Origin: Termitidicoccus mucosus | Lineage (GTDB): Bacteria; Verrucomicrobiota; Verrucomicrobiia; Opitutales; Opitutaceae | Reading direction: 5' to 3' | Assembly (NCBI RefSeq): GCF_038725785.1 | Contig: NZ_CP109796.1 | Location: 868,001-932,000 of the forward strand | Length of the DNA stretch: 64,000 bases | Shown here: piece by piece, positions 1 through 64,000 of the stretch | How the letters are laid out: every line of letters starts with the position of its first letter | Numbering within the stretch: the first letter of the stretch is position 1 | Made by a program: the position numbers and the translations under genes | Notes under the pieces: generated by a model | Told to the model about the DNA's origin: nothing | Seen by the model: only the letters and a program-made list of their open reading frames with translations | Databases searched by the model: none

Positions 1-229
1 CCTGCTTCACCTCGTGCGCAAATCCGAGCCCTTCGTGTTTTCCCCGCAGGCGAAGGCCGCCATCCGCGCCTGCTTCCAGCAACGCCGCAAGCAACTCGGC
101 GCGCTCCTGCGCAACCGCCTGCCCGACCACGGCCGCGCCTGGCTCGACACCCTCGCCGCCCACGGCCACGACGCCCGCTCCCGCCCCGAGCAAATCCCGC
201 CCGCGCTCTGGACCGCGCTCGGCCGATGA
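1..229 (+). CDS. rsmA: 16S rRNA dimethyladenosine transferase RsmA (KsgA), C-terminal fragment
   Basis: The left edge cuts the gene; reading is open in the frame from base 2 and 75 residues remain before TGA at 227-229. The fragment carries the small helical C-terminal domain of KsgA/RsmA, recognisable by FSPQAKAAIR, then QRRKQLGALLRN, and the closing R-P-E-Q-I-P-P segment. The family dimethylates two adjacent adenines in helix 45 of 16S rRNA during late 30S assembly. The SAM-binding domain lies outside the window, so catalytic residues cannot be checked. The GTG at 14 is internal, not a start. Confidence 0.75.
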   Translation, partial: LLHLVRKSEPFVFSPQAKAAIRACFQQRRKQLGALLRNRLPDHGRAWLDTLAAHGHDARSRPEQIPPALWTALGR

Positions 230-433
230 CCCGGAAGTGATGCCGCCCGTTTTCCAAGTCTTTCTTCTTGGCAGACTCCCGCCTCGCCCGAAACTCTTTC
301 CGCCCAGCCATGTCCATTTGCAGGGAGGGAAACCGGGCGATGACACCGCCGCCGATTTCACACCTGTTTTCTCGCGCTTGAAAAAGCCGCCCGCGTCTTC
401 ATTACTTTTTCCTTTCGTTCGAAACTCCACTCT

Positions 434-1192
434 ATGACCATCCGCCGCCTGATCACTCCCGGCATTCTTGCCTGCATTTCCCTCCTTCTTCCGGTCGCGC
501 ACGCCCAAACCCCTTCCCCGGCGGCGGCGGACCTCCCTGACGAGGAGCCGAATCCGCTCGTCGGCCGCATCACGGGCAAGACCTACTACGCGCCCGGCGA
601 CGTTTACCACATGAGCATTCCCGTGCTGCCGGAACTCGGCGGCACGGTCGAGGACACGCCGACCACCGTCACATTCCAGGACGCGTTCGACACCTTCGTC
701 CTCGTAGGCTGCGTGCAGTTGGACACCGCCATGACCGCCGACGACCACCTCCGCGGGCGCAAGGATTTCCTCACTTCGTTTTTCACCACCCATCTCCAGC
801 CCGACATCCAGCGCGCCCTGCCCGGCTCGCGGGTGGAAAAAGCCCTCTTCCTCCGCGAACGGGAAGGCGGCGCGCTGCTCGTTTACATGCTTCTCCCCGG
901 CGGCTCCATGTTCAACGACCTGATCTTCATCCCCAGCTACGAAAGGCCCCCGGTCGCCAAGCGCGGCAACCTGCTCTTCGTGAAAAACGGCTACGTCTTC
1001 ATCATCAGCACCGAACTCGCCGACAAAGTGCTCACGCGCACCACTTACAACAAAACCGAGGGCGAGGAGAACACCATCCTGCGCCAGTCCCTGCTCAACA
1101 CCCTCGATCGGATCACCTTCACCATGCCGCCGGTGAGCGCCACGCCCGCCTCGGGAACGTCCGCAGCGACCCCGTCCGCGCCGGCCCGGTGA
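434..1192 (+). CDS. Secreted protein of unknown function
   Basis: 252 residues. The N-terminus is a clear Sec signal peptide: MTIRR, a hydrophobic core, then a likely cleavage after AHA at residue 24. The mature part contains a mixed alpha/beta region (FQDAFDTFVLVGCVQLDTAM, then KDFLTSFFTTHL and LLVYMLLPGG) and ends in a Pro/Ala/Thr-rich tail. I do not recognise a family. No good Shine-Dalgarno precedes the ATG. It lies 25 bases upstream of an LptE-like lipoprotein on the same strand, so an envelope role is possible but only inferred. Confidence 0.65.
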   Translation: MTIRRLITPGILACISLLLPVAHAQTPSPAAADLPDEEPNPLVGRITGKTYYAPGDVYHMSIPVLPELGGTVEDTPTTVTFQDAFDTFVLVGCVQLDTAMTADDHLRGRKDFLTSFFTTHLQPDIQRALPGSRVEKALFLREREGGALLVYMLLPGGSMFNDLIFIPSYERPPVAKRGNLLFVKNGYVFIISTELADKVLTRTTYNKTEGEENTILRQSLLNTLDRITFTMPPVSATPASGTSAATPSAPAR

Positions 1193-1217
1193 GCCCGCGC
1201 ACCCGCGACGCCGCCCC

Positions 1218-1784
1218 ATGCATCAGGAAAACAACTACACCCCGTCCTCCCGTTTTCGCATCCTCGCCTGCTTCGCCGCGGTCGCGTGCCTCCTGCTGTC
1301 GGCCGCCTGCTCGCACTACCGGCTGGGGACGGGCGGCACGCTCGCCTTCTCCACGCTCTACGTCGCGCCGGTGGAAAACGAGGCCAATCTCCCTCAGGGC
1401 GCCGCGCTTTTTTCCACGCAACTCCGCGAGGCCTTCCTGCGCGACAGCCGGGTGACGCTGGTCAACGACCCCGCCTCCGCCGATGCCACGCTCACCGTGG
1501 AGCTTGTCCGCCTCGACCGCGCCATGACGAGCGCGCGCACCTACGACACCGGCCTCGCGCGCAAGTTCGACCTCACGCTCGCCTCGCGCTGCACGCTCCG
1601 CGACAACCGCGCCGGCAGGCTCCTCATCGACAAGCGTCCCGTCACCGCCACCCGCCAGGTTTTTTCGACCCCCGCGCCCGCCGCCACGCAAAGCGACCAA
1701 CTCCAGGCCGAATACAACACCATGCCGCTCCTCGCCGGCGCGCTCGCGGAAAACATTTCCCACGCCGTGCTGGACGTGTGGTGA
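1218..1784 (+). CDS. LptE-like LPS-assembly lipoprotein
   Basis: 188 residues. A lipoprotein signal peptide ends in the lipobox LLSAAC with the acylated Cys at residue 31. The mature region has the LptE pattern: HYRLGTGG followed by a strand with a Val-Ala-Pro-Val-Glu-Asn segment, then LFSTQLREAFLRDSRVTLV, then ADATLTVELVRLDR. LptE plugs the LptD barrel and helps insert lipopolysaccharide in the outer leaflet. LptE is poorly conserved in sequence, so the call rests on overall pattern and lipobox. An upstream secreted protein lies 25 bases away and may be co-transcribed. No lptD is visible. Confidence 0.6.
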   Translation: MHQENNYTPSSRFRILACFAAVACLLLSAACSHYRLGTGGTLAFSTLYVAPVENEANLPQGAALFSTQLREAFLRDSRVTLVNDPASADATLTVELVRLDRAMTSARTYDTGLARKFDLTLASRCTLRDNRAGRLLIDKRPVTATRQVFSTPAPAATQSDQLQAEYNTMPLLAGALAENISHAVLDVW

Positions 1785-1859
1785 ACGACGCGGCGGTGGT
1801 GTGGGAGGCGGGGAGACACCACCCGCCGCGGATGCGACCGGAAGTGAAATCAGCCCCGT

Positions 1860-2002
1860 GTTGCCGCGGCAGCGACTGGGAGCGCCGGCTTCCAGCCGGC
1901 AGACGACGCGCAGCGTCGCCAAATCCACGGCGATCCACCCGTGCCATCCTACCCAAACCTTGCCGGCTGGAAGCCGGCGCTCCCAGTCGCTCACGCGGCA
2001 AC
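1860..2002. repeat. Palindromic element, GCGACTGGGAGCGCCGGC family, copy 1
   Basis: The arms AGCGACTGGGAGCGCCGGC (from 1871) and its reverse complement (to 1991) are perfect. They are flanked by a second inverted pair, GTTGCCGCG at 1860 and CGCGGCAAC ending at 2002. The interior holds smaller hairpins such as CCAGCCGGC. It fills most of the lptE-like/proS gap. A second member with the same arms is at 23821-23933. Confidence 0.9.
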
Positions 2003-2061
2003 GTTGCGTCTTGTTTTCCGCCTTGGCAGCGCGCTGCGACTCCGGCTTGCTAGAGGGTTTT

Positions 2062-3840
<1,779 letters not shown>

Positions 3841-3857
3841 GGCAGGGGCATTCTCCC

Positions 3858-3938
3858 ATTGTTCTCGTTTTCTTACTCGTTCTCGTTCTCTCAGCCGGAT
3901 CTGGTTGGAAGAGAGAATGAGAACGAGAACGATTGAGA
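3858..3938. repeat. Palindromic element with TTCTCGTTCTCGTTCTCTC-type arms
   Basis: Inverted arms rich in GTTCTCGTTCTC (3861-3892) and GAGAATGAGAACGAGAAC (3911-3938) flank a short loop between proS and clpS. It could act as a transcript stem-loop, but there is no T-tract, so I call it a repeat rather than a terminator. Confidence 0.75.
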
Positions 3939-3988
3939 AGGCACGGAGATTGCATGGCGCGACAGCGTGTGTTTATTGCGGCAAACAA

Positions 3989-4288
3989 ATGACGACCACG
4001 GCACCAGTCACGACACCGAAGGAGAAGACGGGCGCGGAAACCGCGCTGGCGGACTCGTGGCGCGTGGTCGTGCTCAACGACCCCGTCAACCTCATGTCGT
4101 ATGTCGTGCTCGTTTTCCGCAAAGTATTCGGCTTCGACGAGGCGACGGCGCGCCGCCACATGCTGGAAGTGCACGAACGAGGGCGCTCGGTGGTGTGGCG
4201 GGGCGTGCGCGAACAGGCCGAGGCGTATGCTTACACCTTGCACGAGTGGCATCTCACCGCGATTCTGGAGCGCAATGAAACGGATTGA
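3989..4288 (+). CDS. clpS: ATP-dependent Clp protease adaptor ClpS
   Basis: 99 residues from ATG 3989. The ClpS core is clear: WRVVVLNDPVNLMSYVV, the VFGFDEATARRHMLEVHERGRS helix region, and a closing AYAYTLHEWHLTAILER. The family delivers N-degron substrates to ClpA/ClpC-ClpP by binding a destabilising N-terminal residue in a pocket lined by the N-D-P and H-E motifs, both visible here. Upstream in-frame ATGs (3905, 3917) would add a leader that runs out of the repeat, so I choose 3989. The stop overlaps the start of the next gene by 14 bases, suggesting coupled translation. Confidence 0.92.
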   Translation: MTTTAPVTTPKEKTGAETALADSWRVVVLNDPVNLMSYVVLVFRKVFGFDEATARRHMLEVHERGRSVVWRGVREQAEAYAYTLHEWHLTAILERNETD

Positions 4289-4736
4289 AGTCAAGCTGGG
4301 CCTGTCCGCCGTCGCTCCGTTGCTCGATGTCATCAAGGAGGCGGCGGATTCGCTGGCCGGGCGGCTGGCGGTCGCGCTGCCGGATTTCGCGCAGGATGGC
4401 GAATTGCGCGACGTGTGGGCGGGACCGCTGCTCGAATCGCAAAACACGGGACTTGCGCAACTGCTGGGGCTGTTCGACAGCGACTTTTTCAAGACCGGGG
4501 TGATCGCGTTTGACGAGGAAAACGCGACCAGCCTCCTGCGGGCCTGCGCGGCGGTGCGGTTGCAGGTGCGCACGCAGTTCCTGACGGCGCTGCCGGACGA
4601 GGCCATGGAAACAGGCGCGGTCGATCCCGAGGCGCTTGACGACGGGACGCGCAAGGCGCTGATGTGCTATCTCTTTCTCGCGACGATGCAGGAGGTCATC
4701 ATCCAGCATCTGGAAAATTCGATTCTGGAGGGCTGA
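4275..4736 (+). CDS. DUF2017-like protein linked to clpS
   Basis: 153 residues, starting inside the last codons of clpS. It is helical and acidic, with LLGLFDSDFFKTGVIAFDEENATSLLRAC and a C-terminal helix ending LATMQEVIIQHLENSILEG. The size, fold pattern and position directly after clpS match the DUF2017 family, which sits beside clpS in Actinobacteria. Function is unknown; coupling to the adaptor suggests a role in ClpS-dependent proteolysis, which is inference. No signal peptide or membrane segment. Confidence 0.7.
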   Translation: MKRIEVKLGLSAVAPLLDVIKEAADSLAGRLAVALPDFAQDGELRDVWAGPLLESQNTGLAQLLGLFDSDFFKTGVIAFDEENATSLLRACAAVRLQVRTQFLTALPDEAMETGAVDPEALDDGTRKALMCYLFLATMQEVIIQHLENSILEG

Positions 4737-4758
4737 GGCCCCGGGAGGTGCGCGTCAT

Positions 4759-5289
4759 ATGGAGCGAACCACATGCCGGTATTGCGGCCTGCCGTTCAAG
4801 GTGCGCCGGGTGGAGCCGGGCCGGGATTATTTCTGCTGCACGGGCTGCGCGATGCTCGCGCGCGTGCCCGTGGATGCGAAGGGACAGTTCCCGGTCAACA
4901 CGCAACTCGTGTCGGCGCTCGCGCTCGGCTTTCTGTTTTTCAACGAGCTGCTGTGCTGGCTGCTCGGCGTGTTGCTGATGGCGCGGGCCGACGGGGCGGC
5001 GGCGGCGCGCTTCCTGTGGATCGCCGCGGCGCTGGCGCTCGTCACCTGGGCCGGCGTATTGATAATTCAACTACGCGAGCGCGCGGCGCGGGCGGCGGAC
5101 GTCGCGGCGCTCGCGCTGGCGCTGGGCGCGCACGGGTGGGCGGCGGGGCGGGGACTGCCGCCGTCCGCGTGGATGATGGCGGCGGCCAACGCCGTGTTGA
5201 TTGGCTGGAGCATGCGCGGCGTGTGGCGCCGGGGCGCGCGGACGCATCGGCCCCGCGTTGAAAACCCATCCAAGCACAGGGATGCCTAG
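4759..5289 (+). CDS. Zinc-ribbon membrane protein
   Basis: 176 residues, start supported by GGGAGGTG about 10 bases upstream of ATG 4759. The N-terminus is a metal-binding ribbon: C6-x2-C9 and YFCCTGCAML with C27, C28 and C31. This resembles the N-terminal cysteine cluster of CcoI/FixI-type copper ATPases. Three or four hydrophobic segments follow (about 48-74, 84-105, 110-130, 135-150), then a basic tail. There is no ATPase domain, so it is not a pump itself. A metal sensor or cytochrome-oxidase assembly role is possible but not shown. Confidence 0.6.
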   Translation: MERTTCRYCGLPFKVRRVEPGRDYFCCTGCAMLARVPVDAKGQFPVNTQLVSALALGFLFFNELLCWLLGVLLMARADGAAAARFLWIAAALALVTWAGVLIIQLRERAARAADVAALALALGAHGWAAGRGLPPSAWMMAAANAVLIGWSMRGVWRRGARTHRPRVENPSKHRDA

Positions 5290-5293
5290 GTTT

Positions 5294-5453
5294 ACTTTGT
5301 TAACCGAGGTGACAAGGACGGTCCGCGGGATTGCGTGGCATGGGCGTCCTGCCCATGTGCCCGTGGGTTTGCGGCGCGAAGCGCCGTCCACGGGCGGGGT
5401 CGCTCGTGCCACACGACCCGCCCTGCCTCGCGTTAACCTTGGTCAACAAAGCA
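5294..5453. repeat. Palindromic composite element between convergent genes
   Basis: The outer imperfect arms are CTTTGTTAACCGAGGT (5295) and ACCTTGGTCAACAAAG (to 5452). Inside are inner pairs: GTGGCATGGGCG and the related GTGCCAC, plus CCCGTGG/CCACGGG around GGCGCGAAGCGCC. The inner text GCCCGTGGGTTTG followed by a CG-rich hairpin is also found in the 23821-23933 element, so parts are shared between families. It lies between the convergent zinc-ribbon and TPR genes; the remaining bases of the gap hold nothing recognisable. Confidence 0.75.
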
Positions 5454-5537
5454 GAGCCAAATAGAACCGTGGCCAATGCGATGTAATCCAATGAGTTACA
5501 TCGCAGGCAGGACTTGATATTTGCCGGACGCGGGAAC

Positions 5538-7748
5538 TCACAATGTTTTCGTCGCGTCGCCGTCTCCCGCCATCGCCTGTTTGAGCAACAGGCGGGGAAA
5601 GGCCGGGTCGAAGTTCATCTTTCTCGCCAGCGCGAAAAATTCCGGACGACCCGCCGCGTCGCGCCAGCCCAGCGCGCAGGCAATCACCCGTTTTTCCGCA
5701 GACTGGAGATTGATCCGCAGCATCGCGGCGGCGTCTGGCACGCGTCCGCGGGCCAGTGCCTCGCCAAGCGCGCGCGCCTCCGTCCCCTCGGTCGCCAGCT
5801 CCGCGACCGCCTTGCCGAAACACTCGGCCGCGAGGCCGTCGTCGCCGCCGCGGCTGGCGAGGATTTGCAACAGGAACCAGTAGCGGGAATGCATGGACGG
5901 CTGGCCCGCGATCAGCGCGCGCGCCGTCGGCATATCGCCCTCCGACAGGGCGAGCTCGATTTTGGAGACAACCCCCGCCGAATCCCCGTCGCGTCCCTTC
6001 GACAGATTAATGTATTCCGCCATGTCGCCGCGACCATAGGCGCGGCATGCCTTGAGGGTGATGGAGGCGTTCTTGACAGACTCCGCCGCGTAATCGCGCG
6101 CCGTCATCTCGCGGCTGAATTTCGCAAGCGCCACCGTCGCCTCGGCTTCGGGGCGGTTGCCGAGCCCTTGGAGAAGGAAAAATGTTTTCGCGAGCTGGAA
6201 GTCCTCGGGGTTTCTGTCGTGCGCGCGTTTTGTTTCCGCGAGCGCGTTTCCGAGCTGTCCGGTCGCCACCAGCATGTCGCGGCGCATGGCGAAAAGCGTG
6301 TCCGTGAGCTGGAGATTGCCCGCGCCACTGGCGGCTTTGAGGCCGTCCACCGCGATTTCCAGCGCTTGCCCGAAGCGGCCCTCGTTTTGGGCGGCATAGG
6401 CGAGCGCGCTCCAAGCGTAAAGGCACGGCGGGGCCGCCTTCAACGCGAGTTCCATGCAGCCCCGCGACTCGTCGATGTCGGCCAGCAGGCGTCCGGTGAG
6501 GTAATGCAGCGCGCCGTCGTCGGGATGCCGGGCGAGCCGGGCGCGATATTCGGCGACCAGATCCCGCTCCGGATCGCGGCGGCCCATGTATTCCTGATAA
6601 AAACGGTGCAGGTTCACGATTACCGGAAGGGTGTCGAGATGTTGCGCGAAAAATTCCCTCGCCGCGCCGGTGTCGAGTGTCTGCGCGTAGCCGAGCACGG
6701 CTCCGTCGGAGGGTGTCAGCGCGCCCGCGCGCATGAGGTAGGTCCTGGCGGCCTCGGCGCCGTTGTTGGATTCGATGATTTCCATGCGGCGATGGAACGG
6801 CATGGTGGCGTCGAGCCACGCCACGCGGGTGCGCACACGGCTCTCGCCGGTTTTCACGCTGATCTTGTCGGGAAACGGCTTGAAAACATAATCCGGGCGG
6901 CGCAGTTCCAGCACGGCGGCATTGGGGTGCAATTTGAAGGAGTAATCGTTTTCGGCTTTCGAGCCGTATTTCATCTTTTCCTCGTAGGCGAGCGCGAGCC
7001 GGTCGGGATTTATCACCACGAGCGGCGCGGAGCCGATTTTGTTTTTCTCGCCCAGTGTCACCGTGGTCTCAAACACCGGCGAGCCGGGCGCGGGCAGCAC
7101 GGCTCGCACCGTGTGCGGACCGCGCGGAAGCCGGCCCAAGTCCTTCCGCTCGAAGGGCGTGAGCGCGTGCGGCGTGCCGTCAATCGTGACCGTGTAGTTT
7201 TCGCCCAGCCCGCTGACCAGTATCACGCGGCTCTTTCCGTTTAGGAACCAGCCGAACACGCTCATGCCGATTATAACCGCGACCACGATGCCCACGACGC
7301 GCGCCATGCGTTTCCCACCGCGTTTTTGTGGCGGCGGCGGAGGATTGAAGGTGTCGCCCGGGAGCAACGGAGGCTGGGACCGGGGAGCAGCGTCCGCCTT
7401 GGCATCCTCTTCCGCCACCGCCGCCGCGGCCACGCGCGTCGTGTAGCCGTCGATCCAGGCGTCGGTCAAATCCATGCCCCCGCGCAAGGTCTGCCAAAGC
7501 GCCATCGGCGTGTAGATGAGCCCCCAAGGGAATCCCCACCAGCCAAACAGCAGCGTGAGCAACGCCCAAGGCAGTCCCGGTCCGAGCCGTCCGTGTCCGC
7601 CCTTGATGAGATATGGGCGGGTGGCGCGCTTGAACGTAACCACAAGAAACGAGACACAATACACATAGGCCACAATGCGCGCGCCGCGCTCGACTTCCTC
7701 GCGAATTTCCTCGGCGGAGTAATCTTCCAGACGATTCGATGATTTCAT
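5538..7748 (-). CDS. Large TPR membrane protein with PEGA-like domain
   Basis: 736 residues from ATG at 7748; upstream in-frame sequence is noncoding in character. Hydrophobic segments occur at about 25-39, 60-82 (the Trp/Phe-rich LLFGWWGFPWGLIYTP) and 149-169, after a Pro-rich linker. Residues 172-245 resemble a PEGA-type beta domain (YTVTIDGTPHALTPFE and the following L-P-R-G-P-H-T-V). From about 330 to the end the protein is built of TPR-like helical pairs such as GALHYLTGRLLADIDESRG and LYAWSALAYAAQNEGRFGQA. No enzyme motif is seen. A membrane-anchored scaffold is the safest description. Confidence 0.7.
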   Translation of the reverse strand: MKSSNRLEDYSAEEIREEVERGARIVAYVYCVSFLVVTFKRATRPYLIKGGHGRLGPGLPWALLTLLFGWWGFPWGLIYTPMALWQTLRGGMDLTDAWIDGYTTRVAAAAVAEEDAKADAAPRSQPPLLPGDTFNPPPPPQKRGGKRMARVVGIVVAVIIGMSVFGWFLNGKSRVILVSGLGENYTVTIDGTPHALTPFERKDLGRLPRGPHTVRAVLPAPGSPVFETTVTLGEKNKIGSAPLVVINPDRLALAYEEKMKYGSKAENDYSFKLHPNAAVLELRRPDYVFKPFPDKISVKTGESRVRTRVAWLDATMPFHRRMEIIESNNGAEAARTYLMRAGALTPSDGAVLGYAQTLDTGAAREFFAQHLDTLPVIVNLHRFYQEYMGRRDPERDLVAEYRARLARHPDDGALHYLTGRLLADIDESRGCMELALKAAPPCLYAWSALAYAAQNEGRFGQALEIAVDGLKAASGAGNLQLTDTLFAMRRDMLVATGQLGNALAETKRAHDRNPEDFQLAKTFFLLQGLGNRPEAEATVALAKFSREMTARDYAAESVKNASITLKACRAYGRGDMAEYINLSKGRDGDSAGVVSKIELALSEGDMPTARALIAGQPSMHSRYWFLLQILASRGGDDGLAAECFGKAVAELATEGTEARALGEALARGRVPDAAAMLRINLQSAEKRVIACALGWRDAAGRPEFFALARKMNFDPAFPRLLLKQAMAGDGDATKTL

Positions 7749-7965
7749 GAGATCAGGATCGTCACTCGTTGCAAAAAACCGGCGATACCGCCAGCTAAAA
7801 TAATGTAATACTGAGGTTCGGTGTGCTATTAATTCCGCAGGATCGTGCCTGCTGAACTTTATCCGAAAATCGGATGATTTTTTGATGCCCGGACCGAAAT
7901 CGACGTTCGATCGAGAACGGCTGAAACAATTTGCCAAACTGGAAAACGACAAGGAGGGGCGCGGC

Positions 7966-10900
7966 CTACCCCACCCACGCCCGCGCGTTGCGGAAGAGAC
8001 GCATCCAAGGAGCGTCGTCGTGGGCAAACCAACTCTTCGGGCACCAACTTTGCTGCACCGTGCGGAAAACGCGCTCGGGGTGCGGCATCAGGATCGTCAC
8101 GCGTCCGTCGCGGGTCGTGATCGCGGTGATGCCGTGCGGGCTGCCGTTGGGGTTGAGCGGATATTGCTCCGTGACGCGATGGCGGTTGTCCACGTAACGC
8201 GCGCTGACCAGGCCGCTGGCGGCGCTGAAGGCATCGGCGTCATCCGCCGTGGGAAATTCCGCATAGCCTTCGCCGTGGGCGACGGCAATGGGGATGACGC
8301 TGCCTTCCATGCCCTGAAAGAGGACGCTGGGACTTTTTTCGATGAGCAGCGAGCAGACCCGGGCCTCGAAGCGCTCGGATTTGTTTTGGACGAAACGGGG
8401 CCAGGCTTCGGCGCCGGGGATGATCTCGTGGAGATTGCTCATCATCTGGCAGCCGTTGCACACGCCGAGGGCAAAGGTGTCGGGGCGGGCGAAGTAGGCG
8501 GCGAATTCGTCGCGGGCGCGAGGGTTGAAAAGGATGCTCTTGGCCCAGCCTTCGCCGGCGCCGAGAACGTCGCCGTAGCTGAAGCCGCCGCAGGCGACGA
8601 GGCCGCGGAAATCGCGCAGGCTGATGCGTCCGTCGAGAATGTCGGTCATGTGGACATCGACGGCCCGGAAGCCGGCGCGGGTGAAGGCGGCGGCCATCTC
8701 GATCTGGCCGTTCACGCCTTGCTCGCGGAGGATGGCGATGGCGGGGCGGGACGCGGAGACATGGGGAAAAACGGACTTCGGCGTGGGACGATCCGAGGTG
8801 GTTTCCGGGTAGGGCGAACCCTCCGGGTGAGCCGCTGTCCCCGGCTCGGCGGGGACGCCTCGCCCTACCTGACCGGCGGCGTAGTCGAAGGTGATTTTCG
8901 GCGTGATGCCGGGATTCTCCGGGTCGAGTTTGAGCTGGTATTCGGACTCGGCGCACGCCGGGTTGTCGCGAAGGGCGGCGATGCGGCGGGTGGTGTCGCT
9001 CCAGATGGCGCGGAGGTTTTTGAGGCTGTCGTTGAAGAGGACGTGGCCGTCGCGTCCGGTTTGGCGGACGCGGAGGGCGGCGTGGTCATTCAGGGCGCCG
9101 ATGCGGTGGGCGCAGGTCTTGAAGCCGTGTTCGCGAAGGAGGAGCATGACGTCGTCGAGGTCGGCGGCGCGGATCTGGACGAGGGCTCCGAGTTCCTCGG
9201 AGAAGAGGGCGGCGAGCGGGCTGGCCGCGGCGGGGAGCTGGAGGTCGAGGCCGGTGTTGCCCGCAAAGGCCATTTCGACGGCGGCGGCGAAGAGGCCGCC
9301 GTCGCTGCGGTCGTGGTAGGCGAGGAGTTTGCCCTGCTCATTCATGGCCTGGATGGCGGCCCAGAAGGCTTTCAGGTCGGCGGCGCTGTCCACGTCGGGC
9401 GGGATGTCTCCAGTTTGCGAATACACCTGCGCGAGGATGGAGCCGCCGAGCCGGTCCTTGCCGCGGCCGAGGTCGATGAGGAGCAGTTCGGTGGGACCGA
9501 CGGGCCGGCCGGCGGCATCGGGATCGGAGGGGCGGAGGAGTTGCGGGGTGAGGGTTTTCCGGATGTCGGCGACGGGGGCGAAGGCGGAGACGATGAGCGA
9601 GACGGGCGCGGTGACGCGTTTGGAATGCGGAGCGCGGAATGCGGAATGCGGAATGGCCGGAACTTCGGAATGGGGAGCGGGGGTGGCGGGGTGCGCTGGT
9701 GGCGGGGTGTGTTTTAATTCCGCATTCCGCACTCCGCATTCCGCATTTTCCTCCCAGACGGTGGACATGCTCATGGAATCCTTGCCGACGGGAATGGTGA
9801 TGCCGAGGGCGGGGCAGAGTTCCATGCCGACGGCGCGGACGGCGGCGTAGAGGTCGGCAGCGTCGCCGGGGTGCGCAGGGGCGGCCATCCAGTTGGCGGA
9901 GAGGTTGACGCGCCCGAGGTCGGGGATGCGGGCGGCGGCGAGGTTGGTGAGCGCCTCGCCGACGGCAAGGCGGGCGGAAGCCGCGGCGTTGTTGACGGCG
10001 ACGGGGGTGCGTTCGCCCATGGACATGGCTTCGCCGGTGTAAACGTCGAAGGCGGTGGCGGTGACGGCGCAGTCGGCCACGGGGACCTGCCAGGGGCCGA
10101 CCATCTGGTCGCGGGAGATGAGGCCGGTGACGGTGCGGTCGCCGATGGAGATGAGGAAGGTTTTGTCGGCGACGGCGGGATGCGCGAGGACGCGACGGGC
10201 GGCCTCGGCGAGGACGATGCCGGCGGGGTCGAGGGGCGCGAGGGGACGCGCGCGGGTGGTCTCCTGGCGATGCATGCGCGGGGGTTTGCCGAGGAGGACT
10301 TCGAGGGGCATGTCGATGGGAGTGTTCTTGAAATGCGGGTCTTCAAGGACGAGGCGTTTTTCCGCGGTGGCCCGGCCGACGATGGCATAGGGACAACGTT
10401 CGCGCGCGCAGAGTTGCCTGAAGGTCTCGATGCGATCGGCGGGAACGGCGAGGACGTAGCGCTCCTGGGATTCGTTGCACCAGATTTCGAGCGGCGACAT
10501 GCCGGGCTCGTCGTTGGGGATTTTCCGGAGGTCGAAGCGTCCGCCGCGTCCGCCGTCGTTGACGAGTTCGGGGAGGGCGTTGGAAACGCCGCCGGCGCCG
10601 ACGTCGTGGATGAAGCTGATGGGGTTTTCGTCGCCGAGAGCCCAGCAACGGTCGATGACTTCCTGGCAGCGGCGCTGCATTTCGGGGTTGTCGCGCTGGA
10701 CGCTGGCGAAATCGAGGTCGGCCTGGCCGGAGCCGCTGGCCATGGAGCTGGCCGCGCCGCCGCCGAGGCCGATGAGCATGGCGGGGCCGCCGAGCACGAT
10801 GAGGTGGTCGCCGGGGTTGATGACGCCTTTTTTGACGTGGCCGGGGGCGATATTACCGAGGCCGCCGGCGAGCATGATGGGTTTGTGGTAGCCGCGAATC

Positions 10901-12267
10901 TCCGATTCGTGGCAGTTTAAGTTGGAAGTTGAAGTTGAAGTGCCGGCGTCGGCGGACGCGTCTGTTTTTCTTAAACTTAAACTTTCAACTTCAACTGGCG
11001 AGGCCGCCGGCACGGCGGCCTCGTAGGTGCGGAAGTAGCCGTTGATGTTGGGGCGTCCGAATTCGTTGTTGAAGGCGGCGCCGCCGAGGGGGCCGTCGAT
11101 CATGATGTCGAGGGCGCTGACGATGCGTCCGGGCTTGCCGTTGTCGGTCCGCTCCCAGGGCTGGAGCGCGCCGGGTATCCTGAGATTGGATACAGTGAAG
11201 CCGGTGAGCCCGGCCTTGGGCTTGGAGCCGCGCCCGGTGGCGCCTTCGTCGCGAATCTCGCCGCCGGAGCCGGTGGCCGCGCCGGGAAAGGGCGAGATGG
11301 CGGTGGGATGGTTGTGGGTTTCGACTTTGCAGAGGATGTGGATGTCCTGCTCGTGGGCGGCGTAGTCGCCGGTGGCGGGATCGGGATAGAAGCGTCCGCC
11401 GCGGGAACCCTCGAAAACGGCGGCGTTGTCCTTGTAGGCGGAGAGGATGCCGGCGCTGTGGAGTTCGTGGGTGTTGCGGATCATCTGGAAGAGCGAGCGG
11501 TCGCGTTTCTCGCCGTCGATTTCCCAGGTGGCGTTGAAGATCTTGTGGCGGCAGTGCTCGGAATTGGCCTGCGCGAACATCATGAGCTCGATGTCGTTGG
11601 GGTCGCGGCCAAGCGCGGTAAAGGATTTGACGAGGTAGTCGATCTCGTCGTCGGCGAGGGCAAGGCCGAGGTCGCGGTTCGCGTTGACGAGGGCGTCGCG
11701 TCCCCGGGCGAGGACGGGGACGGTGGTCATGGGGTGCGGCTGCTCGTGTCGGAAGAGGGCGGCGAGTTCGTCGGTGCCGGCGAAGACGGCCTGCGTCATG
11801 CGGTCGTGGAGGCGTGCGCGGAGGAGGTCGAGTTTGCCGGCGGGAAGGACGTGGAGCGGCGGCTGAAGGGCGGCATTGTCGATCTCGATCGTGTAGGCGA
11901 TGACACGCTCGATGCGCTTGACGGTGGCGAGGCCGCAGATGTGGGCGATGTCGGTGGCCTTGCTGGACCAGGGGGAAATGGTGCCGGGACGGGGGGCGAC
12001 GATGAGGGAAAGGCTGGGGATGGCGGGCGCGGCGGAAGTATTTTTTTCAGCCGTCAGGCTTTTTTCCCGGGGACCGTAGGTGAGGAGTTTTTCGAGGATG
12101 GTTTGCTGCGCGGCGGGAAGCGCGGTGGCGGCGGGGTCGGCCAGTTCGGCGATGTGGAGGAATTGCGCGGCGATGCGGACGACGGGAATGCCGGCGGCGG
12201 CGAGGTCCTGCCGAAGCTTTTGGAGGCGGAATTGGGAAAGGGCGGAGGAGCCGCGGTGGATGAGCAT
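7966..12267 (-). CDS. purL: Phosphoribosylformylglycinamidine synthase, single-chain PurL
   Basis: 1433 residues, longer than the roughly 1295 of the E. coli enzyme that it matches throughout by recall. It makes FGAM from FGAR, ATP and glutamine in purine synthesis. Visible landmarks: [10 protein letters not shown] at the N-terminus, [50 protein letters not shown], and the glutaminase domain with [16 protein letters not shown], the nucleophile in [10 protein letters not shown] near residue 1270, and PHPERVFR near the end. The extra length is mostly three in-frame palindromic inserts at about residues 424-451, 840-882 and 1133-1153, all at places where E. coli has short loops or linkers. No frame break is seen, so the enzyme is probably active. 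Confidence 0.95.
8809..8868. repeat. In-frame palindromic element A in purL (GTAGGGCGA family)
   Basis: 60 bases, exactly 20 codons, bounded by GTAGGGCGA and TCGCCCTAC. It lies in the linker before the glutaminase domain, near residues 1133-1153 of PurL. Its right half, GGCTCGGCGGGGACGCCTCG followed by CCCTAC, is identical to the element at 45154-45206. Confidence 0.9.
9622..9747. repeat. In-frame palindromic element B in purL (GGAATGCGGAATGCGG family)
   Basis: 126 bases, exactly 42 codons. Both arms are runs of GGAATGCGG units (9622-9653) and the inverted ATTCCGCATTCCGC (to 9747), around a GC-rich spacer. It replaces the short loop that in E. coli PurL joins a Trp-containing segment to the PLSLVISAF-like strand. 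A single arm of the same type is at 42293-42331. Confidence 0.9.
10914..10996. repeat. In-frame palindromic element C in purL (AGTTGAAGTTGAA family)
   Basis: The arms AGTTTAAGTTGGAAGTTGAA and the inverted TTTCAACTTCAACT (ending 10996) enclose a GC-rich centre. On the coding strand it yields a Ser/Thr-rich insert just before the conserved RGYHKPIML motif. The AT-rich arms stand out against the surrounding GC-rich gene. Confidence 0.88.
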
Positions 12268-12387
12268 GATGAGGATGAAAAAGCGTTAATTAAGAAAACC
12301 GTCTTTCAAACCGCTAGCCAAAAGGCACGGTCCGCAAAACGCAGCACGAAAAGTCCCGCGTCATTTATGCGGGCGGCGCGGCGGGGT

Positions 12388-12828
12388 CTACTTCATTTCC
12401 CCCGTGGACGGCGCAAACAGTTGCTTCACTAATCGCTCCGCCACCTCCGAGGGATGCCTGGACATCGACGCCGGGTTGCTGTAGTCCGCGCGGGCGATTT
12501 GCTGTTCGGTGCGCGCGTCGAGCACCGTGATTTCGAGCGCGGTCATGTGGTCCTTGAAATCCCAGGTCCACGAATCCCGATACTGCACGATGAGCTGTGT
12601 GCGCACAGGCATCATGGTCAGCGGCCCGACGCCGACCTCATAACCCTGCGCGGCGAGCGTGCTGGTGATAAATCCGCCGAGGCCGCGGTTGTCGTTCATG
12701 TTGCTCTTTACCCATACGCGGCTGTAGCCGGCCAAATTCCTCCCGGGCTCGACCGATGCCTTGTAGGACGAGCACCCGGCGAGCAACACTCCTGCCAGCA
12801 GCATTGTTGTAAAAACAGCAAATCGCAT
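12388..12828 (-). CDS. Small lipoprotein of unknown function
   Basis: 146 residues from the ATG at 12828; an in-frame upstream extension is basic and unlike a leader. The lipobox LLAGC places the lipidated Cys at residue 19, so the protein is an envelope lipoprotein. The mature domain contains SRVWVKSNMNDNRGLGG, a Gly-rich turn, and alternating strands LIVQYRDSWTWDF and ALEITVLDARTEQQIARADY, typical of small periplasmic alpha/beta folds such as DUF4136 relatives. The family assignment is not secure. It lies 120 bases upstream of purL on the same strand. Confidence 0.7.
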   Translation of the reverse strand: MRFAVFTTMLLAGVLLAGCSSYKASVEPGRNLAGYSRVWVKSNMNDNRGLGGFITSTLAAQGYEVGVGPLTMMPVRTQLIVQYRDSWTWDFKDHMTALEITVLDARTEQQIARADYSNPASMSRHPSEVAERLVKQLFAPSTGEMK

Positions 12829-12929
12829 GCACCCCAAAACACGGCAATCCTGCGCGTGTGCAAGCGCAATGCCGCGCATCCGGCGGAAACGCTGGCGTTT
12901 GCCCGTCCGCCGGTTGAGCATCGGATGCC

Positions 12930-14192
12930 ATGCCGCCTCCCGATGCCCGCGCCCGATTTTTCGAACTCCTTCGCGACTCCGTCCGCGACGGCACGCTGGT
13001 CAAGCTCACCTTGGGCAGGCACCGGGGCGCCGACACTTCGTTGCGCAACATTTTCGTGCGCCCGGTTTCCCTGAAGGCCGGCCCGCGCCTCTCTTTCGTT
13101 TACCGGCACGACACCCGCGACATCACCAAAAACTTCGCCCATGACGAGGCGCTCGCCTTACTCGAAACTCTCGCCGCCGCCGATTTCCTCGACGCGCACC
13201 TCTTCACCGTCACGCAAACCGCGCAGCTTTCCCGCCCGGACCAAACAGGGGAGCCGGCGCGCATCCGTATCAAAAAATCAACTACACCGGAGGCGGCCCC
13301 GGCCGCGCTCCCGGCGCGGGATCACGACCGGGCGCGGGAGCGCGCCGTGGGCATGTCCGAGCCCTGGCTGCGCGCCCTTGGCGTCACGAACGAACGCGGG
13401 CAGCCGCGCGAGGCGATGGCGGCGAAATTCCGCCAGATCAACAAATTCACCGAACTGCTCTCGCACCTCGCCGGCGAGGCGGGCCTGTTGCCCGCGCCGG
13501 ACGGGCGCGCGGCATCGCAAGGCGTCGAAGAAACAGCGGAGTCCCGGCAGCCGCCGCTGCGCGTCGCCGACATGGGCTGCGGCAAAGGCTATCTCACCTT
13601 CGCCACGGCCGCGCTGTTCGGCGGGCGCGCCCGCGTGGAGGGCATCGAGGCCCGCGCCGACCTCGTCGAGTTCTGCAACCGCGTGGCAGGCGAACAAGGC
13701 TTTGCCAACCTGTCCTTTGTCCGGGGCACGATCGCCGACGCCGCCCCCGCACAACTCGACATTCTCATCGCGCTTCACGCGTGCGACACCGCCACCGACG
13801 ACGCCATCGCGAAGGGCGTCGCCGCCGGCGCCCGCCTCATCGTCGTGTCGCCCTGCTGCCACAAGGAACTGCGCCCTCAGCTTGTCGCGCCGCCGCTGCT
13901 CGCCGACGCGCTGCGCCACGGGATTTTTCAGGAACGCCAGGCCGAGTTCATCACCGACGCGCTCCGGGCGCAGCTTCTCGAATGGTCGGGTTATCGCACA
14001 AAAGTGTTTGAGTTCATCTCGACCGAGCACACTGCGAAAAACCTGATGATCGCCGCGGTCAAAATCCACGCGACGGAGCGGCGCGCGCCAGCCGTGTCCG
14101 ACGAATTCGCGCGGCGCATCCGCGCCCTCGCCGCCGCCTATGGCGTGCGCAGGCAATCCCTCGCCGCGCAACTCGGGTTTGCGCTCGCCTGA
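12930..14192 (+). CDS. SAM-dependent methyltransferase, METTL25/RRNAD1-like
   Basis: 420 residues. The class I methyltransferase motif I is VADMGCGKGYLTFA at about 212-225, with the acidic ribose-binding loop VEGIEARAD near 237-244 and the HACDTATDD region near 283-291. The segment SPCCHKELRPQ near 307-317 is characteristic of the Methyltransf_32 / METTL25 group. The N-terminal 130 residues form a separate domain seen in bacterial relatives. The target is probably an RNA, but that is inferred from family, not sequence. The gene is divergent from the lipoprotein at 12388. Confidence 0.7.
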   Translation: MPPPDARARFFELLRDSVRDGTLVKLTLGRHRGADTSLRNIFVRPVSLKAGPRLSFVYRHDTRDITKNFAHDEALALLETLAAADFLDAHLFTVTQTAQLSRPDQTGEPARIRIKKSTTPEAAPAALPARDHDRARERAVGMSEPWLRALGVTNERGQPREAMAAKFRQINKFTELLSHLAGEAGLLPAPDGRAASQGVEETAESRQPPLRVADMGCGKGYLTFATAALFGGRARVEGIEARADLVEFCNRVAGEQGFANLSFVRGTIADAAPAQLDILIALHACDTATDDAIAKGVAAGARLIVVSPCCHKELRPQLVAPPLLADALRHGIFQERQAEFITDALRAQLLEWSGYRTKVFEFISTEHTAKNLMIAAVKIHATERRAPAVSDEFARRIRALAAAYGVRRQSLAAQLGFALA

Positions 14193-14234
14193 GAGGCGGG
14201 GCGGAAATGCACCGGCCGCAGGGGATGCCGCCTG

Positions 14235-15392
14235 CTACGAGGCGGCGCGCGGCCCCGGTTCTCCTTTGCCGAGGCGCCACCAGGCGAGTCCGAGGTAGGC
14301 CACGGCAGCCGTTCCGAGGATAAGCAACTCGGAGCGGATTTCGTGCAGGCTGGCGCCAAACTGATTGATCTTCACGTAGGCGGGAAGGCCCGTGGTCGAG
14401 GGGACGAGCAGGCCGGCCCAGTGCAGGATTGAGGGAATGAGCTGGGCGGGCCAGGCATATCCGGCGAGGAAGAAAAACGGCAGCGAAGTGCAGGCGAGGA
14501 CGCACATGGCGCGCTCGGGCGTCTTGAAGAAGGAACCGGCAAAGAGGCCGAGTCCCGCGACGGCAAAGATATAGACAAGCGTCAGAAAAATGAGCCCGGG
14601 AACATTGTGCCCGCGGGGATAATCCTGAAACCAGAAGGCCAGGCCGTTGAAATAAAGCGAGGTCAGGCTGCAAACCGTCACGAGCGCGAGCACGAGCCCC
14701 CAGAACTCGCCGGCGGAGAGGGCGGGCCGTCCGGCAAGCCCCTGTGCGGCATGACGCTGGCGCCGGATGGCGACGAGCATGGCCGCGCCGATGAGGAGCG
14801 TCTGGTGAATGATGATCTGCGCGGCGGCGGCGACGGCATAGCTGGCGTAGCCCTCGCGGGTGTTGTAGAGCGGACGCATGACGACCTCGACGGGCATGGC
14901 AAGATTCGCCAGCGCGGGGGCGAGCACGCCGGCCTTGTTCGCCTCCTCCCGCATGATGCGCGCGGCCGCGTCCTGCACGACCGCGGCGAGGGCGCCGAGG
15001 ACGGCGGCGTTGCGCACCAGGTAGGCGTTGTTGCTGTAAAGCGCGAGCGTGCCCTTGCGCCCGCCCAGGGCGTTGCGCTGAAAATCGGCGGGGATGAGGA
15101 GGATGCCGTTGACCGCATTGCGGCGGAGCAAGGCCCGCGCCTCCGCGAAATCCGCCGGGCGGGCGGCGACCTCGATGCCGCGCACGGCGGCGGCGGCGCG
15201 GACGATGGCGCGGCTTTGCGTGGTGTTGTCGAGATCCACGATGGCGACGGGCAGGCGCATCGCGACCTGCCGGTCGTAGCCGGCCGGGTAGAAAAACGAA
15301 TAGACAACCACGCCGAGCACCAGGGTGGAAACCACGGTCTTGCTCGTAAAGATGTCGCGGAAGCCGGAGCGTATGCCTTCGAGGAGTGTCAT
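14235..15392 (-). CDS. ABC-2 type permease (YhhJ/YbhR-like), second
   Basis: 385 residues from ATG 15392, which overlaps the stop of the upstream permease in an ATGA junction. Topology is the classic ABC-2 export pattern: one N-terminal helix (TVVSTLVLGVVVYSFFY), a large periplasmic domain with VAIVDLDNTTQSRAIVRA, then five C-terminal helices including FLTLVYIFAVAGLGLFAGSFF and PFFFLAGYAWPAQLIP. The family forms the membrane part of efflux pumps working with HlyD and TolC partners. No ATP-binding gene lies within the cluster, so the energy source must be encoded elsewhere or be absent. Confidence 0.85.
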   Translation of the reverse strand: MTLLEGIRSGFRDIFTSKTVVSTLVLGVVVYSFFYPAGYDRQVAMRLPVAIVDLDNTTQSRAIVRAAAAVRGIEVAARPADFAEARALLRRNAVNGILLIPADFQRNALGGRKGTLALYSNNAYLVRNAAVLGALAAVVQDAAARIMREEANKAGVLAPALANLAMPVEVVMRPLYNTREGYASYAVAAAAQIIIHQTLLIGAAMLVAIRRQRHAAQGLAGRPALSAGEFWGLVLALVTVCSLTSLYFNGLAFWFQDYPRGHNVPGLIFLTLVYIFAVAGLGLFAGSFFKTPERAMCVLACTSLPFFFLAGYAWPAQLIPSILHWAGLLVPSTTGLPAYVKINQFGASLHEIRSELLILGTAAVAYLGLAWWRLGKGEPGPRAAS

Positions 15393-16591
15393 GCGCCGGC
15401 GGATTTTGAGGTTTCGCCGGGCGCGCCCGCGGGCTCCGGAGTGAGTTTCATGACCTCGCGCAGCATCCACATCCCAAGCGGCAGGAGGACGGCGCTGAAG
15501 AGCGCGAGCACGCCGAGGGCGGGCAAGGCGTCGCGGACGGAGGAATCCATCTGAAATTGCATGACATGCACGCGCATGTAGTGCGTATAGGGCAGCATGG
15601 CGCTGAGGGATTTGACGAAGAGCGAGGCGTCGGCAAAGGGGAAGACGGCGTCGCCATAGGTGAAGGCGGCGCTGGTGAGCATGACGCAGACGGCGATGGA
15701 AAAGCCGAGGTCGCCCCTGCTCGCGCCGATGATGACGGACATGAGGCAGCCGTAGGCGAAATAGAAGAGGAATTGCGCGCCGATCAGCAGCGGCAGGCTG
15801 CCATGGATGGGGAACCCGAGGGCGGCGCGCATGACGAGCAAATACAATGTGCCGTGGAAGGTGTAGATGACGGTATAAAAAATGATTTTATAAACAAGGG
15901 CTGCGAGGAGGCTGCCACCGGCGGCGTCTTTCCACTCCCGCCGGACGCCGGGTGCGATCTCGCGGCCGATGGCCAGCACCATCGTGCAACTGAATGCGAT
16001 GTGCAGGAGCGCCATCATCAGGGTGGAGCCAAGCGTCCAGTCGTAGTTGCCGGTCGGGTTGAACAGGAGCGTGGCCTGCGCGCCGACCGGCGCCTCCCGC
16101 GCGGCGCGGGAATCGACCACGCGGTTGTGCCCGGGCGGCATGGGGCTGAGCGCGGCATTCAGCGAGCCGGCGACGGCTTCCATGTCGCGCGCAACGAGGT
16201 TGCCGGACGTGTAGAACTGGGCGTTGAAGAAGGCGAAAAGCGTGGCGCGCCGGCCGCGTTTCGCATCGGTATCGGCGCCGCGCGGCACATAAAGATAACC
16301 GAATATCTCCCCGGTCCGCACGAGCGCCTCGGCCTCGGCGAGGGTGGCGGGCTGCGCGATGACGCGTGCGGTGGAGGCGCCTTGCAGGGCGACGGCGAGT
16401 TTGCGGCTGAGCGCGGAATGATCGTCGTCCACAAACGCAATGGGAAGCCCGCGCGGGACGCCGCGGGCAAAAAGCACGAGGACAAAGGCCGTCAGCAGCA
16501 GCGGGATGACGCTGATGAGGGCGGCATCCCACGGGCTGCGGCGCACGAAGCCGGTTTCGCGCGCGATGGAGTTGGCGAGTCCGCTGAACAC
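15389..16591 (-). CDS. ABC-2 type permease, first
   Basis: 400 residues. It has an N-terminal helix (ALISVIPLLLTAFVLVLF), an extracytoplasmic domain beginning LPIAFVDDDHSALSRKLAVAL, and a C-terminal membrane region with YKIIFYTVIYTFHGTLYLLV and LPLGMWMLREVMKL. It is homologous in plan to its downstream partner and probably pairs with it as a heterodimer. Upstream on the same strand are an HlyD adaptor and a TolC channel, separated by about 350 bases filled with palindromic elements. Confidence 0.85.
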   Translation of the reverse strand: MFSGLANSIARETGFVRRSPWDAALISVIPLLLTAFVLVLFARGVPRGLPIAFVDDDHSALSRKLAVALQGASTARVIAQPATLAEAEALVRTGEIFGYLYVPRGADTDAKRGRRATLFAFFNAQFYTSGNLVARDMEAVAGSLNAALSPMPPGHNRVVDSRAAREAPVGAQATLLFNPTGNYDWTLGSTLMMALLHIAFSCTMVLAIGREIAPGVRREWKDAAGGSLLAALVYKIIFYTVIYTFHGTLYLLVMRAALGFPIHGSLPLLIGAQFLFYFAYGCLMSVIIGASRGDLGFSIAVCVMLTSAAFTYGDAVFPFADASLFVKSLSAMLPYTHYMRVHVMQFQMDSSVRDALPALGVLALFSAVLLPLGMWMLREVMKLTPEPAGAPGETSKSAGA

Positions 16592-16645
16592 GGGGAGGCT
16601 TGTTTTTTAGACGGGATGAACAGGACTTTCAGAATCAATAAATAG

Positions 16646-16726
16646 TGAACAGAAGGAAACGAAGGTAAACGAAGAATACCTTTTATGATTATTGTTTTCT
16701 TGGTGCCCTTCGTTTTCTTCTGTTCA
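16646..16726. repeat. Palindromic element, TGAACAGAAGGAAACGAAGG family, copy 1
   Basis: 81 bases. The arms are TGAACAGAAGGAAACGAAGG and the inverted CCTTCGTTTTCTTCTGTTCA. The interior aligns over its full length, with a handful of mismatches, to the reverse complement of the element at 52280-52361, so both are copies of one mobile unit rather than chance palindromes. Confidence 0.9.
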
Positions 16727-16744
16727 AAATGATGGTTCTTTATT

Positions 16745-16833
16745 TTTAGACAGAATGAACAGAATTTAATAAAATGGACGGAATGAAGGTTTCAATTTGT
16801 TCATTCTTTTTCATTCTGTTCATTCTGTCTAAA
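16745..16833. repeat. Palindromic element, AGACAGAATGAACAG family
   Basis: The arms TTTAGACAGAATGAACAG and the inverted CTGTTCATTCTGTCTAAA close an 89-base unit. It lies directly after the previous element. Confidence 0.88.
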
Positions 16834-16945
16834 TAAATGGTTCGGTTTTAATGGCCACAAAGAGGCGCAAAAAGGCACAAGATGGAGTGATTGTTTTCTA
16901 TGCGTCTTTGCGGCTGTTTTATTGGTTTTGTTTTTATGTCTTTTG

Positions 16946-17977
16946 TCATTGCGCGGTTTGCGGCCAGTCGAAGAGCACGCTCATGCCGGGGCGGAGTTTT
17001 TTGGAGGACTCGTCCTGCTCGATGGGCCGGGCGCGGACCTCGAAGGTGCGGATGTCGTAGCCGTCGGACAAACGGGTGGCGCGCCACGTGGCGAAATCGC
17101 CCTGCGGGTTGATATAATAAATCTTGAAACTCATCTTCCGGTCGTTGAGCGCGGGCACGATGCCGGTGAGAATCTGGCCGATGGCGATGCCGTGGAACTG
17201 GTTTTCGCGCACGTTGAAGGCGATCCAGAGGTTCCCGGGATCGACTAGGGTGAAAACGGGAAACCCGGGCGGGAGGATTTCGCCGATGTTGGCGTAGCGG
17301 CGGCTGATCTGGCCGTTGGCGGGCGCGACGGCCTGCAATTCCGCCTGCAACGAGGCGACCGCGGCCACGGCGGCATTGGCGGCGGCAACCTGGGCGGCGA
17401 TGGCCTCGCGATCCTCGACGCGGGTTCCGGCCAGGGCTTTTTCGTATTGCGCGAGGGCGGCCTTCGCCGACTCGGCGGTGGCAAGCGCGGAGGCCGCGGC
17501 CTCGTCGCGTTTTTGCGCCGCGATCACTCCCTCCTTGAAAAGGTTCTCGACGCGGGCGGCCGTGGTCCTGGCAACATCGGCGGCGGCCTGCTGGGCCTGC
17601 CAGACGGCAAGCGCGGTGGCGATATCCTCCTGTTGCGCGCCGGCCTGGGCCTTGGCCTGGAGGGCGCGCAGGGCGAGTTCGGCGGAGCGGGCCTCGGCGA
17701 GCTTGGAATTGAGTTCTTCGTTGGAGAGGGTGAAGAGCGGCTGGCCGGCCTTCACGGTGTCGCCCTCGGCGGCGAGAAGGATTTCGAGCCGGCCGGGCGC
17801 CTTGGCCGCGACGCGGATTTCGTCGGTGTCCACCATCGCGTGGATCTGGTCGGGCGGCGGGCGGGAGGCGAGCCACACGCCGAGGACAACGACGGCGATG
17901 ATGACGGCCAGCACCAGCACCGGCAGGATGAGCCGGCTTTTCGGGGACTTTTGCGGTTGGGTGTTTTGCGTGCTCAC
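16946..17977 (-). CDS. HlyD/EmrA-type membrane fusion protein
   Basis: 343 residues starting at GTG 17977, whose GTGA overlaps the TGA of the upstream tolC-like gene. One N-terminal helix (about 16-36) is followed by a barrel-sandwich half motif (VAAKAPGRLEILLAAEGDTV, then GQPLFTL). A long Ala/Gln-rich coiled-coil hairpin occupies about 85-215, then comes the second lipoyl half (APANGQISRRYANIGE). It would link an inner-membrane pump to TolC across the periplasm. Closest in plan to YhiI/YbhG-type adaptors of ABC-2 exporters. Confidence 0.88.
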   Translation of the reverse strand: MSTQNTQPQKSPKSRLILPVLVLAVIIAVVVLGVWLASRPPPDQIHAMVDTDEIRVAAKAPGRLEILLAAEGDTVKAGQPLFTLSNEELNSKLAEARSAELALRALQAKAQAGAQQEDIATALAVWQAQQAAADVARTTAARVENLFKEGVIAAQKRDEAAASALATAESAKAALAQYEKALAGTRVEDREAIAAQVAAANAAVAAVASLQAELQAVAPANGQISRRYANIGEILPPGFPVFTLVDPGNLWIAFNVRENQFHGIAIGQILTGIVPALNDRKMSFKIYYINPQGDFATWRATRLSDGYDIRTFEVRARPIEQDESSKKLRPGMSVLFDWPQTAQ

Positions 17978-19389
17978 GGTGTCAGTTTGTCTGCGCGGTT
18001 CATGTAAGTGGTGAATTGGTCCATCTGCCCGCTGACGTGGAGGAGAGTGGCAAGCTCGACGTCGAAGCGATAGGCGGCGGCGGCGCGCTCGACGAGGACA
18101 TTGGTCAGGGCGACGCTGGCGTTGGTGACGTCGGTCGAGGTGCCCTGCCCTTCGCGGAAGGCGATTTCCTGCACGCGCAGGTTTTCACGGGCGCTTTCGA
18201 GGTTGGAATCGAGGAGGAGATACTGGCGCAGGGCGTTTTCGACGGCGTCGTAGGCCTGGCGCGTGCCGGTGTCCACCATCGTGCGGACGGCCTCGACGGT
18301 ATTGTCGGCCTCGATGACGGCCTGCTTGGCCGCGGTGTAGCTGTGGCGGCGGTCGATTTTGTCGAAGAGCGCCCACCTCACGGCAACGGCGGCAAGCCAG
18401 TCCTGGTCGAGCGGGGTGTTGCCGTCGCGGTAGAGATTATATTGGCCGACCAAGGCGACCGAGGGCAGCCAGTTGGCGCGAGTGGCCTTGACCTCCTGTC
18501 GCGCGGCACGCTGGACGGACTGCACGGCCGCGATCTGCGGGTTGCGGTCCTGCGCGTCGTTGACGATTTTGGCGCGGTCGCCGACGGCGTCGGTAAGCAC
18601 GAAGAGCGGTGTCGTGGGCATCACGACCTCGTTGGAATACAGCAGGCTGGCGAGGGCGATGCGGGCGCTTTCGAGTTCGTGCCGGGATGAATCGTGGCCG
18701 CGCCTGGCGGCATCGCAGGCAACCTGCGCCTGCAAACGCTGCGCTTTTGTGATCATGCCGCCCTGTTCGAGCTTCCTCGCGTCCTCGAGGTGTTTTTCCA
18801 TGACATGAAGCAATTCGCCGCGAAGCCCGAGCACGCGCTCGGCGAGGCTCTGGCCAAAGTAGAGTTTCACCAAGTCGAGGAGGAGCGCTTCGCGGGCGGC
18901 CTCGACTTGCGCGCCGGCCTGGTCGGCGATGGCGGCGGCGGCGCGCTGGCTCGCGCGGATTTTGCCTCCCCCGTAAACCTGCCACATTCCGGTCACGATC
19001 GGACGGAATGTGCTTTGATGCATGTTGACCTCGTAGGACATTCCGGCCACGGGCAGCGGCATGCCGTTCACCGAGGCGTAGTCGATTTTGACCTGTCCGT
19101 CCCTTATCGTTTTTTCCCAATAAACATACTCGGCGTCGAGGGAGACGGACGGCGTGTTGAGCCCCTTGAGCGAATCGGCGGCGGCGCGCCTGCCGGTGTG
19201 CCGCGCCTCGGCGGCGCGGAGCGCATGCGAGGCGCGGACGAGTTGATCGCGGGCCTGCTCGAAGGTCATCTCGCCGCCGCCGAAGCGGGCTTCGGCGGAT
19301 GGCAGGTCCGACGGTGCGGCACAAAGCCCCGAGGCAGAACAGGCCAAGGCTGCCGACAGGACAATCACGAGTTTTTTTGGGTTGTTCAT
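17974..19389 (-). CDS. TolC-family outer membrane efflux protein
   Basis: 471 residues from ATG 19389 (a GTG three codons earlier is also possible). A signal peptide precedes cleavage near GLCAAPS. The mature protein shows the twofold TolC repeat: long amphipathic helices such as LTFEQ-like MTFEQARDQLVRASHAL, LVKLYFGQSLAERVL, then the second half with ENLRVQEIAFREGQGTSTDVTNASVAL, which is the standard TolC signature near the C-terminus. It is the first gene of the efflux operon and would form the outer-membrane exit duct. Confidence 0.9.
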   Translation of the reverse strand: MNNPKKLVIVLSAALACSASGLCAAPSDLPSAEARFGGGEMTFEQARDQLVRASHALRAAEARHTGRRAAADSLKGLNTPSVSLDAEYVYWEKTIRDGQVKIDYASVNGMPLPVAGMSYEVNMHQSTFRPIVTGMWQVYGGGKIRASQRAAAAIADQAGAQVEAAREALLLDLVKLYFGQSLAERVLGLRGELLHVMEKHLEDARKLEQGGMITKAQRLQAQVACDAARRGHDSSRHELESARIALASLLYSNEVVMPTTPLFVLTDAVGDRAKIVNDAQDRNPQIAAVQSVQRAARQEVKATRANWLPSVALVGQYNLYRDGNTPLDQDWLAAVAVRWALFDKIDRRHSYTAAKQAVIEADNTVEAVRTMVDTGTRQAYDAVENALRQYLLLDSNLESARENLRVQEIAFREGQGTSTDVTNASVALTNVLVERAAAAYRFDVELATLLHVSGQMDQFTTYMNRADKLTP

Positions 19390-19757
19390 CGTATCCACAA
19401 AGCGGGAGAGACACGGGCAGCACTCCGTGATGGGAAGTTGTTTTTCAGGTTCACTTTATTCCGGTTCGCCGGGGGTGCCGCAAGCACTAAGCAAATGCTC
19501 TTCCCGTGCCGGATATGTCCCAAGTGCTGTAATTCCATCTTTCCTCCTTCCGGCAGACGGCCTCGGATCTTTCCCATTTTTCCCCGATACCCCAAATGCG
19601 CCGGGCGGGAACGTATCCAAGCGGCCCGCCGGTTGCGCCCGGCAGGCCGTGCAAAATCAGCGGCCTTGTAATCAGCCGCAGGCTCGCCGAGAGTGCGCGC
19701 TTTTCCACACTTTCTGCACTTCTAGCACTTTTAGCACCTTCCGCATTTTCGCCACCC

Positions 19758-20642
19758 ATGCCAGATCCATCACAGCCGTCCATCGTGCCGTTTATCACAT
19801 CGACCCTGTTCTGCCTCGCCGGGGCCCTCCTGCTTTGGCGCTGGCAGCTCAGTCCGGCGGCGCGCGCGCCGCAATCACCGGCGCGGCAAAATCGTCTGGC
19901 CCGATGGTTTCTGCCGGCGCGGATTTTTCTGCTTTCGTGCGGCGCGGTGCTTTTCATGGGCCTCATTGTCCAAGGTCTGCTGGGCCGGATCATCGTCACG
20001 CTGAACGAAAATTTTTCGTTCAGCTCCGACATCGGGCTGCTCATGAAGGATGCGGTCTTCAGGCTCGGCATCCTGTTCGGGTTTTTCCTGATCGGGCGGT
20101 TGCTTCGGGTGGCCGCGGGGCTGCCGGGATTCGGAGTCCCGCGCGGCATGTCGCAGCCGACGCCGCCACTGTCCACGGCAAAGGCGGTCCTCGTCGGCGC
20201 GGGCGTGTTTTGCGTCAGCGTGCTGCTGCTCCTGCCGGTTTCCGCGGCCTGGCGCTGGCTGCTGGCGCGTTTCGGCTTCGAAACCCCGCTCCAAGGCTTG
20301 GTGGAGATCTTCCGGGCCGCGGGTTCGCCGAACGAGCTCGGGTTTCTCCTTTTTCTGGCTGTCGTGCTTGTGCCCATTTCGGAGGAGCTGGTGTTTCGCG
20401 GCGCGTTTTTTCGCTACCTCAACACCCGCGTCCCCGCCTGGTTTGCACTGCTGGTGCCGGGCGTGGTGTTCGCGTTGCTGCACCAAAACCTCGCCAGCTT
20501 CCTGCCTCTGCTCGTGCTGAGCGTTGTGTTCAGCATCGCCTACCAGCGCACCGGCAACATCGTCACGACCATGGTCGCGCACGGCCTGTTCAACCTGAAC
20601 TCGGTCGCGCTGCTTTTCCTCGTTCCGCCTCCCGGAGCCTGA
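19758..20642 (+). CDS. CPBP-family intramembrane metalloprotease
   Basis: 294 residues from ATG 19758; the earlier open frame is noncoding. About seven membrane segments. The CPBP (Abi/CAAX protease-like) motifs are present in order: EELVFRG near residue 209, F-x-L-L-H-Q-N in GVVFALLHQN, and HGLFNLN near the C-terminus. Family members are glutamate/histidine metalloproteases in the membrane; bacterial roles include bacteriocin immunity and peptide processing. The substrate here is unknown. The gene is divergent from tolC and followed by thiL. Confidence 0.85.
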   Translation: MPDPSQPSIVPFITSTLFCLAGALLLWRWQLSPAARAPQSPARQNRLARWFLPARIFLLSCGAVLFMGLIVQGLLGRIIVTLNENFSFSSDIGLLMKDAVFRLGILFGFFLIGRLLRVAAGLPGFGVPRGMSQPTPPLSTAKAVLVGAGVFCVSVLLLLPVSAAWRWLLARFGFETPLQGLVEIFRAAGSPNELGFLLFLAVVLVPISEELVFRGAFFRYLNTRVPAWFALLVPGVVFALLHQNLASFLPLLVLSVVFSIAYQRTGNIVTTMVAHGLFNLNSVALLFLVPPPGA

Positions 20643-20733
20643 CGCGAAAGTTTTTTGGTCGGCACCCGCGCCCGCCACTTGAAACGTGTCAGGCTTCTCA
20701 CTTCGTCCGGAACCATTTCAACTTCTTCGCCGC

Positions 20734-21714
20734 ATGTCTCCCTTCGACAAAAATAATTTCAGCGAAACGGTCGCCGCCCTCGGCGAGGAACGCCTCATCG
20801 TCGCGATCCGCCGCTGGCTCGGCGATGCCACGCCGCCCGCGCCCGCCGGCATCGGGGACGATTGCGCGGTCATCCCCGCCTCCCCACGCGCGCAGGTCGT
20901 GACTGTTGACCCCGTCATCCACGGACGCCACTTCGACGACTCCGTGCCGGCCCGTGCCGTCGGCGCCAAGCTCCTCAAGCGCAACCTCAGCGACCTCGCC
21001 TCGATGGGCGCGATGCCCCGCGCTGCGGTCGTCGCGCTCACGCTGCCGCCCCGCACGCGCATCCGGTGGCTGGAGCACTTTTATCGCGGTCTCGCCGCCT
21101 GCGCCCGCGCGCACAAGCTTCACATCGTCGGCGGCGACGTCGCCCAGGACGACCACACGCTTGCGGCCAGCCTCACCCTCATCGGGCAACCGGCCGGCGG
21201 GCGCCTGCTCACCCGCGGCGGCGCGCGCGCCGGCGACTGGATTTATGTCACCGGCACGCTCGGCGGCAGTTTGTCGGGCAAACACTGGCGCTTCACGCCG
21301 CGCCTGGCCGAAGGCGCCTGGCTCGCCGCGCAACCCGAAGTGCGCTGCATGACCGATATCAGCGACGGCATCGCCAAGGACCTGCGCCCGCTCGCCCCGT
21401 CCGGCGCCCGCCCGGCGCTGGACGCAAACACCGTCCCCGTGAGCCGCGCCGCGCGTCGCGCCGCCGCGTGTGACGGACGCACTCCGCTTGACCACGCGCT
21501 CGCCGACGGCGAGGACTACGAACTGGCGTTTGCCATCGCTCAGCGCGCCGACCGCGACGTCTTCGCCCGCCGCTGGAAAAAACGTTTCCCCCGCCTCCCG
21601 CTGACCTGCATCGGCCGCTTTGTGCCAAACCAGAAGAGCCTCCCCTCCGGTGCCATCGACCTGACCCGCCACCACGGCTACGAACACCTTCGCGCGACGA
21701 AATCCGAGACATAA
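20734..21714 (+). CDS. thiL: Thiamine-monophosphate kinase
   Basis: 326 residues from ATG 20734. ThiL converts thiamine phosphate to thiamine diphosphate with ATP. Visible signatures are GIGDDCAVI near residue 37, the metal-binding VTVDPVIHGRHF region, KRNLSDLASMGAMP, GGDVAQDDHTLAASLTLIG, the TDISDGIAKDL motif, and GEDYELAF. All belong to the AIR-synthase-like fold of ThiL. It lies ten bases upstream of tsaE, so the two are probably co-transcribed. Confidence 0.93.
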   Translation: MSPFDKNNFSETVAALGEERLIVAIRRWLGDATPPAPAGIGDDCAVIPASPRAQVVTVDPVIHGRHFDDSVPARAVGAKLLKRNLSDLASMGAMPRAAVVALTLPPRTRIRWLEHFYRGLAACARAHKLHIVGGDVAQDDHTLAASLTLIGQPAGGRLLTRGGARAGDWIYVTGTLGGSLSGKHWRFTPRLAEGAWLAAQPEVRCMTDISDGIAKDLRPLAPSGARPALDANTVPVSRAARRAAACDGRTPLDHALADGEDYELAFAIAQRADRDVFARRWKKRFPRLPLTCIGRFVPNQKSLPSGAIDLTRHHGYEHLRATKSET

Positions 21715-21724
21715 CCCATCGCCC

Positions 21725-22180
21725 ATGACCGCGACCGCGGACAATTTTTTAAGGCAACTGCGCGACGGCGTCACCACGACCTCTGCCGACGAGACGCGCG
21801 CCCTCGCCGCCCGGCTCGCCCCTGCCCTGCCGCCCGACCAGACGCTCGCGCTGCACGGCAATCTCGGCGTCGGCAAAACCACCTTTGTGCAAGGCCTCGC
21901 GCGCGGTCTCGGCATCGACGCCGCGATCACCAGCCCCACCTTCAACATCTTCACGATTCACCGGGGCGGCGCGCGCACGCTTGTGCATCTCGATGCCTAC
22001 CGGCTCGAAAACGACCGCCAGATCGAGTCGCTCATGCTGGAGGACTTTTTGGCCTCTCCCTGGTGTCTTGCCGTCGAATGGCCCGAAAAAATCGCCGCCT
22101 GGCTCCCTGCCGACACCTGGCACATCACCCTTGCCATCGAATCCGCAGGACGCCACCACGTACGACTTGCGCCCGAATAG
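21725..22180 (+). CDS. tsaE: tRNA threonylcarbamoyladenosine biosynthesis ATPase TsaE
   Basis: 151 residues. The P-loop GNLGVGKTTFVQGLARGLG lies at 45-63, followed by ITSPTFNIF and the LVHLDAYRLE motif, then EWPEKI near 115. This is the complete TsaE pattern, with the usual length. TsaE acts with TsaB and TsaD to make the t6A37 modification on ANN-decoding tRNAs. No TsaB or TsaD lies nearby. Confidence 0.95.
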   Translation: MTATADNFLRQLRDGVTTTSADETRALAARLAPALPPDQTLALHGNLGVGKTTFVQGLARGLGIDAAITSPTFNIFTIHRGGARTLVHLDAYRLENDRQIESLMLEDFLASPWCLAVEWPEKIAAWLPADTWHITLAIESAGRHHVRLAPE

Positions 22181-22337
22181 CGCGAGCCCCCCCGCAAACA
22201 AGGTTACCGGCGCATCACCCTCGCGCGGGTTTCAATAAAGATATTAATTAACCAAAGCCGCTTCATCATAGATGAAAACGCTGCCCTCGTCCACCGCATG
22301 GCCGCCATGCTGACGCAGCAAACCCCGTAATCATCCC

Positions 22338-23762
22338 ATGCACCTGCCATCTGCCTCCCTCTGCCAGACCGCCGGCATCGCGTCACTCATGCTCGGCGCC
22401 GCCGCGCTGCCCGCCGCGCCCGCGACGACGACGCCACCCAACATCATGCTCATCCTCATCGACGACCTCGGCTGGGGTGACATCGGGGTTTACGGACAAA
22501 AATTCATCGACACGCCCAATTTCGACCGGCTTGCCACCCAGGGCATGACGCTCACCCACGCTTACGCGCCCGCGCCCATTTGCTCCGCCTCGCGCGCCGC
22601 CAGCCTCACCGGACGCTCCCCCGCGCGACTGCATTTCGAATTTGTCACCAAGCCCGACGGCGCCAAACACCCCGCCGGTGTCGTGCTGAATCCGCCGCCC
22701 TATCCGCGCGATCTTCCGCTCTCCGAAATCTCGCTCGCCGAGGCGCTCGCCCCCGCCGGATATAAAACCGGCTACTATGGCAAATGGCACCTCACGCAGG
22801 AGACCGGCGGGAAATACCTCGGCCACGGCGCCAAATTCGGCCCCGCGCAGCAGGGTTTCGCCGAGACCAGCGAAGAGCGCGGCAGCCATCCCTATAATTA
22901 TCCCAAGGGGAAAAAAAACCGCCCCGGCCCCGGTGCTTTCAAACCCGGAGAATTCGCCCCCGACGCGCTCACCGACCAGGCGATCGGCTTCTTGCGCCGC
23001 CACCGGGACGAGCGGTTTTTCCTCTTTCTCTCGTACTACTACGTGCATTATCCGCTGCACACCCGGTGCAAGTGGCTCCTGGACAAATACGACGCCAGGG
23101 CAAAAGAACTCGGCATCAACCTCAACGAAGCCCAGCTCACCTACGCGGCCTTTGTCGAGACGATGGATCACCTCGTCGGCCGCGCCCTCGACGCGCTCGA
23201 CCAGCTCGGCCTGGCGGAAAACACCTTCGTCGTCCTCACCTCCGACAATGGCGGCGATCCGCGCGTCGCGTGGAACGGCCTGCGCGGCAGCAAATGGACG
23301 CTCTATGAAGGCGGTGTGCGCGGGCCCTTTATTGCGCGCTGGCCCGGTGTCATCAAGGCGGGCTCGTCCTCCGCCACGCCTGTCACCGCCACCGACCTCA
23401 TGCCGACCTTCTGCGAGGCGGCCGGCGCCGAACCGCCGCCGGTCACGCTCGACGGCATGAGCATCCTGCCGCTCCTCGCCGGCAAGACCCAGACGCTCGC
23501 CCGCGACACGCTCACCTGGCATTTTCCCTTTTATCATCCCGATCACGTCAACACCCGCCCCTGCTCCTCGATGCGCAAAGGCGACATGAAGCTGATCTAT
23601 TTCTACGAGGACGAGCGGGCCGAATTATACAATCTCGCCGAGGACCCGCAGGAATCCAGTGACCTCGCCAAAACGCAGCCCGAACTCGCGGCGAAGTTGA
23701 GGGACGAGCTTCTTTCCACCTTGAAAGCCCAAGGCGCGCGCTTCCCAACCCGCAAAGGCTGA
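22338..23762 (+). CDS. Secreted Cys-type sulfatase (arylsulfatase family)
   Basis: 474 residues with an N-terminal signal peptide ending near ALPAAPA. Sulfatase hallmarks: PNIMLILIDDLGWGDIGVYG with the metal-binding Asp pair, the maturation motif C82-S-A-S-R86 followed by AASLTGR (C-x-A-S-R, needing formylglycine-generating enzyme), and GYYGKWHL. VVLTSDNGGDPRV supplies further metal ligands, and the C-terminal part has the usual ELYNLAEDPQE. The family removes sulfate esters from polysaccharides or phenolics. The residues needed for activity are all visible. The maturase is not in the window. Confidence 0.92.
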   Translation: MHLPSASLCQTAGIASLMLGAAALPAAPATTTPPNIMLILIDDLGWGDIGVYGQKFIDTPNFDRLATQGMTLTHAYAPAPICSASRAASLTGRSPARLHFEFVTKPDGAKHPAGVVLNPPPYPRDLPLSEISLAEALAPAGYKTGYYGKWHLTQETGGKYLGHGAKFGPAQQGFAETSEERGSHPYNYPKGKKNRPGPGAFKPGEFAPDALTDQAIGFLRRHRDERFFLFLSYYYVHYPLHTRCKWLLDKYDARAKELGINLNEAQLTYAAFVETMDHLVGRALDALDQLGLAENTFVVLTSDNGGDPRVAWNGLRGSKWTLYEGGVRGPFIARWPGVIKAGSSSATPVTATDLMPTFCEAAGAEPPPVTLDGMSILPLLAGKTQTLARDTLTWHFPFYHPDHVNTRPCSSMRKGDMKLIYFYEDERAELYNLAEDPQESSDLAKTQPELAAKLRDELLSTLKAQGARFPTRKG

Positions 23763-24064
23763 CGAGCCCCGCCGACGTGGCCGCCCACGTCGAAAACCAT
23801 AAGATGCCGCGCAGCCGCGTGAGCGACTGGGAGCGCCGGCATCTTGCCGGCAGGTGGCACGGGCGACTCGCCCGTGGGTTTGGCGACGCTTCGCGTCGTC
23901 TGCCGGCTGGAAGCCGGCGCTCCCAGTCGCTCGCGCGCCGACGCTTGGCTGACACCTCTTCCGGCTGCACCCGCTCCGTCGTGTCCACCGCAAAGCCCTC
24001 GCCCTCTGCCTGAAAAATTTCATCCTTCAAACCCCGGCGGTTCGCGGATTTATATCGGTGGCTT
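23763..24064. other. Intergenic region with palindromic element
   Basis: 302 bases between the sulfatase and the O-antigen ligase-like gene. Apart from the element at 23821-23933 and a short GACGTGG/CCACGTC hairpin near 23774, nothing is recognisable. No terminator with a T-tract is seen. Confidence 0.7.
23821..23933. repeat. Palindromic element, GCGACTGGGAGCGCCGGC family, copy 2
   Basis: The arms GAGCGACTGGGAGCGCCGGC and the exact inverse enclose a core with GGGCGACTCGCCC and GACGCTTCGCGTC hairpins. The arms match the element at 1860-2002. The core (CCCGTGGGTTTGG) resembles that of 5294-5453, so this copy looks like a mosaic of two families. Confidence 0.92.
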
Positions 24065-25531
24065 GTGAGTCTTTCCGCCAAAGAAACCTTTGTCGCCCTG
24101 CTCGCGCTCGGCTTCGCCGTGTGCGCCGGCATCTGGATCGCGCAAGGCGAGATGCTGCTGCCGGTCGCAGTCGGCGGCGCGTTGCTCTGCGTGATCGCGG
24201 CGCGCGTGTCGCCGATCGGGTTCAATGCGCTCGTGCTCGGCTTGCTTGTCACCGGCTATGTCATCGGCAACCGCGGGTTCGCGCAACTCACCGTCTCGGG
24301 CAGCCTGCCGCTTTTCCCGGCGGAAATCGGCATGGCGGCGACGCTTTCGGTCCTGGCTTGGGCCTGCGCCAGGGAGCGCCGCCTCCCGCTGCGGCGCGAC
24401 GGGCTCAACCTCGCGCTGGTCCTGTGGATGGTGCTGTGCACGGTGCGGCTCCCGTTCGACGTGCGCACCCACGGCGTGATGGCGCTGCGCGATTTCGCGA
24501 TGGTTTATTACGCGCTGTTTTTCTTCGTCGCGCAGCAGGCCATGGAGGAGCCCGCGCACCGGCGCTGGCTGCGGCGCTGCCTGCTGGGAAGCACCTTGGT
24601 GATGCTGCCGCTTTACGGGGTGTTTTTGCTGCGGCGGGATTTTTTTCTGGAAACGCTGACCGTGCGCGGGCTGCCGCTGGTTTGGTTCAAGGGCGACCTG
24701 GCCGGCACCTTCATGTCCCTGGGCGCGTTGTCATGGTTTCTTGAATACGAACGCGACCGGCGGCGCTGGTGGGCGGTGCCGGTCGCCCTGGCGCTGGCCG
24801 CGGGCATGGTCGCGACGCAAAACCGCGCGGCGATGCTCGCGCTGGCCGTCGGCGCGGCCTGGCTGGCCGCGGCGGGCCGCTGGCGGTTCGCCGGCTGGCT
24901 GGCCGCCTCGGGCGCGGCGGCGGCGCTGGCGATCCTGCTTTGGGCCCAGGCGACAAACCGCCCGTGGACCCGCACGCCGCTGCACGGGGTTTACCAACGC
25001 GTGGTGTCGGTCGTGGACTGGCAGGGCAAGGGCAGCTATACGGCCGAGGGCGCGGAATCGAAGGGCGACAACAACCGTTTCCGGGCGGTCTGGTGGACGA
25101 CCGTGGTCAACGAAACCATCGCGGGCGATCCATGGACAGGACTGGGTTACGGGCACGATCTGGCGGAAAATTTCCTGCGCGCCTACTATGCGGACTCGAA
25201 CGACGAATTCACGACGCGCAGCCCCCACAATCTGCTCATTTCGATTTTCGCCCGCACCGGCGCGGCCGGACTGGCGGCATTCCTGCTGGTCGCGGTCTGC
25301 ATGGTGCGGCGCACTTGGCGCGCGGCGCGGACATGCGCGAACTCGCGCGATGGCGCGACGCTGGCGGACGGACTGGGGCCGTGGTGCTGTGCGTGGGCCA
25401 TCCTGGCCAGCGCGTGTTTCGGCGTGGTGCTCGAGGGGCCGATGGGCGCGGTCGTGTTCTGGATTCTGCTCGGCGCGGCGGCGGCATGGCGGACGGAGCC
25501 GGCCGGCGCGAAGGCGTTGCGCGAGGATTAA
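24065..25531 (+). CDS. O-antigen ligase/polymerase-like membrane protein
   Basis: 488 residues from GTG 24065; no ATG is well placed. About eleven or twelve hydrophobic helices, with one large extracytoplasmic loop at about 300-400 that contains GDNNRFRAVWW, PWTGLGYGHDLAENF and SPHNLLISIFARTG. The S-P-H-N-x-x-L motif in that loop is typical of the Wzy_C / WaaL family that joins or polymerises cell-surface glycans. The substrate cannot be told. It stands apart from other glycan genes. Confidence 0.8.
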   Translation: MSLSAKETFVALLALGFAVCAGIWIAQGEMLLPVAVGGALLCVIAARVSPIGFNALVLGLLVTGYVIGNRGFAQLTVSGSLPLFPAEIGMAATLSVLAWACARERRLPLRRDGLNLALVLWMVLCTVRLPFDVRTHGVMALRDFAMVYYALFFFVAQQAMEEPAHRRWLRRCLLGSTLVMLPLYGVFLLRRDFFLETLTVRGLPLVWFKGDLAGTFMSLGALSWFLEYERDRRRWWAVPVALALAAGMVATQNRAAMLALAVGAAWLAAAGRWRFAGWLAASGAAAALAILLWAQATNRPWTRTPLHGVYQRVVSVVDWQGKGSYTAEGAESKGDNNRFRAVWWTTVVNETIAGDPWTGLGYGHDLAENFLRAYYADSNDEFTTRSPHNLLISIFARTGAAGLAAFLLVAVCMVRRTWRAARTCANSRDGATLADGLGPWCCAWAILASACFGVVLEGPMGAVVFWILLGAAAAWRTEPAGAKALRED

Positions 25532-25712
25532 GGAGCGTGGTTTCCTTCTGTAAAAAACGGGCCACGCGGTCCCAGCACCATGCAAACGCCAATTATTTTC
25601 GGGTGAAAAGTCGTTTTTCCTTAATCTATTTGTAACATTTCTTGCGTTGCTTCGTTATTTCTATCTATCGCGTAGTCCACCGCAGCCATCCATCGACTCC
25701 CACCCATTCCCA

Positions 25713-26963
25713 ATGCCAGCCAATGCCCGCAATTCACTGCTTGAATTGTTTGGCGTCCTGAAAATCAAAACCGAGGGACGCTACGATTGGCTTACCCCGA
25801 TGGCGATGGGCTTTCTTTGCATCATCGGCGTGATGTTCATCTACAGCGCCCAGCTCGAACGGCACGGCAGCGCATGGAAGGCGCAGATCGTTTTTCTCGC
25901 CGTGGCGGCGGTGGTCTATGTGACCGTTTCGTTGATCGACTACCGTTTTTGGCTGGGCGTGGCCCACTGGATTTATGCACTCTGCATGGTGCCGCTGGTT
26001 ATTGTTCTCATTCCCGGCGTGGGCGATTCCCAATACGGCGCGCAACGCTGGCTCGATTTCGGCGTGTTCAAGTATCAGCCCTCCGAAACCGCCAAGATCG
26101 CCGTGCTCCTCATGTCCGCGAGCATTCTGGCCCGCTCGCAGATCGGCACGGTGCGCGAATCGCTCGAGGCGCTGGCGAAATTGGCGCTTGCGGCGGGATT
26201 TCCCATCATCCTTATCCTTTGGCAGCCCGACCTGAAATCGGCCATTGTCCTGCCGCCCATGCTCTTCGCGATGCTCTACGTCTCCAAGCTCTCGCTGCGG
26301 TTTTTCGCGGTGGCGCTCGGCGCGTTCGTGCTCCTCGTGGGCATCGTCGCGTGGGATGCCGTGGGCTATGTGGGCTTCATGGAGAAAAACGGCTACTCCT
26401 ACCAGAACAGCGAGGAGCGCGACCTCTACAACAAACATTCCTGGCTGCCGCTCCGCGGCTACCAGCGCAACCGCATCCTCACGTTCGCCGCGCCCGACAT
26501 CATTGACAAGCGGGGCACCGAGTCGGCCTACAACCTCAACCAATCTCTCATCTCCGTCGGCTCCGGCGGACTCACCGGCAAGGGCTGGACCCAGGGCGCG
26601 CAAGCCCAGCTCGGCTACCTGCCCCCCGCCGTCTCGCACAACGATTTTATTGTCTCGGTCATCGCCGAGGAAACTGGATTTTTGGGAAGCCTCACGGTTC
26701 TCAGCCTGTTTGGAGTGGTCTTGTTCAACAGCGTTCGCATCGCCGGTCTCGCACGGGACCGGTTCGGCACACTGATCTGCATCGGTGTGACGATGATTTT
26801 CATGGTGCACGTGTTTGTGAACATAGCCATGTCGATCGGGCTTGTGCCCATCACGGGCATACCGCTTCCCTTTATTAGCTACGGAGGCTCCTTTGTGCTC
26901 AGTTGCTGCTTGCTGCAAGGACTGGTCCAGAGCGTCTATCGCTTCAGGAAGGATTTTTCATGA
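25713..26963 (+). CDS. rodA: Rod-shape peptidoglycan glycosyltransferase RodA
   Basis: 416 residues from ATG 25713. SEDS-family landmarks: FIYSAQLERHGSAW, GAQRWLDFGVFKYQPSE, WQPDLKSAIVLPPML, GYQRNRILTFAAPD, and QSLISVGSGGLTGKGW. The C-terminal signature is HNDFIVSVIAEETGFLG with GIPLPFISYGGS. It polymerises lipid II for the elongating wall with a class B PBP. Ten or so membrane helices are visible. The central insert around VGYVGFMEKNGYSYQNSEERD is longer than in E. coli. An RNase E/G gene follows 102 bases downstream, an arrangement seen beside mre/rod clusters in other bacteria. Confidence 0.93.
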   Translation: MPANARNSLLELFGVLKIKTEGRYDWLTPMAMGFLCIIGVMFIYSAQLERHGSAWKAQIVFLAVAAVVYVTVSLIDYRFWLGVAHWIYALCMVPLVIVLIPGVGDSQYGAQRWLDFGVFKYQPSETAKIAVLLMSASILARSQIGTVRESLEALAKLALAAGFPIILILWQPDLKSAIVLPPMLFAMLYVSKLSLRFFAVALGAFVLLVGIVAWDAVGYVGFMEKNGYSYQNSEERDLYNKHSWLPLRGYQRNRILTFAAPDIIDKRGTESAYNLNQSLISVGSGGLTGKGWTQGAQAQLGYLPPAVSHNDFIVSVIAEETGFLGSLTVLSLFGVVLFNSVRIAGLARDRFGTLICIGVTMIFMVHVFVNIAMSIGLVPITGIPLPFISYGGSFVLSCCLLQGLVQSVYRFRKDFS

Positions 26964-27065
26964 TCCCCATGAGACATCCTCAACGCGATACGGACCGCTC
27001 TGCCGGGATTTCCTGCGCCGCACCTGCCGCACGTCGGGCCGCCGCCCAAACACAACACACACACC

Positions 27066-28832
<1,767 letters not shown>

Positions 28833-28860
28833 CCAGTAACAGTCCTCCTTTTGCTTCCAA

Positions 28861-28891
28861 CCGCCGGGCCGTCCACGCCCGGCGGTTTTTT
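28861..28891 (+). terminator. Rho-independent terminator after RNase E/G gene
   Basis: The stem CCGCCGGGC / GCCCGGCGG with a 7-base loop is followed directly by TTTTTT. It closes the rodA-rng transcript and marks the left edge of the restriction-modification locus. Confidence 0.92.
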
Positions 28892-28962
28892 GCATGGTCC
28901 CTCATGCGGCGATCAATTTCGTCCAGAGTCGAAATGTGAAGTCCTTGGCTTGGATCACGTTG

Positions 28963-31900
28963 TCACCCCGCCATCTTGATGAGATCGAAAACCAGTTTTG
29001 CGAAAATGGCGGCTTTCTTCGGGTCAGAGAGAAGTTGTAGCTTCTGGTTTTCGTGGGCGGCGCTGCTGTCGAGAATCGCATCGTCCACCGCCTTCGGGAA
29101 ATCGCCCAGCATGGCCTGCTCGTCGCTGTTGTTGGCGAGCTGACTCATGACCTTTTCGTTTTCCCGGACCTTGTCACGGACGGTGTAGGCGTAGTTCACC
29201 AAGTCCTGCTCGGTCAGGTTGTCGGTGAGGAAGAGTTCGTTGAGGCGCGCGATGATCTGCGAAAGAAGCTCCTCCTTGCGATCTCTCGCCTTGGCCGAGC
29301 CTACTCCTTCGCCCGGCTTCAGGCCATAGGGAGCTTGTTCCTCCTCCAGCATCAGGTCCTGCTGCTTGATCTTGGACAGGCGGTAGTGGCTCAGGACGAC
29401 GTGGTTTAGGTCCACGTCGTCGTCATCGACGGCTTGCTCACGGAGCAGGGGGGCGAGGTTGCGGGCGTAGAGGCTGAGCTTTTCCAGGTTCGCGTCGTCA
29501 TAGTCCACGATCTGCGACATGAACTCGTAGAAACGCACGAAGGTGCCGAGGTCCTTCTTAAAGATCTCCAGCGCGTCTTTCTCCTTCTTCGCGTCCTTGT
29601 GGTTCTTTTCCGCGTTGGCCCGCAGCACGGCGTCGCCGGTCTTTTTGACGCGCTCCAGCAGGTCGCGAGTCTGCTGCCAGGCGAGCACGGCGGCCTTGTA
29701 GCGGATTTGCCAGCGCTGCACCGCCGGTTTGCAGATGTTGGCGAGCGCGGCGTTGCTTTTGCTCTTCTGGAAAAACGCGGTGCAGAACTGCTCGACTTCC
29801 GGCCACTGGAAAATGCCCGCCGCGCGCAGCTTTTCGTTGAGGTCGAAAATCAGGTTGGGATCGGAAACGTCATCGAGCTTCGCGGTCTGGTAGTAGGGCA
29901 GGAAGGCGTTGAGGATGTCTTCCGGCTCGTTGAAGAAATCCAGGACGAAGGTGCCGGTCGCGGCCTTGCCGGGATAGACGCGATTGAGGCGCGAGAGGGT
30001 CTGCACGCACTCCACGCCGCCGAGTTTTTTGTCCACATACATGGCGCAGAGCTTGGGCTGGTCGAAGCCGGTCTGAAATTTGTTGGCCACGATCAACACC
30101 TGATAGTCGGGCGAGTCGAAGGCCTTGCGCATGTCGCGGCCTTTGAGGCCGGGGTTCATGCTGATCTCGGTGAACTTGGTGCCGAGCAGGCCGGCCGGGT
30201 TGGGGTCTTTCTCGGTGAACTCCACCTCGCCGGAGAAAGCCACCATGCCGTAGATCTTGGCGTAGCCTTTCTCGGCGATGTATCTGTCGAAGCTCAGCTT
30301 GTAGCGCACCGCCTCCTTGCGGGAGCTGGTGACGACCATTGCCTTGGCGTGACCGCCGAGCAGGCCCATGACGCGGGTTTTGAAATGCTCAATGATGACC
30401 TGCACTTTTTGCGCGATGTTGTAGTCGTGCAGGCGCACCCACTGGTTGAGTTTCACCTGGGCCTTACGGCTTTCGACCGTCTCCTCGGTCTGCTGGATCT
30501 TGAGCGCGAGTTGGTAGGCGACTTTGTAATTCGTGTAGTTTTTCAGCACGTCGAGGATGAAGCCCTCCTCGATTGCCTGCCGCATGCTGTAAACGTGGAA
30601 GGCTTCGGGCTTGTTTTGTTTGGACGGCGCTTCGCCGGGATTGGGCAAACGCCCGAACAGCTCCAGCGTCTTGGTCTTGGGTGTGGCGGTGAAGGCGAAG
30701 AAGCTCAGGTTGGAATTGGCCCGGCGCGAGGCCACCGCGGCGGCGATCATGTCATCGGCTGAGAGTTCCTTTTCCTCGTCGTCGCCGCCCTCGATCATGA
30801 GCACTTCCTTCAACTGCCGCGCGGTCGAGCCGCTTTGCGAGGAGTGGGCCTCGTCGGCGATGATGGCGTAGCGGCGCTCCTTCAGGCTCACGCTGTTTTC
30901 GATGGCGCGGAGCACGAAGGGGAAGGTCTGGAGGGTGACGATGATGATGGGCTGCGCGCCCTCCAGCGCCGTCGCGAGTTTCTCGGATTTTGAGCCCTCG
31001 CCCTCCTCGCGGTTGATGCGGCCGACCACACCGTCGGTGTGCTCGAACTGGTAGATCGTTTCCTGGAGCTGGTCGTCGAGCACGGTGCGGTCGGTGACGA
31101 CGATGACGGAGTGAAACTGCTTTTCGCCCTTGGCGGTGTAGAGCGAGGAGAGCCGGTGGGCGGTCCAGGCGATGGAGTTGGATTTGCCCGAGCCGGCGCT
31201 GTGCTGGATGAGGTATTTGTGGCCGGGGCCCTCGGCGCGCGAAGTCGCGAGCAGTTTTTGCACGACATCCCACTGGTGGTAACGCGGGAAGATCATCGCC
31301 TCCTGCTTATACTTCCGGCCGTCCCAATCCTCCTTCTCCTTGATTTCGAGGTGAACGAAACGCGCGAGAATATTGAGCAGGTTGTCGGGCAACAGCACTT
31401 CGTTCCACAGGTAGTCGGTGGCGTAGCGGTTGACGTCTTTCGGCACGTCGTTGCCCGCGCCGCCGTCCCTGGTGCCGCGGTTGAAGGGCAGGAACACCGT
31501 GGCGTCGCCCGCGAGGCGGGTGGTCATGGCAACCTCGTATTGGCTGACCGCGAAGTGGACGAGCGCGCCGCGTTTGAAGGTGAGGAGCGGCTCGGGTTTT
31601 TTCGTGACCGGGTCCACCGGCAGGCGGGTGGCCTTGTATTGTTTGATCGCGCGGTCGGCGGCCTGCTTGAACTCGGATTTCAGCTCCAGCGTGGCGACGG
31701 GCAGGCCGTTGACGAAGAGCACGAGGTCGATGCGCCAGGCCTTGGCCTTGATGCCGGTGGCGGCGAGCTCGGCCTCGGTCGCCCAAGGGCTGTAAACCAG
31801 CTCGGGCACGAGGCGTAGGCGGTTTTTGCCGTAACGGGCGAGCGTGTCGGGGTTGAGATCGTGCTCGGGCCTGAACTGGCAGAGCGAGAAACGGGTGCCG

Positions 31901-32214
31901 CGGTCGCGCAGCTCGTGGCGCAGCACGCCGAGCGTGCCGAAGGTGCGCATGGTCTGGTCGGCCGCGTTGGGGTCGGCCTTGTCGAGCTGGGCGGCGACGC
32001 GTTCGAGGAACTTTTGCTCGGGGTTGGCCGGATAGAGCGCGCAGAATTTTTGCCACTGCTCGGGCTGGGTGTCCTTCACGAAACCGGTCACGTCCTCCGG
32101 ATAGAGTGCGAGGGCGCGGTCGTAATTCTCCGCCGCGCCGCGCTTCCAGCCGGCGGCGAGCATCTGGGCGATGACGTCGTTTTGAAAGGCGAGTTCCTTG
32201 GTCGGGTCGGTCAT
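28963..32214 (-). CDS. hsdR: Type I restriction enzyme R subunit
   Basis: 1083 residues. The N-terminal PD-(D/E)xK nuclease is seen as D163 in RIDLVLF and E177-L-K179 in ATLELKSE. The SF2 translocase follows with GSGKS at 341-345, IIADEAHSSQ (DEAH 454-457), SFFAFTATP, and later motifs VANKFQTGFDQPKLCAMYVD and QTLSRLNR. A helical C-terminal region contacts HsdM. It cuts DNA distant from unmethylated sites after translocation. The gene looks intact. It is separated from hsdM/hsdS by about 5.5 kb of unrelated genes on the same strand, and by a 257-base gap from its immediate upstream neighbour, so it may have its own promoter. Confidence 0.96.
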   Translation of the reverse strand: MTDPTKELAFQNDVIAQMLAAGWKRGAAENYDRALALYPEDVTGFVKDTQPEQWQKFCALYPANPEQKFLERVAAQLDKADPNAADQTMRTFGTLGVLRHELRDRGTRFSLCQFRPEHDLNPDTLARYGKNRLRLVPELVYSPWATEAELAATGIKAKAWRIDLVLFVNGLPVATLELKSEFKQAADRAIKQYKATRLPVDPVTKKPEPLLTFKRGALVHFAVSQYEVAMTTRLAGDATVFLPFNRGTRDGGAGNDVPKDVNRYATDYLWNEVLLPDNLLNILARFVHLEIKEKEDWDGRKYKQEAMIFPRYHQWDVVQKLLATSRAEGPGHKYLIQHSAGSGKSNSIAWTAHRLSSLYTAKGEKQFHSVIVVTDRTVLDDQLQETIYQFEHTDGVVGRINREEGEGSKSEKLATALEGAQPIIIVTLQTFPFVLRAIENSVSLKERRYAIIADEAHSSQSGSTARQLKEVLMIEGGDDEEKELSADDMIAAAVASRRANSNLSFFAFTATPKTKTLELFGRLPNPGEAPSKQNKPEAFHVYSMRQAIEEGFILDVLKNYTNYKVAYQLALKIQQTEETVESRKAQVKLNQWVRLHDYNIAQKVQVIIEHFKTRVMGLLGGHAKAMVVTSSRKEAVRYKLSFDRYIAEKGYAKIYGMVAFSGEVEFTEKDPNPAGLLGTKFTEISMNPGLKGRDMRKAFDSPDYQVLIVANKFQTGFDQPKLCAMYVDKKLGGVECVQTLSRLNRVYPGKAATGTFVLDFFNEPEDILNAFLPYYQTAKLDDVSDPNLIFDLNEKLRAAGIFQWPEVEQFCTAFFQKSKSNAALANICKPAVQRWQIRYKAAVLAWQQTRDLLERVKKTGDAVLRANAEKNHKDAKKEKDALEIFKKDLGTFVRFYEFMSQIVDYDDANLEKLSLYARNLAPLLREQAVDDDDVDLNHVVLSHYRLSKIKQQDLMLEEEQAPYGLKPGEGVGSAKARDRKEELLSQIIARLNELFLTDNLTEQDLVNYAYTVRDKVRENEKVMSQLANNSDEQAMLGDFPKAVDDAILDSSAAHENQKLQLLSDPKKAAIFAKLVFDLIKMAG

Positions 32215-32471
32215 GGAGAAGTGCTAAAAGGATTCTTCGGATCGGTGAAAAAATGAGATATTGACTGGAAGGCATTTTTAACGTGGCACCCAACTTTGCT
32301 TTGCCAGTTCTCGTTCATAATCAAACAAGTAACTTTTTAGTTTCGGCAGTAACAATCAAAATGTTACTGGATAAAAGGAATGTTCCCATTACCCGCAAGC
32401 GTGCGTGTTCCGGCTGCGTTGCCCCTCAAACAATACTTTTGTTCTGAAAGAGCGTCCCTTTGCAAAGCCAC
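32215..32471. other. Gap upstream of hsdR
   Basis: 257 bases with no credible gene. It includes two spaced GTTACT/AGTAAC motifs near 32328-32368 and a run of A/T that could hold an hsdR promoter, but I cannot identify -35/-10 boxes with confidence. Confidence 0.4.
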
Positions 32472-32885
32472 TCACGCGACGGGTTGGAACTGGCAACCAC
32501 GAACGGAAGCGAGCAATGCCAGTTGCTGGGCGCAACGCTTCTTCTGTCCCTTTGTCGTCAATTTTGAAAAATCGATCAGGCAATGCGCTGGATTGTCTTT
32601 CTGGACGTCAGTTTGACCGGTGATTGGAGCGCGCAGCAAGGCAAGCTCACCAGAACTAGCTATCTCGTTCGCAGTGACCGCCCAAACGCCGACCGATTGA
32701 AGGCCGAGATTCTTGGTGAAGTGAGTCCATGACTCCTCGGCGGTGACCAATGAGGCATCGTCCACTGAAAGCTGATCCTGGTCTTTGGGCGTGGGGGAGA
32801 AGGCCACGCTGTTGGGATTCTTACCGTCCCAGTGGTTCGGGTGGACTTGCCGGAAAACCATCCCGGGCACCGTTGATGTGCTCAT
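32472..32885 (-). CDS. Unknown protein, partner of the 364-residue protein
   Basis: 137 residues from ATG 32885, overlapping the stop of the upstream gene by four bases. Soluble, with no signal peptide. It contains GMVFRQVHPNHWDGKNPNS, a Ser/Asp-rich stretch, SWTHFTKNLGLQSVGVWAVTANE, and a basic C-terminal region ending KKRCAQQLALLASVRGC. No family is recognised. The tight overlap with the preceding gene, and the position in a defence locus, suggest the two proteins act together. Confidence 0.65.
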   Translation of the reverse strand: MSTSTVPGMVFRQVHPNHWDGKNPNSVAFSPTPKDQDQLSVDDASLVTAEESWTHFTKNLGLQSVGVWAVTANEIASSGELALLRAPITGQTDVQKDNPAHCLIDFSKLTTKGQKKRCAQQLALLASVRGCQFQPVA

Positions 32886-33976
32886 AGCAGAAGAAGCCCT
32901 TCCACCTGCCCGAAGGCCTCCTGCCATTGGTTGAATTCAAACACCTTCTCCACAAAATCGTTCGCCTTGAGGTTGGTGGAGTAAAGTTCGAGTTTTTGAT
33001 CGGCAAAATTCACTTCCAGCTCGATGCGCGCGTGAGGCCGAATCCACTCGAAGATCACGTTACCTTCCTCGGATGGGGCCACGGATGGATACTCCAATGA
33101 TAACGGGAATGACGTGGAAACTTCGTTGGTGAGCCAATTCAAGGCTTCGGGTTTCGGGGCAACTCCGACGCCTTCCAGCCAGCCGTCGGCAAGGATGGCG
33201 AGTTTGTCGATGCTTGAGGTCAACAGGTAGTGCGGCAGGCGCTCCAATTGGTCGATTTCGGTGATGGAGCTCAGCCGGTCGTTTACGTCGAATACGCCTA
33301 CGCCGAGGACGCGCACATATTGCGCGCGAATACCCAGCGCATCCTTTAGATCGCTGAAAAACGGATCGTCGAAAACAAACGTGACCGGCTCCTTCTCAAG
33401 CGCCCTCAACACCCCGGTTTTTTGCTTGGTGTTCAGTTCTTCAACCAAGCCGACGACGTTGACTTCGGCCTCATAAGTTTCGCGATGGGCCAGCACCAGC
33501 CGCTTGCGCTTGGTGGGGGTGAGCACTGTTTTGTTGGTCGCCGAGTCCGGCAGCCATTCGATGAATTCGCCTTCCTCCAAAGATCGGCCAATGCGGTTGA
33601 AGTAGCTGTAAAAATCTTTGGGGAAGGCTGCCGGGAACTGCTGGCCGGCCTCCGTGGCAATCACGCAATTGATGAGATCCTTGGATTCGGTGATCTCGGC
33701 GGGAAGATCGCTAAAAAGCTGGCCGGCCAGCATCATGGCGACCAAGGTGGGTTTCGCGCTGCCGTCGTCGATGCGCTCGATATGCAGGCTAAAGCCGCTG
33801 GCGAAGCCTTTGGGTAGCCTGATGCGGTCTTGATTTTTCTGCCGGAAAAGATGTTTGGCCAATTCCAAAACCAATTCCTCATATGCGGCCAAGTCCTTGG
33901 CCGCAGAGAGCGGGAGCGTGTGCCCCTCAAATCTCGGCCCCACAAAGCGGGGCTGAATGAACGGTTCCTGAGTCAT
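32882..33976 (-). CDS. Unknown 364-residue protein in restriction locus
   Basis: Start chosen at ATG 33976 (MTQEPFIQPRFVGPRFEGH); an earlier ATG would overlap the rhuM remnant further. It is soluble, acidic and mixed alpha/beta. Notable segments are AYEELVLELAKHLFRQKN near the N-terminus, GFSLHIERIDDGSAKPTLVAMM, a middle segment WLPDSATNKTVLTPTKRKR, and EWIRPHARIELEVNFADQKLELYS. No catalytic signature or membrane helix is visible. It overlaps its downstream partner by four bases. I do not recognise it. It interrupts the 3-prime end of rhuM, so it probably arrived with its partner as a unit. Confidence 0.7.
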   Translation of the reverse strand: MTQEPFIQPRFVGPRFEGHTLPLSAAKDLAAYEELVLELAKHLFRQKNQDRIRLPKGFASGFSLHIERIDDGSAKPTLVAMMLAGQLFSDLPAEITESKDLINCVIATEAGQQFPAAFPKDFYSYFNRIGRSLEEGEFIEWLPDSATNKTVLTPTKRKRLVLAHRETYEAEVNVVGLVEELNTKQKTGVLRALEKEPVTFVFDDPFFSDLKDALGIRAQYVRVLGVGVFDVNDRLSSITEIDQLERLPHYLLTSSIDKLAILADGWLEGVGVAPKPEALNWLTNEVSTSFPLSLEYPSVAPSEEGNVIFEWIRPHARIELEVNFADQKLELYSTNLKANDFVEKVFEFNQWQEAFGQVEGLLLL

Positions 33977-34277
33977 GGGGGAATTGAAAAGACGAGTTGG
34001 AGCGATTAAAGACAACACTCTTTTTCATTTGCTCCCGTATCCGGGGACGGGGCGAATTCGGGGACCGGCGAACTCTTTCCATTTTGGAAATAGTTGCCGT
34101 CTCCTCCAGCTCACCGGACTCGTAGATGTTCTTGAGGTGCTTGTTGATGGCCGGCGTGCCCACGGCGAACAAATCGGCCAGCGCCTTCTGGGTCATCCAG
34201 AAATTTTCATCGCGAAAAACGACCTCGATGCGCTCTTCGCCGTCGGGGGTTCGGTAAAAGATGATCTCGTTGGCCAT
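33927..34277 (-). pseudogene. Truncated RhuM-like protein, N-terminal remnant
   Basis: The first 68 or so of 116 residues match the N-terminal domain of RhuM virulence-associated proteins: MANEIIFYRTPDGEERIEVVF, MTQKALADLFAV, and NKHLKNIYESGELEETATISK. After KMERVR the sequence becomes Ser/Pro/Arg-rich junk and stops, whereas full RhuM proteins continue for more than 200 further residues. The break is close to the start of the following 364-residue gene, suggesting truncation by insertion or deletion. RhuM-type proteins are common cargo of type I restriction loci. Confidence 0.75.
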
Positions 34278-34319
34278 GGGAGGTTTTAGTTTTTGTCCAG
34301 AGAGGTTTTTAATTCGGAA

Positions 34320-34403
34320 TCAGCCGGCGTCCGTCCGCTCGGAAGCGAGTTCCTTCTGCACGCTGCCGATGAAGGGAGCGGGGTCATGATTTTCCTGCTT
34401 CAT
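34320..34403 (-). CDS. Possible 27-residue coupled ORF
   Basis: An ATG inside the last codons of the DUF1828-like gene (34403) opens a 27-codon frame beginning MKQENHDPAPFIGSVQ and ending in TGA at 34320. The overlap and non-GC-shadow composition make it plausible as a small protein or as the remnant of a longer one. No homology is claimed. Confidence 0.3.
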   Translation of the reverse strand: MKQENHDPAPFIGSVQKELASERTDAG

Positions 34404-35181
34404 CCAAGACTTCGTGGATGCGGTCGGTTTCGTTGTAGGCGCAGAAGAGCGTGCAGACTTCCTCGCCGATGGTGCGGCTGGCGTTGTCCACTTCCTGCAT
34501 TGCCGGATCATAAAGCATGACCGGCATCAAATCGGCGCGCGTCTTGCGCAAATCCTGCCAGCGGTAGCCCCATTGTTCCATTACCGGCAGCAGGTTGCGG
34601 CGGCGGCGCAGGATTTCGAAGGCCACGGTGCGGCGCGGCTGCACGAGATAATCCACCCGCACGCCTTTCTCGGTTTTGCCGTCGAGCGTGACGCCGGCTT
34701 TTGCTTCGAGTTTCCGGTCGGAAAACACGCGGCGCAGGGTGATGTCGGCGATGTTTTGCGTGCGCACGGTCGGCTCATGCAACACCCACAGATGCGAAAT
34801 CGCGCTTAGCGCCTCGGCAAAAACATGCACGTCCGCCGGATCAATCGGCAGGCTGAGCACGCGCACCAGCTCCAATCCGCGACGCTCGGCGCCGCTTTGC
34901 TTCAGGATGGTGTCAACGTGTTCCCTGATGGTGTCGGCCTCGATGTTCTGACCCTGCGCAGCCAGCCCGCCAAGGGTCTTGCCCGCGTCGGACAATTCGG
35001 CATGGCCGGGAGTGACTTGCGTGAGTTCGGCGACGAGCTGCCAGCCGTCGGCTCCGGTTTGCGGGAGGGCGATGGCGAAACCGTGCGGTGTCGGTTCGAT
35101 TTTAAGCGCATCGTTCCAAAAGCCCGCCAAGGCGCTGCGCAATGAGTCTGGTTGTAGTGTGTTTGCGAAGGCGGTATTCAT
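34384..35181 (-). CDS. DUF1828-type protein
   Basis: 265 residues, start overlapping the previous stop in an ATGA. The N-terminal part (FAIALPQTGADGWQLVAELTQVTPGHAELSDAGKTL) and the following helix region resemble DUF1828. The later part (VDYLVQPRRTVAFEILRRRRNLLPVMEQW) resembles DUF1829-like regions, with GYRWQDLRKTRADLMPVMLYD near the end. These domains occur in phage and defence-associated proteins of unknown activity. No known nuclease motif is obvious to me. It is translationally coupled to the 153-residue protein upstream. Confidence 0.6.
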   Translation of the reverse strand: MNTAFANTLQPDSLRSALAGFWNDALKIEPTPHGFAIALPQTGADGWQLVAELTQVTPGHAELSDAGKTLGGLAAQGQNIEADTIREHVDTILKQSGAERRGLELVRVLSLPIDPADVHVFAEALSAISHLWVLHEPTVRTQNIADITLRRVFSDRKLEAKAGVTLDGKTEKGVRVDYLVQPRRTVAFEILRRRRNLLPVMEQWGYRWQDLRKTRADLMPVMLYDPAMQEVDNASRTIGEEVCTLFCAYNETDRIHEVLDEAGKS

Positions 35182-35639
35182 AGAAGCTCTTCCTCGCGGT
35201 TCAAATCAATATTCCACAGGTTGGAGGTGAGTTGAATAAAATGCGAAAAATCCGTCGGCGCAAAATCGGCCAGCGGTTCGTGTCGGTTCCATGCCGGATG
35301 GTTGGTGGCGACATTGGGATCGCAGATGTTTTGATGCCAGCCTTTCGGAATGCGCAGCTTGGCGCGAAAGTTCTGTCGCTCGACCGCGCAATAACCGACG
35401 CCACGCACACGCTGTTGTTCGAGAAGCAGCGAGGCATCGTAGGACGATGGAATGTTGGTGCGCCCGGCGCGGCCCGTGTAGCGAATGTCGAGAAATGGTC
35501 CGTCCAGCAACGCGAGATCGACGGTGAAATGGGCGCTGTGCTCGCCGGTCGATTTTATGGTGAAGGTTTGCCCGTCATTGAGGCATTTGGGTGATTGGAC
35601 AATCTCGTGAATCCGATGCTCGGGGTGGCGATAGTTCAT
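35178..35639 (-). CDS. Unknown 153-residue partner of DUF1828-type protein
   Basis: Soluble, no signal peptide. Starts MNYRHPEHRIHEIVQSPK. A beta-rich middle (HFTVDLALLDGPFLDIRYTGR) is followed by RVRGVGYCAVERQNFRAKLRIPKGWHQ, and the protein ends in an acidic helix, FSHFIQLTSNLWNIDLNREEE. Its stop overlaps the DUF1828-type start by four bases. The pair has the compact two-gene layout typical of defence or toxin-antitoxin modules, but there is no direct sign of toxicity or binding. Confidence 0.65.
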   Translation of the reverse strand: MNYRHPEHRIHEIVQSPKCLNDGQTFTIKSTGEHSAHFTVDLALLDGPFLDIRYTGRAGRTNIPSSYDASLLLEQQRVRGVGYCAVERQNFRAKLRIPKGWHQNICDPNVATNHPAWNRHEPLADFAPTDFSHFIQLTSNLWNIDLNREEELL

Positions 35640-35763
35640 GGATGTGGAGTGATTATTGACAGAAGCATCGCTCCATAGCGATTCGCTTAAAGCGACCCGT
35701 TCGCCGTCGAGTTTCGTTGAAGCGTTGTTGGTGAAGATGCAAAACGTGTGTCATGACGACAGG

Positions 35764-36504
35764 TTATTTTGTATCGTTCGCTATAGTTTCAATAGACTCC
35801 ATGAGCCTTTCCGCATAGGCTTGTGCAGGAATGAGAACCCAAGAATCTGTGAAAACAAAAGACCAGAGAAAAAGAAATATTGCGGAGATGCTTACCGATA
35901 CGAGTCTTGTAGTTTCTATCTCGCCAGTGGCTTCATAGGTATGCCAAAAAGCAAGCCCGCATAATATGATGCAAATTACGCTTACTGATATTCCATAGGA
36001 TCGAAGCCCCCGAATATTACGTCGAAATCCATAGCTAATATTCTCGTGAAAGAGTAGCGCATATTTCTGTGTGTCACGTGTCATGGCTCGTAGATAATTT
36101 GACCAAGCTTCATATATCTTATCGGCCTCCGTTTTATTGTCAGCCTCCTGTTCGCTTGTTGGTGCACAGGTGTTTTCCACCATGCACGCGAGTCGTTTAT
36201 GATAATTGAGTTTCGTTATAGGGTTTAATTGATTATCACTATGACGTAAGATTGCCACAGAAGGCATACCGCCCCATTTTTTGAAAAGTTTAGATTCTTT
36301 TCGCTTGCCGGAATCACGCGCGAATTGTGTGCACAGGAATGCCCCACCACATCCAATAATTATTGCTAAAAATTGCTGCAGTAGGCCCAGCTTTTCAGAC
36401 AGCAAGGTTATGATTGTTATAACAACAGGAAAAACTAAAAGCAAAGCAGGCCAAAGCCGAGCTTTGCGATCATAGGGATCAGTAATAATTTTTAATAAAT
36501 TCAT
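35764..36504 (-). CDS. Four-helix membrane protein, AT-rich module
   Basis: 246 residues. Hydrophobic helices at about 18-35, 40-58, 170-187 and 203-218 form two hairpins around a soluble middle of about 110 residues that contains NYHKRLACMVEN and an acidic stretch EQEADNKTEADKIYEAW. The C-terminus is a soluble helix (AQAYAERLMESIETIAN). Codon use and base composition are strongly AT-rich compared with all flanking genes, indicating recent transfer. It follows the MBL-fold gene by three bases. In defence systems, such small membrane proteins are often the effector that depolarises the cell; that role here is inference only. Confidence 0.75.
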   Translation of the reverse strand: MNLLKIITDPYDRKARLWPALLLVFPVVITIITLLSEKLGLLQQFLAIIIGCGGAFLCTQFARDSGKRKESKLFKKWGGMPSVAILRHSDNQLNPITKLNYHKRLACMVENTCAPTSEQEADNKTEADKIYEAWSNYLRAMTRDTQKYALLFHENISYGFRRNIRGLRSYGISVSVICIILCGLAFWHTYEATGEIETTRLVSVSISAIFLFLWSFVFTDSWVLIPAQAYAERLMESIETIANDTK

Positions 36505-36507
36505 GTT

Positions 36508-37611
36508 TTAATCCTCAACTTCCAAATAAAGCGGCAAGGATTCTGCATTTCCCCATCCTTCGCGTGCCGGTGCATTTTTTGAATGCCGAAGAGTTTTTCC
36601 AAGGGTCCCATATATGGGAGCGCCACGTCTTCTAAAGGCATTTGTTACTTTCTTAGCTGGATGCTTTGGTGCGCCATCTTTAGCAGCAGAAACAAATGCT
36701 GTTTTGATTTTTCTTTCTACTAGTAGTTTTGGGCCAATAATTCTATTTAGTAACGAGGGACCGATATTGCGTCTGCTACCATGATGAGGAACTTGGACAA
36801 ATTTCAGTTTTGTGAAATCAAATTTTTCTGATTCGAGTTGTTGAACGGCTCTTCCCAGAGCAGGAATGCCTGCATCGCCTGTAAAAAGCAGATATTCATC
36901 GGCTATGTTGAAAAGCAAGACGACGCTCGAGTTATTTTCTGCGCTCGTTTCTCCTGAGTCATCGAGTGTTTCTATATCTAATGATTCACGTATTCGTGTG
37001 ATAGCATCAGCGCCGAAACTCATTAGTTTTCCAAAGACACTTGCTTCTGAAAAATTTCTGACTTCAGGTGTGCCATCAAACTCAAGCAGCAGTTCCTCGT
37101 AATAGGCTTTTGTCGGTCCTAACACTCTAAATTCTAAGTTTTCCCCAAAGCCATGAAGCCCCGTGAACGGCTCGATTATATTAATACCTTTTTTTATAGC
37201 CAATTGCTCGAGATTATAGGCCGACTCGAGTGATTCTTTTAGCTTTTCTTTTACACTGTTATCGGTGACGCGCCCATCTTTAAACCACTCTGAGATTCCA
37301 TTGGTATGCTTCCATGGAAGGTGCATCAATAGGTTTTGGACTTTCAGCTTTTCAAGCACCACTGAAAGACCGCCAACGTGATCATTGTCAGGATGTGTGC
37401 AAATTAAACAATTTACAGTCTCGGTCTTGTAGTATTTTTTTATATGATCAACGAGTGCCTCTCCTGAGGCAGAAAAGCCACCATCAATCACGACAACCTT
37501 TTGCTCAGGCTTTTCAGCAAAAAGATTGCCCCATCGTATTGCAATAGCGTCACCACTTTTTTCACCATCTCCGACTGGGAGAAAGTCCACTTCATATCCG
37601 ATTTCATTCAT
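36508..37611 (-). CDS. MBL-fold hydrolase (ComEC-like catalytic type), AT-rich module
   Basis: 367 residues. Metallo-beta-lactamase motifs are clear: VVIDGGF near 41-46, H73-P-D75-N-D77-H78 in ICTHPDNDHVGGL, D246 in LLFTGDAG, and H276-H277 in VPHHGSR. This is the pattern of the ComEC/Rec2-type MBL domain acting on nucleic acids or other phosphodiesters, here without the membrane channel. There is no signal peptide, so it is cytoplasmic. AT-rich like its downstream partner, and unlike hsdS upstream. Its stop lies three bases before the membrane-protein gene, so the two are almost certainly one unit. Confidence 0.85.
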   Translation of the reverse strand: MNEIGYEVDFLPVGDGEKSGDAIAIRWGNLFAEKPEQKVVVIDGGFSASGEALVDHIKKYYKTETVNCLICTHPDNDHVGGLSVVLEKLKVQNLLMHLPWKHTNGISEWFKDGRVTDNSVKEKLKESLESAYNLEQLAIKKGINIIEPFTGLHGFGENLEFRVLGPTKAYYEELLLEFDGTPEVRNFSEASVFGKLMSFGADAITRIRESLDIETLDDSGETSAENNSSVVLLFNIADEYLLFTGDAGIPALGRAVQQLESEKFDFTKLKFVQVPHHGSRRNIGPSLLNRIIGPKLLVERKIKTAFVSAAKDGAPKHPAKKVTNAFRRRGAPIYGTLGKTLRHSKNAPAREGWGNAESLPLYLEVED

Positions 37612-37673
37612 AGGTTTGTTTGTTGGGTTGCTGGGTTAAGAGTGCAGTGCATTTAAAAAGTAGGTTAAGCGTA

Positions 37674-38971
37674 TTAATTACTACGCACATCGATCTTGCC
37701 GGTCACGGCGGCGGAGATCAGGGCGGTGCGGCGTTCTTGGAGGAGGGTGGCTGCGGTTTCAGCTTCCGCCATAAGCCTATCGGAGGAAGCGGTCATTTTC
37801 TCGATGTAAGCCACGATGGCCGCCTGCTCATCCAATGGGGGAACTGGGATTTTGTAGGCTCCTAGTTTCTCGCGGTTGATCTTAGGCATCGCCACCCGCT
37901 CAGAATCCAGAACAGCCGTGGCGGTAAAATCTGGCGTTAGCAGAAACCAAAGCAGGAATTCGTCCGATAGTCCGTTCTCGGCTTTAATGGGATACATGTC
38001 CGCACTGCACAGCGCTTCCTCCTCAGCACAAATCGCCGCTTTGGCTAGGGATGGCCTAATCTTGCTGTAGATGACCTCACCTCGGAGGCAGAGATACTTT
38101 CCGCTATCCGCGCCCTGTTCGTGTGCGGTTTCCCGATAAACGACGCGCCCTGTTTCTTTCTCTATGTGGTTGGGCGCGTAAAGAACCATGCTGCGATATG
38201 GCTCGATTCGCGGATCCACTTGTCCGTTACGAATCGTGGCGCAATGATTGAACTTTTTGACAGCCCAATGTGCGGGGACTTGGCCGAGCCATTCGATGCC
38301 GGAGTCCTTCAGGGGGGCGTGGGGATTGAGGCCTTTGGTCACGGCATGGCTGATCACGGCCTGCCGTTTTTCTTTCAGCAGTCGGATCAACTCTTCCTGC
38401 TTTTCGATCAACCGATCTATCTTCGCCGTCTCGTGGTCGAGGAACTTGGCGATTTGGGTTTGTTCGGGAAGGGGAGGAAGAAGGAGCGCAATCGCACCGA
38501 ACTGTTCGTAATTGATAGCTTTCCCGTCTCTCAAGCTGTCGGTTGTCGCCTGAAGGGCGGAGATGTAAGGCCGGCTCTTGAACAGATACTTGTAAAAGCC
38601 CGAAACGACAGGCTTGATCGCCCTCAGAACCGTGTAGGCTGGGGAAACGCATCCCGTGTAGGCACTGTATTCGATTCCGCCTTCGAAACTCCTCAAGCTG
38701 ATCACAAAGTCGTGCTTCTCAACATGACGGAAGGTGCTCGTTCCTTTGAGTGCGAGCATTACCTTGGCGTCGTTGAGTTCCATCATCAGCGATTGCGGAA
38801 CGACGCCGAACTTCTGACTGGCGGCCAGTTGTTCGTCAGTCGAGTGGGCGGTTTCTCGGCAGCTCTCGAAAATGCGCTTTCCGTCGAAGACATCCCACGA
38901 TTCGGGAACCGATTCTAGCCACGTGGCACCGGTGGTTTTATACGCCGGATACGCCCGATACCGCCCGTTGC

Positions 38972-38975
<4 letters not shown>
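37674..38975 (-). CDS. hsdS: Type I restriction-modification specificity subunit
   Basis: 433 residues. Two target-recognition domains are each followed by the conserved spacer helices: [23 protein letters not shown] near 167-190 and [16 protein letters not shown] near 376-391. Both repeats begin with a WL-x-x-V-P-x-x-W motif ([14 protein letters not shown] and [13 protein letters not shown]). Each domain reads one half of a split target sequence. The start overlaps the end of hsdM by four bases. It looks intact. Confidence 0.94.
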
Positions 38976-41301
<2,326 letters not shown>

Positions 41302-41761
41302 GGATTAGTGAGAAAGGAAAAACGAGCGATCTGGCGTGCGTAAATAACCGGAAACGGAGGCAGTCCGGAAAGCGAAACCACCAATGATGCGGCGGATTTT
41401 CATATTCGCCGGGGTTTCTTGGTGCCGACAAGAAGGGTGGGACTGGCAGCAGGCTGGACGCATCGATATTACCGCATAAGAAGGCAGAATATCATGGGGC
41501 GAGGCAAGATCCATAAACCACAATCATGCAGATGCAACCATGTGTTACGCGGCGGAGTCTCTGTGAACAACCCGACGCAACAATCCCACGGTAGGGAGGC
41601 CTCTCCGAGGCATCCGCAAGCACGCTCCGATCCCCCCATGAAATTTCTGGCATCCCTCCCCGCCCGGCGGAGGCCTCGGAGATGCCTCCCTACCGACTCA
41701 GCGTGACATCAGTCATGCATGGCGCGCGTGAATCTTGACAGGCGTGCTCTGCCCCGCCTCC
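41302..41761. other. Intergenic region between hsdM and the secretion operon
   Basis: 460 bases. Holds the palindromic element at 41590-41695 and otherwise no convincing gene, tRNA or terminator. It forms the right boundary of the restriction locus and should contain the hsdM promoter; I could not define it. Confidence 0.6.
41590..41695. repeat. Palindromic element, CGGTAGGGAGGC family
   Basis: The arms CGGTAGGGAGGC and the inverse GCCTCCCTACCG close a 106-base unit. Inner pairs TCTCCGAGGCATC and its near-inverse GCCTCGGAGATGC are offset, giving a branched fold. Confidence 0.88.
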
Positions 41762-42286
41762 TCAGCGGGCGATTTCGACCGAGGAGACGCGGATCGAAAC
41801 CAGGAGCTGCGCGGGGTTGGCCGTGTTGGCGGAAATGTTGAATTGCTCGATGCTGATGTAGGGCGAACGGGTTTTCAGCTCCTCGTAAAACTTCACCAGC
41901 GAGGCATAATCGACATTGCGGATGGTGACTTGCGCGCTGTTCACCGCCACCTGTTCCACGCGCTCGGTGTGGGCGTCGCCGATGGACTTGTTCTGGATGC
42001 CGGCGCGGTTGGCGATGGTGTCGAGTTCCGACTGGAGGCGCACGCGGTCGAAGGTGCGCGAGGGATCGAGCTGCTCGATGGCCGCCTCGGCGCGCGCCTT
42101 GATCATGTCCTTGGCCTCGATCGTGACGCGCTGCATGGCGAGCGTGCTGGAGGTCGCGCGGAATTGTTTGCCAAGCGTCGCGGCGCGTCCGCCCGCGCTG
42201 GAAAGCCACATGGCCGCGGCAATGAGCACGAGCCCGACAAGCAGGATTTTTTCGCGGAAGAGCCGGCTGAGAAAAAAGGCTTTCAT
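41762..42286 (-). CDS. GspM/PilO-like secretion protein
   Basis: 174 residues with one N-terminal membrane helix (ILLVGLVLIAAAMWLSSAGG, about 14-33), a coiled-coil (KDMIKARAEAAIEQLD), and a C-terminal ferredoxin-like periplasmic domain (VNSAQVTIRNVDYASLVKFYEELKTRSPYISIEQFNIS). This is the plan of GspM and PilO, which pair with GspL/PilN in the inner-membrane platform. It is the last gene of the pseudopilin operon, where GspM is expected. Confidence 0.7.
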   Translation of the reverse strand: MKAFFLSRLFREKILLVGLVLIAAAMWLSSAGGRAATLGKQFRATSSTLAMQRVTIEAKDMIKARAEAAIEQLDPSRTFDRVRLQSELDTIANRAGIQNKSIGDAHTERVEQVAVNSAQVTIRNVDYASLVKFYEELKTRSPYISIEQFNISANTANPAQLLVSIRVSSVEIAR

Positions 42287-42292
42287 GGATTT

Positions 42293-42331
42293 CGGAATGC
42301 GGATTGCGGAATGCGGATTTGGGATGCAGGC
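42293..42331. repeat. Single arm of the GGAATGCGG family
   Basis: GGAATGCGGATTGCGGAATGCGG repeats lie in the short gap between the GspL-like and GspM-like genes. They match one arm of the purL element at 9622-9747, but no inverse arm is found nearby, so this may be a decayed copy. Confidence 0.65.
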
Positions 42332-42362
42332 ACGCCAGCGGCAGCGGCGGGTTGGGCGCGGC

Positions 42363-43805
42363 TCATGGTTGCGTCGGGGGCTCGGTTTCGGGCGGGGTCG
42401 GCTGGTCGATGGGCGGTGGCGCGGTCTGTTCCACGGGGGGCTGCGCGTCGGGGGCGGGCGGGGCTCCCGGCACCACGCCGGGAGCGACGGGCAATGCGGG
42501 TGCGGGCGTCGCGGGAGGACGGAAGGCTTCCGACACGGTCGGCGCGGTGCCGGGCGGCGGAGTCAGGCGGCTGGCGCGGGCGGCGGCCAGCGCCTCGGGA
42601 GAACCGGGCTCGGGTTCGTCCGCCTTCCGTCCGTCGGCGGTTTCGGCGGCCGCGGACTCGGCGGAGTGCACGGCCTCGGGCTTGAACGCGAGGACGAGGC
42701 GGAAGGTCGTGATGCCGTTGCGCGAGGTCTGGTCCTCGATGGCGACGGACGCGAGCTCGGGCGTGGCGTTGAGCGTGGCGCGATAGGCGAGCAGGTCGTT
42801 GGGGACGTTGGTGCGGGCCTGCACTTCGAGCGTGTAGAGGTCGCGCGTGGTCACGCGGGTGTAAAGCACGGAGCGCGGGCGCTTCGCCTTCACGAGGTCG
42901 ATCATCTCGAAGGGCAGCAGGCGTTTCGTGGAGATGTCCTCGACGCGGGTGGCGAGCGCGTTGGCCTGGTCGATCTGGGCGACATAGGGGGCCTGCTCGA
43001 TCACGATTTTCTGCCGGACTTTTTCCCACATGCCCGTGCCGGCGATGGCGGCCTCCAGAAAAAGCGCAAAGGCGAGCGCGGCGAGGCCACCGACAAACAC
43101 GCGCCAGAGGAGCAGGTCGCGGCGGCGGTCGCGGCGGCGAAGCGCGATCTCGTCCTTGTCGCGCACGTCGAGCGCGTCGAGTTCGTCGCGCGTGAAGGCG
43201 GAGGCGAGCTGGCCGGCGCGGAAAACATAGCCGGCATCGGAATCGTCGAGGTTGACCGAGCCGTTGTCGTCGGTCGCGGCGATCTCGACTTCCTCGATGC
43301 AAAGCGACTCGCCCGCCTCGCGCAGCAATTCCTCGCGCAGCGTGTCGCGCGCGCGCGGGCCGGCATCGCCGGGCGGCAGCGTCCGCGTCAGCACGGCGGA
43401 AGGCGCGTCGGCCGCGTCGCGCCAGTGGATCGCCGTCATCGTAGTGGCGGTGGTGAGGATGACGGTGGTGGCGGATTTGACCTGCGCGCCGAGAAGGGCG
43501 GCAAACGCGGGCAGCACGACCTCGGCGCCCGCCCACGATTCGGTCTTGTCGCCGGGGAAGCGCTTGCGGTAGGCGGCAAAGACGAGGGCGTGCCGGGCCC
43601 CGGGCCGGTGGTGGTGGCCGTGATACATTTGCGCGAGCGGAAACGGCGCCATGGCCTCGAGGGCGAGCGCGATTTCGGCGGCGGCATCGGCGGGGGACGC
43701 CCCGGGAGTGACGGGCACGGCGCGCACGAAAAACTGGTCGTCGGGGAGCAGCACCGCGCGGGGAGGCGGGGGTTTGAGGGAGAATTTCAGCGAGGGAAGT
43801 CGCAT
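42363..43805 (-). CDS. GspL/PilN-like secretion protein
   Basis: 480 residues from ATG 43805. The N-terminal half is a divergent actin-like domain (VILTTATTMTAIHW and following). A membrane helix near 227-254 (LLLWRVFVGGLAALAFALFLEAAIAG) is followed by a coiled coil and a small ferredoxin-like domain (LAYRATLNATPELASVAIEDQT). The last 100 residues are Pro/Ala-rich. Position after gspK and before a GspM-like gene supports GspL, though sequence alone cannot separate GspL from PilM-PilN fusions. It starts four bases from the end of gspK. Confidence 0.7.
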   Translation of the reverse strand: MRLPSLKFSLKPPPPRAVLLPDDQFFVRAVPVTPGASPADAAAEIALALEAMAPFPLAQMYHGHHHRPGARHALVFAAYRKRFPGDKTESWAGAEVVLPAFAALLGAQVKSATTVILTTATTMTAIHWRDAADAPSAVLTRTLPPGDAGPRARDTLREELLREAGESLCIEEVEIAATDDNGSVNLDDSDAGYVFRAGQLASAFTRDELDALDVRDKDEIALRRRDRRRDLLLWRVFVGGLAALAFALFLEAAIAGTGMWEKVRQKIVIEQAPYVAQIDQANALATRVEDISTKRLLPFEMIDLVKAKRPRSVLYTRVTTRDLYTLEVQARTNVPNDLLAYRATLNATPELASVAIEDQTSRNGITTFRLVLAFKPEAVHSAESAAAETADGRKADEPEPGSPEALAAARASRLTPPPGTAPTVSEAFRPPATPAPALPVAPGVVPGAPPAPDAQPPVEQTAPPPIDQPTPPETEPPTQP

Positions 43806-43809
43806 GGGT

Positions 43810-45312
43810 TTACTGGATGCGCGGGGCAAGAAGGGTGTCGTCTGCAGCGGCGTTGTCGATGGCGGATGCGCTAGGAATCACATCATTTTCGCGGATTTCC
43901 AAGAACGTATATGGGTAGTTCAGATCCGTGGTGGTGGCCGCGCTGGCGGCGGCGGAGGTTCCGCCCGACGCGACGCCGGTGGCGGAGCGTCCGGTGGCGG
44001 TGTTGGCGCCGGCGGCGGCGGGGTTGCCTGCCGAGGCGCCGGAGTTGGCGTCGCCGGAAGCCGCCGCGGCCGTCTCGGCGGTCTCGGTCCAGGATTTCGG
44101 CGGCGCGGCGCCTTTCGGCGGGGCCACGAGGACGTTGAGACGGTAAACCGACTCGCCTTCGCGCACGGTCACGATGATGCGGAGGGCCTTGATTTCAACC
44201 CCCAGGGACATGGCGAGGGAGTTGCCCCCGAGGAGGGTGCCGATTTCGTCGGTGCTGGTGAAATAACCGGCGGCGCCGCCCGCGCGGTTGTCGGCGCCGC
44301 TGAGGAAGTCGTCGAGCGAGCGCTGCTGCTGGCGGGTGGTGTCGAGGTCGCCGAGCGCGGCCAGGAGATCCGGAGGGGCGGCGTTGATGTTCGGGTTGTC
44401 GTAGCTGAAAAGCGAGAAGGTGGCGGCGAAGCGGTGCCAGAGTTCGTTGCGATTGCCGTGCTCGTCATAAAACACCTCGCGCGCGTAGTCGATGGAGGCG
44501 AGTTCGTCGAAGGACTGGAAGCTGCGTCCGGGCGGCGCGAAGGGGATTTCGTCGCGCTCATAATCCTCGGGCTGCGGCGCGCCGGCGGCCGAGGGGATGT
44601 AATCGGGACGCATCCAACTGAGGAGCGCGTCGGCCAGCTTCTCGGCGTCGTTTTGCGAGAGCTCCCAGGACTTGAAGAGGTTGACCAGCGTGGTGGGCTC
44701 GACGTTGGGCAGGGACAGCTTCCCGCTTTCGTCCACAAAGGTGATTTCGACGGTGCGCCCCTCGGCGGGCGCGTAGGCGGCGAAGCCGAGCGGATCGCCC
44801 CACCCTTCCGCCGGGCTATGGAGCGCGCCGATGGTGGCGCGAAAATCCTCCAGCACGGCAAGCGTGGTCTCGAGTGCGGAATAGGCTTCGAGCCGCAAGT
44901 GGGAGGCGTCGTTGGCGCGGACCTCGACGAGCAGGTCGTTGGACGCCTTTTCGATGAAGAGCGTCATCGCCAGGCCGACCACGACCAGAGTGATGAGCAC
45001 GAGCACAAGGATGGAGGCGCGCGCGGCGCGCGGAATTTTCGATTTTCGATTTTCGATTCTCGATTGGGGCGCTGCCGCGCCGGAGGCTGGCGTGGCGTTT
45101 TCCTGCGTGTCGCAACTATAATATTTCCGATTAACAGTGGCGCGGCAGCGCCGGTAGGGCGAAGCCTCCGGCTGCGCCGCGGCTCGGCGGGGACGCCTCG
45201 CCCTACCATTTGGGCGAAGGTTGAGGGGAAATACCATATCACCACGCGCGCCCTCCTCGGCGCGGCAGCGGCCCAATCGTCCATCGTAAATCTGAAATCG
45301 TAAATCCCTCAT
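43810..45312 (-). CDS. gspK: General secretion pathway protein K, with repeat-derived leader
   Basis: 500 residues from ATG 45312, whose ATGA overlaps the gspJ stop. The first 95 or so residues come from a nested palindromic element, ending in SRIENRKSKI; the true pseudopilin helix follows: SILVLVLITLVVVGLAMTLFIEKA. The GspK alpha domain then reads WELSQNDAEKLADALLSWMRPD, with a typical DELASIDYAREVFYDEHGN and SYDNPNINAAPPDLLAALGD. The C-terminus is Ala/Gly/Thr-rich. GspK caps the pseudopilus tip. No closer start codon exists between the element and the helix, so the long leader seems real. Confidence 0.85.
   Translation of the reverse strand: MRDLRFQIYDGRLGRCRAEEGARGDMVFPLNLRPNGRARRPRRAAAQPEASPYRRCRATVNRKYYSCDTQENATPASGAAAPQSRIENRKSKIPRAARASILVLVLITLVVVGLAMTLFIEKASNDLLVEVRANDASHLRLEAYSALETTLAVLEDFRATIGALHSPAEGWGDPLGFAAYAPAEGRTVEITFVDESGKLSLPNVEPTTLVNLFKSWELSQNDAEKLADALLSWMRPDYIPSAAGAPQPEDYERDEIPFAPPGRSFQSFDELASIDYAREVFYDEHGNRNELWHRFAATFSLFSYDNPNINAAPPDLLAALGDLDTTRQQQRSLDDFLSGADNRAGGAAGYFTSTDEIGTLLGGNSLAMSLGVEIKALRIIVTVREGESVYRLNVLVAPPKGAAPPKSWTETAETAAAASGDANSGASAGNPAAAGANTATGRSATGVASGGTSAAASAATTTDLNYPYTFLEIRENDVIPSASAIDNAAADDTLLAPRIQ
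45033..45308. repeat. Nested palindromic element in the gspK leader
   Basis: Outer arms: GATTTTCGATTCTCGATTGG followed by GGCGCTGCCGCGCC (45033-45081), against the inverse GGCGCGGCAGCGGCCCAATC with GTAAATCTGAAATCGTAAAT (45259-45307). Inside lie another GGCGCGGCAGCGCC copy at 45140 and a complete GTAGGGCGA element at 45154-45206. The whole is open in the gspK frame. Confidence 0.92.
45154..45206. repeat. Palindromic element, GTAGGGCGA family, copy 2
   Basis: Bounded by GTAGGGCGA and TCGCCCTAC. The right half is identical to the purL element at 8809-8868; the left half differs in length. It is inserted inside the larger element, showing that the families are laid down at different times. Confidence 0.92.
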
Positions 45313-45986
45313 AGCATGGGCTGTCCCTGGCCGAGGCTGGGCAGGTTGACGACCGTCTCGATGGTGCGGCCGGAGTAGGCGAAAGTGAACTTGAGGCGTT
45401 GCGGCACGAGGCCGGCGCCGTTGGCGTCCTTCTGGAACGTGGTCTCGGTTTTCCAGTTTTTGAACTCGGTGTCGTAATAAAGGTAACTCATCGCGGTCAC
45501 GAGCGGCGAGATGACCGTCTCGCGCGGCGCGTCGTCGGCGAAGTTGATCTCCAGGCGCGAATGCCAGAGCAGCACGAGCCCGGCGCCGTCGCGCACGGCC
45601 AGCGAGCACACGACGTTGGGCAGCGGACGCTGCGGCCACGCGCAAAGGCGGCTGCCGCCGGAAAATTCGCAGGTGAGCAGTTCCTCGGTCGCGCCGGTCG
45701 GCAGGCGCACTTCCTTCACGGCGGGCGCGGTGGCGGTCGAGAGCACGGCGGGCGGCAGGACGGCGCGCGCCAGTTCGCGTTCGACAAAGCGCGTGACATT
45801 GCGCGTGTGGAGTTCGAAGAGGCGCAGGTCGCTGTTGCGTCCCCACAGCTCGCCCATCGAAAGCACGAGCATGTTCATGCCCACAAAGACCAGCGCCGCG
45901 ATGGCGACCGCCACGAGGATTTCAAGCAGGGTGAAGGCGCGGCGGGATCGGAGAGAGTGGAGGCGCGGCGCGGGCTTTTTTTTCAT
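45309..45986 (-). CDS. gspJ: General secretion pathway protein J
   Basis: 225 residues. Short basic leader, then the prepilin site RRA|FTLLEILVAVAIAALVF with Ala rather than Gly at -1. The minor pseudopilin body includes WGRNSDLRLFELHTRNVTRFVERELARAVLPP and FYDTEF-like YLYYDTEFKNWKTETTF, matching GspJ. It forms part of the pseudopilus tip with H, I and K. The start overlaps gspI by four bases. Confidence 0.85.
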   Translation of the reverse strand: MKKKPAPRLHSLRSRRAFTLLEILVAVAIAALVFVGMNMLVLSMGELWGRNSDLRLFELHTRNVTRFVERELARAVLPPAVLSTATAPAVKEVRLPTGATEELLTCEFSGGSRLCAWPQRPLPNVVCSLAVRDGAGLVLLWHSRLEINFADDAPRETVISPLVTAMSYLYYDTEFKNWKTETTFQKDANGAGLVPQRLKFTFAYSGRTIETVVNLPSLGQGQPML

Positions 45987-46738
45987 CGCCGTCCTCCCTG
46001 GTTTTGCGAGGCGGGATTATTTCTGCCGCCGCCTTGGTTTTTGCCACCGCCCTGGCCCTGATTTTTGCCGCCGGAGTTCTTGCCGCCGCCTTTGCCCGAG
46101 CCACCGTTGCTGCCGCCGGCGACGCCGCTGCTCATGCCGGAACCGAAGCCGGAGAGGGGCGATGTGATCTGCATGTCGAGAATCCGCTGGCGCGTCTCCG
46201 CCCGCAACGCCTCGCGGTCGGCCGGTTGCGACCAGGTCGGGCGCAGCAGGCGGAACGTTTCCACAACGGTGCGCGCCGGGCTTTCTTTGGCGGCCTCGAT
46301 CTCGCAAGTGAAGGTGACGAGGAACAAATCCGCCGTCTCGGTCGGCTCGACCTCGGCCTTCCATTTCACGCGTCCGCCGTCCGCCCCCTCGAAATCCGCG
46401 CCGGCCAGCGCCGCGTCGAGGCTGCCCTCGGCCAGCAGCATCTCGCGGGCGAACCGCACGTCGAGTTCGCCCGCCGGGCCGCGTCCGGCGACCTCGTAGG
46501 CGGTGAGGATGTTGAGGTAGGATGCGACCAGCACGACCGCCATTGTCGCGAAAATCGCCAGCGCGACGAGCACCTCGATCATGGTGAAGGCGCGGTGAAT
46601 TTTCGATTTTCGATTCTCGATTCTCGATTGATGGCGCTGCCGCGCCAAAGGATTTGCCGGATCAGACAGATCGGACGGATGCGTTTTGGCGCGGCAGCGC
46701 CCCAATCGAGAATCGAGAATCGAAAATCGAAAATTCAC
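45983..46738 (-). CDS. gspI: General secretion pathway protein I, with repeat-derived leader
   Basis: 251 residues from GTG 46738, whose GTGA overlaps the gspH stop; AAGGAGGAGG lies just upstream. The first 49 residues are encoded by a palindromic element and end in SRIENRKSKIHRA, followed by the prepilin-type helix FTMIEVLVALAIFATMAVVLV. The body includes LVTFTCEIEAAKESPARTVVETFRL. The last 55 residues are a Gly/Asn/Gln/Lys tail (GGSNGGSGKGGGKNSGG and so on), unusual for GspI. Leader length is far beyond the normal 6 to 10 residues, but it is removed on cleavage. Confidence 0.85.
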   Translation of the reverse strand: MNFRFSILDSRLGRCRAKTHPSDLSDPANPLARQRHQSRIENRKSKIHRAFTMIEVLVALAIFATMAVVLVASYLNILTAYEVAGRGPAGELDVRFAREMLLAEGSLDAALAGADFEGADGGRVKWKAEVEPTETADLFLVTFTCEIEAAKESPARTVVETFRLLRPTWSQPADREALRAETRQRILDMQITSPLSGFGSGMSSGVAGGSNGGSGKGGGKNSGGKNQGQGGGKNQGGGRNNPASQNQGGRR

Positions 46739-46743
46739 CGCGC
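46590..46743. repeat. Palindromic element in the gspI leader
   Basis: The arms GCGCGGTGAATTTTCGATTT and the inverse AAATCGAAAATTCACCGCGC are perfect and close a 154-base unit that also contains GGCGCTGCCGCGCC pairs. It extends from just upstream of the GTG start into the codons directly before the cleavage site, and leaves the frame open. The inner arms match those of 45033-45308. Confidence 0.93.
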
Positions 46744-47484
46744 CTCCTCCTTTACCAGCACCTGCGCGCAGGTCCACGGGTCGATGTCGAGCACCAAGGG
46801 CTCCGAGCCGCCCGCGCGCAGTTGCGCGCGGAATGGCGTGCAGGTGCCGTCACCGTAAAACGTGACCGACGCCAGCGTGGCCGTCTCCATCAAGGCGCCG
46901 CCGACCAGAATGGTGCTGTTGCCTTTTTGCGTCGTAAGAAAATCGCAGACCACCATCGCGACGTTCGCGGCGGAGGCCGCATTGTTGCCCCCGCCACCCC
47001 CGCCGCTTCCGGCGCTCGCAGCGCCGCCGCCGGCGGCCGTTTTTGCCACGCCAAACGGATAGCGCGTCTCGCCGCCTTCCCATGTCGCCACGAGCGCGGA
47101 AGGTTCTTCGTTCCCGCCCTTGGCGAAACGCAGCGTCACCTCGCGCCCGGACAGGAGCGCCTGTTTGCGACAGCCGTTGACCGCCTGCCAAAACACCTCC
47201 TCAGACGAAGGCGGCTTGGAATCGGAGATGCTCACCGCCCCCACGATAAACACGCCCGTGATCATTCCGATAAGCGCGATGACGAGGAGGATTTCGAGCA
47301 GGGTGAAAGCCGCGCGTCCTCGCCCGCCCCGCAGATGGAGGGGAAAACGTCGGGCCTGACCTTGCGTCAGGCCGCGCCGGAGAGGAAACGCCTCGGTTTT
47401 AGTCGAAGTGCGATGGCCCCACACGCGCACGCGGCCTGACGCAAGGTCAGGCCCGACAAGAAAGCTGGAGCGCGCCGTGGTCAC
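46735..47484 (-). CDS. gspH: General secretion pathway protein H, with repeat-derived leader
   Basis: 249 residues from GTG 47484, five bases past the gspG stop. The first 59 residues contain the coding product of a palindromic element (FLVGPDLASGRVRVWG and the later RRGLTQGQARR), then RGRAA|FTLLEILLVIALIGMITGVF with Ala at -1. The mature part has WQAVNGCRKQALLSGREVTLRFA, then a Gly/Ala loop (GGGAASAGSGGGGGG), and ASVTFYGDGTCTPFRAQL at the C-terminus, the typical GspH fold. Start choice is less certain because no strong Shine-Dalgarno precedes it. Confidence 0.82.
   Translation of the reverse strand: MTTARSSFLVGPDLASGRVRVWGHRTSTKTEAFPLRRGLTQGQARRFPLHLRGGRGRAAFTLLEILLVIALIGMITGVFIVGAVSISDSKPPSSEEVFWQAVNGCRKQALLSGREVTLRFAKGGNEEPSALVATWEGGETRYPFGVAKTAAGGGAASAGSGGGGGGNNAASAANVAMVVCDFLTTQKGNSTILVGGALMETATLASVTFYGDGTCTPFRAQLRAGGSEPLVLDIDPWTCAQVLVKEEAR
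47349..47457. repeat. Palindromic element in the gspH leader (GTCGGGCCTGACCTTGCGTC family)
   Basis: The arms GTCGGGCCTGACCTTGCGTC and the inverse GACGCAAGGTCAGGCCCGAC are perfect, with the pair extended inward by AGGCCGCG/CGCGGCCT. 109 bases, inside the gspH frame upstream of the prepilin cleavage site. Confidence 0.93.
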
Positions 47485-47488
47485 GGAA

Positions 47489-47980
47489 TCACTGCACCGC
47501 CTGGCTGGCCGGGCCGGCTGACCAGTTTCCGATATCATCCGCGGTGCCGTCCTGCCCGTCCGGGCCTTTCGACCACACGTCGTAGCCGGTCCGGTTGCGC
47601 ACACCGGGGAACCGGTATTGGTAGGCGTTCTTCCACGGATCGAGCGGGATGTTGTCGCCCGTGATATAGGGGCCGCGCCAGCGGTCGGCCTTGTCCGCCG
47701 GGGACGTGATGAGCGCCTGCAACCCCTCGGCCGTGCTCGGGTAGTTGCCCATGTGCGTGCGGTAGGACTGGAGCGGCACTTGCAGGCTTTGGGTGACAAA
47801 CAGCCGCGCAGTGTCCTCCTGCGAACTGCCGAAGATCCGGTCCACATTGGTGATGGCCAGCGCGACAAGCATGCCGAGGATGGCCACGGCCAGCAGGATT
47901 TCGAGCAGCGTGAACCCGCGCGAATCCCGGCGGGCGGCGCGGCGGATGGATTGGGAGGAGAAGCGTGTTCGGGGAGTCAT
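47489..47980 (-). CDS. gspG: Major pseudopilin GspG
   Basis: 163 residues from ATG 47980. Canonical leader and site: RRDSRG|FTLLEILLAVAILGMLVALAI, with Gly at -1 and Glu at +5. The calcium-binding C-terminal part is complete: SYRTHMGNYPSTAEGLQALI, RWRGPYITGDNIPLDPWKNAYQYRFPG and SKGPDGQDGTADDIGNW. GspG forms the pseudopilus shaft. It is the first gene of the operon; gspC, D, E, F and the prepilin peptidase are not in this window. Confidence 0.95.
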   Translation of the reverse strand: MTPRTRFSSQSIRRAARRDSRGFTLLEILLAVAILGMLVALAITNVDRIFGSSQEDTARLFVTQSLQVPLQSYRTHMGNYPSTAEGLQALITSPADKADRWRGPYITGDNIPLDPWKNAYQYRFPGVRNRTGYDVWSKGPDGQDGTADDIGNWSAGPASQAVQ

Positions 47981-47992
47981 GAGGAAGGAAAT

Positions 47993-48027
47993 AAAAAACC
48001 TCGCGCGCCCGTTGTCGAGCGCGCGCA
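47993..48027 (-). terminator. Probable terminator after the AraC-type gene
   Basis: Read on the minus strand, the stem GCGCGCG / CGCGCGC with a short loop is followed by AGG and TTTTTTAT. It lies between the AraC-type regulator and gspG, both transcribed leftwards. Confidence 0.7.
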
Positions 48028-48138
48028 AAGGTCGACGGAGTATGACGCCCGGCCACGCCGGCAGGCTACAACCCGGATCACATTCCTCCCCAAAAACTCT
48101 TTTTCTTTGTTCTTTATCTTGGAGGACTGCCGTTTCGC

Positions 48139-49227
48139 TCACCGCCGCAACCCGCTCGGAGGCACGCCATGCACGGCCTTGAAGCAGCGCGAAAAATGCA
48201 GCGGATCGGCAAAACCCACATGCTGCGCGGCCTCCTTGACCAAACCGCGTCCGTCCATCAAAAATTCCGCCGCCAGATTCATCTTCCGGCGCAGCAGATA
48301 CTGATACGGGCTGATGCCCTGAAACCGCCGGAAAAGCCGGCACACGCTCGACCCGTCCAGCCGCGCCGCCGCCGCGATGTCGTCGAGCGACGCCAGCCGT
48401 TCCGCCTGCCCGTCGATGAGCGCCTTGCAGCGCAGGAAATTCTCCCTCGAAGCCGCGCCCGCCCGCCCCGCCCCGCCGCCGCGCGGCATCGCATCGGCGA
48501 TTTTCAGCAGCAACAAATCAAACAGCACCCCGCAAATCTCCGCCGCTCGCGCCCCCGGGCGTTCGCCCTCGCGCAACAAATCCTCCATCACGCTGCGCAC
48601 CTCGCCGCGCGCCGCCAGCACGCGCACCCGGTCCGCCGCCAGCCCCGCGCCCGCCAGCCGCGCGAGCGCCGGCGCGCCCGCCAGACACAGGAAATATTTT
48701 ACCAACGGAGCATCCGCGTCGGTCTCAAGCTCGCAGCGCGTCGTGCGCCGGCAGACAAAGATGCTCCCCGGCCCCAGCCGATGCCGCGCCCCGCCTCCCA
48801 TGCGCACGCGCCCCGTCCCCTCCACCACGTATTCGATCACATGATACGCGAATGAGGTGCGGTCGAGATGGTAGTCGGGGTTGCAATGCTCGCGGCCGCC
48901 CAGCGCCAGGCCCCGCGCCTTCTCCCGCGCCGCCGGGCTTTGCGGCAGGTGCAGGAAAAAGTAGCGCGACCGCGGCTGCGAAACCTGCGGCGAAAGCAGC
49001 CCCCGCGCCGCCATGCGGTCGGCGCGGGATGCCGGCGCGCCGCCCCGTGGCGGTGGCGCCACCGCCTGCCGCCCCCGCGGTCGCGCGCCGCGCCGCTCGT
49101 TTTCCTCCGGCTCCGCGCCTGCGCCATGCCTTGCCGGACGCTGTTCCATTTTCATGCCCGCAAGGTTTATTCCCATCCATTGCCTAATCCAGCCAATATT
49201 ATCCATGTCTCTGCCGTTTATCTCCAT
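48139..49227 (-). CDS. AraC-family transcriptional regulator
   Basis: Up to 362 residues; ATG 49227 gives the longest form, and starts at 49206 or later are possible because the first 70 residues are basic and low in complexity. The middle has a cupin sensor (YHLDRTSFAYHVIEYVVEGTGRVRMGG, then LGPGSIFVCRR). The C-terminal 100 residues hold two helix-turn-helix motifs: LDDIAAAARLDGSSVCRLFRRFQGISPYQYLLRRKM and VKEAAQHVGFADPLHFSRCFKAVHGVPPSGLR. Divergent from the sugar-isomerase gene 121 bases away, whose regulator it probably is. Confidence 0.88.
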   Translation of the reverse strand: MEINGRDMDNIGWIRQWMGINLAGMKMEQRPARHGAGAEPEENERRGARPRGRQAVAPPPRGGAPASRADRMAARGLLSPQVSQPRSRYFFLHLPQSPAAREKARGLALGGREHCNPDYHLDRTSFAYHVIEYVVEGTGRVRMGGGARHRLGPGSIFVCRRTTRCELETDADAPLVKYFLCLAGAPALARLAGAGLAADRVRVLAARGEVRSVMEDLLREGERPGARAAEICGVLFDLLLLKIADAMPRGGGAGRAGAASRENFLRCKALIDGQAERLASLDDIAAAARLDGSSVCRLFRRFQGISPYQYLLRRKMNLAAEFLMDGRGLVKEAAQHVGFADPLHFSRCFKAVHGVPPSGLRR

Positions 49228-49348
49228 TTCAAACCGCCTTGATTACTGGTAGTCTATGCGCTTCACCTCGCCGCCTCACGATCCGTTATCCGTCAATTTT
49301 ATCTATCCCCTGCCCTTCCCTCATCCGTTTTTCTTCCGACCCGAAACC

Positions 49349-51007
49349 ATGAAAAAATCCAAGCCCGCTCCCAAATCGAAAAAGCCCGCCAAGGCCAAAA
49401 CCATCGTGCTCGTCGCCAGCGGCGACCTGCGCCAGTCCGCCAATGAAACCTGCTGGCCCGCGCAGGCCGCCATGGAAAAACAGCTCGCCCAGGCTGTCGC
49501 CTCGCTCGGCGGCAAACTCGTCCGCGCGCATCCGTACAAGCCCGCGCTCAAGCACGGCTTCATCGCCTCCCAGAAGGAAGGTCTGGAAGTCTTCGCCAAA
49601 ATCGACCCGAAGGCCCCCGTCATCGTCGCCGAATCCGTCTGGCAATACTCGCACCACGTGCTTCCCGGCCTCATCACCCACCAGGGGCCGATCCTGACCG
49701 TCGCCAACTGGTCGGGCCAGTGGCCCGGCCTCGTCGGCATGCTCAACCTCAACGGCGGCCTCACCAAGGCCGGCGTGAAATACTCCACGCTCTGGAGCGA
49801 AAACTTCGACGACGCCTACTTCCTCGGCAAACTCTCCGAGTGGCTCTCCACCGGCGTTTGCAGGCACAAGACCGCCCACGTCCGCTCGCTCGCCAAGTGC
49901 GCTGTCCCGTCAAAAGCCCGCGTCCTGGCCAGAAAAATCGCCGCCGACCTGCGCACGAAAAAATCCATCATCGGCGTGTTCGACGAGGGCTGCATGGGCA
50001 TGTATAACGCCATCATCCCCGACGAACTCCTCTTCCAGACCGGCGTTTACAAGGAGCGCCTTTCGCAGTCCGCCCTCTACTACGCCGCCACGCAGGTGTC
50101 CGACGACGAGGCCCGGGCCGTGTTCGACTGGTATAAACAAAAAGGCTTCACCTTCCACTTCGGCACCGACGAGGAGAACGAGCTGACCGAGGCGCAAGTC
50201 CTCCAGCAGTGCAAGATGTATGTCGCCGCCTGCCGCATCGCCGACGAGTTCGGCTGCGAGGCCATCGGCATCCAATACCAGCAGGGCCTCAAGGATCTCA
50301 TCCCCGCCTCCGACCTCGTCGAAGGCACGCTCAACAGCTCCGACCGACCGCCGGTCAAAAACACCGCCGGCCAGGTCATCCGCGCCGGCGACCCCATCAC
50401 GCATTTCAATGAGGTGGACGAATGCGCCGGGCTCGACGGCCTCCTCACCAACCGCGTCCACAAGGCCCTTGGCCAGCCCGTGGAAAACACGCTCCACGAC
50501 CTGCGCTGGGGCGATTGGGACAAGAGCGGCACGACCGACGACTACGTGTGGGTTTACCTCATCTCCGGTGCCGCTCCCGCCGAGCACCACATCGGCGGCT
50601 GGGCCGGCAGCGACGGCCACCGCCAGGACAAGATGTATTTCCGTCTCGGCGGCGCGACCCTCCGCGGCATCGCCAAGCCCGGCGAAATCGTCTGGAGCCG
50701 CATCTTCGTGGAAGGCGGCAAGCTCAAGATGGACCTCGGCCGCGCCAAGGTCGTGAAGCTCCCCGACGAGGAGACGCAGCGCCGCTGGGACGCCACCTCA
50801 AAGGTCTGGCCCATCATGCACGCCGTGACCTACGGGGTGACCCGCGACCAGATGATGGCCCGGCACAAGGCCAACCATATCCAGGTCGCCTACGCGAAGA
50901 GCGCGAGGGACGCCGACCTCGCGATGTATGCCAAGGCCGCCCTCGCCGCCGAACTCGGCCTCGAAGTCAGCCTCTGCGGCACCAAGGCCGACGGAAAAGT
51001 GTTCTGA
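49349..51007 (+). CDS. L-fucose/L-arabinose isomerase-family protein
   Basis: 552 residues from ATG 49349, following a basic Lys/Pro start. The fold of the FucI/AraA superfamily is recognisable from [76 protein letters not shown], and the C-terminal [12 protein letters not shown] region with metal-binding candidates. The FDEGCMGM segment corresponds to the catalytic Glu strand of FucI. It would interconvert a deoxy- or pentose aldose and ketose. Substrate is not certain; the link to a rhamnosidase-like gene and a sulfatase suggests use of plant or algal sugars. Confidence 0.75.
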
Positions 51008-51057
51008 ACCGGCGGCGAACCGCAGTTCTCGACAGAACCAACCTTGACCCAAAACGA

Positions 51058-51088
51058 AGCCGGGACGCGAGATGCGCCCCGGCTTTTT
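51058..51088 (+). terminator. Terminator after the sugar-isomerase gene
   Basis: The stem AGCCGGG / CCCGGCT with a loop of about 13 bases is followed by TTTTT. It separates the isomerase from the TonB-domain lipoprotein gene. Confidence 0.8.
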
Positions 51089-51128
51089 CATGGACAGTCA
51101 AAACTGCGCGAACCAGTCTGCCTTTCGC

Positions 51129-51563
51129 ATGAAAACCCAAACCCCGCTTGTCCTCGCGAGCCTGTTGCTCGCCCTCATTTGCGCACTGGCAGGCTGCCAG
51201 ACGCCCGCATCCCCGGAAAAGAATCCGCCACCCGCCCAAAACGTCTCTGTTCCCGGTGAGATTTACTCTCTAGCAGAGACTGATGTTAAGCCCAAAGTAG
51301 TAGGACGCCGTCGTCCTCCAGTTTATCCATTTAAAATGAAACGGGCGCGTATTTCCGGCGAAGTGATACTTCAATTCATGGTAGATTCCACCGGAACCGT
51401 CCGCGATGTTGAGGTCGTGCGCTCCACACACCGAGATTTTGAAGCGCCGGCTATGGATGCGGTCGGGGAATGGCGTTTTACTCCCGCCCAAAAAGACGGC
51501 AAGCCCGCCAACTGCCGCCTGCAAGTCCCGATTACTTTCACGCTCAACCCCGATTACCGCTAA
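51129..51563 (+). CDS. Lipoprotein with TonB C-terminal domain
   Basis: 144 residues from ATG 51129. A lipobox LAGC fixes the acylated Cys at about residue 23. The remaining part is a single TonB-like C-terminal domain: KVVGRRRPPVYPFKMKRARISGEVILQFMVDSTGTVRDVEVVRSTHRDFEAPAMDAVGEWRFTPAQKDG. There is no Pro-rich periplasmic spacer, and the anchor is lipid rather than a transmembrane helix, so it cannot serve as an ordinary ExbBD-driven TonB. It is placed ahead of the ECF/FecR/TonB-receptor block. Confidence 0.8.
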   Translation: MKTQTPLVLASLLLALICALAGCQTPASPEKNPPPAQNVSVPGEIYSLAETDVKPKVVGRRRPPVYPFKMKRARISGEVILQFMVDSTGTVRDVEVVRSTHRDFEAPAMDAVGEWRFTPAQKDGKPANCRLQVPITFTLNPDYR

Positions 51564-51621
51564 ACACAGCCCCTCGCATCTTCCAATCATCCAACTCCAC
51601 TTGCGAAATGGATTGGACTTT

Positions 51622-51700
51622 GGAGGGCCGAGCTCCCGCGAGGCCGTCGCGGTCGGACGCGACGTTTTTCGGCGACGGCCTCGCGGGAGCTCGGTCCTCC
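51622..51700. repeat. Palindromic element, CGAGCTCCCGCGAGGCCGTCG family
   Basis: The arms CCGAGCTCCCGCGAGGCCG and the inverse CGGCCTCGCGGGAGCTCGG close a 79-base unit with a further GGAGG/CCTCC pair at the ends and a CGCGGTCGGACGCG hairpin within. Confidence 0.9.
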
Positions 51701-52057
51701 ATCGAAAGAATAGTTATCATCGGGAATTGGTATGACTCCAAGGGCATCGGAACATCGGCATCGGATTTCATGCGGTGCCGATGCATATTTAACAAATTTA
51801 AAAAGAATATGTTGCATGCCAATAAGGTTCTAAAAAAGAACCTTGATATCCATCTTGTTCCTCTACTGCGCATCGCTTTCATCGCTCCCCGCCCAGTTCT
51901 TTATTCCGCCCCTCTCTTCTCCATCTACTCCATAATTTCGCCAGAGAATCCCTTCAGGTTCCGCTGGCATTGGTCAAAATCGCCATGACACCCCTCGCGC
52001 CTCCACGTGCCGCCCTCCTCGATTGTTTATTATACCATTTCCAAACCTTTAAATCTA

Positions 52058-52142
52058 ACCACGGATTTCACGGATGAACACGGATAAAACCAACGGTTTC
52101 CCAATCTTTCTCTTATCCGTGATAATCCGTGTTATCCGTGGT
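52058..52142. repeat. Palindromic element, ACCACGGATTTCACGGATG family
   Basis: The arms ACCACGGATTTCACGGATGA with AACACGGATAA, against TTATCCGTGATAATCCGTG with TTATCCGTGGT. 85 bases. The arms are built from repeats of CACGGAT. Confidence 0.9.
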
Positions 52143-52171
52143 CAAATAAAAAAAACGAACCATTAAATTAA

Positions 52172-52260
52172 ACAGCAAAGAAGCAAAGCCGCGCAAAGTT
52201 CCGCAAGGAAAACCATTATTATTATTCGCGCATCTTCGCGTCCCTTCGCGCCTTTGCTGT
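52172..52260. repeat. Palindromic element, ACAGCAAAGAAGC family
   Basis: The arms ACAGCAAAGAAGCAAAGCCG and the near-inverse CGCGCCTTTGCTGT (preceded by CTTCGCGTCCCTTCG) close an 89-base imperfect palindrome. Confidence 0.8.
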
Positions 52261-52279
52261 GAAAAACCGAACCAATAAT

Positions 52280-52361
52280 TTGAACAGAAGGAAACGAAGG
52301 ACACAAAGAAAACAACAATCATAGAAGGCATTCTTCGTCCCCTTTGTTTCCTTCTGTTCAA
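52280..52361. repeat. Palindromic element, TGAACAGAAGGAAACGAAGG family, copy 2
   Basis: The arms TTGAACAGAAGGAAACGAAG and the inverse TTTGTTTCCTTCTGTTCAA. Its full length aligns in reverse complement to 16646-16726. Confidence 0.92.
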
Positions 52362-52387
52362 TAAAAAAACGAAGCCTTTTGTCCCCC

Positions 52388-52984
52388 ATGAGCTCCTCTT
52401 CCCGTGAATCCACATTCAGCGTGCCGCCCTGCGCGGACATGCCGGTGGAAAAATCACAATGGTTCAGGGACGAGGTGCACGCCCATGACGCAAAGCTCAA
52501 ATCCTACCTGCGCGGCTCGTTTCCCACGGTTGATGCCGAGGACGTCGCCCAGGAATCCTACCTGCGCATCTGGCTGGCAAGCGTGGCGCAGCCGATCAAG
52601 TCGGCCAAGGCGTTTTTGTTCACCGTGGCCAGGCACCTCGCGCTCGACACGCTCCGTCACCGGAAAAAATCCCCGATGATTGCCGTGCCGGATTTGGCCG
52701 CGTTGAACGTCATGGATGAATGCAGGGATGCCGCCGAGGCTGCCGCCACCAGCGATGAGATCGCGTTGCTGGCGGAGGCACTCGACTCGCTCTCTGCCCG
52801 CTGCCGTGAAATCATCATCCTTCGCAAATTCCAGCATCTTTCCCAACGCGAGGTCGCCGCGCGTCTTGGCATCGCCGAGGGCACCGTCGAGGAGCAGGTT
52901 TATCGCGGCATCCGACGCATGGAGGCGTTCTTCGTCCGGCGCGGCGTGATCAAGCCGTGGCCGGACAAACGCGACAACCGATGA
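52388..52984 (+). CDS. ECF sigma factor, FecI-like
   Basis: 198 residues from ATG 52388. Region 2 is seen as YLRGSFPTVDAEDVAQESYLRIW with AKAFLFTVARHLALDTLRHR. Region 4 is LSARCREIIILRKFQHLSQREVAARLGIAEGTVEEQVYRGIRRM. It lacks region 3, as ECF factors do. The stop overlaps the fecR-like start (ATGA). Like FecI systems, it would be released by a signal from the TonB receptor through FecR and drive transcription of the receptor. Confidence 0.93.
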   Translation: MSSSSRESTFSVPPCADMPVEKSQWFRDEVHAHDAKLKSYLRGSFPTVDAEDVAQESYLRIWLASVAQPIKSAKAFLFTVARHLALDTLRHRKKSPMIAVPDLAALNVMDECRDAAEAAATSDEIALLAEALDSLSARCREIIILRKFQHLSQREVAARLGIAEGTVEEQVYRGIRRMEAFFVRRGVIKPWPDKRDNR

Positions 52985-54093
52985 GCAATCGCGCCGACAC
53001 CGAGGCCGTTTCCGCCGCCGCCGCCCGCTGGGTGGCCCGGCGCGACGCCGGGTTGTCCCCGTCGGAGACGGCGGAGCTTGGGCAATGGCTGGACGCGGAC
53101 GCGCGTCACAAGGCCGCGTTTGAGCACTACGCGCGCGCCTGGTCGACCTTTGACCGGCCAGGACGCGCGGGCGCGCGGGATGCGATGATGCGCGAGCTTC
53201 AAACCCGCGCGAAACACCGACGCGCGCGTCGCGTGCGCGCCGTGGCTGCGGTTGCATGCGCCGTCGTGATCTTTGCGTTTGCCGCCTTGCGTCCATCAGG
53301 CTCGCCGCCGCCATCGGGCGTGGTGGTGATGCAGCCTGAATGCCGGATGCTTGAGGATGGCTCGACGGTGGAGCTCAAGCCGGGTGCCGTCATTGACGTG
53401 CGCTATGACGAGGTGGCGCGCCGCGTGGTGCTGGCGAGTGGCGAAGCGCATTTTCAGGTTGCGAAAGGGCAGCCGCGTCCGTTCGTGGTCGAGGCGGGCG
53501 GCATGGAGGTGCGCGCGGTCGGCACGGCGTTTGCCGTGCAACTCGGCGCGGCGCAAGTGGAGGTCTTGGTGACCGAGGGCCGCGTCGCAGTGGAGAAACC
53601 GCCGGCGGCGCCCGCGACGACGGACGCGCCCGCGCTGATGTTGGCGGATACAGCCGGCGCGGCTGTCGCGCCGTCCCCGGCTGCAACCATCGCGCCGCCG
53701 CCGGCCATTCCCGCTCTCTCCGTGATGATGCTCGGCGCGCACGAACGTGTCGTCGTGGGAACCGCGCCCGAGGCGTCCGCGCCCGTTGTGACGCCGGTCA
53801 CGTCCGCGGAGCTCAACGAGCGCCTGGCCTGGCGCATCCCGCGACTGGAATTTTCGGCGACGCCGTTGGCGGAGGCCGTCGCGCTGATCAATCGCTCCTC
53901 GCATTTGCCGGACGGGAGTGCAGGCGTGCGTTTGGTGCTGGATCCGGCGTCGCCGGGTCTGGCGGCGGAGCCGGTGAGCGGGTTCTTCCGCGCCGACAAT
54001 ATCGAGGCGTTTGTGCGTGTCCTTGGCCTGAGCATGGGCATCGAGGCCGAGCATCGGGACGCCGAGATTATCCTGCGCAGGACGCGGCGGTAG
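52981..54093 (+). CDS. FecR-family anti-sigma / signal transducer
   Basis: 370 residues from ATG 52981. The N-terminal DUF4880-like cytoplasmic segment is RWVARRDAGLSPSETAELGQWLDADARHKAAFEHY. A membrane helix follows near 85-101 (AVAAVACAVVIFAFAAL), then the FecR beta domain (GSTVELKPGAVIDVRYDE, RVVLASGEAHFQVAKG, GTAFAVQLGAAQVEVLVTEGRVAVE). After a Pro/Ala linker comes a C-terminal secretin-like domain (FSATPLAEAVALINRSS). It carries the receptor signal to the ECF sigma. Confidence 0.92.
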   Translation: MSNRADTEAVSAAAARWVARRDAGLSPSETAELGQWLDADARHKAAFEHYARAWSTFDRPGRAGARDAMMRELQTRAKHRRARRVRAVAAVACAVVIFAFAALRPSGSPPPSGVVVMQPECRMLEDGSTVELKPGAVIDVRYDEVARRVVLASGEAHFQVAKGQPRPFVVEAGGMEVRAVGTAFAVQLGAAQVEVLVTEGRVAVEKPPAAPATTDAPALMLADTAGAAVAPSPAATIAPPPAIPALSVMMLGAHERVVVGTAPEASAPVVTPVTSAELNERLAWRIPRLEFSATPLAEAVALINRSSHLPDGSAGVRLVLDPASPGLAAEPVSGFFRADNIEAFVRVLGLSMGIEAEHRDAEIILRRTRR

Positions 54094-54180
54094 CCTCGTG
54101 TCTTGCGAGGTGCAAGGCATTGGCGGAGAAAAATCAATTTTCTCGTGCCGGATTTTTTCCGCCGGGGCGTCTGCATCAGT

Positions 54181-57100
54181 ATGACCACCCCCCAGTCGCC
54201 CCTTGTCAGGGGCTTTGCTTTTTTATTCACATTTTTTGCCTGCTCCTGCCTTTTGGCTGGCACAGGCGCGACGACCAAGCACGTCTTCGACCTGCCGGCC
54301 GACTCGGTGGAAAGCGCCGTCAAAAAACTCTCCCGCCTGTCCGGCGTGGATGTCCTTGTCCCGACCAAGATCGTCCAAGGCGTGCGCACCAAGCCCGTCA
54401 AGGGCGAATACACTGCGCGCGAGGCGCTGGAAATCATGCTTGCGGACACGGACCTCATCGTCGAGCAGGACGCGAAGACTGACGCGCTGACCGTGCGCCC
54501 AAAAAAAAGCGCGCAAGCCACCGCCGGCGGCATCGAGGGCGCGGTCTATAATTCCACCAACAGCCTGCCCGTTGCCAGGGCGAGGGTGGCCATCAAGGGC
54601 ACGTGGCAGGAAACGCTCACCGACGACGACGGGCGTTTTCTGTTCGCGGATATTCCCGCCGGCGAGACCACATTGGTGGTCTCTTATCTGGGCTTTGACC
54701 CGCGCACCGCCGTGGTGACCGTGGAGGCGGGAAAAACCGCCACCTGCGATTTCTCGCTCCTCCGCGAGGGCGCGGTGAAAACCGCCGCCGCGAAGGATGA
54801 CGACACGATCATATTGGAAAAATTCACCGTCGTCGCCGACTCGGCCATGAGCGCGCAGGCCATCGCCATGAACGAACAGCGCCACGCCGCCAGCATCTCC
54901 AATGTCCTCGCCCTCGAGGAACTGCCCGGACAGGGCTTCGAGAATATCGGCGACTACGTCCGCTTCTTGCCCGGTGTGTCCATCATCGACGATGGCGAGA
55001 GCGCCAGCCAGCTCTCGCTCGGCGGTTTCCCGGCCAACATGTCGAACATCCAGCTCGACGGCGGCAACGTGGCCAGCACCGGCATCGACGACGTGGCGCG
55101 CGCCGGCGGGCGCGAGCTTTCCCTCCAAGACGTGCCCATGCTGAACATCGAGCGTGTGGAAATCACCAAGGTACCCACGCCCGACAGGCCCGCCTCCGGC
55201 CTCGGCGGCTCCATGAACCTCGTCTCCAAGGGCCTGCTCGGCATCAAAAAGCCCCGCCTCGACTACACGCTCACCATGAACCTCGCCACCAACGACGACC
55301 TCTCCTTCTCCGGCGAGAGTCCGCAGGCGGCGATTCCCCAGCTTCGCGTCGCGCGCAAGCAGCCCTCCTTCAGTCTCAGTGCGGTCGTCCCCGTCAGCAA
55401 GCGCCTCGCCTTCAGCGCGGGCTTCTCCAAGTCTTGGAAACAACTCCCCAATGGCGTGCTGACGGAAACCGCAGACTGGAACCTCTGGGAAGGCGTTCGT
55501 TTCACCAGGGCCGCTGAATGGGACGGGAATGGCTGGTATAAGGAAGAGACCGATGCACAGAGAGCGGCCGTCCACCACGGCGATTATCCCATCACCCTGA
55601 ACACTGCCACTTGGCAGCGTACCGCGAAAATCACCAGCACGGAAAACGTGTCGGCCGGCATGGAGGTGCGCCTGTCCCGGCGCGACACGCTCGCTCTCAC
55701 CTTCCAGCATCGCGAGGTCTCCGAGGAGTATACGACTAATCGGATCGATATAAGCTACGGATCAGCCAATAACTTAGACCCGGTTTATAATTCCAATATC
55801 CCTGCCGGGGCCGATCCCGCCACGACCACCGGCAATCGCCCGACCTACAACAACGCTGGAACACTCTACAGCCAGAATGGCGCCACCGGAACCTTTCAGG
55901 AAGGCCAGAACGCCCCGTTCAACTACAACCTCGAAACCGCCACCGACCAGTTAACCCTCCGCTACAAGCACCGCGGCCCCCTGTGGAACCTCGACGGCCA
56001 GGCCTCCTTGTCCCGCGCCACCCGCCTACGCTCCAACCGCGGTCGCGGTTATGCCTCCGGCTACGGCACCGGCAGCAACGCCGACGGCGTCGGTCGCTTC
56101 CACATGGTCGGCACCGGCATCAACACCACCGACAGCATCCTGCCTACCGTCACCGTTGCCACCAAGAGCGACGGCACTCCCGTCGATCCCTACGACGGCG
56201 ACGACTACTTCCTCAACCTCGTCCGCATGGAGGAATACGGACGCTACATCACCGATACCTACCAGGGCCGCTTCGACGCGGAGCGCGTTTTCAGCCGCTT
56301 CTTCTCCCTTCGCACCGGCGCCGCCTTCTCCCGCGAGGAGCGCGACAACCAGCGCGAGCTCCCCACTTGGCGTATGAAAACCAGAAGCAATGGCCATCCG
56401 ATGGCGAGTGTCTTTACCGACGACCCGCGTTATGTCTATCACTACGACCTCATCGATGACTCGATTGATTCGCCCATCGGCGGCGTGCCCGTCCGCTGGC
56501 TCAGTCCGGTGAAAGTGTGGACGCTGACCCAGGAGCACCCCGAGTATTTCACCCCCTACTCCAACAACGCTTACGAAAATTACAGCAACCGCGCCAACAA
56601 CTCGAAGCTAATGCGGGAGGATATCGCTGCCGGCTACCTTCGCGCCGACCTGCGGCTCTTCGGCAACCGCCTCCACGCCGTGCTCGGCGCGCGCTACGAA
56701 CGCACCGCGACCGACGGCTGGGTCGGCCGCACCGACAACAACGCCAAATGGATGCGCGACGAAAACGGCAACCGCATCAGGGACGAGATCAACGGCGGCT
56801 ACCTGCAATACCCCGAGGGCGATGAGCTCTACCGGCGCCAGTATCAAGTCCGCGCCCTCCATCTGGGCAAGAGCTACGACGGCATCTATCCCAGCGTGAA
56901 CCTCAATTACGCCCTCCACCCCAACCTCATCGCCCGCGCCGCCTACGCCCGCACCATCGGACGCCCCAACGTGAACGACATCGTCTCCGGCGTCACCATC
57001 CCCGAGCTTGATGACGATCGCACGACTGCCTACCGCATTTCGGTCTGCAATCCGGGCTTGGAGCCGTGGACCGCCGACAGCTTCCACCTCTCGTTCGATT

Positions 57101-57819
57101 CCTATCTCTTCAAGGGCGGTTTCGGCTCCATTGGCGTTTACCGCAAATATGTCTCCAACTTTTTTGCCACCAGAGTGTTTGATTTGGTTGATGGCATGGA
57201 GGCGGAACTCCTCGAGCTGGGCATTACCCAGTCCGACATCGAAGCCCTGATGGATGCGGGAAGGGACCCGGAGACGGGTATGGGCAGGGTTGAGCTTAGC
57301 CGCAAGGAAAACGCTGGTGACGCCAACCTCACCGGCTTCGAGTTCAGCTACCGGCAGGATCTGCTCTTCCTGCCCCGGTGGCTGCAAAAAACGCAGGTTT
57401 GGTTGAACTACACCCACCTGAAGGTCGCCGGGCCGAACGCGGAGGAGTTCATGGGCTTCGCCCCCGACGCCTTCTCCGCCGGCGTCAATTACTTCGGCCC
57501 CCGCTTCTCGTTGCGCATTTCCTGCGCCTACCAAGCCGAGACCAAGGTGCGGCGCCCCGTGCGCACCACCACCAGCGCGGAGACCGCCAGCCTTATGCCG
57601 CCGGACACCTTTGATTATCAGGCTCCGCACACCCGCTGGAGCGTGACCGCCGAATACAGCCTCTCGCGGGCCTTCACCCTTTTCGCCAATTGCAGCGACG
57701 TGTTCGCGGATGACATCATCACCTACCGCCGCGCCTCCGATACCCCGCGATATGCCTGGAACTACCAGCGCCGCGTCGCCGCCTCCTACGTCTCCATCGG
57801 CGTGAAGGGAACTTTTTAA
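54181..57819 (+). CDS. TonB-dependent receptor with STN signalling domain
   Basis: 1212 residues from ATG 54181. Signal peptide to about residue 25, then the STN domain used for FecR signalling (FDLPADSVESAVKKLSRLSGVDVLVPTKIV, then GEYTAREALEIMLADTDLI). A carboxypeptidase-regulatory beta domain follows (GAVYNSTNSLPVARARVAIKGTWQETLTDDDGRFLFADIPAGE). The plug comes next (FENIGDYVRFLPGVSI, QLDGGNVASTGIDD, VEITKVPTPDRPASGLGGSMNLVSK), and finally a long 22-strand-type barrel ending KGTF. Terminal Phe is standard. It imports a substrate too large for porins, probably a glycan or siderophore. Confidence 0.93.
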   Translation: MTTPQSPLVRGFAFLFTFFACSCLLAGTGATTKHVFDLPADSVESAVKKLSRLSGVDVLVPTKIVQGVRTKPVKGEYTAREALEIMLADTDLIVEQDAKTDALTVRPKKSAQATAGGIEGAVYNSTNSLPVARARVAIKGTWQETLTDDDGRFLFADIPAGETTLVVSYLGFDPRTAVVTVEAGKTATCDFSLLREGAVKTAAAKDDDTIILEKFTVVADSAMSAQAIAMNEQRHAASISNVLALEELPGQGFENIGDYVRFLPGVSIIDDGESASQLSLGGFPANMSNIQLDGGNVASTGIDDVARAGGRELSLQDVPMLNIERVEITKVPTPDRPASGLGGSMNLVSKGLLGIKKPRLDYTLTMNLATNDDLSFSGESPQAAIPQLRVARKQPSFSLSAVVPVSKRLAFSAGFSKSWKQLPNGVLTETADWNLWEGVRFTRAAEWDGNGWYKEETDAQRAAVHHGDYPITLNTATWQRTAKITSTENVSAGMEVRLSRRDTLALTFQHREVSEEYTTNRIDISYGSANNLDPVYNSNIPAGADPATTTGNRPTYNNAGTLYSQNGATGTFQEGQNAPFNYNLETATDQLTLRYKHRGPLWNLDGQASLSRATRLRSNRGRGYASGYGTGSNADGVGRFHMVGTGINTTDSILPTVTVATKSDGTPVDPYDGDDYFLNLVRMEEYGRYITDTYQGRFDAERVFSRFFSLRTGAAFSREERDNQRELPTWRMKTRSNGHPMASVFTDDPRYVYHYDLIDDSIDSPIGGVPVRWLSPVKVWTLTQEHPEYFTPYSNNAYENYSNRANNSKLMREDIAAGYLRADLRLFGNRLHAVLGARYERTATDGWVGRTDNNAKWMRDENGNRIRDEINGGYLQYPEGDELYRRQYQVRALHLGKSYDGIYPSVNLNYALHPNLIARAAYARTIGRPNVNDIVSGVTIPELDDDRTTAYRISVCNPGLEPWTADSFHLSFDSYLFKGGFGSIGVYRKYVSNFFATRVFDLVDGMEAELLELGITQSDIEALMDAGRDPETGMGRVELSRKENAGDANLTGFEFSYRQDLLFLPRWLQKTQVWLNYTHLKVAGPNAEEFMGFAPDAFSAGVNYFGPRFSLRISCAYQAETKVRRPVRTTTSAETASLMPPDTFDYQAPHTRWSVTAEYSLSRAFTLFANCSDVFADDIITYRRASDTPRYAWNYQRRVAASYVSIGVKGTF

Positions 57820-57855
57820 TCCGTTTTGACCGCCAGGCAGAAAGTATTTCCTTTC

Positions 57856-60800
57856 ATGAAACACACAGATTCCTCCCCTCTTCTCCGCGCGTTCGTGCTC
57901 CTGTTGGCAGTCGCGGCGTTTCTCCCCGCGCTCCCGGCGCAAACGCAGTTGCCCGTCAATGGCACCTACGACTTCTACTCGGACACCCTCTACGACGGTG
58001 CCGTCGGTTCCCTCACGCAACAAGTCTCCGCTGAGACCGTCTGGCGCATTGCCGACGGCGTCACCGTGACCGTCGCCAATAACACCGTCACCGGCAATGT
58101 CGGCGGCGGCATCTTTGGCCAGGGCGTGGTCAATACCATCCGGATCGAGCCGCTCGGCACGACGGGGCGCGTCGTGTTCGACGGCAACTCCGTCGAGGCC
58201 GAAGGCTCCGTCTTCAACCTCGGCATGGCCGGCGCCAACCTCATACTCAACAACGTCTCCTTCCTCAACAACACCGCCCAGCGCGTGAACGTCGGCGCCG
58301 GCCAGGGAGGCGGCGCCATCCGCGCCGCCTCCGCTTCCGTGATGACCCTGTCCAACGTCCTCTTCCAGCGCAACAGCGGCCGTTATGGCGGTGCCATCTA
58401 CGGCGCCGGCAACATCACCGTCACCAGCGGTACCTTCATTGGCAACTTTGCCCACGGCTGGAACGTCGTCGGCACCTCCCTCATGGGCAATGCCAACGCC
58501 GGCTACGGCGGTGCCATCGCCACCAACATAGGCTCCATGAAAATCGGCATCTTCCGCGACTCCCTGTTCAACGACAACTGGGCTCGCCGCGCTGGTGGCG
58601 TCGTCAGCACCCGCACCCGCTACTCTCTCGAATTCTACGACATCGTTGACATGTCCAACAACTTCGCCGGCTACGGCGGCGCCATCGCCGACCACTCCAA
58701 CACCGTTGAGACCACCGAGGGTATCCTCTTCAAATACACCGGCACCGCCCCCATCACCAACTTCGTCTATTCCGGCAACAGGGCCAAGGGCGTCGACCTG
58801 GACCTCGCCGACGTCTCCCACGCCGATGCCACCGGCTCCGGCACCTTCACCCCCGTCGCCAAAGGCGGCGGCTTCTACATCTCCATGCCCAACCCGGCCA
58901 CCGCCGGCTCCGGCGCCAAAACCCGCCTCCACTTTGAAATTGCCGACGGCGTCACCGTCCAAATCGGCCAGCCCGGCAACCCCCTTGCCTGGGACTCCAT
59001 CGCCACCCTCGACGCCAGCGGCACCGCCGCCCTCCTCGAACTCACCGGGACCGGTGCTGCCGGCGCGGGCCGCCTCATCCTCCACGCCGACAACTCCTAT
59101 TTCCAAGGCACCGTCAACGTCGGCACGGGCGCCCTCCTTCTCGGCAACCAAAACGCCTCGCTCGGCGGTGTGATCACAGTGGCGTCGGGCGCAACGTTTG
59201 GCGGCTCCGGCACGCTCGTCACGCACAAACAAAACGACACCGTCTTCGCGGGACGCACCAGCCTCACGCTCGCCAACGGCGCGAGCCTCACCCTCGGCAC
59301 CGACACCGCCGTCGACGCCGAGACGCTTTACGTCCTCGGCAACGTCACCACTGGCACCGGCGTCACTTTCAACCACGACCTTTTCGCCAGCGGCTCCGCC
59401 AGCAAGCTCGCCGTCACTGGCACTCTCGCCCTTTCCGGCTCCGCCACCATCAACCTCGGTCTGCTGGCCACCGGCACCTTCACCCTCATGGAATGGTCGG
59501 GCACGGCCACCTCCACCTCCGGCACCATCTCCAATCCCATTTCCCTCGGCAACTTCTCCCTCACCGTCGCCGGCGTGGCCAACAGCCCCCGCAGCGACGC
59601 CGCGCTTTCCCTCGCCGGCAACTCCCTCGTCGCCACCCTCACCACCATCAACAACCTCGCCATGAAATGGACCGGCGCCGAGGGCGCCCAGTGGTCGACC
59701 CTTGCCGGCGCGCAAAACAACTGGATCGACGACGCCGGCTCCGGCGTGAGCAGCTTCTTTTACGCCGACCGCGTGGTCTTCGACGGCGTGGCCGACGCCG
59801 CCAACCCCGCCAACCGCGTCATCACCATCGGCGCGGGCGGAGTCACCGTTTCGGGCATGGAGGTCACGGGGATGGAGCGCTACGAGTTTCGCGGCGCGGG
59901 CGGCATTGAGGCCGACGCCGGTGCCGTCGCCGGCAACCCCGCCTTCACTCCCACGGGCAGACTCGTCAAGTCCGGCGTCGGCGAACTCGTCTTCGCCAAC
60001 ACCGCCGCCAACCTCTTCCACGGCGGCATCGAAATCTCCGGCGGCATGGTCACCTTTAACCGCGCCGCGCAACTCGGGTCTGGCACGACCGGCATCGTGT
60101 TTTCCGACTCGGGCACGCTGCGCGCAATTTCCACTGTCACCGGCACGCTGACGGAACGTCTGACCGTCGCCGCCGGCAAAACCGCCGAGTTGAAGGTGGA
60201 CGGGGGCGGTGCGCTCACCTACGGCGGCACGCTCGCCGCCGGCGGTGCGGGTGCGACGCTGCGCAAGACCGGCGCTGGCGCCGCGTTGCTCACCGGCAAC
60301 AACTCGGCCAGCACCCTCGCGTTCGCAGTGGACGAGGGTTCGGTGACGCTGGCGGCAAACGCCGTGCTTGGCGGGACCATCACCATAAACTCCGGCGCCA
60401 CCCTCGCCGGCGTGGGCGCGGCAGGCGCAGGCGGCTCCGTCAGGGTCGTCTCCGGCGGCATCTTGGCGGCCGGCCTGAACACCGCGCAATCCGGGACGCT
60501 CACCGTCCACAATCTTGCGCTGACCGGCGGCGCGGTGTTGCGGATGGACTTGTTCAAGACTGCCGACACCGGTGGCTGGCGGAAAAGCGACCGCATTCTC
60601 GACACCGGCGTCTCCGCCATCAGCGGTGCCAACATCATCGACCTCACTTCCTTTGCCACCGGCACCTTCAACCTTGGCAACCTCACGGACCTCGCCGCCG
60701 ACGGCCGTGTGACGCTCAGCGACATGGTACTGCCCGCCGGTGGACGCATCTCGGCCTCGCTATCCGACAACGGCGGCGTGCTGCAACTGGTCATGACCTC

Positions 60801-63555
60801 GGACCAATCCCGCGTGATGACATGGACGGGCGGCGGCGGCTCCACCTGGAATCTCGCCGGCACCAACTGGACGGACAACGGCTCCGTCAACCAATACAGC
60901 TACGGCGACCGCGTGCTCTTCGCCGGTGCCGCCGACCAAAGCATCCTCGTCGGCGGTGCCGAGGTGCGCGTGGCCGACATGACGGTTGGCGGCGACGCGG
61001 ACTACACCTTCACCGGCGGCGGCATCCACGCCTCGGCGGGCAACGTGCAGGACGACGGCGCGGGCGGTTTCCTTTTCACCGATGCCACGGGCAAGTTGAC
61101 CAAGACCGGGAATGGTGTCCTCACCTTCGCGAACGGGAAAAACACTTTCCTCGGCGGCATCGACCTCGCCGGCGGCGTGGTGGCGGTGAGCAGCGGCGAT
61201 CAGCTCACCACCTCCGGCTCCACCGGCATCACCTTCGCCGACTCCGCCACGCTGCGCGCCGCGGCGGATGTCGTGCTCGACGACGCCATCACCATCGCAG
61301 CGGGAAAAACCGGCGTCATGGACAGCGGCGGCCACACCTTGGCGCTCAAGGGGACGCTCGCCGGCGCGGCGGACGCCACGCTCGCCAAGGCCGGCGCGGG
61401 CACGGTGGTGCTCGAAACAAACCTCTCCAGCTTTTCCGGCACGCTTGCCGCGCGCGCCGGCGTGTTGCGCGTGGGCGCGGAAAACCTGCTCACAAACGGC
61501 GCCCAGTCCGCCATCGTCGTCGATTCCGGCGCGACGCTCGATCTCGACGGTCACAACCAGTCGATCTCCAATCTCTCCGGCACCGGCGAAATCGCCCTCG
61601 GCGACGCGGAGCTCACCTACACCGTGGCGCCCGCCGGCGAGACGTTTGCCGGGAGCTTCAGCGGAAGCGGTGCGGTGCGCAAGGCTGGCTCCGGCAAGTG
61701 GACGCTCACCGGCTCAAGCAGCCATGCCGGCGGCCTCATCCTGCAAGCCGGCGCCCTCGGCCTGGCTGGCAACGCCGCGCTCGGCGAGGGCGCGCTGACC
61801 GTCGCCACCGCAAACGGAGTGCTTTCCATCGAAGCCGACGGTCTCGACATCCCCAACGCCATCGCCGCCGGCTCGGGCACGCTCACCATCGCCACCAATG
61901 GACGCGGCGTGGAATTTTCCGGCAACATCGGCGGCGGCACCGTGGTCCTCGACGGCACCGGCACGGTGGCCCTCTCCAATGCCAACGGCTACAGCAGGCT
62001 GGAGGTGAACACTCCGCTCGCCATCGCCCGGCGCGCGGAGTCCGCCGCCGGCACCGTGAACATCCGCGACGGCTCCACGCTGGAGTTCCGCGGTGTCCCG
62101 TCCGGACCGGTGAACGCGATCCTCACCGGCGACCGCGTGCTCTTCACTGACAGCACGCTCACCCTGGCCGGACAAAACGCGCTCAAAACCCTCGTCGTCG
62201 GCGCGGGCTCCCGCGTCACCGCCGCCACCACCGGCGCGCTCGGCGGGGCGGGCGCGGACATCGCCGTTCAGGATGGCGGCAGGTTGGAAACGTCCGTTCA
62301 AGGCACGTTGGGGCGCAACCTGCTCGTGGACGGCGGCTCGCTCGTGTTCGGCTCCACCGCCTACGGCTCCGGCTGGCGCATAAGCTCCATCGCCCTCTCT
62401 GGCACATTGGACTTCGCCAACGGCGGCGAGGTCCGCCTCGGCGGCCGCCTGTCCACCGGCGTCCACAATGCCGTTGTCGCCTACGGCGGCATCGCCAGCC
62501 TGCCCGCCTACGACGCCAACCAAGACGGCATGTTCATGACGGTGGACATCATTGACGGAAACCTCCTGCGCATCACCGCCTACGACATGGCCCTCGAACC
62601 CGGCAAGGACATCGCCGCCGGCTTCGACGCGATGCGCGCCTCGATGGACGCCGTCTATTCCCATCTCAACGACGCCTTCCTCGCTCCGCTCTCCGGCGTC
62701 GAAGCCCCCTCCGGCCCTGCAAGCGCCTGGTGGTTCCGCGGCATCGGCACCTTTGCCGAGCACGAAAGCGACAAGGAATACCTCGGCTACACCGACAACA
62801 CCTACGCCGGCGTCCTCGGCTACGACTGGCTCTCCCGCAAAAACCTCATGCTCGGCGGCTACCTCGGCTACTCCATGACGCGGCTGGAAACCGCCAACGA
62901 CGCCACCACCGACATCGACCTGCCTGTCTTCGGCGTGTATGCCGCGCTTCGCCGCGGCAACTATTACATGGCCGCCGACCTCGCCTATGCCACCGGTGGC
63001 GCGGACACCGCGCGGCGCGACCCGCTCGGCCACAATGTGACCGGCTCCTACGACCTCGACAGCATCGGCGCCAGTCTGGAGGCGGGCCGTGCGTTCGCCT
63101 TTTTCTCCGAGAGCACCATCAGGCCCTCCGTCGGCCTCCAATACACCACCCTTTCCTTCCACGACCACACCGAGTCCGGGACGGGCGCCGTGCGGCTGGG
63201 CGACATCCGCACCGACTCCCTGCAAGCCGTGCTGAGGATTGATGGCAGCAAGGAAATCAAACTGCCTTGGGGACTTCCTGGCATGGTGGACCTCGGCCTC
63301 GGCTGGCGTCAGAACCTTCATAACAAGAGGACGGATCTCCAGGCCACCCTCGTCGAGTATCCCGATACCCGCCTGCCTATTCGCGGCGACAAGTATGACG
63401 ACAGCACCATCATCGCCCGCCTGGGCATCCGCATGATGCTCGCCAAGGCCACGCTCTTCTCCCTGTCCTACGATTATAACTACATCCCCTTCGGAAATCA
63501 CAGAAACGCCACGCGCCGCGACACCTTCATCGCCACGCTCCGGCAAAGCTGGTGA
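57856..63555 (+). CDS. Large autotransporter with Pmp-like passenger repeats
   Basis: 1899 residues from ATG 57856. A signal peptide ends near LPALPAQ. The first third of the passenger has Chlamydia Pmp-type motifs: GGAIRA, LFQRNSGRYGGAIYG, GTFIGNFA, YGGAIAT and NNFAGYGGAIAD, that is, alternating GGAI and FxxN. The rest is made of repeated beta-strand units of the autotransporter-associated kind (such as LTKTGNGVLTFANGKNTFLGGIDLAGG). The last 270 residues are a 12-strand autotransporter barrel (WWFRGIGTFAEHESDKEYLGYTDNTYAGVLGYDW, ending ATLRQSW). It follows the TonB receptor by 36 bases and is probably co-transcribed. Confidence 0.9.
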   Translation: MKHTDSSPLLRAFVLLLAVAAFLPALPAQTQLPVNGTYDFYSDTLYDGAVGSLTQQVSAETVWRIADGVTVTVANNTVTGNVGGGIFGQGVVNTIRIEPLGTTGRVVFDGNSVEAEGSVFNLGMAGANLILNNVSFLNNTAQRVNVGAGQGGGAIRAASASVMTLSNVLFQRNSGRYGGAIYGAGNITVTSGTFIGNFAHGWNVVGTSLMGNANAGYGGAIATNIGSMKIGIFRDSLFNDNWARRAGGVVSTRTRYSLEFYDIVDMSNNFAGYGGAIADHSNTVETTEGILFKYTGTAPITNFVYSGNRAKGVDLDLADVSHADATGSGTFTPVAKGGGFYISMPNPATAGSGAKTRLHFEIADGVTVQIGQPGNPLAWDSIATLDASGTAALLELTGTGAAGAGRLILHADNSYFQGTVNVGTGALLLGNQNASLGGVITVASGATFGGSGTLVTHKQNDTVFAGRTSLTLANGASLTLGTDTAVDAETLYVLGNVTTGTGVTFNHDLFASGSASKLAVTGTLALSGSATINLGLLATGTFTLMEWSGTATSTSGTISNPISLGNFSLTVAGVANSPRSDAALSLAGNSLVATLTTINNLAMKWTGAEGAQWSTLAGAQNNWIDDAGSGVSSFFYADRVVFDGVADAANPANRVITIGAGGVTVSGMEVTGMERYEFRGAGGIEADAGAVAGNPAFTPTGRLVKSGVGELVFANTAANLFHGGIEISGGMVTFNRAAQLGSGTTGIVFSDSGTLRAISTVTGTLTERLTVAAGKTAELKVDGGGALTYGGTLAAGGAGATLRKTGAGAALLTGNNSASTLAFAVDEGSVTLAANAVLGGTITINSGATLAGVGAAGAGGSVRVVSGGILAAGLNTAQSGTLTVHNLALTGGAVLRMDLFKTADTGGWRKSDRILDTGVSAISGANIIDLTSFATGTFNLGNLTDLAADGRVTLSDMVLPAGGRISASLSDNGGVLQLVMTSDQSRVMTWTGGGGSTWNLAGTNWTDNGSVNQYSYGDRVLFAGAADQSILVGGAEVRVADMTVGGDADYTFTGGGIHASAGNVQDDGAGGFLFTDATGKLTKTGNGVLTFANGKNTFLGGIDLAGGVVAVSSGDQLTTSGSTGITFADSATLRAAADVVLDDAITIAAGKTGVMDSGGHTLALKGTLAGAADATLAKAGAGTVVLETNLSSFSGTLAARAGVLRVGAENLLTNGAQSAIVVDSGATLDLDGHNQSISNLSGTGEIALGDAELTYTVAPAGETFAGSFSGSGAVRKAGSGKWTLTGSSSHAGGLILQAGALGLAGNAALGEGALTVATANGVLSIEADGLDIPNAIAAGSGTLTIATNGRGVEFSGNIGGGTVVLDGTGTVALSNANGYSRLEVNTPLAIARRAESAAGTVNIRDGSTLEFRGVPSGPVNAILTGDRVLFTDSTLTLAGQNALKTLVVGAGSRVTAATTGALGGAGADIAVQDGGRLETSVQGTLGRNLLVDGGSLVFGSTAYGSGWRISSIALSGTLDFANGGEVRLGGRLSTGVHNAVVAYGGIASLPAYDANQDGMFMTVDIIDGNLLRITAYDMALEPGKDIAAGFDAMRASMDAVYSHLNDAFLAPLSGVEAPSGPASAWWFRGIGTFAEHESDKEYLGYTDNTYAGVLGYDWLSRKNLMLGGYLGYSMTRLETANDATTDIDLPVFGVYAALRRGNYYMAADLAYATGGADTARRDPLGHNVTGSYDLDSIGASLEAGRAFAFFSESTIRPSVGLQYTTLSFHDHTESGTGAVRLGDIRTDSLQAVLRIDGSKEIKLPWGLPGMVDLGLGWRQNLHNKRTDLQATLVEYPDTRLPIRGDKYDDSTIIARLGIRMMLAKATLFSLSYDYNYIPFGNHRNATRRDTFIATLRQSW

Positions 63556-63574
63556 GTGAGGAAAACATCTGCTG

Positions 63575-64000
63575 ATGAACACGGATGGACATGGACCGGA
63601 CCGGCTGGCTTTTGAGCGCGTTGTGTCGAAGCGAAGCGGCGGCACCGCTTCGCCCCGCCGCCGCGCTCCCAAAGCATGCCTGCCGCTGACTTTGTTTGTT
63701 TTTCTCCCGGTTATAGCCGCGTCGTTTGTCTTCGGTTGCGCTGGCTTGGTCGGCGCGCCCATTGCCGCCATTTCGCCGGCAGAATTTCGCGCTCCCCCGG
63801 CGTGGGCGCGTCCCCACGCCATGTGGCAGTGGGTGGGTTATAATATCACAAAAGAGGGCATTACCAAGGATCTCGAATCCATGAAAAACGTCGGCGTGGG
63901 CGGCGCGATCGTATTCCAGATCACCTCGGCGGGGACGAGCCGCTTCGCGCCCGTGGCCAATGTCTATTCTCCCGGCGTCGAATATTATAATGACGAATGG
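63575..64000 (+). CDS. GH106-like glycoside hydrolase, N-terminal fragment
   Basis: The gene starts at ATG 63575 and runs off the right edge, open for 142 codons. A basic start is followed by a membrane or signal segment (LPLTLFVFLPVIAASFVFGCAG), then RPHAMWQWVGYNITKEGITKDLESMKNVGVGGAIVFQ. That run of WxW-x-G-N-[IV]-T-K-E-G-I-T-x-D-L-E-x-M-K-x-V-G is typical of GH106 alpha-L-rhamnosidases and related large glycosidases. The catalytic region lies beyond the window. It starts 19 bases after the autotransporter stop, so it is probably in the same transcript. Confidence 0.75.
   Translation, partial: MNTDGHGPDRLAFERVVSKRSGGTASPRRRAPKACLPLTLFVFLPVIAASFVFGCAGLVGAPIAAISPAEFRAPPAWARPHAMWQWVGYNITKEGITKDLESMKNVGVGGAIVFQITSAGTSRFAPVANVYSPGVEYYNDEW

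Follow-up and report, generated by a model that had tools for sequence, protein, structure and literature searches.

Palindromic elements lie in frame in the leaders of three pseudopilin genes and in core genes of an Opitutaceae-like bacterium

The gsp operon and the elements in its leaders

The window, i.e. the whole stretch of 64,000 nucleotides that was analysed, carries a gsp operon with five pseudopilin genes, whose assignments are backed by the conserved gene order in relatives:

47489 to 47980, minus strand: gspG, the major pseudopilin (TIGR01710, 104.4 bits, over the equivalog cut-off), ordinary leader of 22 residues
46735 to 47484, minus strand: gspH-like minor pseudopilin (TIGR01708, 30.9 bits, below the cut-off), leader of 59 residues (at least 39)
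45983 to 46738, minus strand: gspI-like minor pseudopilin (PF07963, 26 bits, over the cut-off; TIGR01707, 26 bits, below the cut-off), leader of 50 residues (at least 20, counted from an internal TTG)
45309 to 45986, minus strand: gspJ-like pseudopilin (PF07963, 26.9 bits, over the cut-off), ordinary leader of 17 residues, no element
43810 to 45312, minus strand: gspK-like pseudopilin (NF037980, 54.6 bits, below the cut-off, match from residue 102), leader of 99 residues (at least 74)

Like gspH, gspI and gspK, gspJ falls below its NCBIfam equivalog cut-off, and gspH has no Pfam match at an E-value of 0.001. The minimum lengths correspond to the shortest leader of at least five residues that is allowed by an ATG, GTG or TTG codon, with the cleavage sites called by the analyst. 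Leaders of about 59, 49 and 95 residues had been given for gspH, gspI and gspK in a preliminary description of this DNA; the first value agrees with our count, while the other two become 50 and 99. The start of gspH is a GTG located four bases after the stop of gspG; the GTG start of gspI overlaps the stop of gspH (GTGA) and the ATG start of gspK overlaps the stop of gspJ (ATGA), both as previously described.

Between the start codon and the prepilin cleavage site, gspH, gspI and gspK each contain an inverted repeat that leaves the frame open, in agreement with the preliminary description:

47349 to 47457, minus strand: gspH leader element, perfectly complementary 28-nt arms (47349-47376 and 47430-47457)
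46583 to 46750, minus strand: gspI leader element, heptamer (ATTTTCG) family, 48-nt arms, 96% complementary (46583-46630 and 46703-46750)
45032 to 45308, minus strand: gspK leader element, heptamer family, 51-nt arms, 82% complementary (45032-45082 and 45258-45308)
45153 to 45207, minus strand: hairpin nested within the gspK element, a GTAG-type REP pair (arms 45153-45169 and 45191-45207)

The arms of the gspI element extend into the flanking codons and the start region. The translations of the gspI and gspK elements share the string SRIENRKSKI, as had been noticed, and the gspH element, which had been called unrelated to these two, is indeed a member of a different repeat family, for which the genome has 90 listed matches, most of them single arms. 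In the nested hairpin, GGTAGGGC and its complement, at 45200-45207 and 45153-45160, place GTAG at the end of the stem-loop. In none of the three genes does an ATG, GTG or TTG occur between the element and the cleavage site. The gene gspG is free of an element; the 200 nt upstream of it have an inverted-repeat score of 7.

Leader junctions in this genome and its relatives

The comparison of leader junctions across this genome and its relatives has revealed palindromes (inverted-repeat score of at least 14) in 15 of 145 junctions, from ten genomes and eight genera, versus none of 144 interior control windows; these were of equal length and began 45 nt into the mature part, so that the longest may overrun the gene end. 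None of the 145 junctions reaches this score after its letters have been shuffled, and the difference from the control windows (Fisher p about 4e-5) is a guide only, the species being related. The leader elements belong to different families and encode different peptides.

A start codon (ATG, GTG or TTG) downstream of the element is found in none of the 15 palindrome-bearing junctions, and in six of them the only possible starts are located upstream of the element, with none inside it. The frame with the overlapping start is kept in 12 of the 13 element-bearing gspI, gspJ and gspK gaps (P about 1.7e-5, if gap lengths are free and independent), and is conserved between species: the gspI gaps of three congeners measure 146, 212 and 209 nt, all 2 mod 3, and the gspK gaps of two of the three measure 293 and 365 nt, both again 2 mod 3 (in G001, gspK lies off its contig). 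The long leaders of gspH, gspI and gspK are probably translated, as had been proposed; the kept frame and the lack of a downstream start in 15 of 15 junctions support this view, and the leaders are unlikely to be annotation errors.

The preliminary description had also expected a clean gap at these positions in relatives without the elements, and had counted long unrelated leaders at the same places against its reading. The first expectation is borne out only in part: leader lengths vary widely in the family and no single clean gap appears. The second point is touched by 30 of the 145 junctions, which are at least 100 nt long and hold no palindrome by the score used.

We have also considered a preference of the elements for prepilin leaders in general and have rejected it, since only the gsp operon is hit: the remaining 16 prepilin-type matches of this genome, several of them near-identical copies, have no palindrome in the 200 nt upstream of them (scores 6-10).

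The heptamer family across the genome and at shared sites

The elements are not specific to leaders. The ATTTTCG family has 106 core matches in the genome, versus none for the reversed control, and forms at least 43 clusters outside gsp, read around the first 100 of these matches, so that a few may be missing; clusters with paired arms span 87-262 nt, and some others consist of single arms without a partner. In 16 of the 43, the element shares its host's frame, and codon usage indicates that this frame is open on either side of it; the codon model was trained on eight ORFs that carry elements and is not independent for those hosts, while the HMM matches are independent. Such matches flank the element on both sides in 14 hosts among the 43 clusters: SNF2, Mfd, ValS, GcvP, VIT/VWA, GH2, PurD, UvrA, HrpB, PcrA-like, rhamnosidase, Mpl, CusA and RHS, with a single arm only in three of them (PurD, CusA and RHS). 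This genome-wide spread of the repeats, including the interior of core genes, had been missed in the preliminary description.

A second heptamer family occurs in a host gene in the window itself:

9622 to 9742, minus strand: palindrome of GCGGAAT heptamers within purL (host frame 7969-12285), in frame, at about residues 847-888

The purL host matches NF003672 with 2018 bits over residues 7-1439. In a survey of palindromes with a score of at least 18, covering the window and loci L098-L137, 30 heptamer-bearing palindromes were divided into eight in frame, two in the same frame with a stop, six at a boundary and 14 unclear, and 30 other palindromes into four in frame (all GCGGAAT), three at a boundary and 23 unclear. 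The codon phase in gene bodies is non-random, with 11 of 12 copies at one phase.

Taxonomically, the ATTTTCG family occurs in 20 of 57 genomes (its own included), all 20 among the 37 of the same bacterial family, and in none of the 20 genomes of other families. In a scan with exact 18-mers, which is no census, 45 among the 80 loci listed are named Opitutae, Opitutia, Opitutaceae, Opitutus, Ereboglobus or Lacunisphaera, and the remaining ones include scattered single matches, possibly due to chance.

Related genera carry different inserts at the same sites, as in the loops of UvrA and Mfd, which have unrelated inserts in other genera and are short elsewhere. In the UvrA loop, G000 and G001 have the heptamer element and G004, G005 and G007 have unrelated palindromes, while the loop is short in G006, G022 and G023; the Mfd loop has ATTTTCG arms in G000 versus AAATCCC arms in the congener G001. 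Inspection by eye of the alignments of UvrA, Mfd and ValS shows no direct duplication, but divergence of the loops obscures the exact points of insertion. The genome contains seven Y1_Tnp matches, at most candidates for a RAYT transposase that would act on the palindromic elements.

Interpretation and comparison with known systems

We consider it probable that the leader inserts are copies of dispersed selfish palindromes, which persist in frame where the host proteins tolerate inserts. The elements would insert across the genome, and copies would remain where they are near-neutral to the host protein; prepilin leaders would be tolerant because they are cut off and vary widely in length in the family. 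After starting at the codon next to the stop of the upstream gene, the ribosome would translate the element as well; the whole leader would then be removed by prepilin peptidase. Rather than a dedicated switch, the gsp leaders appear to be one of many sites at which insertion is tolerated; the tolerated landing pad of the preliminary description is supported and extends to loops of core enzymes.

The preliminary description had also suggested that RNA hairpins tune the pilin ratio. The hairpins would hide the ribosome-binding site, so that a minor pseudopilin is made only with upstream translation, which would fix the stoichiometry. The gsp starts do overlap stops, as in coupled genes, and the arm of the gspI element includes the GTG start, which has an unpaired probability of 0.0 in a junction fold of -147.9 kcal/mol. 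However, the congeners do not share this occlusion (0.64 in G001, 0.39 in G002), the same hairpins are found deep within gene bodies, and 130 of the 145 junctions have no such palindrome. The unpaired probabilities of the Shine-Dalgarno (SD) stretch upstream of gspI in the three congeners are 0.44, 0.33 and 0.11, the last, from G002, being nearly closed. We regard regulation by the hairpins as weakly supported and improbable. A start-codon change in G002 with compensation in the opposite arm was dropped as a candidate, as the fold has mismatches there.

If the elements were instead untranslated, with the true starts inside or after them, the leaders would be of ordinary length; the TTG inside the gspI element would yield a leader of 20 residues, and in a passage of PMC3733652 the authors suspect an untranslated position for many N-terminal REPs. 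That reading, which we hold to be very improbable, is at odds with the 15 junctions that lack a start after the element (six of them also inside it), with the at least 74 residues that the gspK leader needs and with the frame kept in 12 of 13 gaps. Least probable in our judgement is positive selection of the leaders for length or charge, with the elements recruited for the basic residues that they place ahead of the cleavage site. In its favour, the strings SRIENRKSKIHRA and SRIENRKSKIPRAARA, located at this site, are basic, and elements are present in three of the five gsp genes here versus none of the 16 other prepilin matches; against it, the shortest possible leaders of relatives have medians of 14-16.5 residues and the leader elements come from different families with different peptides.

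The phase of 11 of 12 copies in gene bodies is unexplained by pure tolerance and speaks against the favoured reading, as does the only leuS encountered, which an out-of-frame copy splits. It is conceivable, though we think it rather unlikely, that palindromes with heptamer arms form a class of their own among coding mobile elements, in which the unrelated families ATTTTCG, GCGGAAT and AAATCCC independently exploit openness in all frames and return to the same loops and leaders; a stop-free 7-mer in tandem is open in every frame, so that the element could enter any reading frame, and the phase bias would reflect a codon-aware filter or an undescribed insertion rule. A special all-frame openness of these heptamers was set aside, being only mild: 8264 of the 16384 possible 7-mers are stop-free on both strands. 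The heptamer CAATGAC, seen in G024, is not.

Protein-coding palindromes are already known from other bacteria. Passages of PMC10969869 and PMC2229807 describe Rickettsia palindromic elements (RPE) as multi-copy sequences of about 100-150 bp that are tolerated in frame in conserved protein genes and between genes, and protein-coding palindromes of Wolbachia are named in the reference lists of both papers. The elements described here resemble RPE in way of life, being palindromic, present in many copies and in frame in conserved genes; they differ in that their arms are tandem heptamers, that the host is an Opitutaceae-like bacterium with a genome of 7.9 Mb and that copies are present in prepilin leaders. 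The palindromic amphipathic repeat coding sequence of Mollicutes and others is reportedly a further protein-coding palindromic repeat. The STRR heptanucleotide repeats of heterocystous cyanobacteria are also tandem 7-mers dispersed over the genome, with unit sequences that probably differ from ours.

Closer in taxonomy, Di Nocera et al. 2013 (PMC3733652) report that GTAG REPs lie in frame in genes of Opitutus terrae, a related bacterium, namely in its two uvrA genes and in those for RNA helicases and DNA ligase; in the main text of that paper, "pilin" and "heptamer" do not occur and "secretion" occurs once. The nested hairpin of gspK has GGTAGGGC at both ends and is similar to these REPs, whereas the heptamer arms, which by eye end in ATTTTCG.../...CGAAAAT, lack the GTAG tag that a REP bears at one end of its stem-loop of 20-40 bp. 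Small non-autonomous MITE/ERIC repeats joined in frame to genes, one of which forms part of a signal peptide, are described in a passage of PMC2229807; no TA ends or target-site duplication are established for the elements here.

Our findings add heptamer-armed families of a large genome, located in prepilin leaders as well as in core enzymes of repair and translation, to the protein-coding palindromes of intracellular Rickettsia and the REPs of Opitutus. With their different inserts in sister genera, the gsp leaders and the loops of UvrA and Mfd are natural maps of insertion tolerance. Gene callers may trim or split element-bearing genes.

Inverted repeats in the gsp leaders

In the window (G000:C1:868001-932000, drawn from the 7.92-Mb genome G000 of Termitidicoccus mucosus), the minus strand carries the gsp genes in the order gspG, H, I, J and K; in HMM searches, gspG scores above its equivalog cut-off and the minor pseudopilins score under theirs, while the operon comparison has revealed that both the gene order and the similarity are kept in relatives. 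The palindromes that the preliminary description had placed in the leaders of gspH, gspI and gspK are indeed present, i.e. in three of the five gsp leaders:

Inverted repeats of the pseudopilin leaders
gspH leader, minus strand: inverted repeat, 28-nt arms, 100%
gspI leader, 46583-46750, minus strand: inverted repeat, 48-nt arms, 96%
gspK leader, minus strand: inverted repeat, 51-nt arms, 82%, enclosing a further hairpin

The leaders of gspG and gspJ carry no inverted repeat, and no leader element has been found at the 16 other prepilin matches in G000, the gsp operon being the sole carrier there. Two prepilin-type matches are doubled (G000:C1:433116-438521 and 7622137-7627542) at an identical offset of 7,189,021 bases; this reflects either a true duplication or overlap in the assembly.

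Of 56 further genomes found, 40 have supplied the operon region (35 from the same family and five from other families of the order), and 145 leader junctions have been placed, none of them from the region L074; gspJ of L052, gspH of L075 and gspK of L078, where the cleavage motif was not found, were left out before the count, as was any junction that lacked a partner or had a gap above 700 nt. A score of at least 14 for ungapped inverted repeats, which we count as a palindrome, occurs in 15 of the 145 junctions (ten genomes, eight genera), in none of 144 equal-length control windows starting 45 nt inside the mature part, and in none of 145 letter-shuffled junctions. All 15 belong to the 45 junctions of at least 100 nt; the other 30 have no palindrome by this score, so that long leaders are not explained by the elements alone.

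Probable translation and predicted folding of the long leaders

Downstream of the element and ahead of the cleavage site, none of the 15 palindrome junctions has an ATG, GTG or TTG that would leave a leader of at least five residues, and six of them lack such a codon within the element as well; in these six, therefore, an upstream start alone is usable. The gap is 2 mod 3, which keeps the overlapping start in frame, in 12 of the 13 element-bearing gspI, gspJ and gspK junctions (P about 1.7e-5 under freely varying lengths), these 13 not being independent events, since the species are related; among element-free junctions, the same holds for 21/33 in gspI, 31/33 in gspJ and 16/28 in gspK.

The likeliest account is one of selfish palindromes that pass a protein-level filter: copies would survive where the added peptide stretch is harmless, and the leader, which a prepilin peptidase would cut off as is usual in this pathway, would be one such tolerant place. 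The proposal that the hairpins regulate the minor pseudopilins is weak: in predicted RNA folds, the gspI start codon is closed in G000 (unpaired probability 0.0), and the low value of the SD stretch in the congener G002 (0.11; 0.44 in G000 and 0.33 in the congener G001) supports occlusion there, but the start codon is not consistently shut in the congeners (0.64 in G001, 0.39 in G002).

Heptamer elements in other genes

The 18-mer at the core of the gspI/gspK element (the ATTTTCG heptamer family) has 106 matches in the G000 genome with one mismatch allowed, the reversed-control 18-mer has none there, and the core is present in 20 of 57 genomes including G000, all 20 inside the same family. Among the 43 element clusters read outside the gsp operon, 16 show one and the same open frame before and after the element, as judged from codon usage with a model for which eight of these hosts formed part of the training set; L113 and L115, both among the 16, resemble copies lying immediately ahead of a start. 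HMM matches flank the element on both sides in 14 hosts (SNF2 helicase, Mfd, ValS, GcvP, VIT/VWA protein, GH2 enzyme, PurD, UvrA, HrpB, PcrA-like helicase, rhamnosidase, Mpl, CusA-type pump and RHS protein) and on one side only in MenC and a beta-helix protein; in PurD, CusA, RHS and the beta-helix protein, a single arm is present, with no palindrome. A palindrome of a second heptamer family, GCGGAAT, occurs in frame within purL (9622-9742 of the window; full-length purL match of 2018 bits), and this family also supplies a second insert to SNF2, Mfd and GcvP, within the frame of each host. Further long inverted repeats of other sequence are located in the window at 1860-2002, 23809-23944, 16745-16833, 51621-51701 and 52048-52361.

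After RLNARS, UvrA has a loop that is occupied by the ATTTTCG element in G000 (score 17) and G001 (score 15), and by unrelated palindromes in the relatives G004, G005 and G007 (scores 26, 17 and 26); the loop is short in G006, G022 and G023 (scores 5-6) and intermediate in G024 (score 10), the comparison leaving out G002, where the site is not covered. In Mfd, the arms are of the ATTTTCG family in G000 and of the AAATCCC family in G001, the others being short or of different sequence. Both sites have received inserts more than once. The ValS loop of G000 is far longer than in eight aligned relatives.

The genome has a single strong leuS match, at G000:C1:7223801-7226505 (L131), and a heptamer element that is out of frame divides it: the N-terminal part (profile 1-438) and the C-terminal part (479-842) do not share a frame, and each of the two frames stays open through the element. 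The gene may be truly split or frameshifted, or the sequence may be in error.

Known palindromes, codon phase and arm extension

In-frame palindromes are already known; neither palindromic insertions in pseudopilin leaders nor heptamer palindromes in coding sequences were found in titles and abstract openings, with most subscription journals outside the search. In-frame palindromes are classical in Rickettsia (PMC10969869, PMC2229807), lying inside genes as the heptamer elements of G000 do, and Di Nocera and colleagues (PMC3733652) describe intragenic GTAG REPs, most numerous in Opitutus terrae and located within both of its uvrA genes, just as the heptamer element is within UvrA in G000; these authors regard many N-terminal REP copies as untranslated.

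In 11 of 12 two-armed gene-body copies, the initial A of the first ATTTTCGATT falls on codon position three (P about 5e-5 for a specified phase, roughly threefold higher when any phase is allowed), and in the MenC and gspI copies on position two; tolerance alone would not account for this codon-phase bias. In some copies the arms reach bases beyond the heptamers, for instance in the Mfd copy (GGGAGGG/CCCTCCC) and in the L120 copy (AAGGCTGAAGGG/CCCTTCAGCCTT); symmetric extension of this kind is seen in L102, L108, L120, L134 and gspI (46583-46750), with bases that differ between copies, and resembles an inverted copy of the flank. Template switching at a hairpin is one possible source of such extension.
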